Positions 1 through 64,000 of a stretch of 64,000 nt of DNA are shown here, piece by piece. Source of the stretch: Chaetoderma sp. LZ-2023a. Lineage: Eukaryota; Mollusca; Caudofoveata; Chaetodermatida; Chaetodermatidae. Positions within the stretch are counted from its first letter, which is position 1; the number at the start of each line of letters is the position of its first letter. The stretch lies in NCBI GenBank assembly GCA_034401795.1, contig CM067366.1, forward strand, positions 68,346,014 through 68,410,013, read 5' to 3'. Made by a program: the position numbers and the translations under genes. The notes below the pieces were generated by a model. That model was not told where the DNA came from. It saw only the letters and a list, made by a program, of their open reading frames with translations, and ran no database searches.

Positions 1-430
1 CTGTACCTTGCCAACATACTCTGAGGCTATGGGAGATTTGATAATTTATGTTGTTGCAGGTGTACACATCTCGTAAGTCAGTCATTTTGAGGACATCTAC
101 TTCATTAATTACATTCCTAGACACATATTCAGCAAGCACTTCAAATGCAGTTTCATATATTGCGCCTTCCTGAGATTCTTCAGGTTCAGGCACCGAGACA
201 TATCTGTCCTCGCGTGTGTAGGAGGCGTAGCAAGATTTATGGTATTTAATATTCACAGTGATCAAGTCTTGACCCCTTATCTGCAAGAGTATTGATTGTC
301 CTTTCGTTTAGCGGCAGACATTAACCTATCACTCGTCTGGGAAGTCGTACACCACGACAGTGTCTCGACCACAACCAGTTCGTTTCCAGACCTTTTGCAA
401 GACAAACAAGACTAAACAAGACGTTAGATT
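1..430 (-). pseudogene. Decayed N-terminal fragment of a second FEN-like/zinc-module family gene
   Basis: Read on the minus strand, bases 300 to 1 are open for about 100 codons. They contain a KYHKSC box followed by a segment resembling residues 160-250 of the large open frame at 21409-24273: there GDLCAVKAKYHRQC, here GQDLITVNIKYHKSC. Upstream, in another frame (about 285-400), lie a CX2C pair and RLMSAAKRKDNQYSC, matching the TLLNACGKRHDSL segment of the same protein. A frameshift near 285 separates the two, and further stops occur above 400. This is therefore a broken relative of the family, with its C-terminal part beyond the left edge. No copy of the terminal inverted repeat of the 19.4-24.9 kb element was seen to its right. 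It lies in the MTMR intron downstream of the exon at 2071. Homology is my reading by eye. Confidence 0.6.
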
Positions 431-2070
431 TGCAAGTGTAGTTGAACGAGACGGCCGAACATCTACATCTTTTTCTTGCGGATTTGCTGTGTTTGTGCAT
501 GGCTGCTAACATGCGCTATTTGTCCACCCACTCTCGCGCTTCAGGACATGCTTCCTAATTAGGGTCTTGTGTGTGTTTGGTAATATTGGCGATGATACCC
601 TCTGGCTGGACCTTCATCCCAGTGTTCTACTAGCTTCTGATACACAATGTCCTAACAGGCTTTAGCAGAATCTTTCAACTGGACCCAGCTTACCGATTGA
701 TGTAAACATAGTCAATCACCATTTACATCCCTAACATGGCAAAAGACATTGACTCCAGTATAAATCAAGAAGAGGAACTCGGGTGGGAAATAGATTCATG
801 TTCAGAACAGCTTCTGCCATTCTTATAAATTTAAAATTTAATACAACTAAATTAATGTACAGCTCAAATGAAAACTTATTGTATAATCATTGCGAAGTAT
901 ACCTATTCTATGCCAATTGTATAATCATTGCGAAGTATACCTATTCTATGCCAATTCAACGAAATTGCTGTCGGTCGAATGATATGTATAAATAATGGTA
1001 TTGTGTGAATGGTGGTCATTGTAGACATGTGGAATCTATCTACCAACATGGAAACCGGTTTCTCTTTGGGTCTTGTTAAGAATATTGTTTGTTAAAGTCA
1101 TGCAGTATTTCCCGAAATGCATGCGTTCAGAAATGCATGCATTTAATATTCATTTATACAAGACAAGTTCACTATGATTTCTGAATAGCATAAACGTGTG
1201 AAATAGAATCTATTTTACATTTAGTAAGCAAGAAACTTGTCATATGATTCATGTAAATATCTTTGATATTTGTGTCAGACTTAGTTTACTTGGCAAGTGG
1301 TTTTTTAAAATCTACCCTGGAACAATCATTTAATAGGCAATCATGTATCTAATGGGCTGGTCGAAATCTAGCTATAAAATCTTAACTATTCAACACAACA
1401 ATCCCAAATTGATCAGGATTAATCTTGGATACCTCAGCAATGCGAAAATACTTCGCTAGTCTGGTTATATGTCTGGAATTACAAATATTAAAATATATAC
1501 CGTGATTTCTCAACTAAAGGCCGCCCTCGAATATAGGACACTGTCCCAAATTTGACCAAAATCTGCCCAAAAAAACTTGTATTCAAGTATAAGACGCTGT
1601 TAAATTTGGAAAAACATACCTTTAAAAAATTGAAAATTGGTATAAAAAATTACCATCACTCAGCGCTATGTTTAACGTATGGTTAAAAATTATCATGGTG
1701 GAAGAGAAATTATTAAATAGGACCGCCTAAATATTGTGTATCTTCAATAAAGATTGTTTATTACACCAAAATCAATCTAATTTTGGCATAAAATGTCTCC
1801 TTGAAAATATAGAAATCACGTGACAGAAACAGAATGTAATGACTCTTTTCCATTTGGAGGCGCTGTGTGATCTTATGCGCTAACGGGAGTTGGTTATCTG
1901 GCTCTTTTGCGATTGGAGGCACTGTGTTTTCCTTGTCATTGTGGATGATACATATGCATTTTTTTGTCTATAATAAAAATAATCCTTGATTTCAAACCTA
2001 TATTGTCATGGCTGTTCAGTGGATTACTAGAGAGACAGATAATTGGATAGGCCGTGTTAGTTCAATTCAC
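431..2070. other. Intron sequence without a recognisable gene
   Basis: AT-rich sequence, presumably the MTMR intron that follows the exon at 2225-2071. The only structure seen is a 38-bp direct tandem duplication (first copy from 882, second from 920). Open frames are short and show no family motif. Confidence 0.5.
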
Positions 2071-2225
2071 CTCATAATCCTTATTGAGCGGTGTTAGTAC
2101 CCAGAGTTCATTAGGCACACCCATCCGTAAGAACTCAGTCTGTAGGTCATAGAGGTCCCAGCCAGTTGACTTTGGTACATCGTTTGGCGTTGTATACTGG
2201 AATGCATACAAAGCTTCGATATTTG
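2071..2225 (-). CDS. MTMR6: Myotubularin-related protein, third visible coding exon
   Basis: This minus-strand exon is bounded by a polypyrimidine-rich acceptor (tttctttacag, exon begins at 2225) and a GTGAAT donor (exon ends at 2071). Its 155 nt join in phase 1 to the exon at 6332-6170, completing a split GCA codon, and end in phase 0. It encodes NIEALYAFQY, then STGWDLYDLQTEF and LRMGVPNELW. These match the stretch that follows the GRAM domain in MTMR6/7/8 proteins (LYAF, GW.L.DL..E..RMG.P...W). Family members are phosphoinositide 3-phosphatases acting on PI3P and PI(3,5)P2 at endosomes; MTMR9, a close relative, is inactive. The catalytic CX5R motif is not in this window, so activity cannot be judged. 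The choice of MTMR6 over 7 or 8 is tentative. Confidence 0.9.
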
Positions 2226-2392
2226 CTGTAAAGAAATGTATTTTAACGTTAATATTATATAGCAATCAATAAAACTACTTCAGGCTAACATGTGATTATT
2301 TACAAACTAGCTGACCAAACATTTACTATTTTAACGGTCACGCTACCAAAAAAATGTTTCTTTAGTGCTCTTGAGTAATGTCTATCAGCTGA

Positions 2393-2605
2393 TTAACCCT
2401 TTAACACTTAAATTTGTTTCAAAAAATTTAATTTTCTCATAGAAAATGTCCATTTGCAGACCAAGAGATCCATTTTTGAAAATTTACGACTGGAATGACT
2501 GGCTCGGTTATTCCTGTTGCATATTTTCAAAAACAGTCTTCTCTTGGTCTACAAATGGACATTTCTGAAGACCACTACAGAAGCCGTTTTTGCCTTTTTT
2601 AAATG
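2393..2605. repeat. Family A palindromic element
   Basis: Begins TTAACCCTTTAACACT and contains the tggtctgc-to-gcagacca arms around a central hairpin. The distal end has lost its TTAA terminus. Confidence 0.7.
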
Positions 2606-3039
2606 TTATATTTGAGTCACTTTTTCTGGTTAAAGCAACAAGTTTCGGTCAAAATGATTTCAAAATACACTGCTGGTTTCTAAGGTCGCAATATGATGCA
2701 TACTGAATATTTTGAAATTTGTGTGCCTGAATGTAAACCCTGTCTCTGGAAACAACGGCCTTCAGTCAAATTGTTTTAAAACTAGAAAATATTTTACCTG
2801 TAGGATGGAGTGGCTAATCAGCTTAAAGCGAATATAAATGAGCTTATATAACCAGCTTGGCATACACCAGAGTGCATGGGTCCGGCTGCGTCACTAATTG
2901 GTTCCCGCTAGATAAGAGTGACATAAATGGTATTTAACTGCTTTTTTCCAATTATTCTGATTAATTTCTGTTTTTTATAGGTTGATTATTACATAAAGCT
3001 GTCATTCAAAAGCATATGTTAGTTCCCTGATCCTTTCCT

Positions 3040-3541
3040 TTAAGAGAAGACTATTTTTTGGAAAATTTACCACTGGAATGACTGGCTCAGTAATGGAGCC
3101 AGTCATTCCAGTGGTAAATTTCCAAAAATAATTTTCTCTTGGCCTGCAAATGGACTAAGGAACAATTTCGATCTTGATCATTATTACGCCTTTAATGGTC
3201 AATCAGGCTAAAACTGACCTCTGCTGCGGTCTTCATAAATGTCCATTTGCAAGCCAAGAGACTATTTTTGAAAATGTATCACTGGAATGACTGTCTCGAT
3301 AACAGAGCCAGTCATTCCAGTGAAAAATTTCCCAAAAATGTTCTTCTCTTGGCCTGCAAATGAACATTAAAAAACCCCAAATATTTTTATTTTCTTGACC
3401 AAATTTGACTATTAAAGGATTAAGTAAATTTATTATTCAGCGAACAAAAGTAGAAATTTGTCATTGTTCATTTATCACTGGAATGATCCATCAATGGACA
3501 TATTTGTATGTTCTTGACCGATCTTGACCATTAAACGGTTA
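3040..3541. repeat. Cluster of family A copies
   Basis: There are two clear near-palindromes, 3040-3150 (core only) and 3181-3422 (ends in attaaaggattaa), then a deletion derivative at about 3465-3541. The arms read ccactggaatgactggctc and its complement. Confidence 0.7.
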
Positions 3542-4327
3542 ACTGTTTAAAAATGAAGTGGACAAATATCCCGCAGAAAATGGCACTACAGTACAACTCA
3601 CAATTAAGTTTAAATGTTTCCAAAACAATAACATAAACATGTTAGTTAGTACAATATGAAGCACGATGTAACGAATGGTCTGTTGAATATTTGGAACTTC
3701 CAGTCAGATTAAGTTCCAAATATTTAACAGTATGTTTTATTTTGCATCAGAAACATGTTAACTTATTTCTCAGCTGTACTATATCTTCAGACCAAGATTC
3801 ACTTTGAATACAAAATTCAATGCTATCAGAGATTCCGGATTTCAGGACGCGGCGATAATCAATCAGAATTATTCAAGTGGAGGGAACAGAGGCCATGATG
3901 GGAATCTAATCTCAGACACAGCGACGTGATGGATTGTCCTGACGGCAGATCAGTCAGAAATACAGCTTTTATCTTACTTCATGACACGCTAATCCGCCTA
4001 TTGATCTGGGAATAGTACTTTGATCAATTGTTCATTTTTTACCTCCGGTGTAATCGGATTCCTGCTAAGATATTTCTTATGCGGAAATGTTACTGACACA
4101 ATAATGGCATTAGCAAAGACGAGGTCGTTAGTTTCACTTAGGTCACCGTGACAGGTGGATGGATGGCTTGAAAGGTCTCATACAGAGGTCAATATCTTTG
4201 ATGATATGACCATCCCGGGGGCCCATTCAAAAGACCCCCTGCCTCCATCCATAATGTGTGCTCACACCACCATGTTGAGCCATATCACTTGAGCATAATG
4301 GATCCAATTATTATCTCAATAATCCTT
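3542..4327. other. No gene; one isolated hairpin
   Basis: The only structure is an inverted repeat at about 3663-3732 (tgttgaatatttggaact... against agttccaaatatttaaca), related to the central hairpin of family B. Confidence 0.45.
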
Positions 4328-4569
4328 TAACCCTTAGTACTCTGATGTCAATATTCTATCTTTTACTGTGTCAATAGCAAAGAACTGGTGTAAATCTTTC
4401 AACAGTTTTGGTGGACGATGTTGCTGTCTACCAAAACTGTTGAAAAATGTACACCAGCTCTTTGCTATTGACACCAGCTTCCACCAAATTTGTAGAAAAA
4501 CGAACACCAGTTCATCTTTTAATTTAATTTGAAAACTGTAGATTTTGACATCAGAGTGGTAAGGATTAA
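4328..4569. repeat. Family E palindromic element (TTAA-ended)
   Basis: Starts TTAACCCTTAGTACTCTGATG and ends with catcagagtggtaaggattaa. The arms around 4370-4480 (aaagaactggtg / accagctctttgctattga) fold around a ttgctgtctaccaaaactgttg centre. Related copies are at 39148 and 61278. Confidence 0.7.
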
Positions 4570-4611
4570 TTGTTAGTCTTACAAACACCAGCCTCTCCAG
4601 TGAACTTTAGA

Positions 4612-4765
4612 ACTATTCATTTGCAGGACAAGACCTTTTTTTTTTTTTACAGATTTACCAGTGGACTGGCCGGCTCAATTACAGCACCAGTAATTCCAGT
4701 GGTAAATGGACATTCACTAAGTAAATATTTTATAATTTCCTGACCAATCTTGGCTGTTAATGGTT
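4612..4765. repeat. Family A copy, degenerate
   Basis: Has a diverged accagtggactggccggctc / accagtaattccagtggtaaa core and ends at the gttaatggtt-type terminus. Confidence 0.5.
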
Positions 4766-5042
4766 TAGTGAAAGGAGCGTTAGAGTGTATTTTGAATATA
4801 GTGTTGCGACGATGGCATGCTAAACAGCAACACATTCCAGAATCAGTTCACTTGGTAAAGGACATAGTATGTTACTTGGCTAACTATGTCATTAATATAA
4901 GACTCTTTCCATCAAACAGATAATTCTTATCCCATAAACTTGATGTCTTTTGGCTCCATGAAAATCCAGCTCCATGTCTTTAGTTTTCTCCTTTTTGTAG
5001 AGTTTTGGTCCATTAGGGTCGGAGGACAAGACCCGAATAATG

Positions 5043-5438
5043 TCAATTGAGGAATCCAGTTTTGGCTATGCCTCACCCAACTCTAGCTATGATTCACTCA
5101 TGCTTCACCCACATTGGGATCAATCGATTCCTGCACTCCCTGAATCTCAATTTCCAGAAAAATCTACAAGTAATCTGTGGAATACTTTGTAACTAATTTG
5201 ACTGGGTGCTGTTGCTGCCATAAGCACCCAGACAAATTATTTCAAAATATTCAACAGAATGTTTATTAAATACATACAATTCGTACGACAATGCTTAGTC
5301 CATCATCAATTAATGTTCGTGATGAACTTAGTTACGTCATTGAAGATGTAATTGATTATGACATCAGCCTACACATCACGTAGTTCATTATGACATCATA
5401 TAATTAACTGATATAAACTCCATGGAATCCTCCATTGA
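5043..5438. repeat. Family B inverted-repeat element
   Basis: Contains the family order: a ctatgcctcacccaactctagct-like segment, a gggatcaatcgattcctg box, a central hairpin arm (actaatttgactgggtgctg) and its complement, then tacatacaattcgtac and several tgacatca boxes. Ends are gaggaatccagt and actccatggaatcctc. Confidence 0.7.
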
Positions 5439-6021
5439 GGTGTGTGATGGGAGGTTGAAGCGGTGCTGGAAAGGAGTGTTATAGCATGGGTGGCCCTAGA
5501 TAAAATACGTTTCTGAGATATTCCAAATTCGTGTACAACTCGATCACTTTTGACTTTCTAGTTTTACAACTTCTAACTTTGGCTCTGTATGCAAGCTCTG
5601 TGTTATGGCTTTGGGGAATACTTCCCAGCATAGGTCTTGAATCTAGGTATCCATGGCATTGCTCCTAGACTGTAGAACTATACCCTTTGATGATATTACA
5701 AATAGAGTCCTAGAAAAATAGAAATGCCAGTCTATAGTACATAGGAGCTTTAGCTTCCATTGATCATTCTATTGTGTGCCATCTTTAGGAGGTTGTATGC
5801 TTCTTTTACACTAACAGAGGGGTGTGTGTTGTGCCCCTTATTAATAGATTGCTGTAGTCTCTTCATCTGTGCCCTGATAGGCACACACCATTCATAACCC
5901 GTCATACCTGTCAGGTGTGCATTCTAGCATGGTAGTGGAAGCATTTATGTCTGGTAAGCTGCTATCCAATCAACCTTTTTTCGGCTATGTAGTCTTTTGG
6001 TTTCCCATTGTGCAGAGGATC
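5439..6021. other. Intron sequence, no gene recognised
   Basis: Neither strand gives a convincing open frame or a repeat shared elsewhere in the window. Confidence 0.4.
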
Positions 6022-6108
6022 AAGGACTCAGTATCTTGGTCACAGAGCATTTGATTTTATTGGTGATCAATAAGACAATCTGCTCTGTGACCAAGATACT
6101 GAGTCCTT
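6022..6108. repeat. 28-bp perfect inverted repeat
   Basis: Bases 6022-6049 and 6081-6108 are exact reverse complements (28 of 28), separated by 31 nt. On the MTMR minus-strand transcript this hairpin would begin about 60 nt downstream of the 5' splice site at 6169. It could be a small inverted-repeat transposon remnant or a stable intronic hairpin. Confidence 0.85.
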
Positions 6109-6169
6109 GTCTCCTTGATGCTCTAAATGGTGTATAAGACTAGAAGCTATACCATGTATTATTATCTAC

Positions 6170-6332
6170 CTGGCTGAGAGAGTTTTAATAGAGACTGGTA
6201 GACATCGTGACAATCTCTCTCTCTTGGAATGATGAATGTTACACACATGAAGTTCTTGCACCGGATAATCAGTGGAGAGCCACTTGTCGTGATTGGTTGC
6301 TTGTCGATGGAAGACATATGCATATGTAATAT
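6170..6332 (-). CDS. MTMR6: Myotubularin-related protein, second visible coding exon (GRAM domain)
   Basis: This minus-strand exon of 163 nt has a ctttcag acceptor (exon begins at 6332) and a GTAGAT donor (exon ends at 6170). It enters in phase 0 and leaves in phase 1. It encodes TTSGSPLIIRCKNF, then the hallmark IPRERDCHDVYQSLLKLSQP. That basic/acidic PRERDCHD segment is strongly conserved in the GRAM/PH-GRAM domain of MTMR6/7/8 proteins, which contributes to phosphoinositide and membrane binding. It reads continuously from the exon at 35016 (ETW) and into the exon at 2225. An in-frame ATG near the start gives a longer apparent open frame, but the acceptor and the family alignment support the exon boundary given. 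Confidence 0.93.
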
Positions 6333-6419
6333 CTGAAAGTAAAAACAGAAAAACGTCAATCAAACTAATACAAGCAACCGTAACCTTTTTCCGATCGCCT
6401 AAAAAAAATCAATACAAAT

Positions 6420-7000
6420 TTTCTATGAAATGAAGCCATCATAGAAAATGATGTCATTGAAGGTTGTCGATGTCTTAGACAGCTACAAGTTTCAACAATG
6501 CTATTTTCAAGAGAAACATTAAGCTATCAGAAGAGAATAGTGTGATATTTGCAAACTTGGAAATGAAGCCATCATAGATTGCTCCACATTTTGAAAACGA
6601 TATCATTGAAGGTTGTTGATGTCTTAGACTGCTACAAGTTTCAACAATGCTATTTTCAAGAGAAACATTAAGCTATCAGAAGAGAATAGTGTGATATTTG
6701 CAAACTTGGAAATGAAGCCATCATAGATTGCTCCACATTTTGAAAACGATATCATTGAAGGTTGTTGATGTCTTAGACAGCTACAAGTTTCAACAATGCT
6801 ATTTTCAAGAGAAACATTAAGCTATCAGAAGAGAATAGTGTGATATTTGCAAACTTGGAAATGAAGCCATCATAGATTGCTCCACATTTTGAAAACGATA
6901 TCATTGAAGGTTGTTGATGTCTTAGACAGCTACAAGTTTCAACAATGCTATTTTCAAGAGAAACATTAAGCTATCAGAAGAGAATAGTGTGATATCTGGA
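6420..7000. repeat. 149-bp tandem repeat, about four copies
   Basis: The landmark atgaagccatcatag recurs at about 6430, 6563, 6712 and 6861. The last three intervals share a 149-bp period and the first copy is 16 bp shorter and diverged. Copies 2-4 are almost identical, so the expansion is recent. It starts about 90 bp upstream of the MTMR exon at 6332. Confidence 0.9.
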
Positions 7001-7064
7001 AACTTACCATATTAATAAATGGTAATAATCAAGCCGGACCAAATGATTTCGGTATTATGGTCTT

Positions 7065-7490
7065 GAGAAATGTCCATTTATAGGCCAAGAGATAATTTTT
7101 GAAAGTTTACCACTGGAATGACTGACTCGATAAATGAGCCAGTTTAAGTTCAGTAACAAATTTTCAAAAAATGTCTTTTCTTCGCCAGCAAATGGACAGT
7201 CACTAAGCAAAATTTGGATTTTCTTGAGCCATTTTGACCTTTACAGATGTTAAACCTTTAATGGTCTACATTTTTCAAGAAAATTGGCATTTTTGCTCAG
7301 TGAATGTCCATTTGCAAGCCAAAATAAGACTATTTTGGCAAATTTACCACTTGAATGAATGGCTCAATTAGTGCGCCAGTCATTCCAGTGTTAAATTTTC
7401 AAAGATATTCTTATTTTACCCTGCAAATGGACATTCCTCAAGACCAGTGCAGAGGCCGGTTATGGCTGGCTTGACCAGTAAATGGTTAAA
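7065..7490. repeat. Two family A copies
   Basis: Near-palindromes at about 7065-7250 and 7247-7490, of the subtype with 'ggccggct/aatggtcaa' ends and cattccagtg arms. Confidence 0.6.
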
Positions 7491-8169
7491 GATTTAAAGG
7501 ATGAATGGAGCGACTAACAGATGAATGGCCAGACATCAATAAAACTAAATCATAGAACCTGTATAGGGACAAGGAGCACTGACTGCAGGTACCATGCAAC
7601 AAGAAAGCTGACTTATACCAGAGGGGATCCAAGAATGATAAATTAGTTCGCTTGGCGAAATTAGTTTAAGTTTAGGTTGTAAAACCATTCTCACTAGAAG
7701 TGAGGAAAATACTTTGTCAAGTCAAGTCATAAGGACATATATTATACATTTTACAGAACAAATTCAATAAGCCAGAGCGATAATAAACAATAGTTTGTAA
7801 TGTAATTATAAATAACACACGTCTTAAATCAGCTTTTCAGAAATTCTACAGAATAGAACAAATGATGATTATATAGTAATTAAATTACTGTTAAAGTTTT
7901 CTTCGCGAGAAAACAGTTTCGCACATCGCAATTTCTTCACCAATGCCAATTATTGCAAACTGAATCAATAAAGCATCCATAAAATATTTGTCTTAATATT
8001 TAATTCTTTCTGCTAATAATTATAGGGACGAATAGTAGCTATGACACTCCCATTTCTCGCTAATCTCTGCCCATGTTTTACGAGTGTTGGGATTGATTGA
8101 TTTATTTTGAACCCTTAATTCCTAGAATTCCAATTTAAAGGTAACTATATATAATTGTGTGTTTGGTGA
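7491..8169. other. AT-rich sequence, nothing recognised
   Basis: No open frame or shared repeat stands out on either strand. Confidence 0.4.
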
Positions 8170-8400
8170 ATTTACAATTTAATGAACTTCTGGTGAATAT
8201 TTTGAAACTAATTTGACTGGGAGCCATAGAAAGCAACAGCCCCCAGTCAAATTAGTTACAAGATACTTAACAGGTAACCTCCTGCTTCGTAATGGAGGTA
8301 TGATGCATCATCATGATTGTGACATCACCCTACACGTGACACAATTGATTATGACATCATATACTTGAGTGACAGATCAGAGCTTTCCATTGAAGCAGAG
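8170..8400. repeat. Partial family B copy
   Basis: Retains the central hairpin (gtgaatattttgaaactaat / attagttacaagatactta) and the tgacatca-bearing arm; the other half is missing. Confidence 0.6.
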
Positions 8401-8569
8401 CATGCTGAATACATTAAGTATTAGCTGATTGCTAGAATGAAAGGTTCACCCCTAAAGGAATGCCTTTTCCTTGCTACCCTTTCGTAGATGCCAGATGAAC
8501 ACTATGCTTAACAAGAGGTACGAGAAACCTGTATAGCGTACCTGCAACCTCAGTAAATAATTGAATTGG

Positions 8570-8800
8570 GAACATTAAAAATTTTACCACAATTTTGATT
8601 GGTCACAGCGAGATGTCTTTTCACATATCATCTTCACTTGAACAAATTTTAACTGCCTTTATATCTATAACCATAATTGTCATGTTTCGTGAAAACTAGA
8701 TGATCCGAGTGTGGTCACCAAACAAATCAACCTATCCGGTTCTATTGAACAAACTTGGTACAGCTTGGTACAACAATTCCTTAGCCAAAAACAACCCTCA
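8570..8800 (+). repeat. Family D fragment
   Basis: Carries 'ttttgattggtca', 'cacttgaacaaattttaactgcc' and 'attgaacaaacttggtacagctt' phrases shared with the long repeats at 33 kb and 56.5 kb. Confidence 0.5.
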
Positions 8801-8906
8801 ACCAAATTGTTTTTCAAAATATTCAGCATATCCAGAGTTAAACCCCATGAAAATTGTAGTCTATAGAAATTCAACATGCAGACAGTTAAAGGGTTGCATA
8901 TCTGCC

Positions 8907-9149
8907 TTAGGAAACACAGTCCTTCTTCGCTTCTGACCACAGCGCCTTGTCCTCAAACACAATCTTTAGCTTTCTCATGTCGCTTCTTGATGTGAATGTA
9001 TCGAGTCCTGCTATCTCGAGGTCATCTCGCAGCATGCTTAATATATTTATGCAATGACCGCCTATCCTGGCTATACATTTTTTAATCATCTGTCCTAGCT
9101 CTTTACAAGTAGTGTGAGAAAATAACACTAACAAAGATTTCCTAGACAT
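8907..9149 (-). CDS. Unrecognised 80-codon open frame
   Basis: An 80-residue frame from an ATG at 9149 reads MSRKSLLVLF..., then LSMLRDDLEIAGLD and RKLKIVFEDKALWSEAKKDC. It is not made of the repeat families seen elsewhere, and its composition looks protein-like. The pattern of DDL..AGL followed by ...EDK.LW resembles the extreme C-terminus of some non-LTR retrotransposon polyproteins, but this is weak. No flanking coding segments or clear splice sites were found. It may be a retroelement tail or a chance frame. Confidence 0.2.
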   Translation of the reverse strand: MSRKSLLVLFSHTTCKELGQMIKKCIARIGGHCINILSMLRDDLEIAGLDTFTSRSDMRKLKIVFEDKALWSEAKKDCVS

Positions 9150-9379
9150 ATTGCAATTTTAATCCTTATTTTCATTATATGGCAATAATTTACCTTAGGG
9201 ACAGAGGGGCCGGCTGGATGGGGTTGTGAGGGGAATTCTGGGTAATAACTGTCTTCAAATGTGCTGCAAATCTTCAGTGAAATTTTGGTTCATAAGGCGA
9301 CCTTACACTCAGATCAAATGATGGATCAAACAGTGACTCAAAAAGTCTGACTTATTTTTCTCCGCCTTTTATACCATAT

Positions 9380-9870
9380 TGTCTGGGTACCAGTTGGGTG
9401 GGCAATGTCACGTTGGGCAGTGTCCCGGATCAAGTGTTCGTACCGGTGTCCTGAGTTGGTGATATGAGGACACCTGTCAGTGGCATTAGTGACACCGGGT
9501 GTAGGGATTCTATGTTCATTGAGACCATGGATATGATGGTGACTGGGATTGGTGACAATAGAATGTTGTGTACTGGTGGTGTGCTCTGGGACACCAGCAT
9601 TCTGGAGGCCGGTGTATGAGGATGTGGAGATGGGAGAAATGGGACTCCCCAGTGTCCTCGATATCTGTGTCCACAAGAATGTGGTAAGTATACAACATGT
9701 GATGTCCCGCATGCACCTTCTGTACTGATGCTAGGCGGTTGGCACTACCTGCGTGGAAGGTGGGTGGGCTGGGTTGAATGGCTGTGGGAACTTGTACTGG
9801 GAGAAAAACAGCCACTCCACCTCCAACCCCGCAAAAAAAAAAAAATTCATTCCAAGGTTCTTGGATACTC
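9380..9870. other. GT/CA-skewed unique sequence
   Basis: The plus strand is rich in G and T. It gives long frames on the minus strand with His-, Pro- and Thr-rich translations that lack domain structure. I do not regard it as a gene. Confidence 0.3.
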
Positions 9871-10005
9871 ATCAGAGGTCAGAGATTGTCTGAAGTGTGA
9901 ACATCACTCGATTTTGTGGCGCATAGTTTTGACATAAAAATGTCATAATGTGGTTACGGATATGGAGACAATAAGAGAACAAGGGATTATAAATGTCTGT
10001 TTGGT

Positions 10006-10141
<136 letters not shown>

Positions 10142-10790
10142 TGGGAAGAACTTTCTTGTTGCACTTAACACACATAAATTAAATGGAACATTCCCATTGT
10201 GAATTCACAAAAATAGGAGTTTGCTGAACTTCCCAGCATGCAAACTTTACTTTACCCATTTAACCATTTAAATTCCAGTCAAATTGACTTTAAAATACCA
10301 TACACTTTATTTCTTACATTAGAAAGAATTCGTTGTTTCTTCTTCTCTGTGATGGGTAAATAGTTAACAGCAACGCAAGTTGTTGCCAAAATAATTATCA
10401 AGACTTCAGTTATAAAGTGTATTTCATTATGACAATGACCAGGAGCCAGGACAGAACATTGCGTAATAGGCTATATAGAAATAGTACAAAGATTTCATGT
10501 GTGAGGAACACTCTCTATAGCACATGTGGACAACATCAACCGACAAAAATAGCTAGCCTTATACACCTAGGATTTATCATACAAAATAATCATATTTCAT
10601 TGACAATTATCAGACAAATAAACTTAAACCAGTATTCACTACCTTTGTAAATATTTATATCGTTACTGCACCTAATCATCCTCCTCCAGTGGAGACCAAT
10701 GAGCCAATCACAGACGGTATATATGCCCGCATTAGAAGAGCTGGTAATATTGTCATAAACAAACATCCAATACTGGTTAACACTTTTTAA
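10142..10790. other. No gene recognised
   Basis: Unique AT-rich sequence; open frames of up to 77 codons show no motif. Confidence 0.4.
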
Positions 10791-10834
10791 TGCTAAAATT
10801 TGGTCCAAAAAATCACAATTTTTGTTTATTGAAT

Positions 10835-10982
10835 GTCCATTTCCAGCCCAAGAAGACTATTTTTGAAAATTTACCAGCCAGTCATTCCAGTGATAAATTT
10901 TCAAAAGTAGTCATCTTTTGGCCTGCAAATGGCCATTCCTTAAGACCAGTACAGAGGCCGGCTTGACCATTAAAGGGTTAAT
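10835..10982. repeat. Family A copy with central deletion
   Basis: The central ggctcg..cgagcc hairpin tip is missing, so the arms meet at accagccagtcattccagtg. Ends in ttaaagggttaa. Confidence 0.65.
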
Positions 10983-11142
10983 AACTTTAGCACATATAGA
11001 ATCTGCTAATGAAATATTTCCCAAATATTAACTGACAGTATAATATAGTACAGCACAGAAATAACTAAATGTTTTCAAGGCAAAATAAAACACACTTGAA
11101 AGTTTGGAAGATATTGTTGCCTTTTAATCCAATTCACCTTTC

Positions 11143-11437
11143 AGAGTCCCCACCCATCGTATGACGTCATAATGAACTGTGTGATGTATACAATGACATC
11201 ATAATGAATGACGTCGATAAGTACGTCACGAATGCATATTTGAAGACGGTCTATGCGTTGTTGTACAATAGGCAGCAACAGCGCCCAGTCAAATTAGTTA
11301 CAAAATATTCAACAGCTTCCCTGTAGTTTTCAGGAAATTGATAGCTAGGGAATTCGGGGATCGATCAATCCCAATATGGCGAGGTGTGGGTGGAGCTTAG
11401 CTAGTGATGGGCAGGGCATAGCTAAAAATGGAAAGGC
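11143..11437. repeat. Family B copy lacking one hairpin arm
   Basis: Begins cacctttcagagtccccac with a perfect TGACGTCA near 11161, and ends ctaaaaatggaaaggcc. One arm of the central hairpin is deleted. Confidence 0.7.
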
Positions 11438-11799
11438 CAATTATGTTTACAATATTCAAGAGAAAATCTCTTATATCATCTTCAAAATTCTACTAATGTG
11501 TTTCTGTTTTACCGCATAACTTATTTATGGGCTGTACTGTACTCCATGTGCGCGTTTGCGCTGTCAGAAATATGCGATTAGTAGTGATAGTAATATCACT
11601 GTATCAAACAGGAGATGATCAATGAAAGCAGTGAATTATTGATGGGAATCGTGGGATATGATATGTCGCTCATGTAACTGACACCATAATCAAAATATGT
11701 CACAATCAAGTGTTAACTGATGTCACAATCAAATGTTATCAGGCCATGAAGGGCTGACAGTAAAATTCAAAATTGCATGTTGCCGGTGAATATACAAGT

Positions 11800-12120
11800 T
11801 AATAAACATTCTGTGGAATATTTTGAAACTAATTTGACTGGGCGGTATTGCTGCCATAGGATTCTTGACTAATTCTGACTACCGGTATTAACGGTACAAT
11901 GGAGGATTCCAGTTTCTCAGTCAATCATATGACATCCTAATAAAACATGCAACTTGTAGGCTGATGTCATGATCAATTACGTCATAAATGACGTAATTAA
12001 GTTTGTCATGAACACTTAATTGATGGCGCAATAAGCGTTGTACGAATTGTATGCATTTACTATTTAATAAACATGCTGCTGAATATCTTGAAACTAATTT
12101 GACTGGGCGCTGGGGTGAGG
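11800..12120. repeat. Two family B fragments
   Basis: A half-hairpin at 11810-11860 is followed by an arm with tgacgtaa and tgatgtca boxes, and a second hairpin arm at 12070-12110 that abuts a G-rich segment. Confidence 0.55.
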
Positions 12121-12367
12121 GTGGGAGGTGGGGTGGGGGGGCCCTTTTAAGACCCACAAGGGTACTGAATCGGAAATTGTGTTCCTTAATAGTATTGATA
12201 TCTACCACTTAACTATACCCTCAGGTTTTCTCACGATGCATTTATCAATCATGGAGTAGTGATTTTAAAATTTAAGGGTGAGTCGCCCTTCTAAGACCCA
12301 ACAGGCCAGTGAATGCAAAATACGATGTTTGTACATGTCTCTAGTCCTAGAATAGGAGTCTGATGCT

Positions 12368-13250
12368 TAACCATTTAATGGTCAAACCGGCCAAAACCGG
12401 CCTCTACAGTGGTCTTGAGGTGTCCATTTGCACACCTAGACAATACTATTTTTGATAATTTACCACTGGAATGACTGGATCATGCAAAGAAGTTGGAGGC
12501 ATTTCTCTTCATCAAATATAACAAAGATCATTGAGAAAAGTGCTCAAAGTAGCAACAGGCATGTTCATAATAATGGGTATAATTCCTAAATTCTATCAGA
12601 AACATTTCCTGCCGATTTTCCCACATTTGGTAAATACAGAGAAAGTAGTGATAGTCCAAACTAGTGACAATATTGACCAGAAACCGCCGTAATGTTATAT
12701 AATACCTCATGCCATGACTAACTGAACCAATTCCCTCATATGATGCTGATTTCAGATGATGCATAAAATGTGCCATAACCATTTAACCCTTAAATGTGTG
12801 TAAGAAAATGTCTATGGTCTCATAAAAATGTCCTTTTGCAGACCAAGAGAAGGCTATTTTTGAAAATTTAACACTGGAATGACTGGCTCGGTTATCGAGC
12901 CAGTCATTCCAGTGGTAAATTAGAAAAAATAGTCACCTCTTGGTCTGCAAATGGACATTTGTCAAGACCACTTCAAATGCCATTTTTGGCCCGTTTCAGT
13001 GTTAAAAAGTTAACAATCAAGCCGGCAAAAACTGGCCTCTGCACTAGTCTAGAGGAATGGTCTTGTCGAATAACGATTTGCAGACCAAGAGAAGACTATT
13101 TAAAAAATGTTGCCACCTGAATGACTGGCTCAGTAACAGCCAGTCATTCCAGTGACTGATTTTCAAAAATAATGGTTCGTGGTCTGCAAATGAACATTTT
13201 CTATGACAAAATGGAAATTTTCTTGAACAAATTTGAGGTTTATAAAGGGT
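12368..13250. repeat. Three family A copies
   Basis: A fragment at 12368-12480 and near-complete elements at 12779-13013 and 13013-13250. The last two abut at a shared gttaacaatcaa junction. Confidence 0.7.
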
Positions 13251-13699
13251 TTATACGCGCTTGTCAATGACAATTTTAGGAATCGGTAATTGTGGTGACA
13301 TCGTATTTTGTCTAGATACGTGCATGGAAGGGCATTGGGACATAGCTTTTCGACTAAAATTCTGACATGAATTACGCATGTGCCAAATAACAGGTTGAAC
13401 TGCGGAAATGATGCACAATATGCCTGTAATGATTTACTAATAATGCTCATTCAAACGAGTAATTACATTAAAAAAAATTAATATGTTGGTATTTTTATTA
13501 GTAGCCAATCGATCGCATATGAATGTCCATCTATGCGCTACACAAATCTATTCAAGATTTGTAGAGCTGTTGCTTTGTTTACGTTAAGGTAAATAGGCTT
13601 TCACTGCAGTCTGAATGAGTTCAAAGGTCATGTCACGATGTAAAATGTCTAAATTCGTCCATTTACTGCTGTTGTGCCAAAACTACGTTTTCCCAAGAT

Positions 13700-13860
13700 T
13701 TACACGTGGTACATAGCAGGCGTAAGTTATGCCAATATTTGGGCTAATTTACGTCATTGTGGTAAGTTACACTTTTTGTGAATACAGACTTACGACAGTT
13801 TTTAAACTTACACCTTTTTTAGACTTAAGTGTAACTTACACTTCTTTGTGAATTCTGGTC
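13700..13860. repeat. Inverted-repeat element of taagttacactt units
   Basis: Contains several direct and inverted copies of taagtgtaacttacactt and tttgtgaat. This is typical of a short non-autonomous element. Boundaries are uncertain. Confidence 0.4.
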
Positions 13861-14019
13861 CTGAGCGCTAGCCACTACACTAAGCCGCCGCCTCCTAAGC
13901 AGGGTGGTTTAAACAGATCAGCCTATAAATACAGCTTATGATAATTCAAATCTGTTGCCACATCCTTCTGAGTAAATGGTGAAACCTATTTTTAGATGGT
14001 GAAGAAAGTAAATTTGAGC

Positions 14020-14248
14020 CTGTAACGGTCAAGCAACTGAAGACTGGCCTCTACCGACAGGTAACTTGAAGAATATCTATTTCCAGGCCAAGAGAATACT
14101 TTTTACCGCCAGAATAACTGGCTCAGTTATCGAACTACTCATCCAGTTGTAAAATTTGACAAATATCCTTCTATTGACCTAGAAATAAACATTCACATAA
14201 GAAAACAATTGGATTTTCTTGACAAATCTTGATCAGTATTAAGGGCTA
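14020..14248. repeat. Diverged family A copy
   Basis: Retains 'ggccaagagaatact', 'gaataactggctcagttatcga' and the complementary 'tcatccagttgtaaaa' arm. Confidence 0.5.
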
Positions 14249-14249
14249 A

Positions 14250-16010
14250 TAAATGTTTATTCACTACCACTACTTCTATATTGGAGAAAAAAATTAAATG
14301 GCCGACTTATATGCATAGAATACTAATAGGGTCTGATGGGCATCAGTGCGTTTGTCAGTATAATGATATATTTGTATGTGTTCACCATATGTCTTATTAG
14401 CAGAAGTTAATATTGTCTGAAAATGTTGACTAATAAATTACTAATAATAGTCATTTCCTCTCCACCAATGGTTTAAATAAAACAATTGCATAAAAATATC
14501 TGCTATTTTGAGATCATTTTCAAGAAATTAAAGTTAAAAAGTATGTCTAAAGACATGGCTTTAGCACAATTTGACTAGTCGGGCTTTACATTTTGGCAAA
14601 TAAAAATACGCCTTCAGGGTTTTCAGAACGAAAATGGACAAAGAAATTTACGGATATTGAGCCCTGTTTGTAGAATACATAAAACTCTGTCATTAGCTAA
14701 CATTTGTCTAAACTCTCCATAAATCTTAGATATGGTTAACAGGCTGTGATGGTGATATTTCTTCCTCTGCATGACAAGCATCCACATGGGACCTGCAGGA
14801 ACACTTAAGCGTTTCCATTCTCCTCTTAACCCAATGAAAGGCCACTATTGACATGATTAATTACATGAAGAAAATCAATCACTGACCATTCAAGTGGACA
14901 GAGCTGACCACGCTGTATTAGGTACTAAGTAACAGGACATAAAACTGAATTATTTTGATTCCATTATTGACGGGAGAATGAAACGTGACGATGGAAATGA
15001 GAAACATGATATCGGTCAATGTCATCCTTTCTCTCAAAGTGACAGGTTCCTTCATGTAAATGTGTAACTATTTCACTACTAAGATACGAATTTCCATTGT
15101 ACGAAAGAGAAAAATATTAGTAAAATGACTGACAGCTCTTTGATATACTGGGCCAAACAATTTTCTATAGCTACACCACAACAAAACGAATGCAATAAAA
15201 TTGCCTTCCGCATATAAAGCAGAATATGAAATGTGACAAAGCTTACTTTATTATCCATGGCATATTATCCGTGGGATACAGTACTGAGATGATTCAAATT
15301 TTGGGAACATCCCAGCCTTTAATCCAGAAAGAAGTTTCAGAGGTATCTGTGTAAGAAGGAACAGGAGATTAACCACAGTGAATCTTAGGTCAAATAAACA
15401 GGAAATGCGGTTGAATATTTCAAAATTAGTGGCTTCCAGGCATATTAATTTCAAAATATTCAGTCAAATGTGCTATAAATTGTACAGAATTTACTTTTTC
15501 AAGGATTTATAGCTGAAAGGGTTAAATGGGTAATTTAATTCAGCTCTGCGAATACTAGAAATTGTTCAGAATTAAATTTCACATACTCCAAAAAACTTTA
15601 ATTGACTCGTCCTACATGTATACTAAAGTCTCCATTAATATTAAGCAAAGTAAGAAAGATATGATATTTTCTATAGATTTTACACATTTAGCATAAACGG
15701 CACTCATATTCCAAATTTGAAGGGACTTTGCAACTACATCCTGACATGATAAAAAAGTACGATATGAGTGGGGACTAATTTCTTTTACCTGAATTGGTTA
15801 ATACCTATGCGATCCATTGTGTGTCATTGGTGTATCCAGTTGTTCTTTTTTCCTTCTCATAGAAGTGCTCTCTCAGGGTCTCCCTGTAGTACATGCATGA
15901 TGGAGTAGGATACATGATGTTTGGAGTGCTTCGCCACATTGAAGTGTCTGGCCACTGGGGGGGGGCTATTAACTGTTATGTCTCTGAAATTCTCCTGAAT
16001 TCTGGTTCTG
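14250..16010. other. Long stretch without a gene
   Basis: AT-rich unique sequence. The only structure seen is a hairpin at about 15410-15462 (ttgaatatttcaaaattagtgg against aattaatttcaaaatattca), a relic of the family B-type central hairpin. Confidence 0.4.
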
Positions 16011-16015
16011 AATGG

Positions 16016-16406
16016 ACGTTTCCATTTTTTAGCTATGCCCTGCCTACCTCTAGCTAAGCTCCACCCACACCTCGCTCATGTTGGGATCGATCAATCTCTG
16101 AACTCCCTGAATATCAATTTCCAGAAAACTATGCAGGTAAGCTGCTGAATATTTTGAAACTAATTTGACAGGGTGCTGTTGCTGCAACAGCATCCTGTCA
16201 AATTAGTTTCAAAATATTCAACAGCATGTTTATTATTAAATAGTACAGAGTGACATACAATTCGCACAATGTGTCAGACTATTTGGAGTTAAAGACGGGC
16301 CTAATAGAATCATCTATGACGCAATGATTATGATGTCATCCTACACACTGCTTAGCTGAGTATGACGTCATATGACCTCAAATCATCGATGGATACTCTG
16401 GAAAGG
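16016..16406. repeat. Complete family B element
   Basis: Terminal aatggacgtttcca and tactctggaaaggtgaatt. The central hairpin at about 16145-16225 is almost perfect, and the distal arm holds a perfect TGACGTCA near 16363. It truncates the Penelope-like element to its right. Confidence 0.8.
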
Positions 16407-16419
16407 TGAATTCTCTTGT

Positions 16420-17660
16420 GGTTTCACCGACAATGTTTATGGAGATAGCGTGCATGTGATCAGATACACAAGGTTGCATGTTTTACAATTACCTATAATA
16501 TGAGCCGTGTATGTAGCCTTAGTGTGGGTGCTGTTAATGTGGTTGTCATTCTTTCAGAAAAGCTAAATTAGTTTTTTGAGCAATCTATGACTTGGCCCCT
16601 ACAAGTTTATGACAGATGGTAGGATTTTCATGTTTCATTTTCAATGTTGTAGTCTGAGATGAAGAATGTGATTATCTGTGTTTTTCTCATTGCTGGAGTT
16701 TTGCGGAAGGGGGTGGGGGTGGGGGTGTCCTCCTGGTTCCTCCTGGGCAGCTAGTAAGATATGAGGGATATCCTCTGTCTATATAGTGCTGGATAAGCTT
16801 GTTACTCTTTTCCAAGTAATCTGTACTTGAGGTGCCGATTTTGCATAGTCTAAGCATTTGGCCATAAGGACTGGCATTTTTGCAAGTGAGTCTGTGCGCT
16901 GAATCATAATGGAAAGCCATGGGTATCTGTTGTCCTAGTGTAGAGGAGGAAGAGAAGGGGGGTTCTTTTCTGGGTAGATCACTGTGGTGTCCAGAAAATT
17001 AATTCTCTCCATGGATTGCGTTGATGTGAATTTGTTGGAGAGATACCACCTGTTCATGCAGGCCACAAATTTGGCTAAGTTTTCTACCCCATGTTCCCAT
17101 ATCATGACGATAAATTATTAGCAGTCTGTCTTCGAGGTCTGCCATGAAGATGCATGCATATGTGCATGCTGTTTTACTGCCCTGGAAACTCTCCTGATCT
17201 GGAGGTAGTGTTTTTCATTGAAGGTGAATTGTTGCTTTCTAGTACTAGACGGAGGAGACTTAGGATGCCTCAGATTGACAGCCATTCCCGTGGTGCCGTG
17301 TCTCCTTAGGAATTTGTAGGTTGCTGATGGTCTTCCCTGTTAGGTATGTTGGTACTAATGGTGTATAGGGATGTGACATCCATGGTGACTATCAAGGTGC
17401 CTGGTTTAAGTGGTACAAAACCTTGAACTCGGTTAATGAAGTCTGGTGTCCCTTACATATGAGGGAATTTTATGGATGTGTGTTTTAAGATGCCCATCCG
17501 CAAAGCTACTAATTAGCTCAGTGGGGCCTCTGTTGCGATGGCTCTACCTGGTGTGAGTTAGCCAGGTTTACCATTGAGTATTTTTAGTAAGAGGCAAAAT
17601 CTGGCTGTTCTCTCTTTATTTGGGTTAGACAGATGGCTATCTCAACTGGGATTTACTTTA
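16420..17660 (-). pseudogene. Penelope-like retroelement: RT domain and start of GIY-YIG region, decayed
   Basis: Minus-strand fragments in three frames line up in the order expected for a Penelope-like reverse transcriptase. PGRAIATEAPL lies near 17560, then DTPDFINRVQGF near 17430. The catalytic-strand segment VTMDVTSLYT (first RT aspartate) is near 17390. LVLESNNFTFNEKHYLQI lies near 17240, and an ACTYACIFMADLED-like stretch near 17150. PYGQMLRLCKIG and IDRGYPSYL lie at 16750-16860. Past a further gap, GNCKTCNLVYLITC near 16465-16510 looks like the start of the GIY-YIG endonuclease; the rest is missing where a family B element begins. Frameshifts and stops make it nonfunctional. Assignment is from motif order, not a database search. 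Confidence 0.7.
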
Positions 17661-17674
17661 TGGCTTTTGGCCAA

Positions 17675-18066
17675 TGAACCTTTCCGGTTTTAGCTATGCC
17701 CCGCCCATCTGTAGCTAAGTTCGGCCCCCACCTCGCTCGTGTTAGGATCGATCAATCTCTGTGAACACCCTGACTATCAATTTCCAAAAACCTACACAGG
17801 TAAGCTGTTGAATATTTTGAAACTAATTTGACTGGGTGCTGTAAAAGCAGCAACAGCGCCCAGTCAAATTAGTTTCAAAATATTCAACAGCATGTTTATT
17901 AAATAGCAAAGAATTACAAAAACATACAATTTATACAACGTGTCGGACTCCGAGATTGGATGACGGTCTATATAGAACCCTTTGTGACACAATGATTGTG
18001 ACACGTTGAGCTGATTATGACGTTATACGAGGTCAGATGATGGATGGATATTCTGGAAAGGTGAAT
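17675..18066. repeat. Complete family B element inside the Penelope-like element
   Basis: Ends are ccaatgaacctttccgg and attctggaaaggtgaattg. The central hairpin at about 17805-17890 pairs gttgaatattttgaaactaa with its exact complement. It separates the RT region from the 5' portion of the retroelement. Confidence 0.8.
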
Positions 18067-18079
18067 TGTCATACTCATT

Positions 18080-18930
18080 TTCCTACCATGTTAGTGTGGA
18101 GATTGGTGGTCTTTCTCAGTTTGGCGATAGAATTGTGTCTGAGAGTTATCTGTTTGTTTCCGCTATATAATCTGCCGTGTCCCAGATTACCATAGCCTGG
18201 CTCTTTTGGTCTGTTGCCCTGCTGGTATGGGTGCTTTATGTTGTTCTGCTCCCTCGACGGTTATCTCACATTTGGGCTCCTGGACTATCTCTTTGGTGAA
18301 GGATTCCGTGAGTGCAGGATTTGGACCTACTGCTTTCTGTCTCTCTTGGAAAGCTGCTGGGTTGGTTTGTGTGGCATCTGTGAGGCTTTTTCCAAAGCTA
18401 TGGTTACTGGTGGTAATTGTCCACACATTTTCTGTAGGAAGTGTTTCACAATTTTCCATGCTTCCTCCTCATTTCTATTCTGCTTCTGTTTCCAAGTCCG
18501 GCAGAACTTGATTTCCGTCTTTGATGGGGAGTATAAGAGCCTGGTGGTCAAGTGTGGTGGGGTGATGCCTGTCTGGATAGCTTCCTCTAGATGATTGATC
18601 TGGAATTCTAGGCAGGCTTGTCTGCATGATGCCTCGCAGTATAGCGGCATGAGATTTGATCAAATGCATGGTGCTTGAGCTGGATTGGATCTGGCGTCTG
18701 AAGGGGCTGTCTTGGTCCTACTGGTGGTCTGATTGCGCTCATTTTCTTGGAGGTAGTGGAGTGCCTGTATCCATGACCTCTAATTCCCTGCTGGCAGACG
18801 GTAGATATAGTTCCTCTGGCCTCATGGTTCTCCTCTTCTGTGGCACCTTCCGTGAGAAGTGTGAGTTTTGAAGGTAGACCCTCTTCCATTTCTGGAGTGG
18901 CAAAGGACACAGTAGCCATTTCGTTACTTG
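18080..18930 (-). pseudogene. Probable 5' part of the Penelope-like element
   Basis: Overlapping minus-strand frames at 18187-18919 have protein-like composition, for example NHLEEAIQTGITPPHLTTRL, WKQKQNRNEEEAWKIVKHFL and LPPVTIALEKA. They read in the same direction as the RT domain to the left. The frames change at about 18460 and 18620, so at least two shifts are present. I infer this is the N-terminal portion of the same retroelement because only a family B insertion separates the two. I cannot name a domain here. Confidence 0.4.
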
Positions 18931-19360
18931 CAATGAAATGATACGGCTGAGGCCACGATTATACGCGCCGCTTTCGTCATGATGCCGGTCCCTGATATGG
19001 CGCCAATTCAGACTTCGGTCACAAATCCGGGACCAGCGTCAGGATCAAAACGTCACGTGCAATCACATTTCATTATCGTATATCCAGACAGTTACCCTAG
19101 TCACCCTAATCTCCTGATACATGGCACACGTTTACCTATACACCAAACTTGCCAAATTGGCAAATTGAAGGCACCTTTCCATCGATGTTCAGTAAAGCCA
19201 GAAAACTAAGTTACCTTAATACATGACAAACCAATAGCCAAGAGATACAGCCATAGCCACTGGTCGATGATCATTGGCTGAAGTGATGAAACTAGCTTAA
19301 GAGTTAGATGTTTCTTTAAATCGTGGGAAAGACCAGAAATGCTTAGAAGACAATCAATAA
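18931..19360. other. No gene recognised
   Basis: Spacer between the Penelope-like remnant and the inverted-repeat-flanked element; no shared repeat seen. Confidence 0.4.
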
Positions 19361-19487
19361 TTAGTACAGTAGAAATTGACATGGACCCGGACATTTTGTA
19401 TAACAGACAAATTTTTGTTTTAATCACTTCGGTATCACCCAAAATACATCCCAGAAAAATTCTCCAAAATTCACACATGGGGAAATA
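19361..19487. repeat. Left terminal inverted repeat
   Basis: Contains outer cagtagaaattgac, core CCGGACATTTTGTATAACAG (within the 24-bp identity at 19385-19408) and inner ttcacacatggggaaa. All are matched in reverse complement at 24773-24908 with similar spacing (43 versus 41 nt between core and inner block). Confidence 0.8.
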
Positions 19488-19694
19488 TGTTTTTTAGAGG
19501 AAATTCAAAATGGCCGCCAAGGCGATGACCAATAACCAGGTAATATGTATTTTGACTCTAAAAACCTGTGTTTTGGTAAGTGTTGTACAGTTTAAAGTAT
19601 GTCATCATCAAAATCACTTGATAAACTATAAATTTAATGCAAACTGAGCGACTGTTGTGAAACACAGCGAACAGGCAGAACGGCTGAAATTTGT

Positions 19695-21183
19695 CTATGC
19701 ATTTTCACTTTCAAATTTCGAGCTGTTAAGGCAGTGACCTTCACATTTACAATGTAGGCTACAGGGAATGCCTTTCTTGGAGCAACTACACGAGGAACAC
19801 AGACGTGTGCTGCTTTTACACTGGCACCTTATATTTAGAAGTAGCTCCGGAGGCGCTGCTGACTTGTCCGTAATGATCGCCGTCACTGATCCTTGTTCTA
19901 CTGCATAACCATACTCTTCTTTCTTTAACACAGTTTTTAGGTGAAGCCATGTGCTTGCTTGGAGATGAACCCGAAGGCTATGGAAGTATGCTGCCCTACG
20001 TGTGGGTGGCATCCTTTCAACTGGTACATGCTTAGGAGAGATGGCAGTCATGTATCTGAGATTGTCTAAGCCAGGACTTCTTGATCCAGCACCATACAAA
20101 GACTTAATGTACTTTTCACCAATAACCATTATATCCGCCTTTGATCTGGAGATGTCGCCAAATGCAAGTACATCTTGTCTGAGGGTTGGTGAAGATTGGA
20201 TCATTTTCATATGCTTTACTTTGCCCATGCCATATAAAGCTGATGTCGTGTCACATCCAGACATACTATGGACGAATGGCAGGCACATACACAATTCCTT
20301 GCCTAAGATCTCTGTGGCCACTTTGATGCATAGCTTATGTTGCTTTGTTTGTAGGAAAATATTTGCAGAGGTGCTTGCATGATAGAGGAGTAAGATCAAT
20401 ATGTCTGTATCGTCAGCAACAACTATCGTTGTTCTTTCAGTTCCTGCCAATTCTAATGCTCTCCTTACAATCACCACATCAGCATCGCCTTCATCTACTG
20501 CATGTACCACCTCAACACCTGCATCTGATAAATGTTTTGCCAACAGATTTATGGTATTCTGCTTGTTGCGTTTGTTTGATAGAAATCCAGTTTTGTTTCC
20601 TGGAACAGGTGTGTTGTCTTGGACAGCTCCATCAGGAGCACCAACTTGATTAAGCCATCGTCGCTTCTGTTCTTGATCTTTTGTGGTCTCAGTTTGATAG
20701 TTATCAAATATAACGCATACAGGCTCATCAAGCCTCTGATAATGTACTACTGATGCTACGAATGAGCTACAAACGGTCTCCATTGTTCCAACCTTAGGCC
20801 ATGGTATCCGATGCAAAAGTGTGCAGCCATCAAATACTCTTGCAGCTGGCTCTGTTGTCTCTTGCTGTAGCATTGATGTGTTCATTTCAATTATATACTT
20901 CGCCAGTTGTGACTTTTGCGATTTCCTCATAGCTCTGTCATCGTGGAAGAGGGTGGGACATACCGTTGCAAGCTCGTATTCAAAGATTGCTTTGTCTGGA
21001 GGTCCTGAAACAGATGCAGTTGACATTAAGCGATGGTACAGCTCCTGGGAAGACATATGGACATCTTCATTTCCTACTTTAACTACCTTTCGCATGACAG
21101 CAAATGTTACAGCTTGATCTGCTTTCTTTAGCGTAATGTCGCCAAACCTTTTCTCATTTAACTTCTCATGAATTCTTCGACCC
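19695..21183 (-). CDS. FEN1/XPG-like nuclease domain with C-terminal CXC zinc module
   Basis: This is the last ~495 codons of the element's coding region. Numbering is from the in-frame ATG at 21224; true reading enters after a +1 shift at 21181-21183. A flap-endonuclease-like fold is suggested by motif order. RVFDGCTLL has D132, like the first FEN1 aspartate. CVIFDNYQ...K...KRR (D174) resembles the XPG-N box. AVDEGDAD (E245/D247) and VVADDTDILILLL (D272/D274) resemble the XPG-I box. HSMSGCDTTSALYGMGK (D325) resembles the LLGCDY..I.GIG helix-turn-helix. All acidic positions needed for two-metal cleavage are present. Residues 467-498 hold nine cysteines spaced CXCX6CX2CXCX6CX3CXCX3C, as in tesmin/TSO1 CXC DNA-binding modules. 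The MSGCDTTS-type signature is, to my knowledge, common in uncharacterised multicopy metazoan proteins. The stop is at 19695. Biochemical role is inference. Confidence 0.75.
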
Positions 21184-21411
21184 AATATCAATGGCATCAT
21201 CGGCAGTAACACGATGGTCTGCAATCAAACCAGTTGCGATATTTCTCAGTTGGTCGTCTTCAACTGTGAATGGATTGTGTTCTCTGAGAAACAGAGTGAA
21301 TTTCTTCATGTCTTCTACATCTCGTCTCATATTTGCAGGGTGAACATCTCTGTGTTGTTCCGACCATGTCCCGGTGAACGTGTCAGTCAATGACCGCAGA
21401 GTGTGTGTTTA
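21166..21411 (-). pseudogene. Linking segment between in-frame stop and frameshift
   Basis: A TAA at 21411-21409 ends the upstream open frame, yet the same frame continues at once with protein-like sequence: FTGTWSEQHRDVH, RRDVEDMKKFTLFL, NPFTVEDDQLRNIATGLIAD. It ends at AIDIG, where a GGG (CCC on the plus strand, 21181-21183) marks a one-base shift; the next frame continues GRRIHEKLNEKRF. One extra G explains the break. The single stop and single shift, with sense on both sides, suggest recent inactivation or base-call errors rather than long decay. They could in principle be recoding sites, but no support for that is visible. No splice sites flank these breaks. Confidence 0.7.
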
Positions 21412-24273
21412 CTGTGCTATGATGTGTGCAGTGAGAAGCCATTTTGTTCTAGCGGATTCTTTGTGCGTTATATTGATCAATCCACCCTGTGTCTTCCCAG
21501 CTCTTATTAGACTCTGTTCAATTGTCATATCAGACCAGGTACCACTCCAATACAGTTTAGCATTCCTGCGTACAGCAAAGTGCCCTTCATGCATGGGACC
21601 ATCCAGACAAGTACATAGATCATCAGAATCTTGGAGGTAAAGGCGACAACACTTTGTGTAATTGTTGTGCCCTGCAGCAGCAAAGAATGGCAACATTAGT
21701 TGTGTCGCCTTTAAATGAAAGAGCCAATTACCAGTATGCTCAGCCCTGATGAACAATCGTACAATGGCGACAAATTCCATGAACAACGACCACAATTTAC
21801 CAGTTCTTGATTTCTCTACGTTTTCCTTCAAATTAGAAACTTGCTTACATAGGTCTTGCAAATGGTCATTGTCACAAACATCGTCTGCTGAAATATCATG
21901 TGACATAATAGCATCGTATAAATTGCGCAGCTCTGACCACATATCATCCATTGACATATGTGTTTGACTTTCACAACATGTTTCTGTTTCGGTTGTTTGC
22001 TCATCCGAAGCGTCATCGCTATCAGGATCAACATCACTTTCTTCATCTTGCAGCTCTGCAAATTCAGATTCACCATATGTACTGCTGGGTGTGTTGTCTG
22101 CAGCACTGCCTTGTAGAGAAATTATATCAACATCGGGTTGAATTAACAAAAGATGCAATGCGGCATCTGTAATGAGGCATGCTCTTAATGTCTTTGTGTA
22201 AGCTTTTCCCTCCATTATCCTAGGTAGGGAATTCCTAGCATACACAGTTGCCCATAAATCATCGATGCTACTCCCCTCCATGATCTTACAGCCCGCTCCA
22301 AGAAAGGACATTAGTTGGTGGAAGCCACCCAGCCGTATATACATGTTCCTAAACTGTGGATGAGTGTCTTGCTTAATTTTGTAGCTTTTTAAGTACAATG
22401 GCTGGTCAAATGTTCTGGTTGCGCAACACAGTCCTGCCTTTAGGGATTGGGACTGCACATACATCATGGTACTATATACAGCTTCATTTGTTCCTGGATT
22501 CAAAGGTACCATGCGGTTGTAAACTACTGCCGTGCAGTGGAAATTGTTGCATGTCGTTATTTCAGACATGAACCGCTGCCAGTTTGGTGGCTGACTTGTG
22601 AGACGGCTAGAGTACAACCACAATGTGTCTAATTGACCGTGCATAGCAATAGGTAAGCTGATGGGGTTAATGGTCTTTATCCTTACATCTGCCATTAGGA
22701 ATTTATTAGAAGACGTGTAGGGTAGCATGAAGCTCCCAAAATCACCAGCTTCTTTGATCTCATCAGCAGTTATAGTTTTACGACATATTGCCCCAACTGG
22801 GTTAGCCCTGCTTTCGGTTGATGCCATTGTTTTACACGAAATGATCCCCATCACATGCGTTGTATCATGACCAGAAATCATGTCCTCGTTGTAATCAAAA
22901 TTGTCAGCTACCCATTGACAGAACCCCTCTCCATCCTTCTTCTCCACGAGCCCAGGACACAGGTCTTCAACGGATGTGCTTCCAACTGCAGATCTCTGAA
23001 ATGCAATTACCTGGTCATAGGAAGCACTGAGTCCCAGGGATGAGAGCATATCTATGATAACACGGGAGTGGGTAGACTGGTGGATGAACAAACCAATGGA
23101 CAGAAGCAGTGGTGATACAAATGATTGCTTTCCAACAGCTTGCATGATAACATGACATACAGATACCATCTTAAGTTTATTTTTCAACTTGGCAGATTCA
23201 CTACGAGGTTCAGAATAGATACATGAAATAAGATGTTTCAATGCATCTGGCACCTCGATTTCAAGCTTTTCAAGGTCTAAACTGGACAGTTCTGGATACA
23301 CATCTGATGGTTGATCAATATCTTTAATTGTTTGATTAATCATAGATCCCACCAGTCTAACAAGTCGCATAGTTTCATCACTCTCGTTACTGGTTGATGC
23401 TGCATATGATTCGTGTATGATAGAAGATGCCCTATCAGTCAATGTGACCACGCTTGTCTTGCCTTCAACCTGGGATATTGTCACATCTGTCCCAAATCGG
23501 CCGAGCAGATGACGCTGGACGTGCTTTATGCTATATGCGGGTACACCATTTGGCAAGTAGGTGGTCAATTGCGTACGAAGGTCGTGTAAAGTGAACTGGT
23601 GCTGTTGCTGTTCTGGTGCTGTTAGCCAATTGCATAGATGGTTAAAGCCCACATCATTCATTTCATCAAAGTTCCGGGCATTACTTCCAGAAGCACCACA
23701 CGAACTGATGTTTCTACAAGAGATGAATTCTTGCATACATTGACGATGATATTTGGCTTTAACAGCACATAGGTCACCTGCAAAAAGTATTCTTGCTTTA
23801 ACATCATTCGCTAACGAATCGTGCCTTTTGCCACACGCGTTTAACAAGGTTCCCTGGACTACACTGAGTTTACCCTTACTAACATATTCAATATTGCTTA
23901 TGTGAGAATGCCGTTCAGGGTGACGGCGGACAGCATCAAAGTCGAGCTCTTCAGCACATATCAAACAATGAGTATGGTAATCATAATGATTAGATTCGGA
24001 GCGCAGTGTAGGGGTAGATGGTCGAACTCCTTCATCGTTTCTGTTTTGCTGTTGCACTTTTGCAATATTTCTAGGCAACGTGTAATTTTTGTAGCATTTA
24101 TCGTGTACATAATGTTCGTTCGACGGAGATAGTTTCAAATCAATACCATCTCCACGAAGCTTTGAAGCGTCAAGCAGCGTTGAAAGCCCTTTATGACTAA
24201 GTTTTCTAGAACTGCTGCTATCATGGGAAACATTACATACAACACATGTTTTTTCTTGCGTAGGGTCAGACAT
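21409..24273 (-). CDS. Large N-terminal part of the element protein: two CX2C/HX2C modules and a conserved unknown core
   Basis: 954 codons from an ATG at 24273, uninterrupted. Residues 10-60 form a CX2C...HX2C module (C10, C13, H57, C60). A second module follows (C103, C106, H176, C179). Both look zinc-binding. Residues ~453-475 contain VADNFDYNEDMISGHDTTHVMG and residues ~645-660 LGGFHQLMSFLGAG. I recall both patterns (ADN.DHN.....G..TFHGMG; RLGGFH..MS.LG) from many uncharacterised cnidarian, mollusc and arthropod proteins that also carry the MSGCDTTS signature. Residues ~730-765 are an acidic, low-complexity linker. The frame stops at a TAA (21411-21409), after which homologous-looking sequence resumes in the same frame. 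Whether the core is a diverged RNase H-like transposase (D in ADN, H/D in LGGFH) is an open guess. No introns, unlike the host MTMR gene. Confidence 0.75.
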   Translation of the reverse strand: MSDPTQEKTCVVCNVSHDSSSSRKLSHKGLSTLLDASKLRGDGIDLKLSPSNEHYVHDKCYKNYTLPRNIAKVQQQNRNDEGVRPSTPTLRSESNHYDYHTHCLICAEELDFDAVRRHPERHSHISNIEYVSKGKLSVVQGTLLNACGKRHDSLANDVKARILFAGDLCAVKAKYHRQCMQEFISCRNISSCGASGSNARNFDEMNDVGFNHLCNWLTAPEQQQHQFTLHDLRTQLTTYLPNGVPAYSIKHVQRHLLGRFGTDVTISQVEGKTSVVTLTDRASSIIHESYAASTSNESDETMRLVRLVGSMINQTIKDIDQPSDVYPELSSLDLEKLEIEVPDALKHLISCIYSEPRSESAKLKNKLKMVSVCHVIMQAVGKQSFVSPLLLSIGLFIHQSTHSRVIIDMLSSLGLSASYDQVIAFQRSAVGSTSVEDLCPGLVEKKDGEGFCQWVADNFDYNEDMISGHDTTHVMGIISCKTMASTESRANPVGAICRKTITADEIKEAGDFGSFMLPYTSSNKFLMADVRIKTINPISLPIAMHGQLDTLWLYSSRLTSQPPNWQRFMSEITTCNNFHCTAVVYNRMVPLNPGTNEAVYSTMMYVQSQSLKAGLCCATRTFDQPLYLKSYKIKQDTHPQFRNMYIRLGGFHQLMSFLGAGCKIMEGSSIDDLWATVYARNSLPRIMEGKAYTKTLRACLITDAALHLLLIQPDVDIISLQGSAADNTPSSTYGESEFAELQDEESDVDPDSDDASDEQTTETETCCESQTHMSMDDMWSELRNLYDAIMSHDISADDVCDNDHLQDLCKQVSNLKENVEKSRTGKLWSLFMEFVAIVRLFIRAEHTGNWLFHLKATQLMLPFFAAAGHNNYTKCCRLYLQDSDDLCTCLDGPMHEGHFAVRRNAKLYWSGTWSDMTIEQSLIRAGKTQGGLINITHKESARTKWLLTAHIIAQ

Positions 24274-24772
24274 AATTGTACTAAACCATTAATTAGCATT
24301 AACAATGTGATTTTGACTCTATATATTTATCATTTTATAATTGAATCGACTTAACTTACTTCAAGTAACATTTTCTAAATTTACCCCGGACTATATATTA
24401 TTGTAATAGTAAGAATAATAGCGTTAGGAATATTTATATCATTGACTGCATAGTTGCGATCAACATGCTGTCCATATGTGTAACTCTCTCCGTCAGATCT
24501 TTAAAAAAACTGGCCATACATTGATGTACCATGTTCTGGAATTCACACTCATGTATCAAATCATATATGGTTGTTATAGACAGGTTTTACTGATTAATTT
24601 TAATTTACATCAGTATGTCTTACAGGTTATTTGACTGGGATCTGTTGTCATATACACAATTGACAATAGCAATTGTCAGTAGGTCTAATTTTATAAAATT
24701 CTCAACAGATTACCTATTTATGCTAAATATTTTTCACATTTCGTTCCCTAACTTCAAAGGGTTAAAAATCAG

Positions 24773-24908
24773 GTTTCCCCAAGTGTGAATTTGTGAGAAT
24801 TTCTTGTGTGGACTCTGGACAGTCATAAAAAGTGTTTGGAACACAAAATCGTCTGTTATACAAAATGTCCGGGTTAGCCTATATTTCTGTTGATTTCTAC
24901 TGGACTAA
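24773..24908. repeat. Right terminal inverted repeat
   Basis: Reverse complement of the left repeat: inner tttccccaagtgtgaa (24774-24789), core at 24851-24874 and outer atttctactg (24893-24902). Just outside, gtccgggttagcctata is echoed by gtcgggacaaatctggctata, a subterminal repetition absent on the left. Confidence 0.8.
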
Positions 24909-25044
24909 ATGGTCGGGACAAATCTGGCTATATGGAAGATTATCTAGTGTCTGAATTACTATGTTGCATTTTCTTAGCTTAACTCACAGTCTGATAGTCA
25001 GGAAATCAAAGCAATTCGCATGATTGTTCTGCAGTAGTCTCACG

Positions 25045-25232
25045 GATTAAGATCCATTTGCTGGGAAAGAAGACTTTTTAAAAATTTACCACGAATAACT
25101 GGCTCGATAACCGAGTCATTCATTCCAATGGTAATATTTCAAAAATAGTCTTCATTTGGCCTGCAAATAGACATTCAATAAGCAAATATTTTATATTTTC
25201 TCAACAAAATTTGAACATTAAACGGTTAAAGG
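25045..25232. repeat. Family A copy
   Basis: Arms taccacgaataactggctcg / cattcattccaatggtaa; ends attaaacggttaa. Confidence 0.6.
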
Positions 25233-25576
25233 TGCAGTGATACTGATCTATTCATGAGAAATGGGGCTGCCTTAGTAATACCCCCATGAAGCCATGATAG
25301 ATGCTGCTTTTAGACTGTTTCCCAGAACAGCTCATTATCGTTTACAAATCTTGCTAATAAACCAAGAAGCACCAATAATTAGTGTCTTATCTCATGGGAA
25401 GCATAAATGGCTTCTTGAAATTATGTAACATATCGTCTTAATGACATTAACACACATCATATGCTGCCTATTATTATATGCATGATATCATTTATATATG
25501 CTCCAGTTAAAATTCTGCTGAGCTTTATGAAACTATTTTGCCTGTGAGTGATGCAAAAGGCAAGAGAGAGGGCATG

Positions 25577-25790
25577 AGTGAGTGAGTTAGTGAGTGAGTT
25601 AGTGAGTGAGTGAGTGAGTGAGTGAGTGAGTGAGTGAGTGAGTGAGTGAGTGAGTGAGTGAGTGAGTGAGTGAGTGAGTGAGTGAGTGAGTGAGTGAGTG
25701 AGTGAGTGAGTGAGTGAGTGAGTGAGTGAGTGTGTGTGTGTGACTGAGTGAGTGAGTGAGGGAATTCATGAGGGAGGGTGAGTGAGCGAG
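25577..25790. repeat. (GTGA)n microsatellite
   Basis: About 40 near-perfect GTGA units with a short gtgtgtgtg interruption, followed by a GA/GGGA-rich tail to about 25890. Confidence 0.97.
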
Positions 25791-25894
25791 CGAGCGAGGG
25801 CATGTGAGTGAGTGAGTGAGAGGGAGGGAGGGATTGATGGATGTAGTGAGGGATGGAAGGAGGGGAGGGAGAGAGAGCGAGAGAAAAAAACAAA

Positions 25895-26660
25895 GGCAGT
25901 TATCATTTTCAATCAAATTGGTTTCCTAATATTTAGCAGTTTCCATGTTTCTCTCTCTATTTCTTGATGCCATTTTAGTGAAAATGTATGATAAATGGGT
26001 TAAATCTTATAAATGGCATATATAGTTGGAAATCCTCATATCATGGTGTACTATGGCTATGATGTAAGTGTCATTCCACTAGGTGACTACAAGACCATTT
26101 TAACCCAAAGTTTGATATCAATCCGTCAAGAAAAAACAAAAACATGCAACCATTGTTGATGACACAGAGACAGACCAGAAGAGTGGTAATCTTGTTTACT
26201 GTTCATCATCTGAGCTAAAACAGACAGATTCTGAAATTTACATTAGCAATGATGCAGATTGCGTCTCTGCATTACATAAAACATTTTCATTGTTAAATAA
26301 TAAGGAAATAAAAAACTGCACCAAATGATTTGGCGTGTCCAATGATGAAGAGCAATGGCTATGAAATGAGTTATGCATCTATTCCGTTCAGAAGATGAGA
26401 TGATAATGTGCACATAGAACTTTCTGGTCAACCAGTTAAAGAAGCGTGAAGCATGATTGCAACGGCAACCATCTAAGTTTTTGACCTTCAAGAACTGTGA
26501 AAAATGATCAAATGAGTAGAATCCTCAAGAGAGTCATCAATTGTTATTTCTAGTATTCCCAAAAATGGAACAAATTACCCATGATTCCTTATGAACTCTC
26601 TTGAGGACAATACTGAAATACTTTCTAAAATGAAACCTTTCCCAAGAGATTTTTCCAAAA
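25895..26660. other. No gene; short inverted repeat
   Basis: At about 26521-26608 the pair tcctcaagagagt / actctcttgagga forms 13-bp inverted ends around ~60 bp, resembling a very small non-autonomous element. Confidence 0.45.
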
Positions 26661-26665
26661 CCTTA

Positions 26666-26832
26666 ACCATTTAACCCTATACTGGTCACACCGGCCAAAA
26701 CCGGCCGCTGAAGTAGTCACATGGAATGGATAGTTGCAGGGCAAGAGAAGAGTATTTTTGAAAATTTACCACTTGAATGACTAGCTCAGTAACGGAGCCA
26801 GTCATTCCAATGCTAACTTTTCATTAAAGGGT
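26666..26832. repeat. Family A copy, internally shortened
   Basis: Begins taaccatttaaccctatac with ccggccaaaaccggcc, and ends cattaaagggttaa directly after the first arm pair. Confidence 0.65.
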
Positions 26833-26934
26833 TAACAGTCAAGTCAGCCAAGATAGTAAGAGTGAAAGCACATTATGCCATTTCACTCTATATCACACTC
26901 ATGATGTTTCTGATACAATCTAAATAGATAGATA

Positions 26935-27010
26935 GAATTATTATATCTATTTTGAAAACAATTTGACTGAATATTTAGCAGCAACATTCGGTGAAATTGG
27001 CTTTTCAATA
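26935..27010. repeat. Central-hairpin relic
   Basis: ttttgaaaacaatttgactgaat and gtgaaattggcttttcaata pair imperfectly around a gcagcaac loop. Confidence 0.4.
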
Positions 27011-27274
27011 CAATAATTCACGATGGAATATATACTTTGCTTGTTCGTAACATTGTTTCTGAGAATGGCACATAAAAATCATTAATGACTAACCAATAAT
27101 GAACTTCAGTCAGCATAATGGAATTAGTGTCCTTTATTCACTTCCATAATTTGCGTATCTTTAAATATAGAATTATAACTCTTCATTTCAAATTCAGTTA
27201 ATCAGGTGGAAATATGTTCTACCTACGAACAGCCATGAATATCATGTCTATTGTCTGAATTGAGTTAAACAAAT

Positions 27275-27700
27275 AGATGGGTGGGCGGCTGGGTGGGTGG
27301 GTTGGTGGATGGATGGATGGATGGATGGATGGGTGGGTGGGTGGCTGGGTGGGTGGCTGGGTCGGTTCGTGGGTGGGTCAGTGGGTGGATGAATAGGCAC
27401 GTGGACAATTGGATGGTTAATGGTTTGAATTGGATGGATGGATGGATGGATGGATGCGTGGATGGATTGATGGATGGATAAGTGGGTTGGTGGATGGATG
27501 AATGGATGGATGGGTGGGTGGGTGGGTAGGTAGGTAGGTGGGTGGATGGATTGGATGTATGGATGGATGGATGGATGGATGGATGGGTGGGTGGTGGATT
27601 GGATGGCATGGCATGGCATGGCATGGCATGGCATGGCATGGCATGGCATGGCATGGCATGGCATGGCATGGCATGGCATGGCATGGCATGGGATGGGATG
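27275..27700. repeat. (GGAT/GGTG)n minisatellite followed by (ATGGC)n
   Basis: Irregular GGAT and GGTG tetranucleotides run to about 27600, then about 18 perfect ATGGC pentanucleotides (27604-27690). Confidence 0.97.
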
Positions 27701-27954
27701 GATACTGTATATACAAGAGGTAATATAGAAGCGAATATTCACACACAATTAGTACCAGAACCTAAAATTAAGTTTATTGCTATGGGAACCATGAGACTAC
27801 AGTCACACAAACATACCAGTCATATGAGATCTAGATTTGTGGGCGTCCATATGGACAAACGTGATGGAATGATTGATGCATAGGAGGATCGTGAAGGATG
27901 CATACTAGATTATGCCTGCAAGCTATTACGGGAATACACAAAAATTACATATAT

Positions 27955-28165
27955 TCTCAGTAGCCGCCGGGCAAAATGACTGCCAGAGAAATTGGTCGAT
28001 CGGCTTAGTTTGAACACACTTGGAACTCTATGCCCTATGAATATTCCTGCTGAATATAATTGAAATCAGCCCAGTGATTTTTTAGAAGTTGTTTAAGGAA
28101 AAAGTTGCCGGACGCCGGACGGACAGTCACCATGGCATTACCTCACTTTAGGCCAGGTGAGCTAA
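27955..28165 (+). repeat. Family D 3' portion
   Basis: Shows 'gtcgatcggcttagtttgaac', 'tataattgaaat', 'agttgccggacgccggacgg' and a terminal 'ggccaggtgagctaataaa', the tail of this repeat. Confidence 0.7.
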
Positions 28166-28361
28166 TAAAGATAGCATGTACAGCACTACAGACTTTCCAA
28201 AACAAAATCTATATTTTTTTCACAATTACATGAAAGACCCGTTTGTAGGCTGACTTCATAGCATCCTGACACACTGCAGTATTGGAAACGCCTGAAGTAA
28301 AATTTGAACCCTTACAGCCCAGAAACAATATGCTTATAAGGTAGGACAATTACCCTGTTAA

Positions 28362-28435
28362 CCATTTTGAAACCACTGTGACTAGGAGCTGTTGCTGCCC
28401 ACAGGTTCCAGTCAAATTAGTTCTAAAATATACTT
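28362..28435. repeat. Central-hairpin relic
   Basis: ttttgaaaccactgtgactagg / ccagtcaaattagttctaaa around a gctgttgctgc loop. Confidence 0.5.
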
Positions 28436-28811
28436 CACATTTCCTGCATGGTCCTCTTAAAACTGACACATGGAATTTCAAGGATTGCTGTCAGCGCCAA
28501 AGATTTGCATAAACAACTTCAATATTACTGACGCCCACATCTTGGGAGCAATCAATAGGCACTTTAGCAGTTGCTTCAAGATTGAAAGGTTTAAACAGCG
28601 TCTGAAAGCGTAGTCACATCTGAACAACTTTGCTCCGACAGGAAACATTGAGATTCCTCAATTACACTCTCTTTTATCCGATAACTGGAGTAGATTTTGG
28701 AAACAATTACACTCTATGACAGCAACACTATTTCCAAAATGAATAACACCGGCTTTAACAATTCACATTTTCCCATCAGTGTGTAGGTGTCAAAGGGTGC
28801 TTCAACCACAT

Positions 28812-29050
28812 TATTAACACTTTTACACTCACATCAGCCAAACGAGCCTTCTGCAGTTGTCTCGAGAAATGTTAATTTGCAAACCACGAGGACTATTTTT
28901 GAAAATTTACCACCGAAATGACTGGCTCCATATCCGAGACAGTCATTCCAGTGGTAAATTTTCAAAAATAGTCTTCTCTTCGTCTGCAAATAAACATTTT
29001 CTATGAGAAAATTGAAATTTTCTTCAAAAGATTTGAGTGTTAAAGGGTTA
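28812..29050. repeat. Family A, nearly full length
   Basis: Starts attaacacttttacactca and ends gagtgttaaagggttaa; the arms around 28880-28990 are almost perfect. Confidence 0.8.
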
Positions 29051-29099
29051 ACTGTCTAATGGGCAAGTCAGCCAAAAACACACATTGCATTGGGTTTTT

Positions 29100-29420
29100 A
29101 GAAATGGTCATTTGCATGCCCATTGAAAATATGGACATGATTTTGCAATTGCCTAAATCCGTCCATCCCTCAGTCCATCCGGCTATCTCCTCCGAAACTG
29201 ATCGATGGAATTCAATCAATTTTTTAGGTGAGTTAGCCATATGGTTGGGGATTCCAAGATAAAATTTACATTAGGCCCAGCTCCTTCCCCGTATGTTTAC
29301 ATTACCACCAGGGTGACGGTGTGCGAGGAACAGACCAGCAGAATTCAACCCAATTTGGTATAGGAATTTCTCGTATGATTGCAGATTATGAGGCGATGTT
29401 TACATTAGATATCCCTCCAC
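29100..29420. repeat. Family F repeat (two adjacent units)
   Basis: Contains 'ctccgaaactgatcgatggaattcaat...ggtgagttagcc' and, about 110 bp later, a related 'cagaattcaacccaatttgg'. Both resemble segments at 31640-31720 and 32695-32830. Confidence 0.45.
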
Positions 29421-29524
29421 CCGCCACCCTTACCTCTGCGTTGGGTTGGGTTGGATGGGGTGGGGGAAGGGGTGGCGGTGGGGCAGTGATTTGCGATGAT
29501 GTGCCATCGACTGTGCATTCTTGT

Positions 29525-29655
29525 TTAAATCTTACCACTGGAATAACTGGCTTGATCACTGAGCCAGTCATTTCATTGGTAAATTCTCTGACAAATGGGC
29601 ATTCACTACGCAAAGAATTAAATGTTCTTGACGAAATCTTGATCCAGCAAAGGTT
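29525..29655. repeat. Short family A copy
   Basis: ccactggaataactggcttg / gccagtcatttcattggtaa arms; ends cagcaaaggttaa. Confidence 0.55.
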
Positions 29656-29883
29656 AATAAGTACTTACAAATTTAAAGATTTTTTACATACACACTTTAG
29701 AGAACAATCTAAAGGTGTTAGTAAACAAAGCGGGCTATCTGGCTATCTGGAATCAAGGGCTGATCACTTTGTATTCCATTGTTTGGCCTCTACTGCATAA
29801 GGAATATTTACAACCTATGGACAAATTGATGCAAATTTCTACATCAAAATCTAGGATCTAGCACCAGATCATTCCCAGTATTC

Positions 29884-31165
29884 TATACCTACTTAGTCAG
29901 AAAGATTAATACCTACTTAGTCAGAAAGATTAATACCCACTTAGTCAGAAAGATTAATACCTACTTAGTCAGAAAGATTAATACCTACTTAGTCAGAAAG
30001 ATTAATACCTACTTAGTCAGAAAGATTAATACCTACTTAGTCAGAAAGATTAATACCTACATAGTCAGAAAGATTAATACCTACTTAGTCAGAAAGATTA
30101 ATACCTACTTAGTCAGAAAGATTAATACCTACTTAGTCAGAAAGATTAATACCTACTTAGTCAGAAAGATTAATACCTACTTAGTCAGAAAGATTAATAC
30201 CTACTTAGTCAGAAAGATTAATACCTACTTAGTCAGAAAGATTAATACCTACTTAGTCAGAAAGATTAATACCTACTTAGTCAGAAAGATTAATACCTAC
30301 TTAGTCAGAAAGATTAATACCTACTTAGTCAGAAAGATTAATACCTACTTAGTCAGAAAGATTAATACCTACTTAGTCAGAAAGATTAATACCTACTTAG
30401 TCAGAAAGATTAATACCTACTTAGTCAGAAAGATTAATACCTACTTAGTCAGAAAGATTAATACCTACTTAGTCAGAAAGATTAATACCTACTTAGTCAG
30501 AAAGATTAATACCTACTTAGTCAGAAAGATTAATACCTGCTTAGTCAGAAAGATTAATACCTGCTTAGTCAGAAAGATTAATACCTGCTTAGTCAGAAAG
30601 ATTAATACCTGCTTAGTCAGAAAGATTAATACCTGCTTAGTCAGAAAGATTAATACCTGCTTAGTCAGAAAGATTAATACCTGCTTAGTCAGAAAGATTA
30701 ATACCTACTTAGTCAGAAAGATTAATACCTACTTAGTCAGAAAGATTAATACCTACTTAGTCAGAAAGATTAATACCTACTTAGTCAGAAAGATTAATAC
30801 CTACTTAGTCAGAAAGATTAATACCTACTTAGTCAGAAAGATTAATACCTACTTAGTCAGAAAGATTAATACCTACTCAGTCAGAAAGATTAATACCTAC
30901 TCAGTCAGAAAGATTAATACCTACTTAGTCAGAAAGATTAATACCTACTCAGTCAGAAAGATTAATACCTACTTAGTCAGAAAGATTAATACCTACTTAG
31001 TCAGAAAGATTAATACCTACTTAGTCAGAAAGATTAATACCTACTTAGTCAGAAAGATTAATACCTACTTAGTCAGAAAGATTAATACCTACTTAGTCAG
31101 AAAGATTAATACCTACTTAGTCAGAAAGATTAATACCTACTTAGTCAGAAAGATTAATACCTACA
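29884..31165. repeat. 24-bp satellite array, about 53 copies
   Basis: The unit is tacctacttagtcagaaaga followed by ttaa (24 bp), repeated without spacers. Seven consecutive units (about 30537-30684) carry ctgc in place of ctac, three near 30875-30950 carry ctcag, and single variants occur near 29938 and 30060. Because 24 is a multiple of three, one of six frames stays open (an 8-residue TYLVRKIN repeat). It has no ATG and I do not treat it as coding. Confidence 0.98.
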
Positions 31166-31377
31166 TAGCCCAGTTAATGTTTTAATGGTCAATCCTCTGT
31201 AAGCTACTTGACAAATGTTCATTTACCAGACAAAAGAAGACGTTTTTAAATTTACCACTGCTCGATATTTGAACCAGTCATGGTAGTGATAAAAGTTCTT
31301 AAATTGCCTTGATTATCTTGGTTTGCAGGTTGCCATGGACACTAGTCAAACAAAAAATTTGTAAACAGTTTTTCCCA

Positions 31378-31913
31378 TTAACCTAACACTCATAATAGCC
31401 AAAAAAAAGAAGCAAAAACGGCTTCTGCAGTGGTCTTGAGAAATGTCCATTTGCAGACCAAAAGAAGACTATTTTTGAAAATTTACCACTGGAATGGCTG
31501 GCTCGATAACCGAGCCAGTCATTCCAGTGGTAAATTGTCACCAATAGTCTTCTCTTGGTCTGCAAATGGACATTTTATGGGAAAATCTAATTTTTTAAAA
31601 CAAATTCAATTGTTATGCCACTTTAATGGCTGAATTTGGTCTAGAAATCTAAATATTTACTGATTAAATAGGTGAATTACCTATATGATTGCGGACTCAA
31701 AGAAGTCCTTTAATTAGTAAATATTTAGCAGGCCAAGCGAAGACTATTTTTGAAAATGTACTACTGGAATCACTGGCTCGGTTATCGAGCCAGTAATTCC
31801 AGTGGTATATGTTGTAAATTTTCACAAATAATCTTCTCTTAGCCTGCAAATGGACATTTCTCTAGACCACTGCAGAAGCCGCTTTTTGCTGGATTGAGCG
31901 TGAGAGGGTTAGC
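31378..31913. repeat. Two family A copies
   Basis: 31378-31625 has a near-perfect hairpin (ggctggctcgataaccgagcc tip). 31720-31913 ends in gagggttagc and contains an extra atgttgtaaatt insertion in one arm. Family F sequence lies between them. Confidence 0.75.
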
Positions 31914-32071
31914 TGAGACGTTCGCTTGCACAAAATATACATGAATACCAACGATATTGATTTGTGAAGATAGATTGAAGTAAATAATAAAGCAAATACT
32001 ACAAAAATCATTAAAAATATTTGTTTGAACATTGCTAAGTTTATGCCATATACAATAAATACAATGAGCCT

Positions 32072-32680
32072 TTCCAGTTTAGCCATCCATCATATGACTT
32101 CTTAATCAACGATGTGACATGTCGGATGACATCATAATCAATTACAGCATGAATGACTCGACTTAGTCTGTCTTAACCCTTTAACACTCATATCAGCCAA
32201 AAACAGCTTCGGCAGTAATCTTGCGAAATGTCCATTTGCAGACCAAGAGAAGACTATTTTTGAAAATTTACCACTGGAATGACTGGCTCGATAACCGAGC
32301 CAGTCATTCCACTGGTAAATTTTCAAAAATAGTCTTCTCTTGGTCTGCAAATAGACATTTTTTATGAGAAAATTGAAATTTTTATGAACAAATTCAAGTG
32401 TTAAAGGGTTAAACGCTTAATAGTCTGGCACATTGTACTAATTGTAGTTCTTTGCTATTTCATAAACACGCTGTTGAATACTTTGAAACTAATTTGACTG
32501 GGCACTGTTGTTGCCATAGGCAGCAACAGAAGCCTGTCAAATTAGTTTTAAAATATTCAACAGCTTACGTGTACAGTTTTCTGGAAGTTGATAATTAGGG
32601 AGTTCATGGATCGATCCCAACGTGAATATGGTATGGGCGGACCTTAGCGAGTGATGGGCGGGGCATAGCTAAAATATGTA
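32072..32680. repeat. Family B element interrupted by a family A insertion
   Basis: Left part 32072-32172 (gagcctttccagtttagcc... tgacatcataatca... cttagtctgtc), right part 32413-32680 (acgcttaatagtctgg... central hairpin... gggcggggcatagctaaaa). The break is exactly where uninterrupted relatives read gtccttaactcttaatagtcc (50700-50730). Confidence 0.85.
32173..32412. repeat. Full-length family A element with TTAA target duplication (reference copy)
   Basis: 240 bp from TTAA (32173-32176) to TTAA (32409-32412). The terminal inverted repeats are TTAACCCTTTAACACT. Inside lies a ~75-bp stem running from gtccatttgcagaccaagag through a ggctcgataaccgagcc tip to its complement. The two flanks between TIR and stem differ from each other. 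TTAA duplication and CCCTTT termini fit piggyBac-type non-autonomous elements. Confidence 0.88.
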
Positions 32681-32694
32681 TATATGACATAGAA

Positions 32695-32900
32695 CCTCAA
32701 AAGGTTAAGAAATTTATTGCAACGTAACTTCTCCGAAACCGTTGGATTGAATTCAAGTAAATTTGGCAGGTGAATTACCTATATGATTGCGGACTCAAAG
32801 AAGATCTACATTTGACTCTGCCTCCGAAATGTGTGTACATGCGTGGGTGTGCGCGCATGCGCGTATGCGTCAAAAGGTCAAAGTGGTGAATGTGTTTTTT
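32695..32900. repeat. Family F copy
   Basis: 'cttctccgaaaccgttggatt... aattacctatatgattgcgg' recurs at 31665-31705. Confidence 0.5.
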
Positions 32901-33004
32901 TGGCGATGATGCATCATAGACCGAGCAATCTAGTTTAAGCTTGATCTGAAAGCATCATCTGTCTCATACCAATAGGGGAGACACAAGGGGTCTGACTCAC
33001 TCTC

Positions 33005-34200
33005 CTGCAACATCAGTGTTTGAATAAGGAACATGAAACATGAAAATTTTGGCTGCAAATGTGAAAATGCTGACAGGTCACAAAAACATTTACGTCACAA
33101 ATGAATGAGTCCAAATGCAAAAATTTTTGCAAGAAGCAATGACAGCAATTTAGGATTGTCCCTGACCTGCTTGACCAATCACAATGTAAAGTATGAAATT
33201 CCTAATCAGCAAGGCATAAAACTGATATATTGCCCTTTTCACTTGTCAAGTTTCGGTTCGATTCCAGTAGAAGGTTCCAGAGTTGTTTTTATGAAAAGCA
33301 GGTCACCCAAGATGGCCGCGAGGGAAATTGACCAATCAGGTTGTCTTGAACAAATGTGGTTCAGTTCTTGCATTAGATGTTTTCAATGTAAATCAGCAAA
33401 GCATTGACCAATCAGGTTGTCTTGAACAAATGCAGTTCAGTTCTTGCATTAGATGTTTTCAATGTAAATCGGCAAAGCATTTTCCAAGATCTTTAAATCT
33501 GTTTTAAGAAATAATTAGAAATAGCAAAAAATCAAAAACAGCCACTGGCCTAATCGACCAATCAGCTTCGTTTGAACAAAATGATCAGTTACTCCAATTT
33601 TAAAATCTCAAATTGTTATAGTCACCAAAACCTATATATCACCATTTTCCTGTCAAAATGCGTTAACTAATCGATGCTCAATTTCGATTGGTCGATGGTA
33701 GGCATGTTTTTTCATATATCAACTTCCCTCAAATGAACAAAGTTAAGTGGCTCCCATTCCCTAATTATATTTGGCCTGATCAATCCTGCAGTTCCGGAGT
33801 TGTATTTTTTTAAACTAGGTCAGTCAAACGATTTGACCAATCAGGCTCTCTTGAACAAACTTTGTACAAATATTGCCCTATGTGGTGTTTCCTGAGTTTC
33901 ACATCAATCGGCCAAGAAGTCTTGGAGAAGAATAACGTTAACAGTGTTTCTCAAAATAGTGCAAAATCTAAGATGAACCTGACCTAATCAATCAATCAAT
34001 CAATCAATCAATTTATTTCATTTTAACAACCTGATTGATCATTCTGAACTGAAAGTGTCAAATTTGTATTCTCCATTCACCAAAATCGATACATATTGCC
34101 ATTTTCGTGTTCAAAACCCTTCAAATAACTGGTGTAGAATTTTAATTGGTCATAAATATTCAGCATAATCTGAGAGATTTGACAGTTGTAATGTATAATA
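33005..34200 (+). repeat. Family D, long diverged copy
   Basis: Built of recurring phrases (gaccaatcaggttgtcttga, aagatggccgcgagggaaat, tttgaacaaaatgatca). It includes an exact-looking 76-bp tandem duplication (from 33330 and from 33406) and a short (AATC)n run at 33987-34014. Confidence 0.65.
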
Positions 34201-34223
34201 CACAACCCGCAATGGTCATATGA

Positions 34224-34447
34224 TTAACCCTTTAACACTCAGACCGGCCAAAAACAGCTCCTGTATTGGTCTTGAGAAATGTCCATTTGCAGACCAAGAG
34301 ATGAGTATTTAAAAAAATTTAATCGATAATCGAGCCAGTCATTCCAGTGGTAAATTTTCAAAAATATTCTTCTCTTGGTCTGGAAATTGACATTTTCTTT
34401 GAGAAAATTGAAATTTTCTTGAACAAATTTGAGGCTTAAAGGGTCAA
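34224..34447. repeat. Family A copy
   Basis: Starts ttaaccctttaacactcaga; one arm has lost the ccactggaatgac segment; ends taaagggtcaac. Confidence 0.75.
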
Positions 34448-34587
34448 CTTAGTGAACATTTGGTCTCATATTAACATACAGTAAATAAATAAATCAACAT
34501 GTTTCATAAACCAAATCAGAAAGATGTTAGTTAGGACAATCTTGAACACGATGTAAGAAATGTTCTGCTATATATTCCAGACTTAAT

Positions 34588-34890
34588 CTAACGCACCTTT
34601 CCATTTTTAGCTATGCCCCGCCCATCACTAGCTAAGCTCCACCCACACTTCGCCGTGTTGGATCGATCGATCCCCGAATGCCCTAGCTATCAATTTCCTG
34701 AAAACTATACAGGGAAGCTGTTGAATATTTTGTAACTAATTTGACTGGGTGCTGTTGCTGCCTATGGCAGAGCCCGTCTTCAAATATGCGTTCGTGACGT
34801 ACTTATCGACGTCATTCATTATGATGTCATTCTACACATCACGTAGTTGATTATGACATCATATGATGGGTGGGTACTCTGGAAAGGTGA
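34588..34890. repeat. Family B copy missing one hairpin arm
   Basis: cacctttccatttttagctatgccccgccc at the left, tgatgggtgggtactctggaaagg at the right; the second hairpin arm is absent. Confidence 0.75.
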
Positions 34891-35015
34891 ATTGGAAGCC
34901 ATTGCTGCCTATTAAGCTTCTAACCAAATTAACTCCAAAATATTCAACAGGATGTTTTATTTTGTTTTGGAACAAGACCTCTCTAGGTAGCTGCAACTTA
35001 AAGATGATAACATAC

Positions 35016-35132
35016 CCATGTTTCTTTCTTGCCAGTCGGGTCAACAAAGATCAGATGTGTAGTGGTCAGGTATAGAGTGCCAATAGCAGGATTGCGTGTG
35101 TTGAAGCGGTCCTGTAGCTTAACCCTCTCAAC
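35016..35132 (-). CDS. MTMR6: Myotubularin-related protein, first visible coding exon (start of GRAM domain)
   Basis: This 117-nt minus-strand exon is exactly 39 codons, phase 0 at both ends, with acceptor ttacttcag (exon begins at 35132) and donor GTATGT (exon ends at 35016). It encodes VERVKLQDRFNTRNPAIGTL, then YLTTTHLIFVD and GKKETW. These match the N-terminal GRAM/PH-like strand pattern of MTMR6/7/8 (VE.VKL.DRF......GTLYLT.THL.F.D...KETW). Only about 8 residues with the initiator ATG should precede it in an exon farther right, which I could not locate. The next exon (6332) is 28.7 kb away, so this intron is very large. Confidence 0.92.
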
Positions 35133-35457
35133 CTGAAGTAAAGACAGAGGTTACAATGTTACATATAATCAAAGCTAAACAAGGACAAGCGCCCATGCCA
35201 GATTGTTAATGATTCCTTCAATAGAACTCGAGTTATCATCCGGAAATGAAAGCCCGAAAGGACGGACGGATGAACAAAGCAAACGCTATATAACCCTCAT
35301 ATATTTATATGGGGGCATAATAAGAACAGCCAATCACGGATTTAAAGAAAACTATGGACCCAAGCCCAAACACACACAAACACCCACACCCCCACCCACC
35401 CCACCCATTCCAAGTTGGCTACCTTACGCAACAAACAAATTTAATTTTCTTAATTAG

Positions 35458-35682
35458 ATCAGCATGACTTTGGACAATTTGGCAACAAGGTTCTTTGGTC
35501 CCACACTAGCAATCTCCTATCCAGGTTTGATGATGGTTAGATACATTCAGCAGAACTTGAATAATCGCCTAATGAAAGGCGACCATGAATTTGATGTTCT
35601 ACGTCTCGCAGAATTGCCGGGGATAAAAGATCTTTTCAAGACAGTAATAAGTGGGAAGAGTAATGTTTTCAAAGTGGATTAG
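35458..35682 (+). CDS. Possible terminal exon of a RhoGAP-like protein
   Basis: A plus-strand frame follows a plausible 3' splice site (tttaattttcttaattag ending at 35457) and runs 75 codons to a TAG at 35680-35682. It opens ISMTLDNLATRFFGPTLAIS, which resembles the conserved end of RhoGAP domains (N.MT..NLA..FGP.L), with one extra residue before FGP. The rest, including RYIQQNLNNRLM and LAELPGIKDLFKTVI, I do not recognise. It is unique in this window and protein-like. It lies 325 bp from the MTMR exon on the opposite strand. No upstream plus-strand exons were found, so it could be the end of a nested gene, a gene fragment, or a chance frame. Confidence 0.35.
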   Translation: MSMTLDNLATRFFGPTLAISYPGLMMVRYIQQNLNNRLMKGDHEFDVLRLAELPGIKDLFKTVISGKSNVFKVD

Positions 35683-35874
35683 TTTTCTATCCAGCAGCTG
35701 CTTCGAACCCTGGATCAATACTAGTCAAACAATCACTGACTGCTCCAACAAGATTATATCATGTGAACGCATGAAGCCTTACTCGAGTTATCAAAAAGAA
35801 AACTAATTTTGAACACAATTTTTATTAACACTTTGCTGGTCATCAACTGGCTAGGAATATCAGAATTCTGCCTA

Positions 35875-35970
35875 AGGCCATGTTCTCACTAGAGATAAGC
35901 AGGAATAACGCCATATGTACTGAAGTATGGCGTTATTCCCAATTAAGTCTCTATTCATGAACACAGCCTA
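35875..35970. repeat. Small inverted-repeat element
   Basis: ggaataacgccata and tatggcgttattcc are exact 14-bp complements around a 10-nt loop, within outer imperfect ends ggccatgttctcactagagat / tctctattcatgaacacagcc. Confidence 0.65.
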
Positions 35971-36064
35971 AGTAAATGTTCACTCGTAAGTTAACTAATT
36001 TTCAAAATTTTTATTAACGCTTAGTTGGTGTCAACTTGATAGGAATAGTAGAATTCTGGCTTAG

Positions 36065-36235
36065 TAAATGCCTATTTGCAGGCTAAGAAGTCTAAATTTG
36101 AAGATTGACGATAAGTCCACAATCGAGCTATATAGTTCAGTAGCAAATTTTCAAACAGTATGTTCTCCTGGCCTGTAAATGGCCGTTTCTCAAGACCATT
36201 GTAAGGACTATTTTGGCCCTGCTTCACCACTAAAA
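36065..36235. repeat. Degenerate family A copy
   Basis: Retains catttgcaggctaagaag and cctggcctgtaaatggcc arms; the hairpin tip is lost. Confidence 0.45.
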
Positions 36236-36239
36236 GGAA

Positions 36240-37085
36240 GAAGAGATTGACATCTGTAGTGAATACATAGATTTTACTGACAAACAAGGCGAAGTGAGGT
36301 CTTGCTTTATGAATTCACATGCCAAATTGAAAGCATTCATTACATTAAGAGCCCTCAAACTAATTGAAAACTAAATTTTCAATGTTTTTGTTAAATGTTA
36401 CACAGTTGATATTAGCATTAGTGCATAAAAATTTGCTTTCGCTGAAAACCAATATAGTTTTTCACAAGGAACCCATATAGGGAATTTGATATAAATTTGC
36501 TAAGCCATTCTAAAGATAGCAAGCAATCTTCAAATAACTATCGTACACTATCAATGATTGCTGGTCTATGCTAATCCCCACCCCTAGCATCCAACACTAG
36601 TGCATTACCATTATCATAATGGCCAGTTTCTACAATAGGTTCACCATGACTAATCTTTGATAATTTGTAACCAGACTTAATATTTCCCTTTAGGCTTGTG
36701 CATGTCCAACCAAACTGACAAGAATAGCGAAGATAGTGACTAAGAAATCAAAAAACTCAATTTCCATAATTGTGTCAGCATGGCATTGACATGTGAACAG
36801 AAATCAATAGAGTTATACGAGTCCCGTCACAAGATCTCAAGTCATCAATCAGAAACCCAATTTTTGTAATTGACTCATCACAACCTAAATTGAACCCAAA
36901 ATCACATGGGATTGTCAGGCAACTAGAGCTGTACGGCTTGGTTGAACACAACCTTATCAGTTTCAAGATGGCGTTTTTCAATTCAGGGCAACCAATGGAA
37001 ATATGCAGCCTGTGGACAATATCCCTTCACTAGCAGTCGAGTCATCATCCAGAAATATACATTGCTATTTCTGTTTTTCATATCA
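36240..37085. other. No gene recognised
   Basis: 36775-36905 holds two 'tgacatgtgaacagaaatcaa.../caatttttgtaattgac' phrases reminiscent of family D spacer, but nothing firm. Confidence 0.35.
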
Positions 37086-37445
37086 ATGGTCCTTTCCAGT
37101 TTTGCCCTGCCTATATCCCTAGCTAAGCTCCACACACACCTCGCTCGTGCTGGGATTGATCGATCCCTGAAGCCTTTGACTATCAATTTCCAGACAACTA
37201 TATAGATTAGCTGCTGTATATTTTGAAACTAATTTGACTGGGTGCTGTTGTTGCCTATGGCCAGTCAAATTAGTTTCAAAATATTCAACAACTTCATTAT
37301 TAAATAGCAGACATACAATTTATACAAGGTATACAGACTATTAAGTGTTTAAGACAGACTAAATCGAGTCGTTCATGCGGTAATTGATCAGGACATCCTC
37401 CTCCATGTCACATAGTTTATTATGACGTCATATGATCGATGGATA
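37086..37445. repeat. Family B copy
   Basis: Starts caatggtcctttccagtttt; central hairpin at 37210-37290; perfect TGACGTCA near 37424; ends aaactggacaggcc. Confidence 0.8.
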
Positions 37446-37449
37446 AACT

Positions 37450-37690
37450 GGACAGGCCAGTTGGTTCATGGTATCCAGATGCATTTTCATCTTCCCTTGA
37501 ACAACTTTGGATCCGAGTTCCTAATAACATTTCACAAATATCGGCTCAGCAGTGTGCGCTCTTCCGTAGGTAATTTTTGCAAAGCTAGGTCATCAAAGAT
37601 GCCCATCAAACTCAATGATGAATTTGATGATGGAAGACAGAGGGTTACCATGGCATAATCTCAAATGGCCATTCAGGCAAGTGAGCAAGT
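37450..37690 (+). repeat. Family D 3' portion
   Basis: 'cttcccttgaacaactttgga', '...gttaccatggcataatctcaaatggccattcaggcaagtgagc', the tail form of family D. Confidence 0.6.
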
Positions 37691-37981
37691 AAGATGGAGA
37701 ACATTAGTGAAAATGTATAGATACCAAGCCAAGTCTTGTTGTCTGTGAAAAGTTAGAGGATTCTATCCATCTCTATTCAAATCTGTACCGACATATATAC
37801 CCACGCATCAATGGGCCCACCCAATGCATGAAGACTGCCTTATAGAGCAGCAAGGGACAACTATTCTTCAACTTAACCATTCTTTCTATTTCCAGGAACT
37901 AGAAAAATCAAAGCAAAGATCATTTTTCATGATTTGTTTGCCCATCATCTGAAAATAATTTCATGATGCATGAGAAATCTG

Positions 37982-38371
37982 ACCCTTTAATAGTCAGGCC
38001 CACAAAAACCAAACTTTGAAATGCTTTTGAGAAACGTCTATTTGCAGGACAAAAAAAGACAAATTTTAAAAATGTACTCCGGGAATGATTGGCTCAATAA
38101 CTGAGCCAGTTGTTCCAGTGGCAAATTTTCCAATATAGTCTCTTAATACTCAAGACAATAAATGGCTTCTGTGCGGTCTTGAGATATGTTTATTCATAAA
38201 CCAAGATAACTATTTTTGAAATTTTACCACTGGAATGACTGGCACAAAAACCGTGCAAGTTATTCCATTGAAAGATTTTCACAAGTAATGTTCTCTTGGT
38301 CTGCAAATGGACATTTTCTATGATAAATTTAAATTTTCCGGAAACGATATGACAATAAAGGCTAAAGGGTT
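37982..38371. repeat. Two family A copies
   Basis: 37982-38140 and 38140-38371, abutting; the second ends ggctaaagggttaa. Confidence 0.65.
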
Positions 38372-38389
38372 AAGAAAGCCTTCAATGGT

Positions 38390-38790
38390 CCTTTCCAGAG
38401 TACCCAAGCATCATATGATGTCATAATGAACTGCGTGATGTGTGCGATGACATCATAATGAATGACATCATGAATGATGTCGATAAGTACGTCACGAACG
38501 CATATTTGAAGACGGTCTATGGGCTGTTGTACAAATTGTTTGCTTTTACTATTTAATAAATATTCTGTTGAATATTTTGAAACTAATTTGACTGGGCGCT
38601 GTTGCTGCCTATGGCAGCAACAGCACCCAGTCTAATTAGTTACAAAATATTCAACAGCTTCCCTGTATAGTTTTCAGGAAATTGATAGCTAGGGCATTCG
38701 GGGATCGATCAATCCAAACACGGCGAGGTGTGGGTGTGGCTTAGCTAGTGATGGGCGGGGCATAGCTAAAAATGGAAAGGTCCATTCCAT
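38390..38790. repeat. Complete family B element (reference copy)
   Basis: Ends aatggtcctttcca and tggaaaggtccatt are inverted. The central hairpin at 38568-38658 pairs ttgaatattttgaaactaat through gctgttgctgcctatggcagc to its complement. The first arm holds five TGAYRTCA-like boxes and one tacgtcacg. Confidence 0.88.
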
Positions 38791-38799
38791 GCAGCGGAG

Positions 38800-39147
38800 A
38801 CTGATTACACGGTCCACGGAAGAACTGACACATCAATCTGAAAAGACATGGTGTTTATGCAAGTGACTGACTGACTAGCGCAGGATTGCATAACCATGAT
38901 AGCGTTGGAAATGTGAGCTTGAATATAATATAACTGACATAGCTATAATTGATTGCCTGTTCAAAACGTTCTCAATCTATCAATGTGCCATCAATAAGGA
39001 GAGAGAGATGCATAACGAGGCGAGTGATGGCTTATTATGCAGTTCTTACACACAATTTTGTTTAGCAAGTTATTTGCCAGATTCCAATCACAATATTCTT
39101 ATAGAATAGAATAGAAAACACCAATCTTAGCAACGGCTATAACCCTT
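38800..39147. other. No gene recognised
   Basis: Unique sequence without notable structure. Confidence 0.4.
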
Positions 39148-39323
39148 TAACCCCTTTGCACTGATGTAGATATTCTATCTTTTACTGCGTCAATATCAAA
39201 GAAACGATAGTTTATTTGTCAACAGCACCATCTTCCACCAAATTTGTTGAAAAATAAACACCAGTTCATCTTTTACTTTACTTTGAAAATGTAAAATTTT
39301 GACATCAGAGTGGTAAGGGTTAA
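39148..39323. repeat. Family E copy, one arm shortened
   Basis: cactgatgtagatattctat at the left and gacatcagagtggtaagggttaa at the right. Confidence 0.7.
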
Positions 39324-40038
39324 AAACAAGATGGATGCTGGGAGAAAAAATTTACCAATAAAATTTCTGTATAAAAGTTTGGAAGCCTATAGCAGGACTC
39401 GTGATTATTAGATTCTACTAAGCCTACTGATTATATAGCCATTACTTGGAAGATGAGGTGATTAGTTTTAGCCATTATACTACAGAGTATCGGTCTTACA
39501 ATGTATGTTATTCAATTGCGTATTGTGTGAAAATTGGTGTAATTTTGATAACCATGAGACGTGGCTGAAAAACAAATTCTGCTCAACTCTTTAACACTTA
39601 AGCTAGCCAAAAATTTTAGAAAATTTTTCTCTGGAATGACTCTTATCATATTTATGAGAAAATTTAAGTTTTCTTTAACAAATTCGAGGGCTAAAGGGTC
39701 ATGGTAGCAACAGTTTCCAGCAACTCCATTCTCAAAAATACACCCCCCCACCCACCCCACCCCCCGCCCCCTTTCCTATCATCGGACAACTCCTGTATTT
39801 GGTGTACGCTACTCATATTATATCCCTAAGATATCAATAGTTACTCGCCCACTACGCTGGTGATCCACAAATAGTACTAGTCCTGGTAAATTTCTACTAA
39901 CTTCGAGCCAGCGGGGATAGTGTTAGTTTCAGCCCTTGAAATACAACTGAAATGACTGGCTCGGTTATCTTCTCTTGACTTGCAAAAGGACATTTCTGAA
40001 GATTACTGTTGAGGCTGGTTTTGGCCGGCTTGACCATT
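39324..40038. other. No gene; family A scraps and a C-rich run
   Basis: 39585-39700 and 39945-40038 are shortened family A pieces; 39743-39772 is almost pure C. Confidence 0.4.
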
Positions 40039-40269
40039 AACCCTTTAACACTCACATCAGCCAAAAATGGCTTCAGTACTGCTCTTGAGAAATGCGCATT
40101 TGCAGACCAAGAGAAGAATATTTTAGAAAATTTACCAATGGAATGGCTGGCTCGATAACCGAGTCAGTCATTCCAGCAGTAAATTTTCAAAGTCTTCTTG
40201 GTCTGCATATGGACATTTTCTATGAGAAAACTGAAATTTTCTTGAACAAATTTGAGTGTCAAAGGGTTA
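40039..40269. repeat. Family A, nearly full length
   Basis: Starts ttaaccctttaacactcaca and ends gagtgtcaaagggttaa. Confidence 0.8.
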
Positions 40270-40594
40270 AACTGTCAAATGTGTGTACAGAATTCTGTCA
40301 CATAAGACACTATTACCAGATCCTCAATATCATGCCACAAGCACCCAGAATAGTATAATGAATTTTGCAAATAACTTCAAACATAGTTTCTTTCAATCAA
40401 GCATGAAGATATTGCAATCCCAGACGTGGACCTTACACTAAGCCCACTCCAGTACAAGAAATATTGGCACGCATTTTCAAACGAGACAGTAAATAACTGG
40501 AATGGATTCTGCGTTATTGCATCATCGTGAATATGGATCTATGATGACAGGCATTTTCTGCTAAACATGTTGTCATCCGAAACTAGTGGAGCTA

Positions 40595-40675
40595 AATATA
40601 AATCTTTGACTGAAAAATACTGCTGCCATAGGCTGTTAGGCAGCAATAGATTTCAGTCAAATTGTCTCCAAAGAA
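40595..40675. repeat. Central-hairpin relic
   Basis: tgactgaaaaatactgctgcc / ggcagcaatagatttcagtca pair around ataggctgtta. Confidence 0.5.
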
Positions 40676-40832
40676 AGCATCAATTTATCAGTTACATTGA
40701 CAATATATCTCTCACAGAATGATATGGGTTAGAATCTGATAGAGCCACTGACTTCATTTGGATCCTTAGCTCGGTCTGTTACCAGATTTCTCGTAATCAC
40801 ACTGGCTGGCACACACTACAGTGATGAACTTA

Positions 40833-41463
40833 ACCCTTCAACGGTCAACATTGGGCAAGAACATTAAAAACTTTGCATCGTGAATGTACATTTGTAGGCC
40901 AAGAGAAGACTATTTTTGAAATTTTACTACTGGAATGACTGGCTCGATTATCAAGACAGACATTCCAGCGGTAAAATTTCAAAAATAGTCTTCTCTTGGC
41001 CTGCAACTGGATGCTTCGATCAGAGGCCAGTCTGGGCTGTCTTTACCATTAACCCTCAAGCTGGCCAAAAACGACTTCTGCAGTGGCCTTGAGAAATTTC
41101 CATTTGCGGACCAAGCGAAGAATATTTTTGAAAATTTACCACTGGAATGACTGGCTCTATAACTGAGCCAGTCATTCCACTGGTAAATTTTAAAGTCGTT
41201 TCTTGACCTGTAAATGAACATTTTCTATCCGTATTCACAAACAAGGCGCAGAATATCTCGTTTAAGCCTTTCATGGCCGAAGCCAGCCAAAACCAGCCTC
41301 TTTAGTGGTCCTGTGGAATGTCCATTTGCAGGCCAAGAGAAAACTATTTTTTTTAAATTTACAACCTAAATGACTGGCTCAATAACTTCTCTTGGTCTGC
41401 AAATGGACATTCAATAAGTAAATATATTAATTTTTAAAAACAAATTTAGTCATTAAAGGGTTA
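40833..41463. repeat. Three family A copies in a row
   Basis: 40833-41055, 41052-41230 and 41268-41463; the last ends cattaaagggttaa. The first two share a ccattaaccct junction. Confidence 0.7.
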
Positions 41464-41629
41464 AGAGTTAAGACGGGTGGTTACGCCCTAGTTACGCCTC
41501 TTCTAGAGTATAACCCTCATGATGTTCATAATCACGTAGTGCAATCATCAAGAGAGACTTTTCACGAGAAACATTAAACTGAACCAAAAGGATACATTTT
41601 GAAGATTTTAAATTATTTATAGAGAGACA

Positions 41630-41815
41630 GATGGATAGATGTGTTGGTAGGTAGGTGGATGGATGGACAGACGGATGGATGGACAGATAGATGGATGTAC
41701 AGAAAGGTGAATACGTTGCTGGATGAAATGACAGGTGAATGGACAAACGGAAGTATGGACAGATGGATGGATGAGTGGATGGGTTGGTAGGTAGGTAGGT
41801 AGGTAGGTAGGTAGG
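41630..41815. repeat. Irregular (GGAT)/(GTAG) tetranucleotide tract
   Basis: Degenerate atggatggac units ending in seven perfect gtag units at 41788-41815, directly at the 3' end of the adjacent SINE. Confidence 0.85.
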
Positions 41816-42085
41816 TATTTTTATTTTTATTGACGCACTGACAACGTGCGGCTTCAATTTCTATGTGCTAACCAGCCGACAGTCATGCACCCATCAGTTT
41901 AATTTGTTGATCACCATCTCCCGGTTGGGGGATCGAACCGCCATACTGCAACTCCGCATAGCATCAGCAACCAGACATCTTTCCACTGGACCACCGCGCC
42001 AAGACTAAAGTCTAGGTTTAGCCGACCAGCTTTCACATGTCTGATATACTGACACACTGACGATTCATATGGGACTATCTGTGGT
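41816..42085 (-). mobile_element. tRNA-derived SINE, copy 1
   Basis: Read on the minus strand, ggcgcggtggtccagtggaa contains an A-box match (tggtccagtgg). About 45 nt on, ggttcgatccc matches a B box, and the whole 75-nt segment has tRNA-like spacing. The body follows (gatggtgatcaacaaattaa... gtgcatgactgtcggctgg), and the element ends in gtcaataaaaataaaaata beside a tetranucleotide tract, like a SINE tail. About 85 bp lie 5' of the tRNA-like part in both copies. Confidence 0.65.
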
Positions 42086-42157
42086 TGCACCTGCCACGAT
42101 TCAACCCTAGGCTTTTTAAGCTTATTGTACTGACTCCATCACGGCTCTGGCAGTACA

Positions 42158-42440
42158 TGTATTTTTATTTTTATTGATGCACTGGCAATGTGCTGCTTCA
42201 ATTTCTATGTGCTAACCAGCCGACAGTCATGCACCCATTAGTTTAATTTGTTGATCACCATCTCCCAGTCGGGGGGGGGGGGGGGGGATCAAACCGCCAT
42301 ACAGCAACTCCGCATAGCATCAGCAACCAGACATCTTTCCACTGGGCCACCGCGCCAAGACTAAAGTCTAGGTTTAGCCGACCAGCTTTCACATGTCTGA
42401 TATACTGACACACTGACGATTCATATGGGATTATCTGTGG
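42158..42440 (-). mobile_element. tRNA-derived SINE, copy 2
   Basis: Direct repeat of 41816-42085 with few differences: the B box reads ggtttgatccc and a 17-base G run (plus strand, about 42271-42287) has expanded next to it. The 72 bp between the copies contain another B-box-like ggttgaatc on the minus strand, so copy 1 may have a longer 5' end. Confidence 0.65.
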
Positions 42441-43039
42441 AGTATAAATTTCACTATCATTCAATAGTCTTGAAGAACTAGGTGATGAACGCTGGAAGTT
42501 TCACCTTCAAAATGTGACGAGTGTTTCAGCATATACAGAACTTGTTGACCAGAAATGTAGACAATGCATATACACAACTTTGCAAACACCCTCAGTCACA
42601 AAGTACAGAATAACCACTACAACACACCATTCGGTCATTAAACCATTGTGCAGTAAGCTGAAATGCTGTACATTAAGGAAACTCTCTCAACAACCATAAT
42701 GGAGCCACATGTACATGTATATTGTCATTTAGAATCTACTCATTTCATTAGTGCAGAAACGCATTCAACATTCCCTGTTGTCTTTCTAACAGTCTGCAAA
42801 TTCATAACACAGATTCGCAACTGGAGTAGTTGGAGCGTGGAGGGTTCGGGAATGATGGACAGTGGATTACCGTACATAGTGAATTAAGTATGGACAATGA
42901 GCGTACAAAAAAGCTGCGGAAAGATGTGGAAACCAAACCACACCTAGAAATACTAAAATATTGATATGGCAGAAACGCTGGACAGTCCGGTAAACCAAAA
43001 ACAGACACTTAGCAGAATACCAGATAGGTGTGTTACCAA

Positions 43040-43425
43040 CAAATCACCATGACTGTACACGCAAAACTGGACCACAAGCTCTGCAACAGATCACCATGAC
43101 TGAATATACAAAACTGGCCCACAATCTCTGCAACAGATCATCATGACTGTATATACAAAACTGGCCCACAATCTCTGTAACAGATCGCCATGACTGTATA
43201 TACAAAACTGGCCCACAATCTCCGCAACAGATCATCATGATTGTATATACAAAACTGGCCCACAATCTCTGCAACAGATCATCATGACTGTATATACAAA
43301 ACTGGCCCACAATCTCTGTAACAGATCACCATGACAGTATATACAAAACTGGCCCACAATCTCTGCAAGAGATCACCATGACTGTATATACAAAACTGGC
43401 CCACAATCTCTGCAACAGAGGAAGG
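43040..43425. repeat. 47-bp tandem repeat, about eight copies
   Basis: Unit begins atcaccatgactgtatatac and contains aaaactggcccacaatctct; landmarks at 43043 and 43090 give the period. Minus-strand open frames here are repeat artefacts. Confidence 0.92.
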
Positions 43426-43459
43426 ATCATGCATAGAGGTATGCTTAATAAATATTCAA

Positions 43460-43595
43460 TTACACTCAGTTATCCCGCCAGTCATTCCAATGGCAAAATT
43501 TATCAAATAACCTCTCTAAAAATTAGCCTGTAAATGGTCATTCCTCAAGACGAGTGCAAAGGCTGGATTTGGCCGGCTTGACCAGTAAAGGGCTA
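43460..43595. repeat. Half of a family A element
   Basis: Only the cagtcattccaatggcaaaa arm and the ggcttgaccagtaaagggctaa end remain. Confidence 0.55.
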
Positions 43596-43599
43596 AGTC

Positions 43600-44240
43600 T
43601 GACCACACAATAGACGCATGTATAGTGAACACGCATCTCATCTGCACTTCCTATTACGCTAACATTACCAATGTTCCAGAAGCAGAATATTGGTTACTAT
43701 GTAGATCGTATCCAATTACATTATCTGACTTAACACTAATTATAACTCAGAGAATATTTATCATGAATATTAATAAGCCATCGATCGAGCCACATTTCCA
43801 ATCTCATGCTTGCCTGATTTACACACATCAACTTTTTTCAATGCTCTACATGAAAGGACAGAAGTTTCAAGCGTGAAAAGCAATCACACTCGCATTAACG
43901 ATATATATAAATAGGATGTCCTAAAGTTAGACACATTACATGACTGGCGGTTTATGATGGCGCATTAAATATTGACATAAGATGCAAACATGGACGTGGC
44001 ATGGAAATGATCGATATAATACACCGTTCTCTGGAATTGCTTGCTGTAAGACGACAGTGTGGGTAATCAAAGTGCTATTGTATTACTGGCGAGATCTGGA
44101 CATTGAGTTCACGGATTCAGGCATTAAACTTTTACTGAAAGTCTCATCTGTATATGCTACTACAGCAGCCGACTGACCACAGTCCATGGGCGTAGATGAG
44201 AACATCTTCCAATGCAGCTGACCTCAAACCACATGTCTAC
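43600..44240. other. No gene recognised
   Basis: Unique sequence with open frames of up to 83 codons that show no motif. Confidence 0.4.
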
Positions 44241-44249
44241 ATAAGCTAA

Positions 44250-44960
44250 GTTGGCAATAGTTGTGGTAACATTCAAGTATATGACATGTCAGGTTTTTTG
44301 GGCCTGGGGTATTTCATGTGTATGTCAAGGGAAACTACTCTTGGGAAATAAATTACAAGATTCTAACAACAAAGTCTCCGCAATCATATGGGTAACGCAT
44401 AATGCAAATTTGGTTGAATTTTATCCAACAGTGTCAGAGGAGTTGCATTACAATCAATTTCATGACCTTTTAACCCCATTCCACAACCCACTGGGGATGG
44501 GGGCAAAAGTAATTGTGCTCATCCACTCCACATTGATATGGGTAATTCATATACCAAATTTGGTTGAATTCTGTCAAATGATTTCGGAGGACTTGCATTA
44601 CAATAAATTTCTTGACAATTTGACCCCACCCTCACCCACACCTTGGTGCGTGGCCAAACCTAAACGTGCTCATGCAATCCACATTGATATGGATAACCCA
44701 GACCAAATTTGCTTGAATTTCGTCCAACGGTTTCATAGGAGTTGCATTACAATCAATTTCTTGACACTTGGACCCCATCCTCCCCACCCCTGGGGTCGGG
44801 ACCAAATGTAAATGTGTTCATGCACTCCGCATTGATATAGGTAACTCACATATCAAACTTAGTTGATTTCTGTCCAAGGGTTTCGAAAGAATTGCGTTAC
44901 AATCAATTTCCACACATTACAATCTGACCCCTCCCACACCCGCTGGAGGTGGAGTCAAAT
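44250..44960 (+). repeat. Degenerate ~150-bp tandem repeat, four to five units
   Basis: Each unit contains 'catatgggtaa...aaatttggttgaatt', 'gttgcattacaatcaattt' and a 'gacccc...ccccac' segment. A 186-codon plus-strand frame crosses the array, but its translation is itself the repeat and it stops within a unit, so I do not call it a gene. Confidence 0.6.
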
Positions 44961-45104
44961 GCAAATATAATTATTCATAAGTCATAGCAGTAATCTTCCA
45001 TAGTATACCATGTGACATTTAAATTGCAAACCAACATATTAAACAGATTTCCGGCATGGTTTCCTTGAAATAAAATTATTGACAATTGAGGATCAAAGGT
45101 TTAA

Positions 45105-45777
45105 CCGTTTAACACTCATATCAGGCAAAAATAAATCCAATTTTTTAAAATTTAACACTTGAATAACTGACTCGATAACCGAGCCAGTCATTCAAGTGGT
45201 ACATATTCAAAAATAGTCTTCTCTTGGTCTGCAAATGGACATGTTCTATGGGAAAATTAAAATTTTCATGAACAAATTCGCGGGTTGAAGGCTTAAGAAT
45301 GCTTTTAGAACAATTTGTCATTTTACTCATTCCGTGGTACACACTGCTGAAGTAGGAAACAAGAGTGTGCTTCACTGGGGATCAAATACTTTCATGCAAA
45401 GTGGGCATTCAGAAATCTCAAATTCCCCAGAAGACATGCAATAGAGGGATACATTTCTAACAATACAACCCGCATCCCCCCCCCCACCCCAACCAATTGC
45501 TAGATAAGATCTGCCCACTTTGTACGCCAACACAAAGCGATCTTATCAATTTAACCATCAAATTTGTTGAAGAAAATTTAAACTTTCTCATAGAAAATGT
45601 TCATTTGTAAACAAGACTATTTTTGAAAATTTACTACTACAATGACTGCCTCGGTTATCGAGCCAGTCATCCAGTGGTGAATTTTCAAAAATACTTTTCT
45701 AGTGGTCTGCAAATCTAAATTTGTCAAGTTCACTACAGATGCCATTTTTTGGCTGATATGAGTGTTAAAGGGTTAAC
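45105..45777. repeat. Two family A copies
   Basis: 45105-45296 (starts accgtttaacactcatat) and 45548-45777 (ends gagtgttaaagggttaa). Confidence 0.7.
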
Positions 45778-45828
45778 ACAATGAACCCTAAATTCCCAAA
45801 ACCTCAATTTCGAGGTCACATATACAGG

Positions 45829-45935
45829 GCCCATGTTCGCGAAGCTTTTGTTACCTAGTGATATCGTTGCACCCATTGCTTTAGTATGGTGTAACGATAT
45901 GGCTAGCATAACGAGAGCTTCGGGAACATGGGCCC
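45829..45935. repeat. 107-bp inverted-repeat element with CAGGGCCCATGTTC ends
   Basis: CAGGGCCCATGTTCgCGAAGCT at the left and its complement (agcttcgggaacatgggccctg) at the right; the interior atatcgttgcacc / ggtgtaacgatat also pairs. The CAGGG start recalls hAT-type ends, but no clear 8-bp target duplication is visible. Confidence 0.75.
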
Positions 45936-45944
45936 TGGAAACCT

Positions 45945-46022
45945 GTTTAATATTTTGAAATTAACCTATAGCAGCAACATCTCCCAGGCAAATTACTTTT
46001 AAAATATTCAGCAGAATGTTTG
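45945..46022. repeat. Central-hairpin relic
   Basis: gtttaatattttgaaattaacc / attacttttaaaatattcagc around gcagcaac. Confidence 0.5.
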
Positions 46023-46024
46023 TT

Positions 46025-47430
46025 AAATTGTAACTTCACAAAAGGCATACATCTGACTCGTAACATTTCATTTGCAAAGTGGATGGTCATCAGAATGACA
46101 CAACAAATCTGTTTCCATCACATGTGATATTGTGTTTCCCTAAAACCGAAATATTTATATAAACTTTTTATTAAGATTCTGGTCTCTAAAACTGTTTTTT
46201 TTAACTCTATGAAACTCGTATCCAATCAGAAGCACCTAAATCTGCTTTAAAAAAAGTTTCTGATGAGCATGCAGTTCCGGCACGAAAACGCCATGAGTCA
46301 GATCTCGGTCAAGAACAAGAACCTTCTCTCAACCATGCTTTCCCCCTTTTTTAAAGCCTTTAAATACCACAAACACCTATGGAAGTAGTCTTCATACAGA
46401 CCCGTTTTCTCAAGAAAAAGCACTGCACATGGGCATGCCTATTTGTCCCAAACCGCTGGGCAAATGTTGAGCTGGCTAAACAGAACCAAGCATGCGCAAG
46501 CCCAAAATGCAGTATAATGCCCACAACTATTGGGTAAGATCAGGCTGCATGCGCAAGCCTACTTCACCAGAAATCTTGGGCTGGCTAAACACCACCACGC
46601 ATGCACAATCCCATGGCACAATATAATGCTCAAAACTCTTGGACAAAACATGTGCACAATGGCGTGTCTCCGTTGTACCCAAATGTCTATAAATAGCGGG
46701 CATTCACCCGGTGTAATGCATCCGACTTCATTGTCCAATCGAGAAGAACGTCAGGTAATAATCCATATGAATGTGGCATTTCACGTTATACCCAAACAAT
46801 TACTGGGATAATGGCCATACCGGGTAATCTTCTTATAATATTGTGTTTATGTGATATTTCATCTTGGCACTGAGAAAACCATTATATATTTCAATCGCAG
46901 AACAACGTAATATCATATAATACATCATATTCCAAAAAAATTCCAATTTCACAGAAATATCATTCTTCGAGATTGGTAAATGAGCAGAGAAAATTTATAT
47001 GACAAGCGAAATTGTTTTCTTTTTTTTTTTTGTAATTGTCCCTACTTCCTGAGCACAATTACATCCGAATGGAAATCTTGAAGTAGTCTAGAAAGGACAA
47101 TACTCTCGATAAACGGAGCCAGTGTAGTTTATGGCTTGCAGAAAAAGATGTCAAATGTCATGTTCAAATACAGAGTGGGCGTCCAGGATGAATATTATAG
47201 TATGACTTTGCTACTACTCTTGTTCATGGAGAAATATGGATATAATTATGATGTAACGATACGTTGGTCAAAAAGTTTTGTACATTAGAGAGAGAAAGCT
47301 TACAGCATGGCTGTTTTCAAAAGGAATACCTGTTAAGAACATTATTGCTTTTCATCCTGATTGATTGTGCCATTGAAGTTGAAATTGTCACCATTGAAAA
47401 AAACTTTAACAAGAGAATGGCAGTCAATTC
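46025..47430. other. No gene recognised
   Basis: 46420-46640 repeats a loose 'gctggctaaaca-acca-gcatgcgcaagccc' phrase about three times; a 93-codon frame through it looks repeat-derived. Confidence 0.4.
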
Positions 47431-47439
47431 ATGAATCCA

Positions 47440-47815
47440 TTTCCTCCGGCAATCATATAACATCATAGTAAACTAAGTGACGTGTATGATGACGTGATAA
47501 TCAATACATCATGAACGATTCGATATAGCCTGTCGTTAATGCGTAATAGTTTGACACGTTGTACGAATTGTATGTATTTGCTATTTAATAAACATGCTGT
47601 TGAATATTTTGAAACTAATTTGACTGCCGCTGTTGCTGCCATAGGCAGCAACAGCGGCAGTCAAATTAGTTTCAAAATATTCAACAGGTTTCCCTATATA
47701 GTTTTCTAGAAATTGATAGTCACTGAGTCCAGGGATCGATCAATCCCAACATTACTGAGGGGTGGGTGCAGCTTACAAAGAGACGGGCGGGGCATAGATA
47801 AAACTGTTACGGTCC
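47440..47815. repeat. Complete family B element
   Basis: The central hairpin at 47597-47685 is perfect for about 38 bp on each side of the catagg tip; outer end ctgttacggtccatt. Confidence 0.8.
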
Positions 47816-48015
47816 ATTAGTGTGTTACTGCAGCAAGAACGTTAAGCTGAGTCGTGACTGACTGCATTTTTTACAACAGTCAATACGATCATTATTCCCT
47901 TTGACATTAACATCATTTCCTTGCATCAACTTTATTCCAGTATCTAAAGTAATACATTCCTTTATACAAGTTGATTGGCAATAAGATCTCCATCTAGACA
48001 AATAGCCAATGCTTT

Positions 48016-48240
48016 AACCCTTTAACTCCCACAATCAAACAAAAATGCCTTCTGCAGTGATCTTGGAAATGGCCATTTGCAGAATGAGAATATTTTTGAA
48101 AATTTACCACTGGAATGACTGGCTCGATAACCGAGCCAGTCATTCCAGTGGTAAATTAAAAAAAAAGTCTTCTCTTGGTTTGCAAATGGACATTTTCTAT
48201 GAGAAAATTGAAATTTTCTTGAACAAATTCGAGGGTTCAA
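48016..48240. repeat. Family A copy
   Basis: Starts ttaaccctttaactcccaca; perfect tip ggctcgataaccgagcc; the end has diverged to gagggttcaatg. Confidence 0.75.
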
Positions 48241-48310
48241 TGACCATGATGTGCAACAAACAATTTTAAAAATAGTCAGCAGCTGTTTAGAAATGGCTGT
48301 TTAATCATTT

Positions 48311-48690
48311 AATGGAGGAATCCAGTTTTAGCTACACCCCGCCCATCTCCAGTTACGCTCGACCCACGCTTTGCCAATGTTGGGATCGATCAATTCCTAC
48401 ACTCTCTGAATCTCAATTTTCAGAAAATGATACGGTAAGCTGGTAAATATTTTGAAACAAATTTTACTGGGTGCTGTTCATGCACATGACAGCAACAGCG
48501 CCGAGTAAAATTAGTTTCACAATATTCACCAGCATGCTTATTAAATAGTAAAGATATACAATTCGTACAACCTGATAGACTATTAAGCACGGACTAAATC
48601 GAGTCAATCATGACGTAATTGATTATGACATTAGCCTACACATCACAGTTTGTTATGACGTCATACAATTGACTGAGAAAGTGGATTCAT
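48311..48690. repeat. Family B element
   Basis: aatggaggaatccagtttta start, hairpin at 48445-48535, TGACGTCA near 48655. Confidence 0.75.
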
Positions 48691-48760
48691 AAATTGTTAA
48701 GCTGACCAAAAAATGGTTTCTGCAGGAGTATTGAGGATTGGCCATTTGCAAACAAACTAG
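48690..48760. repeat. Family A scrap
   Basis: gttaagctgaccaaaaaatggtttctgcagg with a ccatttgca box. Confidence 0.4.
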
Positions 48761-48934
48761 TCTTTCCAGTCACAAAGTTTGAGTACCAACATATAGGAGA
48801 GTAAAGCCTAACATTTTCATTTTGCAGACAGATAGACACAAAATCCTCAACAGACAGTAATTTGATAATGCTCAGATACAAAATCAATGTTCAGTTTTTG
48901 GACATAAAATTGTCGCAGAATAATGTCGTGAACA

Positions 48935-49222
48935 ATGGACCTTTCCAGTTTTAGCTATGCCCTGACTATCAATTTCCAGAAAACTATACAGGTAAGCGCT
49001 TGAATATTTTGAAAGTAATTTGACTGGGCGGTGTTACTGCCTATTCAATAGTGTGTTTATTAAATAGTAAATACATACAATTCATACAACAACACTTAGT
49101 CCGTTATCAATTATTTGTTCGTGATGTTATTATCATTCATGACATCATTGACTATGACATCATCCTACATATCATGTAGTTGATTATGATGTCATATGAT
49201 GGATGGATATACTGGAAAGGTT
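48935..49222. repeat. Family B element with internal deletion
   Basis: caatggacctttccagtttt start, a deletion within the hairpin, ends atatactggaaaggttcatt. Confidence 0.75.
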
Positions 49223-49394
49223 CATTTCTCTTACTGGGACATGTATCTTTGTTTCAATGAACTGGAAATTCAGAGAAATGTAATCTTACCCAGGGCAATA
49301 TGATTATGAAGATTTACAATGATTGGCATCAGGAACTTTGAGTTTGACCTTTTTACAACAGTCAATAACACCACATTCCCTTTGACATTAACCT

Positions 49395-49990
49395 TTTAAC
49401 CCTCGAATTTGTTAAAAATAGAAAAAGTAAAAGGAGATTTCTCAAGATCACCGCAGAAGCCGTTTCTGACTGATATGAGTATTAAAAGGTTAGCATCATT
49501 TCGGTGCATCAACTTTATTCCAGTTACAAACACAGCTCCATGATGACGAGCATTACGACAATCACAAAACATAACACATGATTCAGAGCCACACATGGAT
49601 ACACAGAATCTTAACATTGAAAAGACAGACCCATGTACTATGAATGTCAAAATGACATTGATCGTTGAGCGGGTGACATTAATAGGCAGCAACTACAACC
49701 AGTTAAATTAGTTTCAAAATATTCAACCGCTTATATGTAGTTTTCTGGAAATTCATTTTCATAGTGCAGGGATCGATCTATCCCAACACGGGCAAAGGGT
49801 GGAGCTTAGCTAGAGATGGGCGGCGCATAGCCAACACTGGATTCATCCATTATGTAATATTTAACAGTTTTTTCATTGGCTAATGGAACATAAAGGTAAA
49901 TATATCACCATGACAAATTACTTTATTTGCCCATAAGGCAGCAACAGCTCCCATCATTCAAATTAGTTTCAAAATATTCATTAGAATATT
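49395..49990. repeat. Family A and B fragments
   Basis: 49395-49490 is a collapsed family A piece, 49685-49850 the right half of family B, and 49925-49990 another hairpin arm. Confidence 0.5.
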
Positions 49991-49994
49991 TGTT

Positions 49995-50590
49995 ATGTTA
50001 TAGCAAACTTGTCGTTTATGATCTGTAAGACTTAGTGTTAAATGTGGACACATTGTTCAAGATCCTCTCTCCTCCTCTGCACAGACCACTACTTAGCATT
50101 TACGCAGACATGGCTGACAGATAATACTGATCATGATTCTGGATAGAAAGTGATTAATTATATTCTCAGAAACCAATACAACGATGGCGGACTGTGCGAT
50201 TGAATCACAAAATGTCACTATTTTTGCTGCATTCTTGCTGCTGATGCAATTGCATCATCAGGACATGCTTCAACGTCTAATAGGATCAAACTCAATTAGG
50301 TCGACCAATTTGGAAATTTGTTTCAATCAACCAGTTTCGCGCCATTCTTAACAAAACATCGGAACATTTTTTTGTAGAAGAGTAATTACTATTTGCTCTA
50401 AAAAAAGATATATTTCATTGAATATTTTTTCAAAATGTTTGTTCCCCAATTATTTTGAGAATTATGCAACACCTTTCCGGAGTGGCTGTTTTGATCCAGA
50501 GCTTTAGCTAAACCCATGGGGTAAAAAAGATGCCAGTTGAACTTCAGAGTTGAAATGCAGACTTTTGACCGCATTTGCTACCCTTTGACA
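49995..50590. other. No gene recognised
   Basis: Unique AT-rich sequence. Confidence 0.4.
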
Positions 50591-50599
50591 TACAATTCA

Positions 50600-50950
50600 C
50601 CTTTCCATAGTATCTATCTATCATCTGACATCATATGACATCATAATCAGTTAAGAGGCCTGGAGGATGACATCATAATCATTACATCATAAATGATTCT
50701 ATTTGGCCCGTCCTTAACTCTTAATAGTCCAACGCATTGTACGAATTGTATGTCACTACTATTTAATAAACATGCTGTTGAATATTAGGCAGCAACAGCG
50801 TGCGGTCAACTTAGTTCAATAGCTTACCTGTATAGTTTTCTGGAAATTGATAGTCACCGGGGTTTCAGAGACTGATTGATCCCAACATGAGTGAGGTTTG
50901 GGTAGAGCTTAGCTAGAGACGGGTGGGGAATAGCTAAAAGTGGAAACGTC
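50600..50950. repeat. Family B element lacking one hairpin arm
   Basis: Provides an uninterrupted 'cgtccttaactcttaatagtcc' site equivalent to the one filled by family A at 32173. Confidence 0.75.
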
Positions 50951-51130
50951 AATTTACAGATAATTTACAAAACATTTTTGACGATAATGTAACAAATATT
51001 CTGATGAATATTACAAAAGTAATTTAACTTGAAGCCAGTCTTTAGACAATAGACGTTCAGTTAAATTATTGAAAGATTTTTCTAACATTTTCATGTATGT
51101 GGTTGCTTAGATGCTAGTAGGATAGAATAG

Positions 51131-51977
51131 TAACCCTTTAACACTCAAGCCGACCAAAATCGGCTTCTGCAGCATTCCTGAGAAATGTCCTTTTTCAGAT
51201 TAAACAGTGCTCAATAACCGAGCTAGTCATTCCAGTGGTAAATTTTCAAAAATAGTTTTCTCTTGGTCTGCAAATAGACATTTTTCAAGAGAAACTTTAA
51301 ACTATCTTGAACAAATCTGGGGATAAAACGGTTAATGGCCATGTTAGCTAAAAATGGCTTCTATAGTGGCCTTGAGAAATGTCTTTACAGGTCAAGAAAA
51401 TATTGTGGAAATTTTACCCCTGGAATGACTTGCTTGATAAGTGAGGCAGTCATTCCGGTGGCAATGTTTCCAATATTTCCTCTTGGTCTGCAGATGGACA
51501 TATAACTTTGAGAAACACATCTCTGGAATCATACTATCTGGCTCTAAATAGCGAGGCAACCATACAGGTATGTGACTGAATATCTAAAAAATAATTGGCC
51601 TAGGTAGATGCCATTGCTGGCTTCAGACAGCCATTGCCATCAGTCAAATTAACTGATTTGTAAATAAAAATAATTCTGACATCATATGGATTGTGTGATT
51701 CATTGTAGTTGAAGAGGTTGAACAAACTATTTACAACCTACTGAACCTATTAACCCTTTAACCGTCAAATTTGTTCAAGAAAATTTCAATTTCCTAGAAG
51801 TTGCACATTTACAGACCAATACAATTTTTGAAAATTTACCACTGGAATGACTGGCTCCGATATCGAGCCAGGCATGTAAGTTGTACATTTTTTTTAATAG
51901 TCTTCTCTTGGTCTCAAAATGAACATTTCCCATGACCACGGCAGGTGTTTTGGCCGGTTTGATTGCTAAAGGGTTAA
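51131..51977. repeat. Three family A copies
   Basis: 51131-51335 (ttaacc start absent on one side, ends aaaacggttaa), 51340-51505, and 51748-51977 (starts attaaccctttaaccgtc, ends gctaaagggttaa). A hairpin relic lies at 51575-51655. Confidence 0.65.
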
Positions 51978-52860
51978 GGATTCATTCATAGAGGATCTGA
52001 AACAAAGGTCCTATTTAATACCGATATCATCAACCTCGTCAAAAATTATTGCTTTGCACTCGCTTGATCCTATTTATCATATAACTGACATTTTGACATT
52101 TTCCAGTAGCTACGCATGTAACATTTATATGATCTTTCATCAGTGATTTTCATAAAATAGACCGCTGAAATGCATCGCTGGCATGAGCGCATCAGTCATT
52201 ATTTTAATTGGTCAATTTAAGTATGTCCACATGCGCAATAGCCAATGAAAATCTTTCGTTGAATATTACATGTGTATTCGCATCGAGAAATATGAAACAT
52301 GCTTACAGCCTATTCATATGCTAAAAATAAATATGAAATAACGAAAGGATAACAGAATAGACAATTACTCCTGAGAATTATTTCAGATGTTTTCCACATC
52401 ACTGATCAACAAAATTGTTACCAACAAGACATGCTCAGCATTGTCTAGATGGATGATGAAGGTGAGTGGAACATCATACCCTTTACATCTGAATGCCGGA
52501 ACATTAGAATAGCATACAGTGAATGTTTTTCATTTATGTTTCAAGGACACAGGTGAAGCTGATTACCATCATTACCTAGAAGGTTACTGCTTTGAATGTA
52601 TTTGATCTAATTAAGCTAATATTATCGCAGAAATAGATTTCTGAAACTGTTCTCAAATACATCAATATAGCGCTGGTCCTAATGGTGGGTGACTCAGGCG
52701 ATCACCTAGGATGCCCAGGGCATAATTTAGAATTTAATATTTGCATAGCATGAATTGCTATGCAAATTATAAATTACATAGTTGTCTGCGAAATTGTATA
52801 ACAATTAACTGTTTCACTGATTAATTCCCTGTATCTCAATCTCCGAGCAGACAAACAGGA
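51978..52860. other. No gene; one perfect short hairpin
   Basis: 52739-52750 (atttgcatagca) and 52756-52767 are perfect 12-bp complements around tgaat. Confidence 0.45.
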
Positions 52861-52861
52861 A

Positions 52862-52953
52862 AGCTGTTGAATATTTTGAAATTAATACGACTGGAAGACA
52901 TTGTTAAGCATTAATGGCTTCCAGTCATATTAATTTCAAAATATTCAACAGAA
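52862..52953. repeat. Stand-alone central hairpin
   Basis: gctgttgaatattttgaaat pairs with atttcaaaatattcaacag; the middle differs from family B (gactggaagacattg / gcttccagtc). Confidence 0.75.
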
Positions 52954-53214
52954 TATGCTTTACATTGTAAAGAATTTACTTTTTCAGAGATTTGTCATTG
53001 AAAGGGTTAATGATAAACCAATGATAAATTGCAATCGCGTGCAAATTTTGCATAACAGATACAGTTTTGCATGTTGCAGAATGTATAGCAAATGCCAAAA
53101 TATGTGTAGCAAATTGCACATCCAGCATTCTGATAAAATGCCAAAATCACATCTCACCAAAAAAGGGCATTTCTTTAGGGCTGGGTCTGCATAAACCCAC
53201 TCAGATTTCACAGA

Positions 53215-54202
53215 AAATGCCCATTTGCAAACCAACTTCAAGAGAAAGCTATTTTTGAAAATTTATCACTGGAATAACTGGCTAAATATTCTTCTCTTGG
53301 TCTACAAATGGCCATTTCTCAAGATCACTTGCAGAGAATGTTTTTGGGCCACCTTGAGTGTTAAAGGCGTAATTACTGGTATGGCCAATGGCCTGATTTC
53401 TGTGGATTTTCATGATTTGATTTTATATTTTTATAAGATTCTGTTGACCAGTAAAAATATACTGCAAACCACGAATGATATGCATATTCAAAGGTTGGAA
53501 CGCACAAAAAATTAATTTCAAAACAATGTTACAACAAGCAGCCTACTAAATATTTTGAAATTAATTTAAATTGAATGATTTAACTGCCAAAAGAATTGGA
53601 CTTGAAATCATTGACATATAGTGTGAGATGTAATTTCATAAAATCTAAATTAATTAGTAAAATATTTACGTATTTATGTGAATTTAACACTGGGAAGCGA
53701 GGACTATCCATTTTGAATTTTATGTAAGTTTGGCATTAACCATTTCGACAGAGCTTGGGATGTTAGTTGAGGATAATTAACCCTTTACTGATCACATCGA
53801 CCAAAACCGGCCGCTGAATAGTCTTGTGGAATGAATGTTTGCAGAGTAAGAGATTATTTTTGAAAATTTCCCACTGAAATGGCTGGCTCAGTAACAGAGT
53901 CAGTAATTTGTGGTAAATTTTAAAAGGGAAATATTTAGATTTTCTCGACCAAATTTGACCATCAACTCTTTAAGCCTTGAATTTGTTCAAGAAAATTTCA
54001 ATTTTCTCATAGAAAAAATGTCAAATTGCAGACCAAGAAGACTATTTTTACAAATTTACCACTGGAATGACTGGCTCAGTTATCGAGTCAGTCATTCGAG
54101 TGGTAAATTTAAAAAAATAGTCATCTCTTGTTCTTCAAATGGACATTTCTAAAGACCACTGCAGAAGCCATTTTTGGCTGATATGAGTGTTAAAGGGTTA
54201 AA
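53215..54202. repeat. Three family A copies with a hairpin relic
   Basis: 53215-53372, 53779-53930 and 53960-54202 (ends gagtgttaaagggttaa). Between them, 53530-53590 has half of the central hairpin. Confidence 0.65.
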
Positions 54203-54690
54203 GGGTAACTAGATCCACGAAGTTACCCTTTTTCACATTTGATTGGGATCTAGTTAACATTAGGTAACTATTGTTAGCGAATCAAACTTGACCCTGGTTG
54301 CTCACTCACCGAGCCTGTTTGAATGTTGCTGTTGATGGGTTTTTGCTCGATTGCACGGTAGTCATTGTTGAAGTTGAGACGAACACATCAAATACTTAGC
54401 TATACATCTTTACTTCATTCCGTATGCATGGCCCGAGATTCAGTTGTTCGGGTGACTGATTGATGACACAAGTCACACAATGGCCAAGATGGAGGTAGTA
54501 ATCAGCGAGGAACGATTGCAATTATCCCATTACCTTTGTCTAGACACGTCCCTTCAAAGTCTGACCAGCATGCCAATGATGGACACTTACCCATTTCCTT
54601 GCATGCCAATCATCCTGACAAAAACACATCTCATCATGTATGTCACTGATCGTCATGGTTATATGCTTCAGCAAAAAATTGCTGAATATA
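54203..54690. other. No gene recognised
   Basis: Starts with an inverted pair (gggtaactagatccac / gatctagttaacattaggtaac). A 71-codon plus-strand frame from 54480 lacks any known motif. Confidence 0.35.
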
Positions 54691-54775
54691 CATAAAACAG
54701 TTTGATTGAATGTTGTTGCTGCCTAAAGCAGCAACAACTTTCAGTCAAATTGTTTTATGGATATTCGACAAGTCT
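54690..54775. repeat. Stand-alone central hairpin
   Basis: ataaaacagtttgattgaat / tcagtcaaattgttttat around gttgttgctgcctaaagcagcaac. Confidence 0.7.
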
Positions 54776-54779
54776 CACA

Positions 54780-56425
54780 AGTACCGTAGTCTATTTATAG
54801 CCTCGTCGATATGTTATTTCTGTACGGGTGACGAAAATAACAATTAATGAATGTAATGGGGGATGTTTCAATTGGAAGTGACAACTGCCTTCCATAAGCC
54901 ACATTGGATCACTTCAGCACAAAGCGTGAACACATCATTGACATATTGACATATCCTATACATTAGACATCATGTGATGCAATCAAATAATCCGAAATTG
55001 TATATTCCCGTATACCCCCTCCCCCGTGTTGCCACAACACTTAAACATTTACAGTATTTCCTAAGAAAGCTATGAAACCTCTTGCTTGTATTAAGTTAGA
55101 ACAACAGCTGTGATTTGCTGGTATTATGGCAATATGATTGCTGATTGGTTTGAGCTGATATTAACAGCCAATAGATGACTTTGTAAGATCTATTTATTTT
55201 GTTATATAGTGTGAAATTTGTAGGAGGCAGATTGGTGGTCGTCAGTTCCCTGCACTACTTTACTTATCCAGCAACCTTGGAATCCAGTTCGCTTATCAGC
55301 GGTGGACTATCTTACCATCATTGGAAACATGAGCAATTGCTTTCCTTGTAACATCTGTCTCCACCCAAGAACATAAATGCGAGCCAGTGTAAAAAAGCCA
55401 ACAGACCCACCCCCCCTTTAGTGGGTTGGTCTGAACTTTTATTAACCACTATAAAAACACTTACCGTTCAATCACTACTTGCTAAATCAAATTTTTGTAT
55501 TTAGCTTTCAGAATAAAATTTTTATGCTCGCTTACATACTCCCTAATGCCAATACCATCACCATGTAGACCCTCAACCAGGCTTCTGGTAGAGGGACCCC
55601 CTGCATTAGCCTTACAATAGACTGGCACCAGTCTGTACACACTCCTTGGTGATGCCTGTCACTAAGCAAGCTCGCGCATGGGCAGTAGGTCCCAAATGTG
55701 AAAACTGATTCACTTTTCAAATATTCTGCTAGCAGATCAGTTCGCCTGCTATCATATGGATAAAGGTTTATAGCCTTGCACTGGAAAGTTCAGCTACATT
55801 TAATTCTCTGACTCAAGAAAACATGCCTACCATGAAATCTATCTTGCCTATGTTATGTTTAACTTTCATGTCATGGAGTTTTAGAGGGTTTTTGTAACTA
55901 GTTTGAGTTACTAGTTTTCATGTCAGTACTCCCGTTTTCGAGGTTTGAGAAACCATGCCTATTATATACCATCAAATTACCATGTTATAAAATAGCCAAG
56001 TACCACTCTTATTACGTAGAACCTTTATAGTGCTTTCAAACATTTTATTCAGGAATCGCTGTGATTCCAGTCTTCAGTCAGATTTCACACACTTTCCAGA
56101 CAAGAGATGAAATCTCTGAAGTAAAAGTCTGGTGATTCAAAGAATAAGTCTGGTTATTCATCCTCAGGTAAGAGCCAGACAAAAGACCATATAAGTCTTG
56201 AGGGTCTGCATAACCCTCATGCAATGGCATCGGTGGCGGAAGCTTCCGATCCTTCATCTCATGCATAAGTTCATCTTTCCCGTAATTCTTATTGCCAGAA
56301 ATGTTTTAAGATCTTCCATCTCCTCTGCTCCCGTCTCTGCTCCTGGCTTGTCCGGGCAAGCGGGTTTGCATTCCGGTTTGTCTTCTGGTTTTACTGGGCA
56401 TCCGGATATGAGCACTGTGATTCTA
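54780..56425. other. Long stretch without a recognised gene
   Basis: Minus-strand frames at 55532-55720 and 56078-56266 look moderately protein-like (for example PPPMPLHEGYADPQDLYGLL) and may be retroelement scraps, but no diagnostic motif is visible. Confidence 0.35.
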
Positions 56426-56427
56426 GT

Positions 56428-56513
56428 CATTCTAGTGGTAAATTTTCAAAAATCGTCTTCTCTTGGTCTGCAAATGGACATTTTCTATAAGAAAATTGAA
56501 ATTTTCTTGAACA
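56428..56513. repeat. Right half of a family A element
   Basis: Runs from cagtcattctagtggtaaat to aattttcttgaac and is cut by the family D start. Confidence 0.7.
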
Positions 56514-58045
56514 GGAGGCCCAAGGGGCCTGTGTCGCTCACCTGGAGCATTATACATTTTTGTCATAATTGTTAGTGGGTGGTTTAGGAATAGTCTTCTA
56601 AATGAGTTTGTGGACATTTTTGCAAGTCTAATATGGCCGCCAAACACACTACATTTTGATTGGTCCACTTCTGCCATGATTCTGACCTTGAAAAAACTTT
56701 AATGGCACTCAGTGCCTAATCATATCTCTCAAATTTCGCCCTAATCCGCTCAGCGGTTCTGGAGTCATTTTGGCAAAAATTATGTTATCCAAGATGGCCA
56801 CCAAACCATTTGGCCAATCAAGTTCCCTTGAAACAAACTTGGTGCAGCTCTTGCCCTAGATGATATTTCATGCCTTTTGAATTGATCCCCAAACGGTTTT
56901 GGAGAAGATTTTTAAAGACATTTTAAAGCGGCCAGTTTTTTTGACGGATCAACTTCTCTTGAACAAACTTTAATGGCCCTTAGTCCTTAATCCTATATCA
57001 CAAATTTCGGCTTGATCGCTTCAGCGGTTCTGGGGAATGAGTCGTCTTTGCGAAAACGAGGTCATCCAAGATGGCCACTGAACCATTTATTCAATCAAGT
57101 TCCCTTGAACAAACGTGGGTCAGCTTTTACCACAGATCAGATTTCATGAGGTCTGAATTGATCCCTCAAACGGTTTTGGAGAAGATTTTTAGACATTTCT
57201 AACAATCAGCTGAAATCCAAGATGGCCACCGGCTTCATTTGAACAAAATGGAATCTCTATGCCCTAAGGATGCTTCCTGCCAAATATAATTGAAATGGGC
57301 CCAGTAGTTCACGAGAAGACATTTTATATTTCCCATTGCTTTAGTATGGGAGTTTTTGGTGGGAAAATGATCCAAGATGGCCCCCAAACCGTTTATCCGA
57401 CAGTTTTGAAAATTGCAAATTTGAGATCAGACTACCCAAAAACCTATATAAAACCAATTTCGGCCTCAAAATCCATCAAATAAAAAAATCCAATATGGCC
57501 GCCAAACAAGCTATATTTTGATTCGCCCACCACGCCCATGTTTTCTGACGGATTAACTTCTCTTGAAAAACATTAATGGCCCTTAGTCCCTAATCATATA
57601 TCACAAATTTCGGACTGATCGCTTCAGCGGTTCTGGGGAAGAAGTCGTTTTTGCGAAAACTAGGTCATCCAAAGATGGCTACTGAACCATTTGGTCAATA
57701 AAGTTCCCTTGAACAAACTTGGTTAAGCTCTTACCCTAGATCATATTTCGTGAGTTCTGAATTGATCCATCAAACGGTTTTGGAGAAGATTTTTTAGACA
57801 TTTCTAAAAAATCGGTAGAAATCCAAAATGGCCGTCGACCAAATTGCCCGATCGGGCTCGTTTGAAAAAACTTTAATCTCTATGCCTCCTGCCAAATATA
57901 ATTGAAATGGGGCCCAGCAGTTCTCGAAAAGAAGACATTTTAAATTTCCCATTGCTTTAGTATGGGAGCTTTTGGCGGGAAAATGATCCAAGATGGCCAC
58001 CAAACCATTCATCCGACAGTTTCGAAAATTGCAAATTTCAAATCA
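56514..58045 (+). repeat. Family D repeat, 5' portion
   Basis: Begins ggaggcccaaggggcctgtg tcgctcacc. It is built of recurring modules: 'ccaagatggccgccaaac', 'cccttgaacaaacttggt', 'atcatatttcatgag', 'caaacggttttggagaagat', 'tgccaaatataattgaaatg'. A ~600-bp unit is repeated (compare 56640-57360 with 57495-57970). It is interrupted at about 58045 by the retrotransposon and resumes at about 60585. Confidence 0.75.
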
Positions 58046-58049
58046 GAAT

Positions 58050-60580
58050 ACCCAGAAAATAGTTTGGTCGGCTGCAATAATATCTGGGGAGGTGTTCCGT
58101 TCTTATTTTCTGGAAATAAGGGCAAACTAAGATGTAATGGAACTCGTCGCTGATGTCATTCTTATCACACAATGGGCATATCCGTTCTTCTCTGGGTCAC
58201 CCCTCCCATCCCCCTTTTTCGATCGGTAAGTGATGATTACTAGTCCTAAATTTAGAAAAACTGATGTGATGTCTATCCACAAGTTTAAGCATATATGGTT
58301 CAATTTCAAAATTTTCTTTAAACGATTTGTAATTTTTTTCCTTCCATAATTCCCCTAATTGACTCGTCCAGTTTTGCATGTATTGGTCAATTAAGTTTTG
58401 TTTTAATTGCCGTTTGACTACATTCATGCTATTTACTGCTTGTCTGTCCCATATATATCCCATCCTGCTTTCTTCCAAGTATTTCTTTAATTTTAATTAA
58501 CCATTTATATTGGGTGGAACAGAAAACATAGTCATTGTATGTATATTGATAAATTTGGTTTGATATTTTAGACTGTTTACCCATGATAAGTCTTAACCAG
58601 AAATTTATCATACGTTGTTTTATAGATATTATTAGTGGTAGTTCACCAGTTTCGCCATACAGCATGTACTTTGATGTACTTGGCCTAAGCTTAAGTAACT
58701 GTCTCAAAAACAATATCTTCACCTTTTCCAGTATATTCCAATTTTCTACTCTTATAATTTCAGAGCCATATAGTAGTATCGGCTGAATTAGTTTGTTAAA
58801 TGGCTTTAGATGGCAATCTATTGGCAAATCTAGTTCTCGTGCACGACGATTTAATGCGTAGGTGGCTTTATTGGCTCGCTCAGCAATATGTTTTCCTGCG
58901 GTAATAAGTCGGCAGTTGAACATGAAATACACACCAAGATACTTATAACTATCTACACTATCGATTGCCAGCTCCTTTATCGTGAATCCTAATTTACTAT
59001 AATATTGCTTCGTGCTTCCAAATACTACTACCTTTGTTTTTTCAATATTTATTTTTAATTTCCATCGGTCAACGTATTCATCAAATGTGTCGAGGGATTT
59101 CTGCATGTCAGTTGGGCTTTCGCCCATAATTACGGTATCGTCAGCGTAGAGTAAGATGAATAATTTAAGAAAAGTAGTTATTTCTTCGTTTGTCGTTTTT
59201 AATCTTATTGGCTTACAGTTTTTGTTTTCTAGGTATGTTTCCAGGTTGTTGAGATAGATGGCAAACAGAACCCGTGACAGGTTTTCACCTTGCCTCACAC
59301 CTAAATTGCATATTATTGTATCAGATAGTTCATTATTCAATTTTATTCTAGACTTACTATTTTTATACATGTTTTGGATTACATTGAGTACTTTGCCATC
59401 TGTTTTGTGATTCGCTATTTTCCATCAAAGACCTGGCCTCCAAACTTTATCAAAAGCTTTTTTGAAATCCACGAATGTGCAGAATAATGTTTTTCCTTGT
59501 TTCTGTAATAATTCAATTAGTTGATAGAGCGCGTATATAAATGCTCAGTTGTGGAATAATTCAATTAGTTGATAGAGCGCGTATATAAATGCTCAGTTGT
59601 GGAATAATTAAATTAGTTGATAGAGCGTGTATATAAATGGTCAGTTGTGGAATAATTCAATTAGTTGATAGAGCGCGTATATAAATGCTCAGTTGTGGAA
59701 TAGTTGTGGAATAATTCATTTAGTTGATAGAGCGCGTATATAAATGGTCAGTTGTGGAATAATTCATTTAGTTGATAGAGCGCGTATATAAATGGTCAGT
59801 TGTGGAATATTCTTGTCTAAAGCCGGCTTGAACTTCCAGTAGTTGTTCTGTATCGTTTAGTATTGCATGGATTCGTTTGCTAAGGATTGAGGTGAAAAGT
59901 TTTCCCAAACAGCTTAATAGTGTGATTGGCCTATAATTTTGTGGTTCTTTTGGATTGCCTTTCTGTTTATAGATAGGTATAATTATACCTTCCGTCCACG
60001 CTTCGGGAATTACTGCTGTATCTAAGACTTGGTTGAAAATATATATGTATATATTCATCATAATGTCCTCAGTTGCTTTAATATATTCATTTGTGATTTT
60101 ATCTACACCGGCTGCTTTATTATTCTTTAGCAATTTTATAGCTTTAGATATTTCATCAGCAGTAATTGGTCGGTTTAATTCTTCATTTTCATCGTTTGCG
60201 TTTGGGTGTGCAAAGTCTTGTCCATCCGTCTCTCCGTTATTAGGGTCGTTTAGGTTTCTAAAGAAAGTGTACATCTTGTTTTTATCTACCGGACATCCTT
60301 CACGGGTCTTTCTTTCTTTTATAATTTTCTAAAATGCTTTAGGGTTACTTAGGTTTAAATCACGTATTTTCTTTCTAAAGTTATGTCTATATTCCATTAT
60401 AGAGTTATTCATTTTATGTTTATATTCATTACCAGCCTTAATCATGTCTTCTCTATTTTGTTCAGTTCGCCTTTGCTGGTATTTCTTTCTGGCAGCGCAG
60501 TACGATTGTCTTTTGCTTTTACACTCTCGGTTAAACCAAGGATGGTTTGGGTGGTTTTTTTGTGTACGCTTCGTGTTTCT
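58050..60580 (-). pseudogene. 5'-truncated non-LTR retrotransposon (RT and C-terminal zinc motif)
   Basis: The minus-strand order is that of a LINE second ORF without its endonuclease. It opens HPWFNRECKSKRQSYC near 60530, then an in-frame TAG near 60331. DEISKAIKLLKNNKAAGVDK and IIPIYKQKGNPKEPQNYRPI lie at 60180-59920, with LEVQAGFRQEYSTTDH at about 59810. After a 48-bp tandem block come CTFVDFKKAFDKVW (~59460), a TGA near 59428, and GVRQGENLSRVLFAIYLN. LLYADDTVIMGE (catalytic YADD) is near 59140. A C-terminal ICPLCDKNDISDEFHYILVC near 58100-58180 gives CX2C...H...C. Three frameshifts or more and two stops make it dead. It is a jockey/RTE-like LINE in general appearance; I cannot fix the clade. 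It sits inside a family D repeat. Confidence 0.85.
59508..59806. repeat. 48-bp tandem repeat inside the RT sequence, six copies
   Basis: ttgatagagcg recurs at 59521, 59569, 59617, 59665, 59724 and 59772: intervals of 48 except one of 59, where an 11-bp tagttgtggaa is duplicated. The unit is the RT's own coding sequence (in one frame IYALYQLIEL on the minus strand). Confidence 0.93.
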
Positions 60581-60584
60581 AGAT

Positions 60585-60995
60585 CATATCTGCCAAATTT
60601 TCGCCTGATACCTTCAGCGGTTCTGGAGAAGTAATTTTCGCTAAAACTATGTCAACCAAGATGGCCGCCTGAACAAGCTTGGTTGAGCTCTTGCCCTGCA
60701 TCATATTTCATGAGGTTTCCTTCAATCCCTCAAGCGGTTTCGGAGCAGATTTTTAAAGACGTTTCTAAAAATGGGCCAAAATCCAAGATGGCCGTTAGCC
60801 AAATTGGCTGATTGGCTTCGTTTGAACAAACTTGGATCCCTATGCCCTAAGGAAGCTTCCTGCCAAATATAATTGAACGCGTCCCAGCGGTTCTTGAGAA
60901 GTCGTTTTAAAGGAAAAGTTGACGGACGGACGGACGACGGACACACAAAGGACGGTCGCCACGACATAAGCTCACTTCGCCTTTCAGGCCAATAA
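60585..60995 (+). repeat. Family D repeat, 3' portion
   Basis: Resumes at atcatatctgccaaattttcg, passes 'caagcggtttcggagcagat' and 'aaaagttgacggacggacgg', and ends 'cataagctcacttcgcctttcaggcc'. Confidence 0.75.
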
Positions 60996-61277
60996 ATTTG
61001 ATGGTTAAAGGGCTAAATAACATTTGATGTACAATGTGGCATTTTTAGATGATTCATAGTCCTGAGGGATTTAATGCACTATTTAACAACTGATTAATTC
61101 CAATATATGGTTCATCATTCGATTGCCATATGACACATTTATTGGCATTCAGAATGCGGGTGATGTTTGGAAAATAATTTTCATTTGTAAATGTGAATCG
61201 TTAATAATTACAATGAGATTGTATCAGTATGCGTAGGCCCTACTAAAGCATCATTGGCATATATCCAACCCAGATGT
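60996..61277. other. No gene recognised
   Basis: Short AT-rich spacer. Confidence 0.4.
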
Positions 61278-61486
61278 TTAGCCCTTACCACTCTCGTGTC
61301 AAGGCTTTAAATTTTCAAATTAAATTAAAAGATGAACAGGTGTTCATTTTTCAACAAATCTGGTGGGAGATGGTGCTGTCATAGACAGCAACATCCTCCA
61401 CCAAAATTGCCCAAAAATGTACACCAGTTTCTGTGATATTGACACAGTAAAGGATAGAATATTGACATCAGAATGGTACGGGTTAA
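61278..61486. repeat. Family E copy
   Basis: agcccttaccactctcgtgtcaa start; tgctgtcatagacagca centre; ends gacatcagaatggtacgggttaa. Confidence 0.75.
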
Positions 61487-61489
61487 CGT

Positions 61490-61815
61490 AGACATTACCT
61501 AGAACGATGTAATTGAATTTTCTAATTATTTTTTGCCATTTGATCAATTAATTATGTACAGTAATTAAAAAGCGATTCACAATCACATTAAGAAATTTAT
61601 ATCATTGAATTTCCTTTCTATTCTTCCACAATTCAATCACATTTTATTTGTTCATAGTGCAGAATACAGTATTTTCTGATCTTAGCAAATCTTGCTTGAT
61701 GCAGTATTCATGGATTTCACATGCTCCTGTTGCCCCCTGTAGGAAATCCAATGAAATAATAAGGTAGCACTCCATCATTTATACCGGAAACGTGGTAAAT
61801 TATTTATAGAGACTT
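61490..61815. other. No gene recognised
   Basis: AT-rich unique sequence. Confidence 0.4.
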
Positions 61816-61925
61816 TTACTGTTAACATGAACAAGAGGTTAATGAGGAGCGGCGTTTTTAAGCAAAAGTTGACGGACAGAGAGACGGACGGTCCCCACAG
61901 CATAAGCTCACTTGGCCTTTCAGGG
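61815..61925 (+). repeat. Family D tail
   Basis: aaaagttgacggacagagag ... cataagctcacttggcctttcaggg. Confidence 0.7.
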
Positions 61926-61942
61926 ATGAGAGTGAGATAAGG

Positions 61943-62061
<119 letters not shown>

Positions 62062-62393
62062 TAAGGGATGACAGTGAGGTGGGGTTTTATCGGAGCTTGG
62101 CCTTTGGCTACAGGGTCTACCATTGATGAAAGTAGGTTAAATATGGTCATGGTCTTGTCTTAATCAACCCAGTAGAGACCATCAGCAAAATGAGCCATCA
62201 AACACTAGTGAGTTGCCCATCTATCAGTAGCAGACCTGTCTCACTTCGTGTCCAAACCAATTTGGGTGTGTAAAGAAACTCAACTGATGCTATAATGAGA
62301 TTTACCCTTTCACAGATGAATTCCCCATATCCTATCCTCAAGGCTACCATACAGGAAAACTGTTGAATATTTTCACCGGAAGGCTGAACGCAA

Positions 62394-62449
62394 CACACAC
62401 GCACGCACGCACGCACACACACACCACACACACACACACACACACACCA

Positions 62450-62488
<39 letters not shown>

Positions 62489-62490
62489 AC
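62394..62490. repeat. (CA)n-type compound microsatellite
   Basis: cacacgcacgcacgcacgc, then CA units with periodic 'ccacac' interruptions. Confidence 0.95.
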
Positions 62491-62639
62491 CCTCAGCATC
62501 CAAAACATCCCCTCCCCCAACACCGTCTTCCAGACTCCACCAGTGTGTGTGCGTGCGTGCATGTGCGCGCGTGCTTACGTGCATGTAAAAACCTCTTGAA
62601 ACTACTCAATTCAGCAGAAGTGTTTAATCTTACAGAATG

Positions 62640-62960
62640 TACTTTATCAGGGATTTGTCTTTGCATGTAGGTGGGGCTTAGAATACACCTTCCGTATCCT
62701 CTGCGTGTCGTAAGAGGCGACTAAAGGAAGTAAGGGTGAGGTAACCCTGACAGAAACCTCGAGTGCTGAAGACAGAGGTTCCAGGCCGCACGGCGCACTC
62801 TAATAAACCATGGATCCACGCACTTAACGCTTATGATCATGTCGATAGTCACTTACAGGACTGGCGGTATGATCAGCGAATGAAAAGAAGAAGAAGGGAT
62901 TTGTCAGTGAAAGGGTTGTCAACTGCCATTCATGAGGTAATCATTCACTACAGAGCACAT
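62640..62960 (+). repeat. Probable SINE-like repeat
   Basis: Contains tatcctctgcgtgtcgtaag aggcgactaa, which I associate with abundant short repeats of gastropod genomes. It continues ggtaaccctgacagaaacctcgag... and ends in an A/G-rich gaaaagaagaagaaggg stretch. Family and limits are uncertain. Confidence 0.35.
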
Positions 62961-62966
62961 TAATCC

Positions 62967-63157
62967 TTTAACCCTTTTTTATAGAAAAGAGAAGACTGAC
63001 TATTTTTGAGAATTTACCACTGGAATGACTGGCTCTGTTATCGATCCAGTTATTCCAGTGGTCAAATTTCAAAAATAGTCTTCTCACGGTCTGCAACTGG
63101 ATATTTCTCAAGACCACTGCAGAAGCTGTTTAGCTGATATGAGTGTCAAAGGGTTAA
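62967..63157. repeat. Family A copy
   Basis: Arms ccactggaatgactggctct / ccagttattccagtggtcaa; ends gagtgtcaaagggttaac. Confidence 0.7.
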
Positions 63158-63199
63158 CCCTTTCAGACCCCAAAGCACACATTGCTAATCATATAAGGA

Positions 63200-63295
63200 A
63201 TGTGCTGTTCAATATTTTGTAATCAATTTGTCTGGGATCTGTTGCTGCTACAACAGGTTCCAGCCAAGCTAATTTCAAAATGTTCACCAGCTTTT
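63200..63295. repeat. Central-hairpin relic
   Basis: ctgttcaatattttgtaatcaat / gctaatttcaaaatgttcaccag with gttgctgctacaac tip. Confidence 0.6.
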
Positions 63296-63299
63296 CTGC

Positions 63300-63670
63300 A
63301 TACCGTATTTATCCTAATTTAACTGCCCCCTCCCAATTATACTACCCCATGTTTTTTAAATGAGCGAACAAAAATATAGTACAGTTCATATCTATAGAGA
63401 TTACTAACTACATTATGGACCGCGTTTAGTACATGTGAATACTGTTTGGTGTTAAAGTTCAGATATAAATTAACATGGTGGGAGACAAAAGCAGGAATAA
63501 AATGAACATTTTCAAAATGACAACACCTGCGTTTGTACATTGTGTGTATATTCTCATGGTATTGACTATTTTCAGTGAAGAGTTGTCGTTCTGGCTGCAC
63601 TAGTTCCTTTCTACTGACACAATGTAGATAGAAATTAGATTTTCAACCAGGTTCTATTTTCTTAACAACA
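63300..63670. other. No gene recognised
   Basis: Unique sequence; an 87-codon minus-strand frame has no motif. Confidence 0.4.
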
Positions 63671-63671
63671 A

Positions 63672-64000
63672 GAGGCCCAAGGGGCCTGTATCGCTCACAT
63701 GGACCATAGGCATCTCAACTAGTATGGTCATTAACAATAAGTAGAACTCTAATGAGTTGAGCAGATTTGTAACAAGAAAACAGAGACCGTGTTTCTTTAT
63801 GTATCAACTTCTCTTGAACAAACTTTAATGGCCCTTAGTCATCAATATCATATCTCCCAAATTTCCGCCCAATCCATTCAGTGGCTCTGGAGATGAAGTT
63901 GCTTTCATGAAAACCCGCCCATCCAAGATGGCTGCCCAACCATTTGGCAAATCAAGTTCCCTTGAACAAATTTGGTTCAGTTTGTGCCCTAAGTGATATT
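63672..64000 (+). repeat. Family D repeat, 5' portion, cut by window edge
   Basis: Starts agaggcccaaggggcctgta tcgctcac, then 'aacaaactttaatggccctt' and 'catccaagatggctgcc' modules. Confidence 0.75.

Follow-up and report, generated by a model that had tools for sequence, protein, structure and literature searches.

A probable decayed AcademX-type DNA transposon with a FEN1-like nuclease in the genome of the caudofoveate mollusc Chaetoderma

The analyzed window comprises 64,000 nucleotides of the 2.44 Gb genome of Chaetoderma sp. LZ-2023a (G000:C8:68346014-68410013). It contains an element of 5,546 bp (19362-24907), which lies between two copies of the triplet AAT and carries a long, interrupted coding region on the minus strand between terminal inverted repeats (TIRs; Table 1). 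The ends were set by comparing copies of the element. An earlier reading of the DNA, based on its letters and open reading frames (hereafter the sequence-only reading), had delimited the element as 19361-24908; the element itself was confirmed, but its exact ends were not, since 19361 and 24908 are part of the duplicated AAT target. That reading started from a 24-bp perfect inverted pair (19385-19408 and 24851-24874) with matching inner and outer blocks, all of which are present. Allowing up to three mismatches, the pair gave only its two matches in the window and none in 100 shuffles. Overall, the TIRs are imperfect, span about 135-145 bp and start with TAGT(A/C)CAGTA. Their blocks within the window are 85-87% alike over 45, 40 and 21 bases, and the longer inner part of the right arm shows 74-75% identity to the left arms of other copies.

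Table 1. Positions of the element's features in the window, with the basis of the assignment where one is given.
Feature	Positions	Strand	Basis
Target-site duplication, left copy (AAT)	19359..19361	.	copy comparison
Left TIR, begins TAGTACAGTAGAAAT	19362..19496	+	inverted-repeat and genome-copy comparison
ORF 2 of the broken frame, 509 aa: FEN1/EXO1/XPG-like nuclease and C-terminal cysteine-rich CXC module	19695..21224	-	
CXC (Tesmin/TSO1-like) module, residues 466-501 of the 509-aa ORF	19722..19829	-	Pfam match below cut-off
Nuclease core: D132, D174, D247, D249, D272, D274, D325 (MSGCDTTS) of the 509-aa ORF	20190..20867	-	
Coding stretch between the ORFs, in the frame of the 954-aa ORF up to the frameshift near 21240	21225..21408	-	
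ORF 1 of the broken frame, 954 aa: predicted zinc modules, helical region, probable DDE transposase core	21409..24273	-	
Probable RNase H-like transposase core, residues 443-954 of the 954-aa ORF	21412..22947	-	
Second zinc-binding module (predicted), C103/C106 ... H176/C179	23737..23967	-	
First zinc-binding module (predicted), C10/C13 ... H57/C60	24094..24246	-	
Right TIR, begins TAGTCCAGTAGAAAT on the minus strand	24763..24907	-	
Target-site duplication, right copy (AAT)	24908..24910	.	

Outside the element, the window holds other repeats. Two tandem arrays were found, one with a 149-bp unit (6444-7005; 3.8 copies, 98% match) and one with a 24-bp unit (29885-31168; 53.5 copies), the latter probably young given its 99% match. 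A reverse transcriptase in two pieces (58429-60274, minus strand; Pfam RVT_1, E 7.9e-17 for one piece and, below the cut-off, 2.8e-5 for the other) apparently represents a broken retrotransposon, and a further tandem array (59507-59809) lies between these pieces and overlaps them. In addition, a dispersed repeat of about 130-240 bp occurs in many copies and both orientations (7250-7489, 12824-13064, 31413-31585, 32173-32412, 39986-40191, 40830-41227, 45140-45297, 54036-54206 and 62998-63131); it is among the 25 longest of 708 inverted pairs in the window, and other copies of the element have it in their flanks. An Rfam scan of the window gave no match.

The interval had been described as one intronless coding region of about 1,500 codons. 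This holds for its coding content and for a related family in the same genome, where an open frame of 1,484 aa exists, but not for the copy in the window, which is broken: the 954-aa ORF ends at a stop, and its frame continues and then shifts near position 21240 into the 509-aa ORF. All eight long copies compared (the window copy, L012, L015, L018, L021, L022, L026 and L028; 5,036-5,797 bp) have interrupted frames, with the longest open stretch, of 1,155 aa, in L022. They differ pairwise by 2.8% on average without an excess at third codon positions, as expected of copies decaying without selection after insertion.

Protein searches identified relatives among uncharacterised proteins of many animals, and a scan of viral and genome contigs with one of our alignments (A3) returned no relatives. 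Residue counts were taken from alignments of chosen, mostly long relatives (34 in A4 and 35 in A5). Among aligned relatives, the four pairs C10/C13, H57/C60, C103/C106 and H176/C179 are invariant or nearly so, which bears out the two CX2C/HX2C modules proposed from the sequence. The C-terminal cysteines of the proposed CXC module are likewise conserved in relatives, but its Pfam match stays below the cut-off.

For the structural comparisons, the two window ORFs were each modelled as a whole. The model of the 509-aa ORF (pLDDT 89.6) matches FEN1, EXO1 and Rad2 with E values of 4.5e-5 to 1e-3 and XPG with 2.9e-3; TM-scores by query are only 0.25-0.40 for these matches. The model also matches XRN1/XRN2, and identity is 9-15% in the structure matches listed. 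EXO1 structures were likewise matched by a profile built from 30 relatives (E 2.7e-4), in which four catalytic blocks, holding six of the seven acids, align in order. All seven acids are kept in the window copy and in 35/35 aligned relatives, with either D or E at one of the positions, and we take them to correspond to the acids of FEN1 in FEN1 numbering, the first included. These results uphold the FEN1/XPG-like domain recognized in the sequence-only reading, although Pfam XPG models matched neither the two ORFs nor the 30 relatives. The fold and active-site acids of the 5'-nucleases FEN1, EXO1 and XPG (Rad2) are thus shared, whereas here the nuclease is part of a transposon protein and followed by a cysteine-rich tail. 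In literature searches conducted with other aims, we found no report on the biochemistry of such a nuclease-transposase protein.

Residues 443-954 of the 954-aa ORF probably form a DDE transposase core, judged by a modelled RNase H-like fold nearest to those of the P-element and Hermes transposases and by conserved D, D and E residues. The putative core acids are D457/D460, placed on strand one, D623, which follows strand four, and E919, in a late helix; a large insertion of helices lies between them. Foldseek alone gave no significant result for the transposase part, and the fold match came from a second-look aligner. In Pfam, part of this core is covered in relatives by DUF6589 (PF20231), which reaches its cut-off in six of 13 relatives scanned singly (P0004, P0130, P0133, P0143, P0154 and P0155); the score of the window copy, 14.4, falls short of the cut-off of 27. 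This suggests that the DUF6589 region belongs to a P-element-like transposase core; within the collection of papers searched, the word DUF6589 does not occur. Two options had been left open for the gene, namely that a flap-type nuclease acts in place of a transposase or that it is carried beside a hidden transposase core. Our findings fit the latter.

Next, we analyzed copies of the element in the host genome. A 140-bp probe of the left end returned 912 first-look candidates; 40 of them were scored, all with at least 98% identity, and 24 of these 40 alignments start exactly at 19362. Patterns of 37 bp from the two ends, at up to three mismatches, matched 436 left and 334 right ends, and reversed-pattern controls matched none. 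Among the matches listed (100 of the 436 left and 100 of the 334 right ends), pairing of partners within 20 kb yielded 38 pairs, all (38/38) in the expected inverted order. Eleven of them span 5,385-5,546 bp and 22 are shortened, at 2,999-5,036 bp; the other five, of 7.1-15.9 kb, are perhaps nested insertions. Shortened copies thus exist, but the short non-autonomous copies anticipated in the sequence-only reading did not appear among the 38 listed pairs, the shortest of which is 2,999 bp long. Many of the copies other than the eight long ones carry internal deletions, and the joints, as located by alignment coordinates, show either a few shared bases or short filler, as might result if a donor gap is repaired incompletely.

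Twenty genome copies were compared, of which 16 have both ends, as has the window copy (n = 17); L009, L010 and L016, whose stretches lack a right end, and L014, whose right end is truncated, were left out of the duplication count. An exact 3-bp duplication was found in 11/17 two-ended copies (TAT, TAT, AAT, TTA, ATA, TTA, ATA, AAA, CTA, TTA and AAT), with 1.88 expected by swapping flanks and none of 20,000 permutations reaching 11. The remaining six copies (L011, L017, L022, L023, L027 and L028) showed no exact 3-bp duplication, and duplications of 4, 5, 8, 9 or 10 bp occurred in 0/17 copies at each length. Furthermore, we identified one empty site, for copy L026: its joined flanks plus one triplet align without a gap at the junction to a repeat in the flank of L028 (255/299 identical), the triplet being TTA in L026 and TTG in the matching empty copy. 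The joined flanks of L012, L023 and L024 also match repeats across the junction (68-90% identity) and were left out of the empty-site count.

Taken together, the shared ends, the 3-bp duplication and the empty site indicate that the TIRs belong to the gene, as the sequence-only reading had supposed. Its relatives being uncharacterised proteins in many animals, the gene could also be read as a member of a host family with a FEN1-like nuclease that lies by chance between unrelated inverted repeats. We rejected this reading, whose probability we regard as negligible, because many copies carry the gene between the two ends, and because of the target duplications and the empty site; the eight long copies, all broken and without a third-position excess, speak against it as well.

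A genome search with a distant relative (P0109) gave 19,066 first-look candidates, of which 32 were scored. One family accounts for 27 of the matches listed, with frames of 1,483-1,528 codons, and six of the 27 have no stop in either matched half. L037 (G000:C12:63742300-63749000), one of these six, has an uninterrupted frame of 1,484 aa, with 29% and 35% identity to the two window ORFs, within a 5.4-kb element with TIRs and a 3-bp duplication. Two further copies, L038 and L039, are both interrupted and 98.98% and 99.28% identical to L037, which suggests that this lineage has moved recently in the genome. Of eight stretches checked for inverted repeats (L029-L033 and L037-L039), five have TIRs spanning 5.3-6.0 kb, and none were found in L030-L032. 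All ten ends of the five TIR-bearing copies begin with TAGTCCAGT; the longer motif TAGTCCAGTA is not universal, since some right ends read TAGTCCAGTC, leaving TAGTCCAGT as the common part. A scan with TAGTNCAGTA, which is blind to ends reading TAGTCCAGTC, located a single end, in L030; L031, L032 and the partial stretches L034-L036 had none. Each of the five TIR-bearing copies has an exact 3-bp duplication (CTA, CCA, TAA, TCG and TTA). The ends are alike in L033 and L037-L039, so the five represent at least two distant families rather than five. At 27-35% identity to the window ORFs, they indicate that the fused protein goes with the same terminal motif and duplication length even in deeply diverged copies.

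Together with the nuclease and the probable transposase core, the evidence from ends, duplications and the empty site supports placing the TIR-bounded gene in a DNA-transposon lineage. Several known groups were considered. P element, hAT (Hermes) and Transib/RAG1 transposases share an RNase H-like core with a large helical insertion, but we know of none that carries a FEN1-like nuclease as found here. P and hAT elements generate 8-bp duplications, a length seen in 0/17 copies, and were rejected. EnSpm/CACTA, with termini beginning CACTA or CACTG, was likewise rejected, the termini here reading TAGT(A/C)CAGT. The nuclease of AcademX is of XPG type. For AcademX and its sister lineage AcademH, both of the Academ superfamily, Kojima 2020 is reportedly the main paper; it is cited in PMC10045372. 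According to excerpts of PMC10045372, duplications are 3 or 4 bp long in AcademX and 9 or 10 bp in AcademH, which is related there to the encoded nuclease and helicase, respectively. AcademH was rejected, as neither 9-bp nor 10-bp duplications occurred (0/17 each) and the two ORFs (E up to 1) and 30 relatives (E up to 0.01) gave no Pfam helicase match. A third protein search with a distant relative (26 hits), aimed at a DDE core joined to a helicase, yielded 0/8 scanned proteins with a helicase match.

With AcademX, as far as these excerpts describe it, the agreement is broad. The 3-bp duplication (11/17 copies and 5/5 related copies, with 4 bp in 0/17) lies within its range of 3 or 4 bp, a nuclease is encoded together with the transposase, in L037 within a single open frame that covers both, and a probable DDE core, assigned by fold and conserved residues, corresponds to its DDD/E core. 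Moreover, the length of 5,546 bp is near the mean of 5,565 bp given for curated Academ consensuses of bivalves in the excerpted text of PMC10294476. We therefore consider it very likely that the element is a decayed autonomous AcademX-type DNA transposon, set beside AcademX by published description and not by sequence. To the extent of the excerpts, the nuclease-transposase combination is already in print as AcademX, and the element is a new family of that lineage, ordinary as a kind. It is improbable that it instead represents a new superfamily outside Academ, in which a P/hAT-like DDE transposase was fused independently to a FEN1-like nuclease. Such an origin could be argued from the comparison by description and from a core that Pfam holds only as the unnamed DUF6589, below the cut-off here, but what those excerpts state on AcademX and Academ agrees with the element in the length of its duplication, in its nuclease partner and in its size.

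For the transposition of this AcademX-type element, a sequence of steps can be proposed. The zinc modules would bind the TIRs, and the DDE core would free the 3' ends and join these to the target at positions staggered by 3 bp. The fused nuclease might then cut the 5' strand or flap still tying the element to the donor DNA, a step that we put forward tentatively; alternatively, it could trim the 5' flap at the new junction or clear the donor ends. Internally deleted copies would arise from incomplete repair of the donor gap. In Tn7, labour is divided between TnsA and TnsB. By analogy, a FEN1-like nuclease acting as second-strand enzyme beside a DDE core that joins the 3' ends may be a eukaryotic counterpart of this division, an idea we hold with similar reserve; it would explain the intact nuclease active site in the lineage. 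Somewhat less likely, and equally compatible with an AcademX identity, the nuclease could act outside strand transfer, for instance by clearing donor ends after excision or by countering host defence. In favour of this, our data point to no particular step for the nuclease, and the sister lineage AcademH has a helicase where AcademX has the nuclease, according to the excerpts of PMC10045372. However, nuclease and transposase share one frame in L037 and the active site is kept in 35/35 aligned relatives, which suggests a role close to the transposition reaction.

Overall, these findings connect a large set of uncharacterised animal proteins, those with MSGCDTTS, with a lineage of DNA transposons whose ends are defined. 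The interest of this lineage lies in the nuclease-transposase fusion and in the related family of the Chaetoderma genome, whose copies are nearly identical and include at least one with an open frame, so that the part played in transposition by a built-in flap nuclease could be tested.
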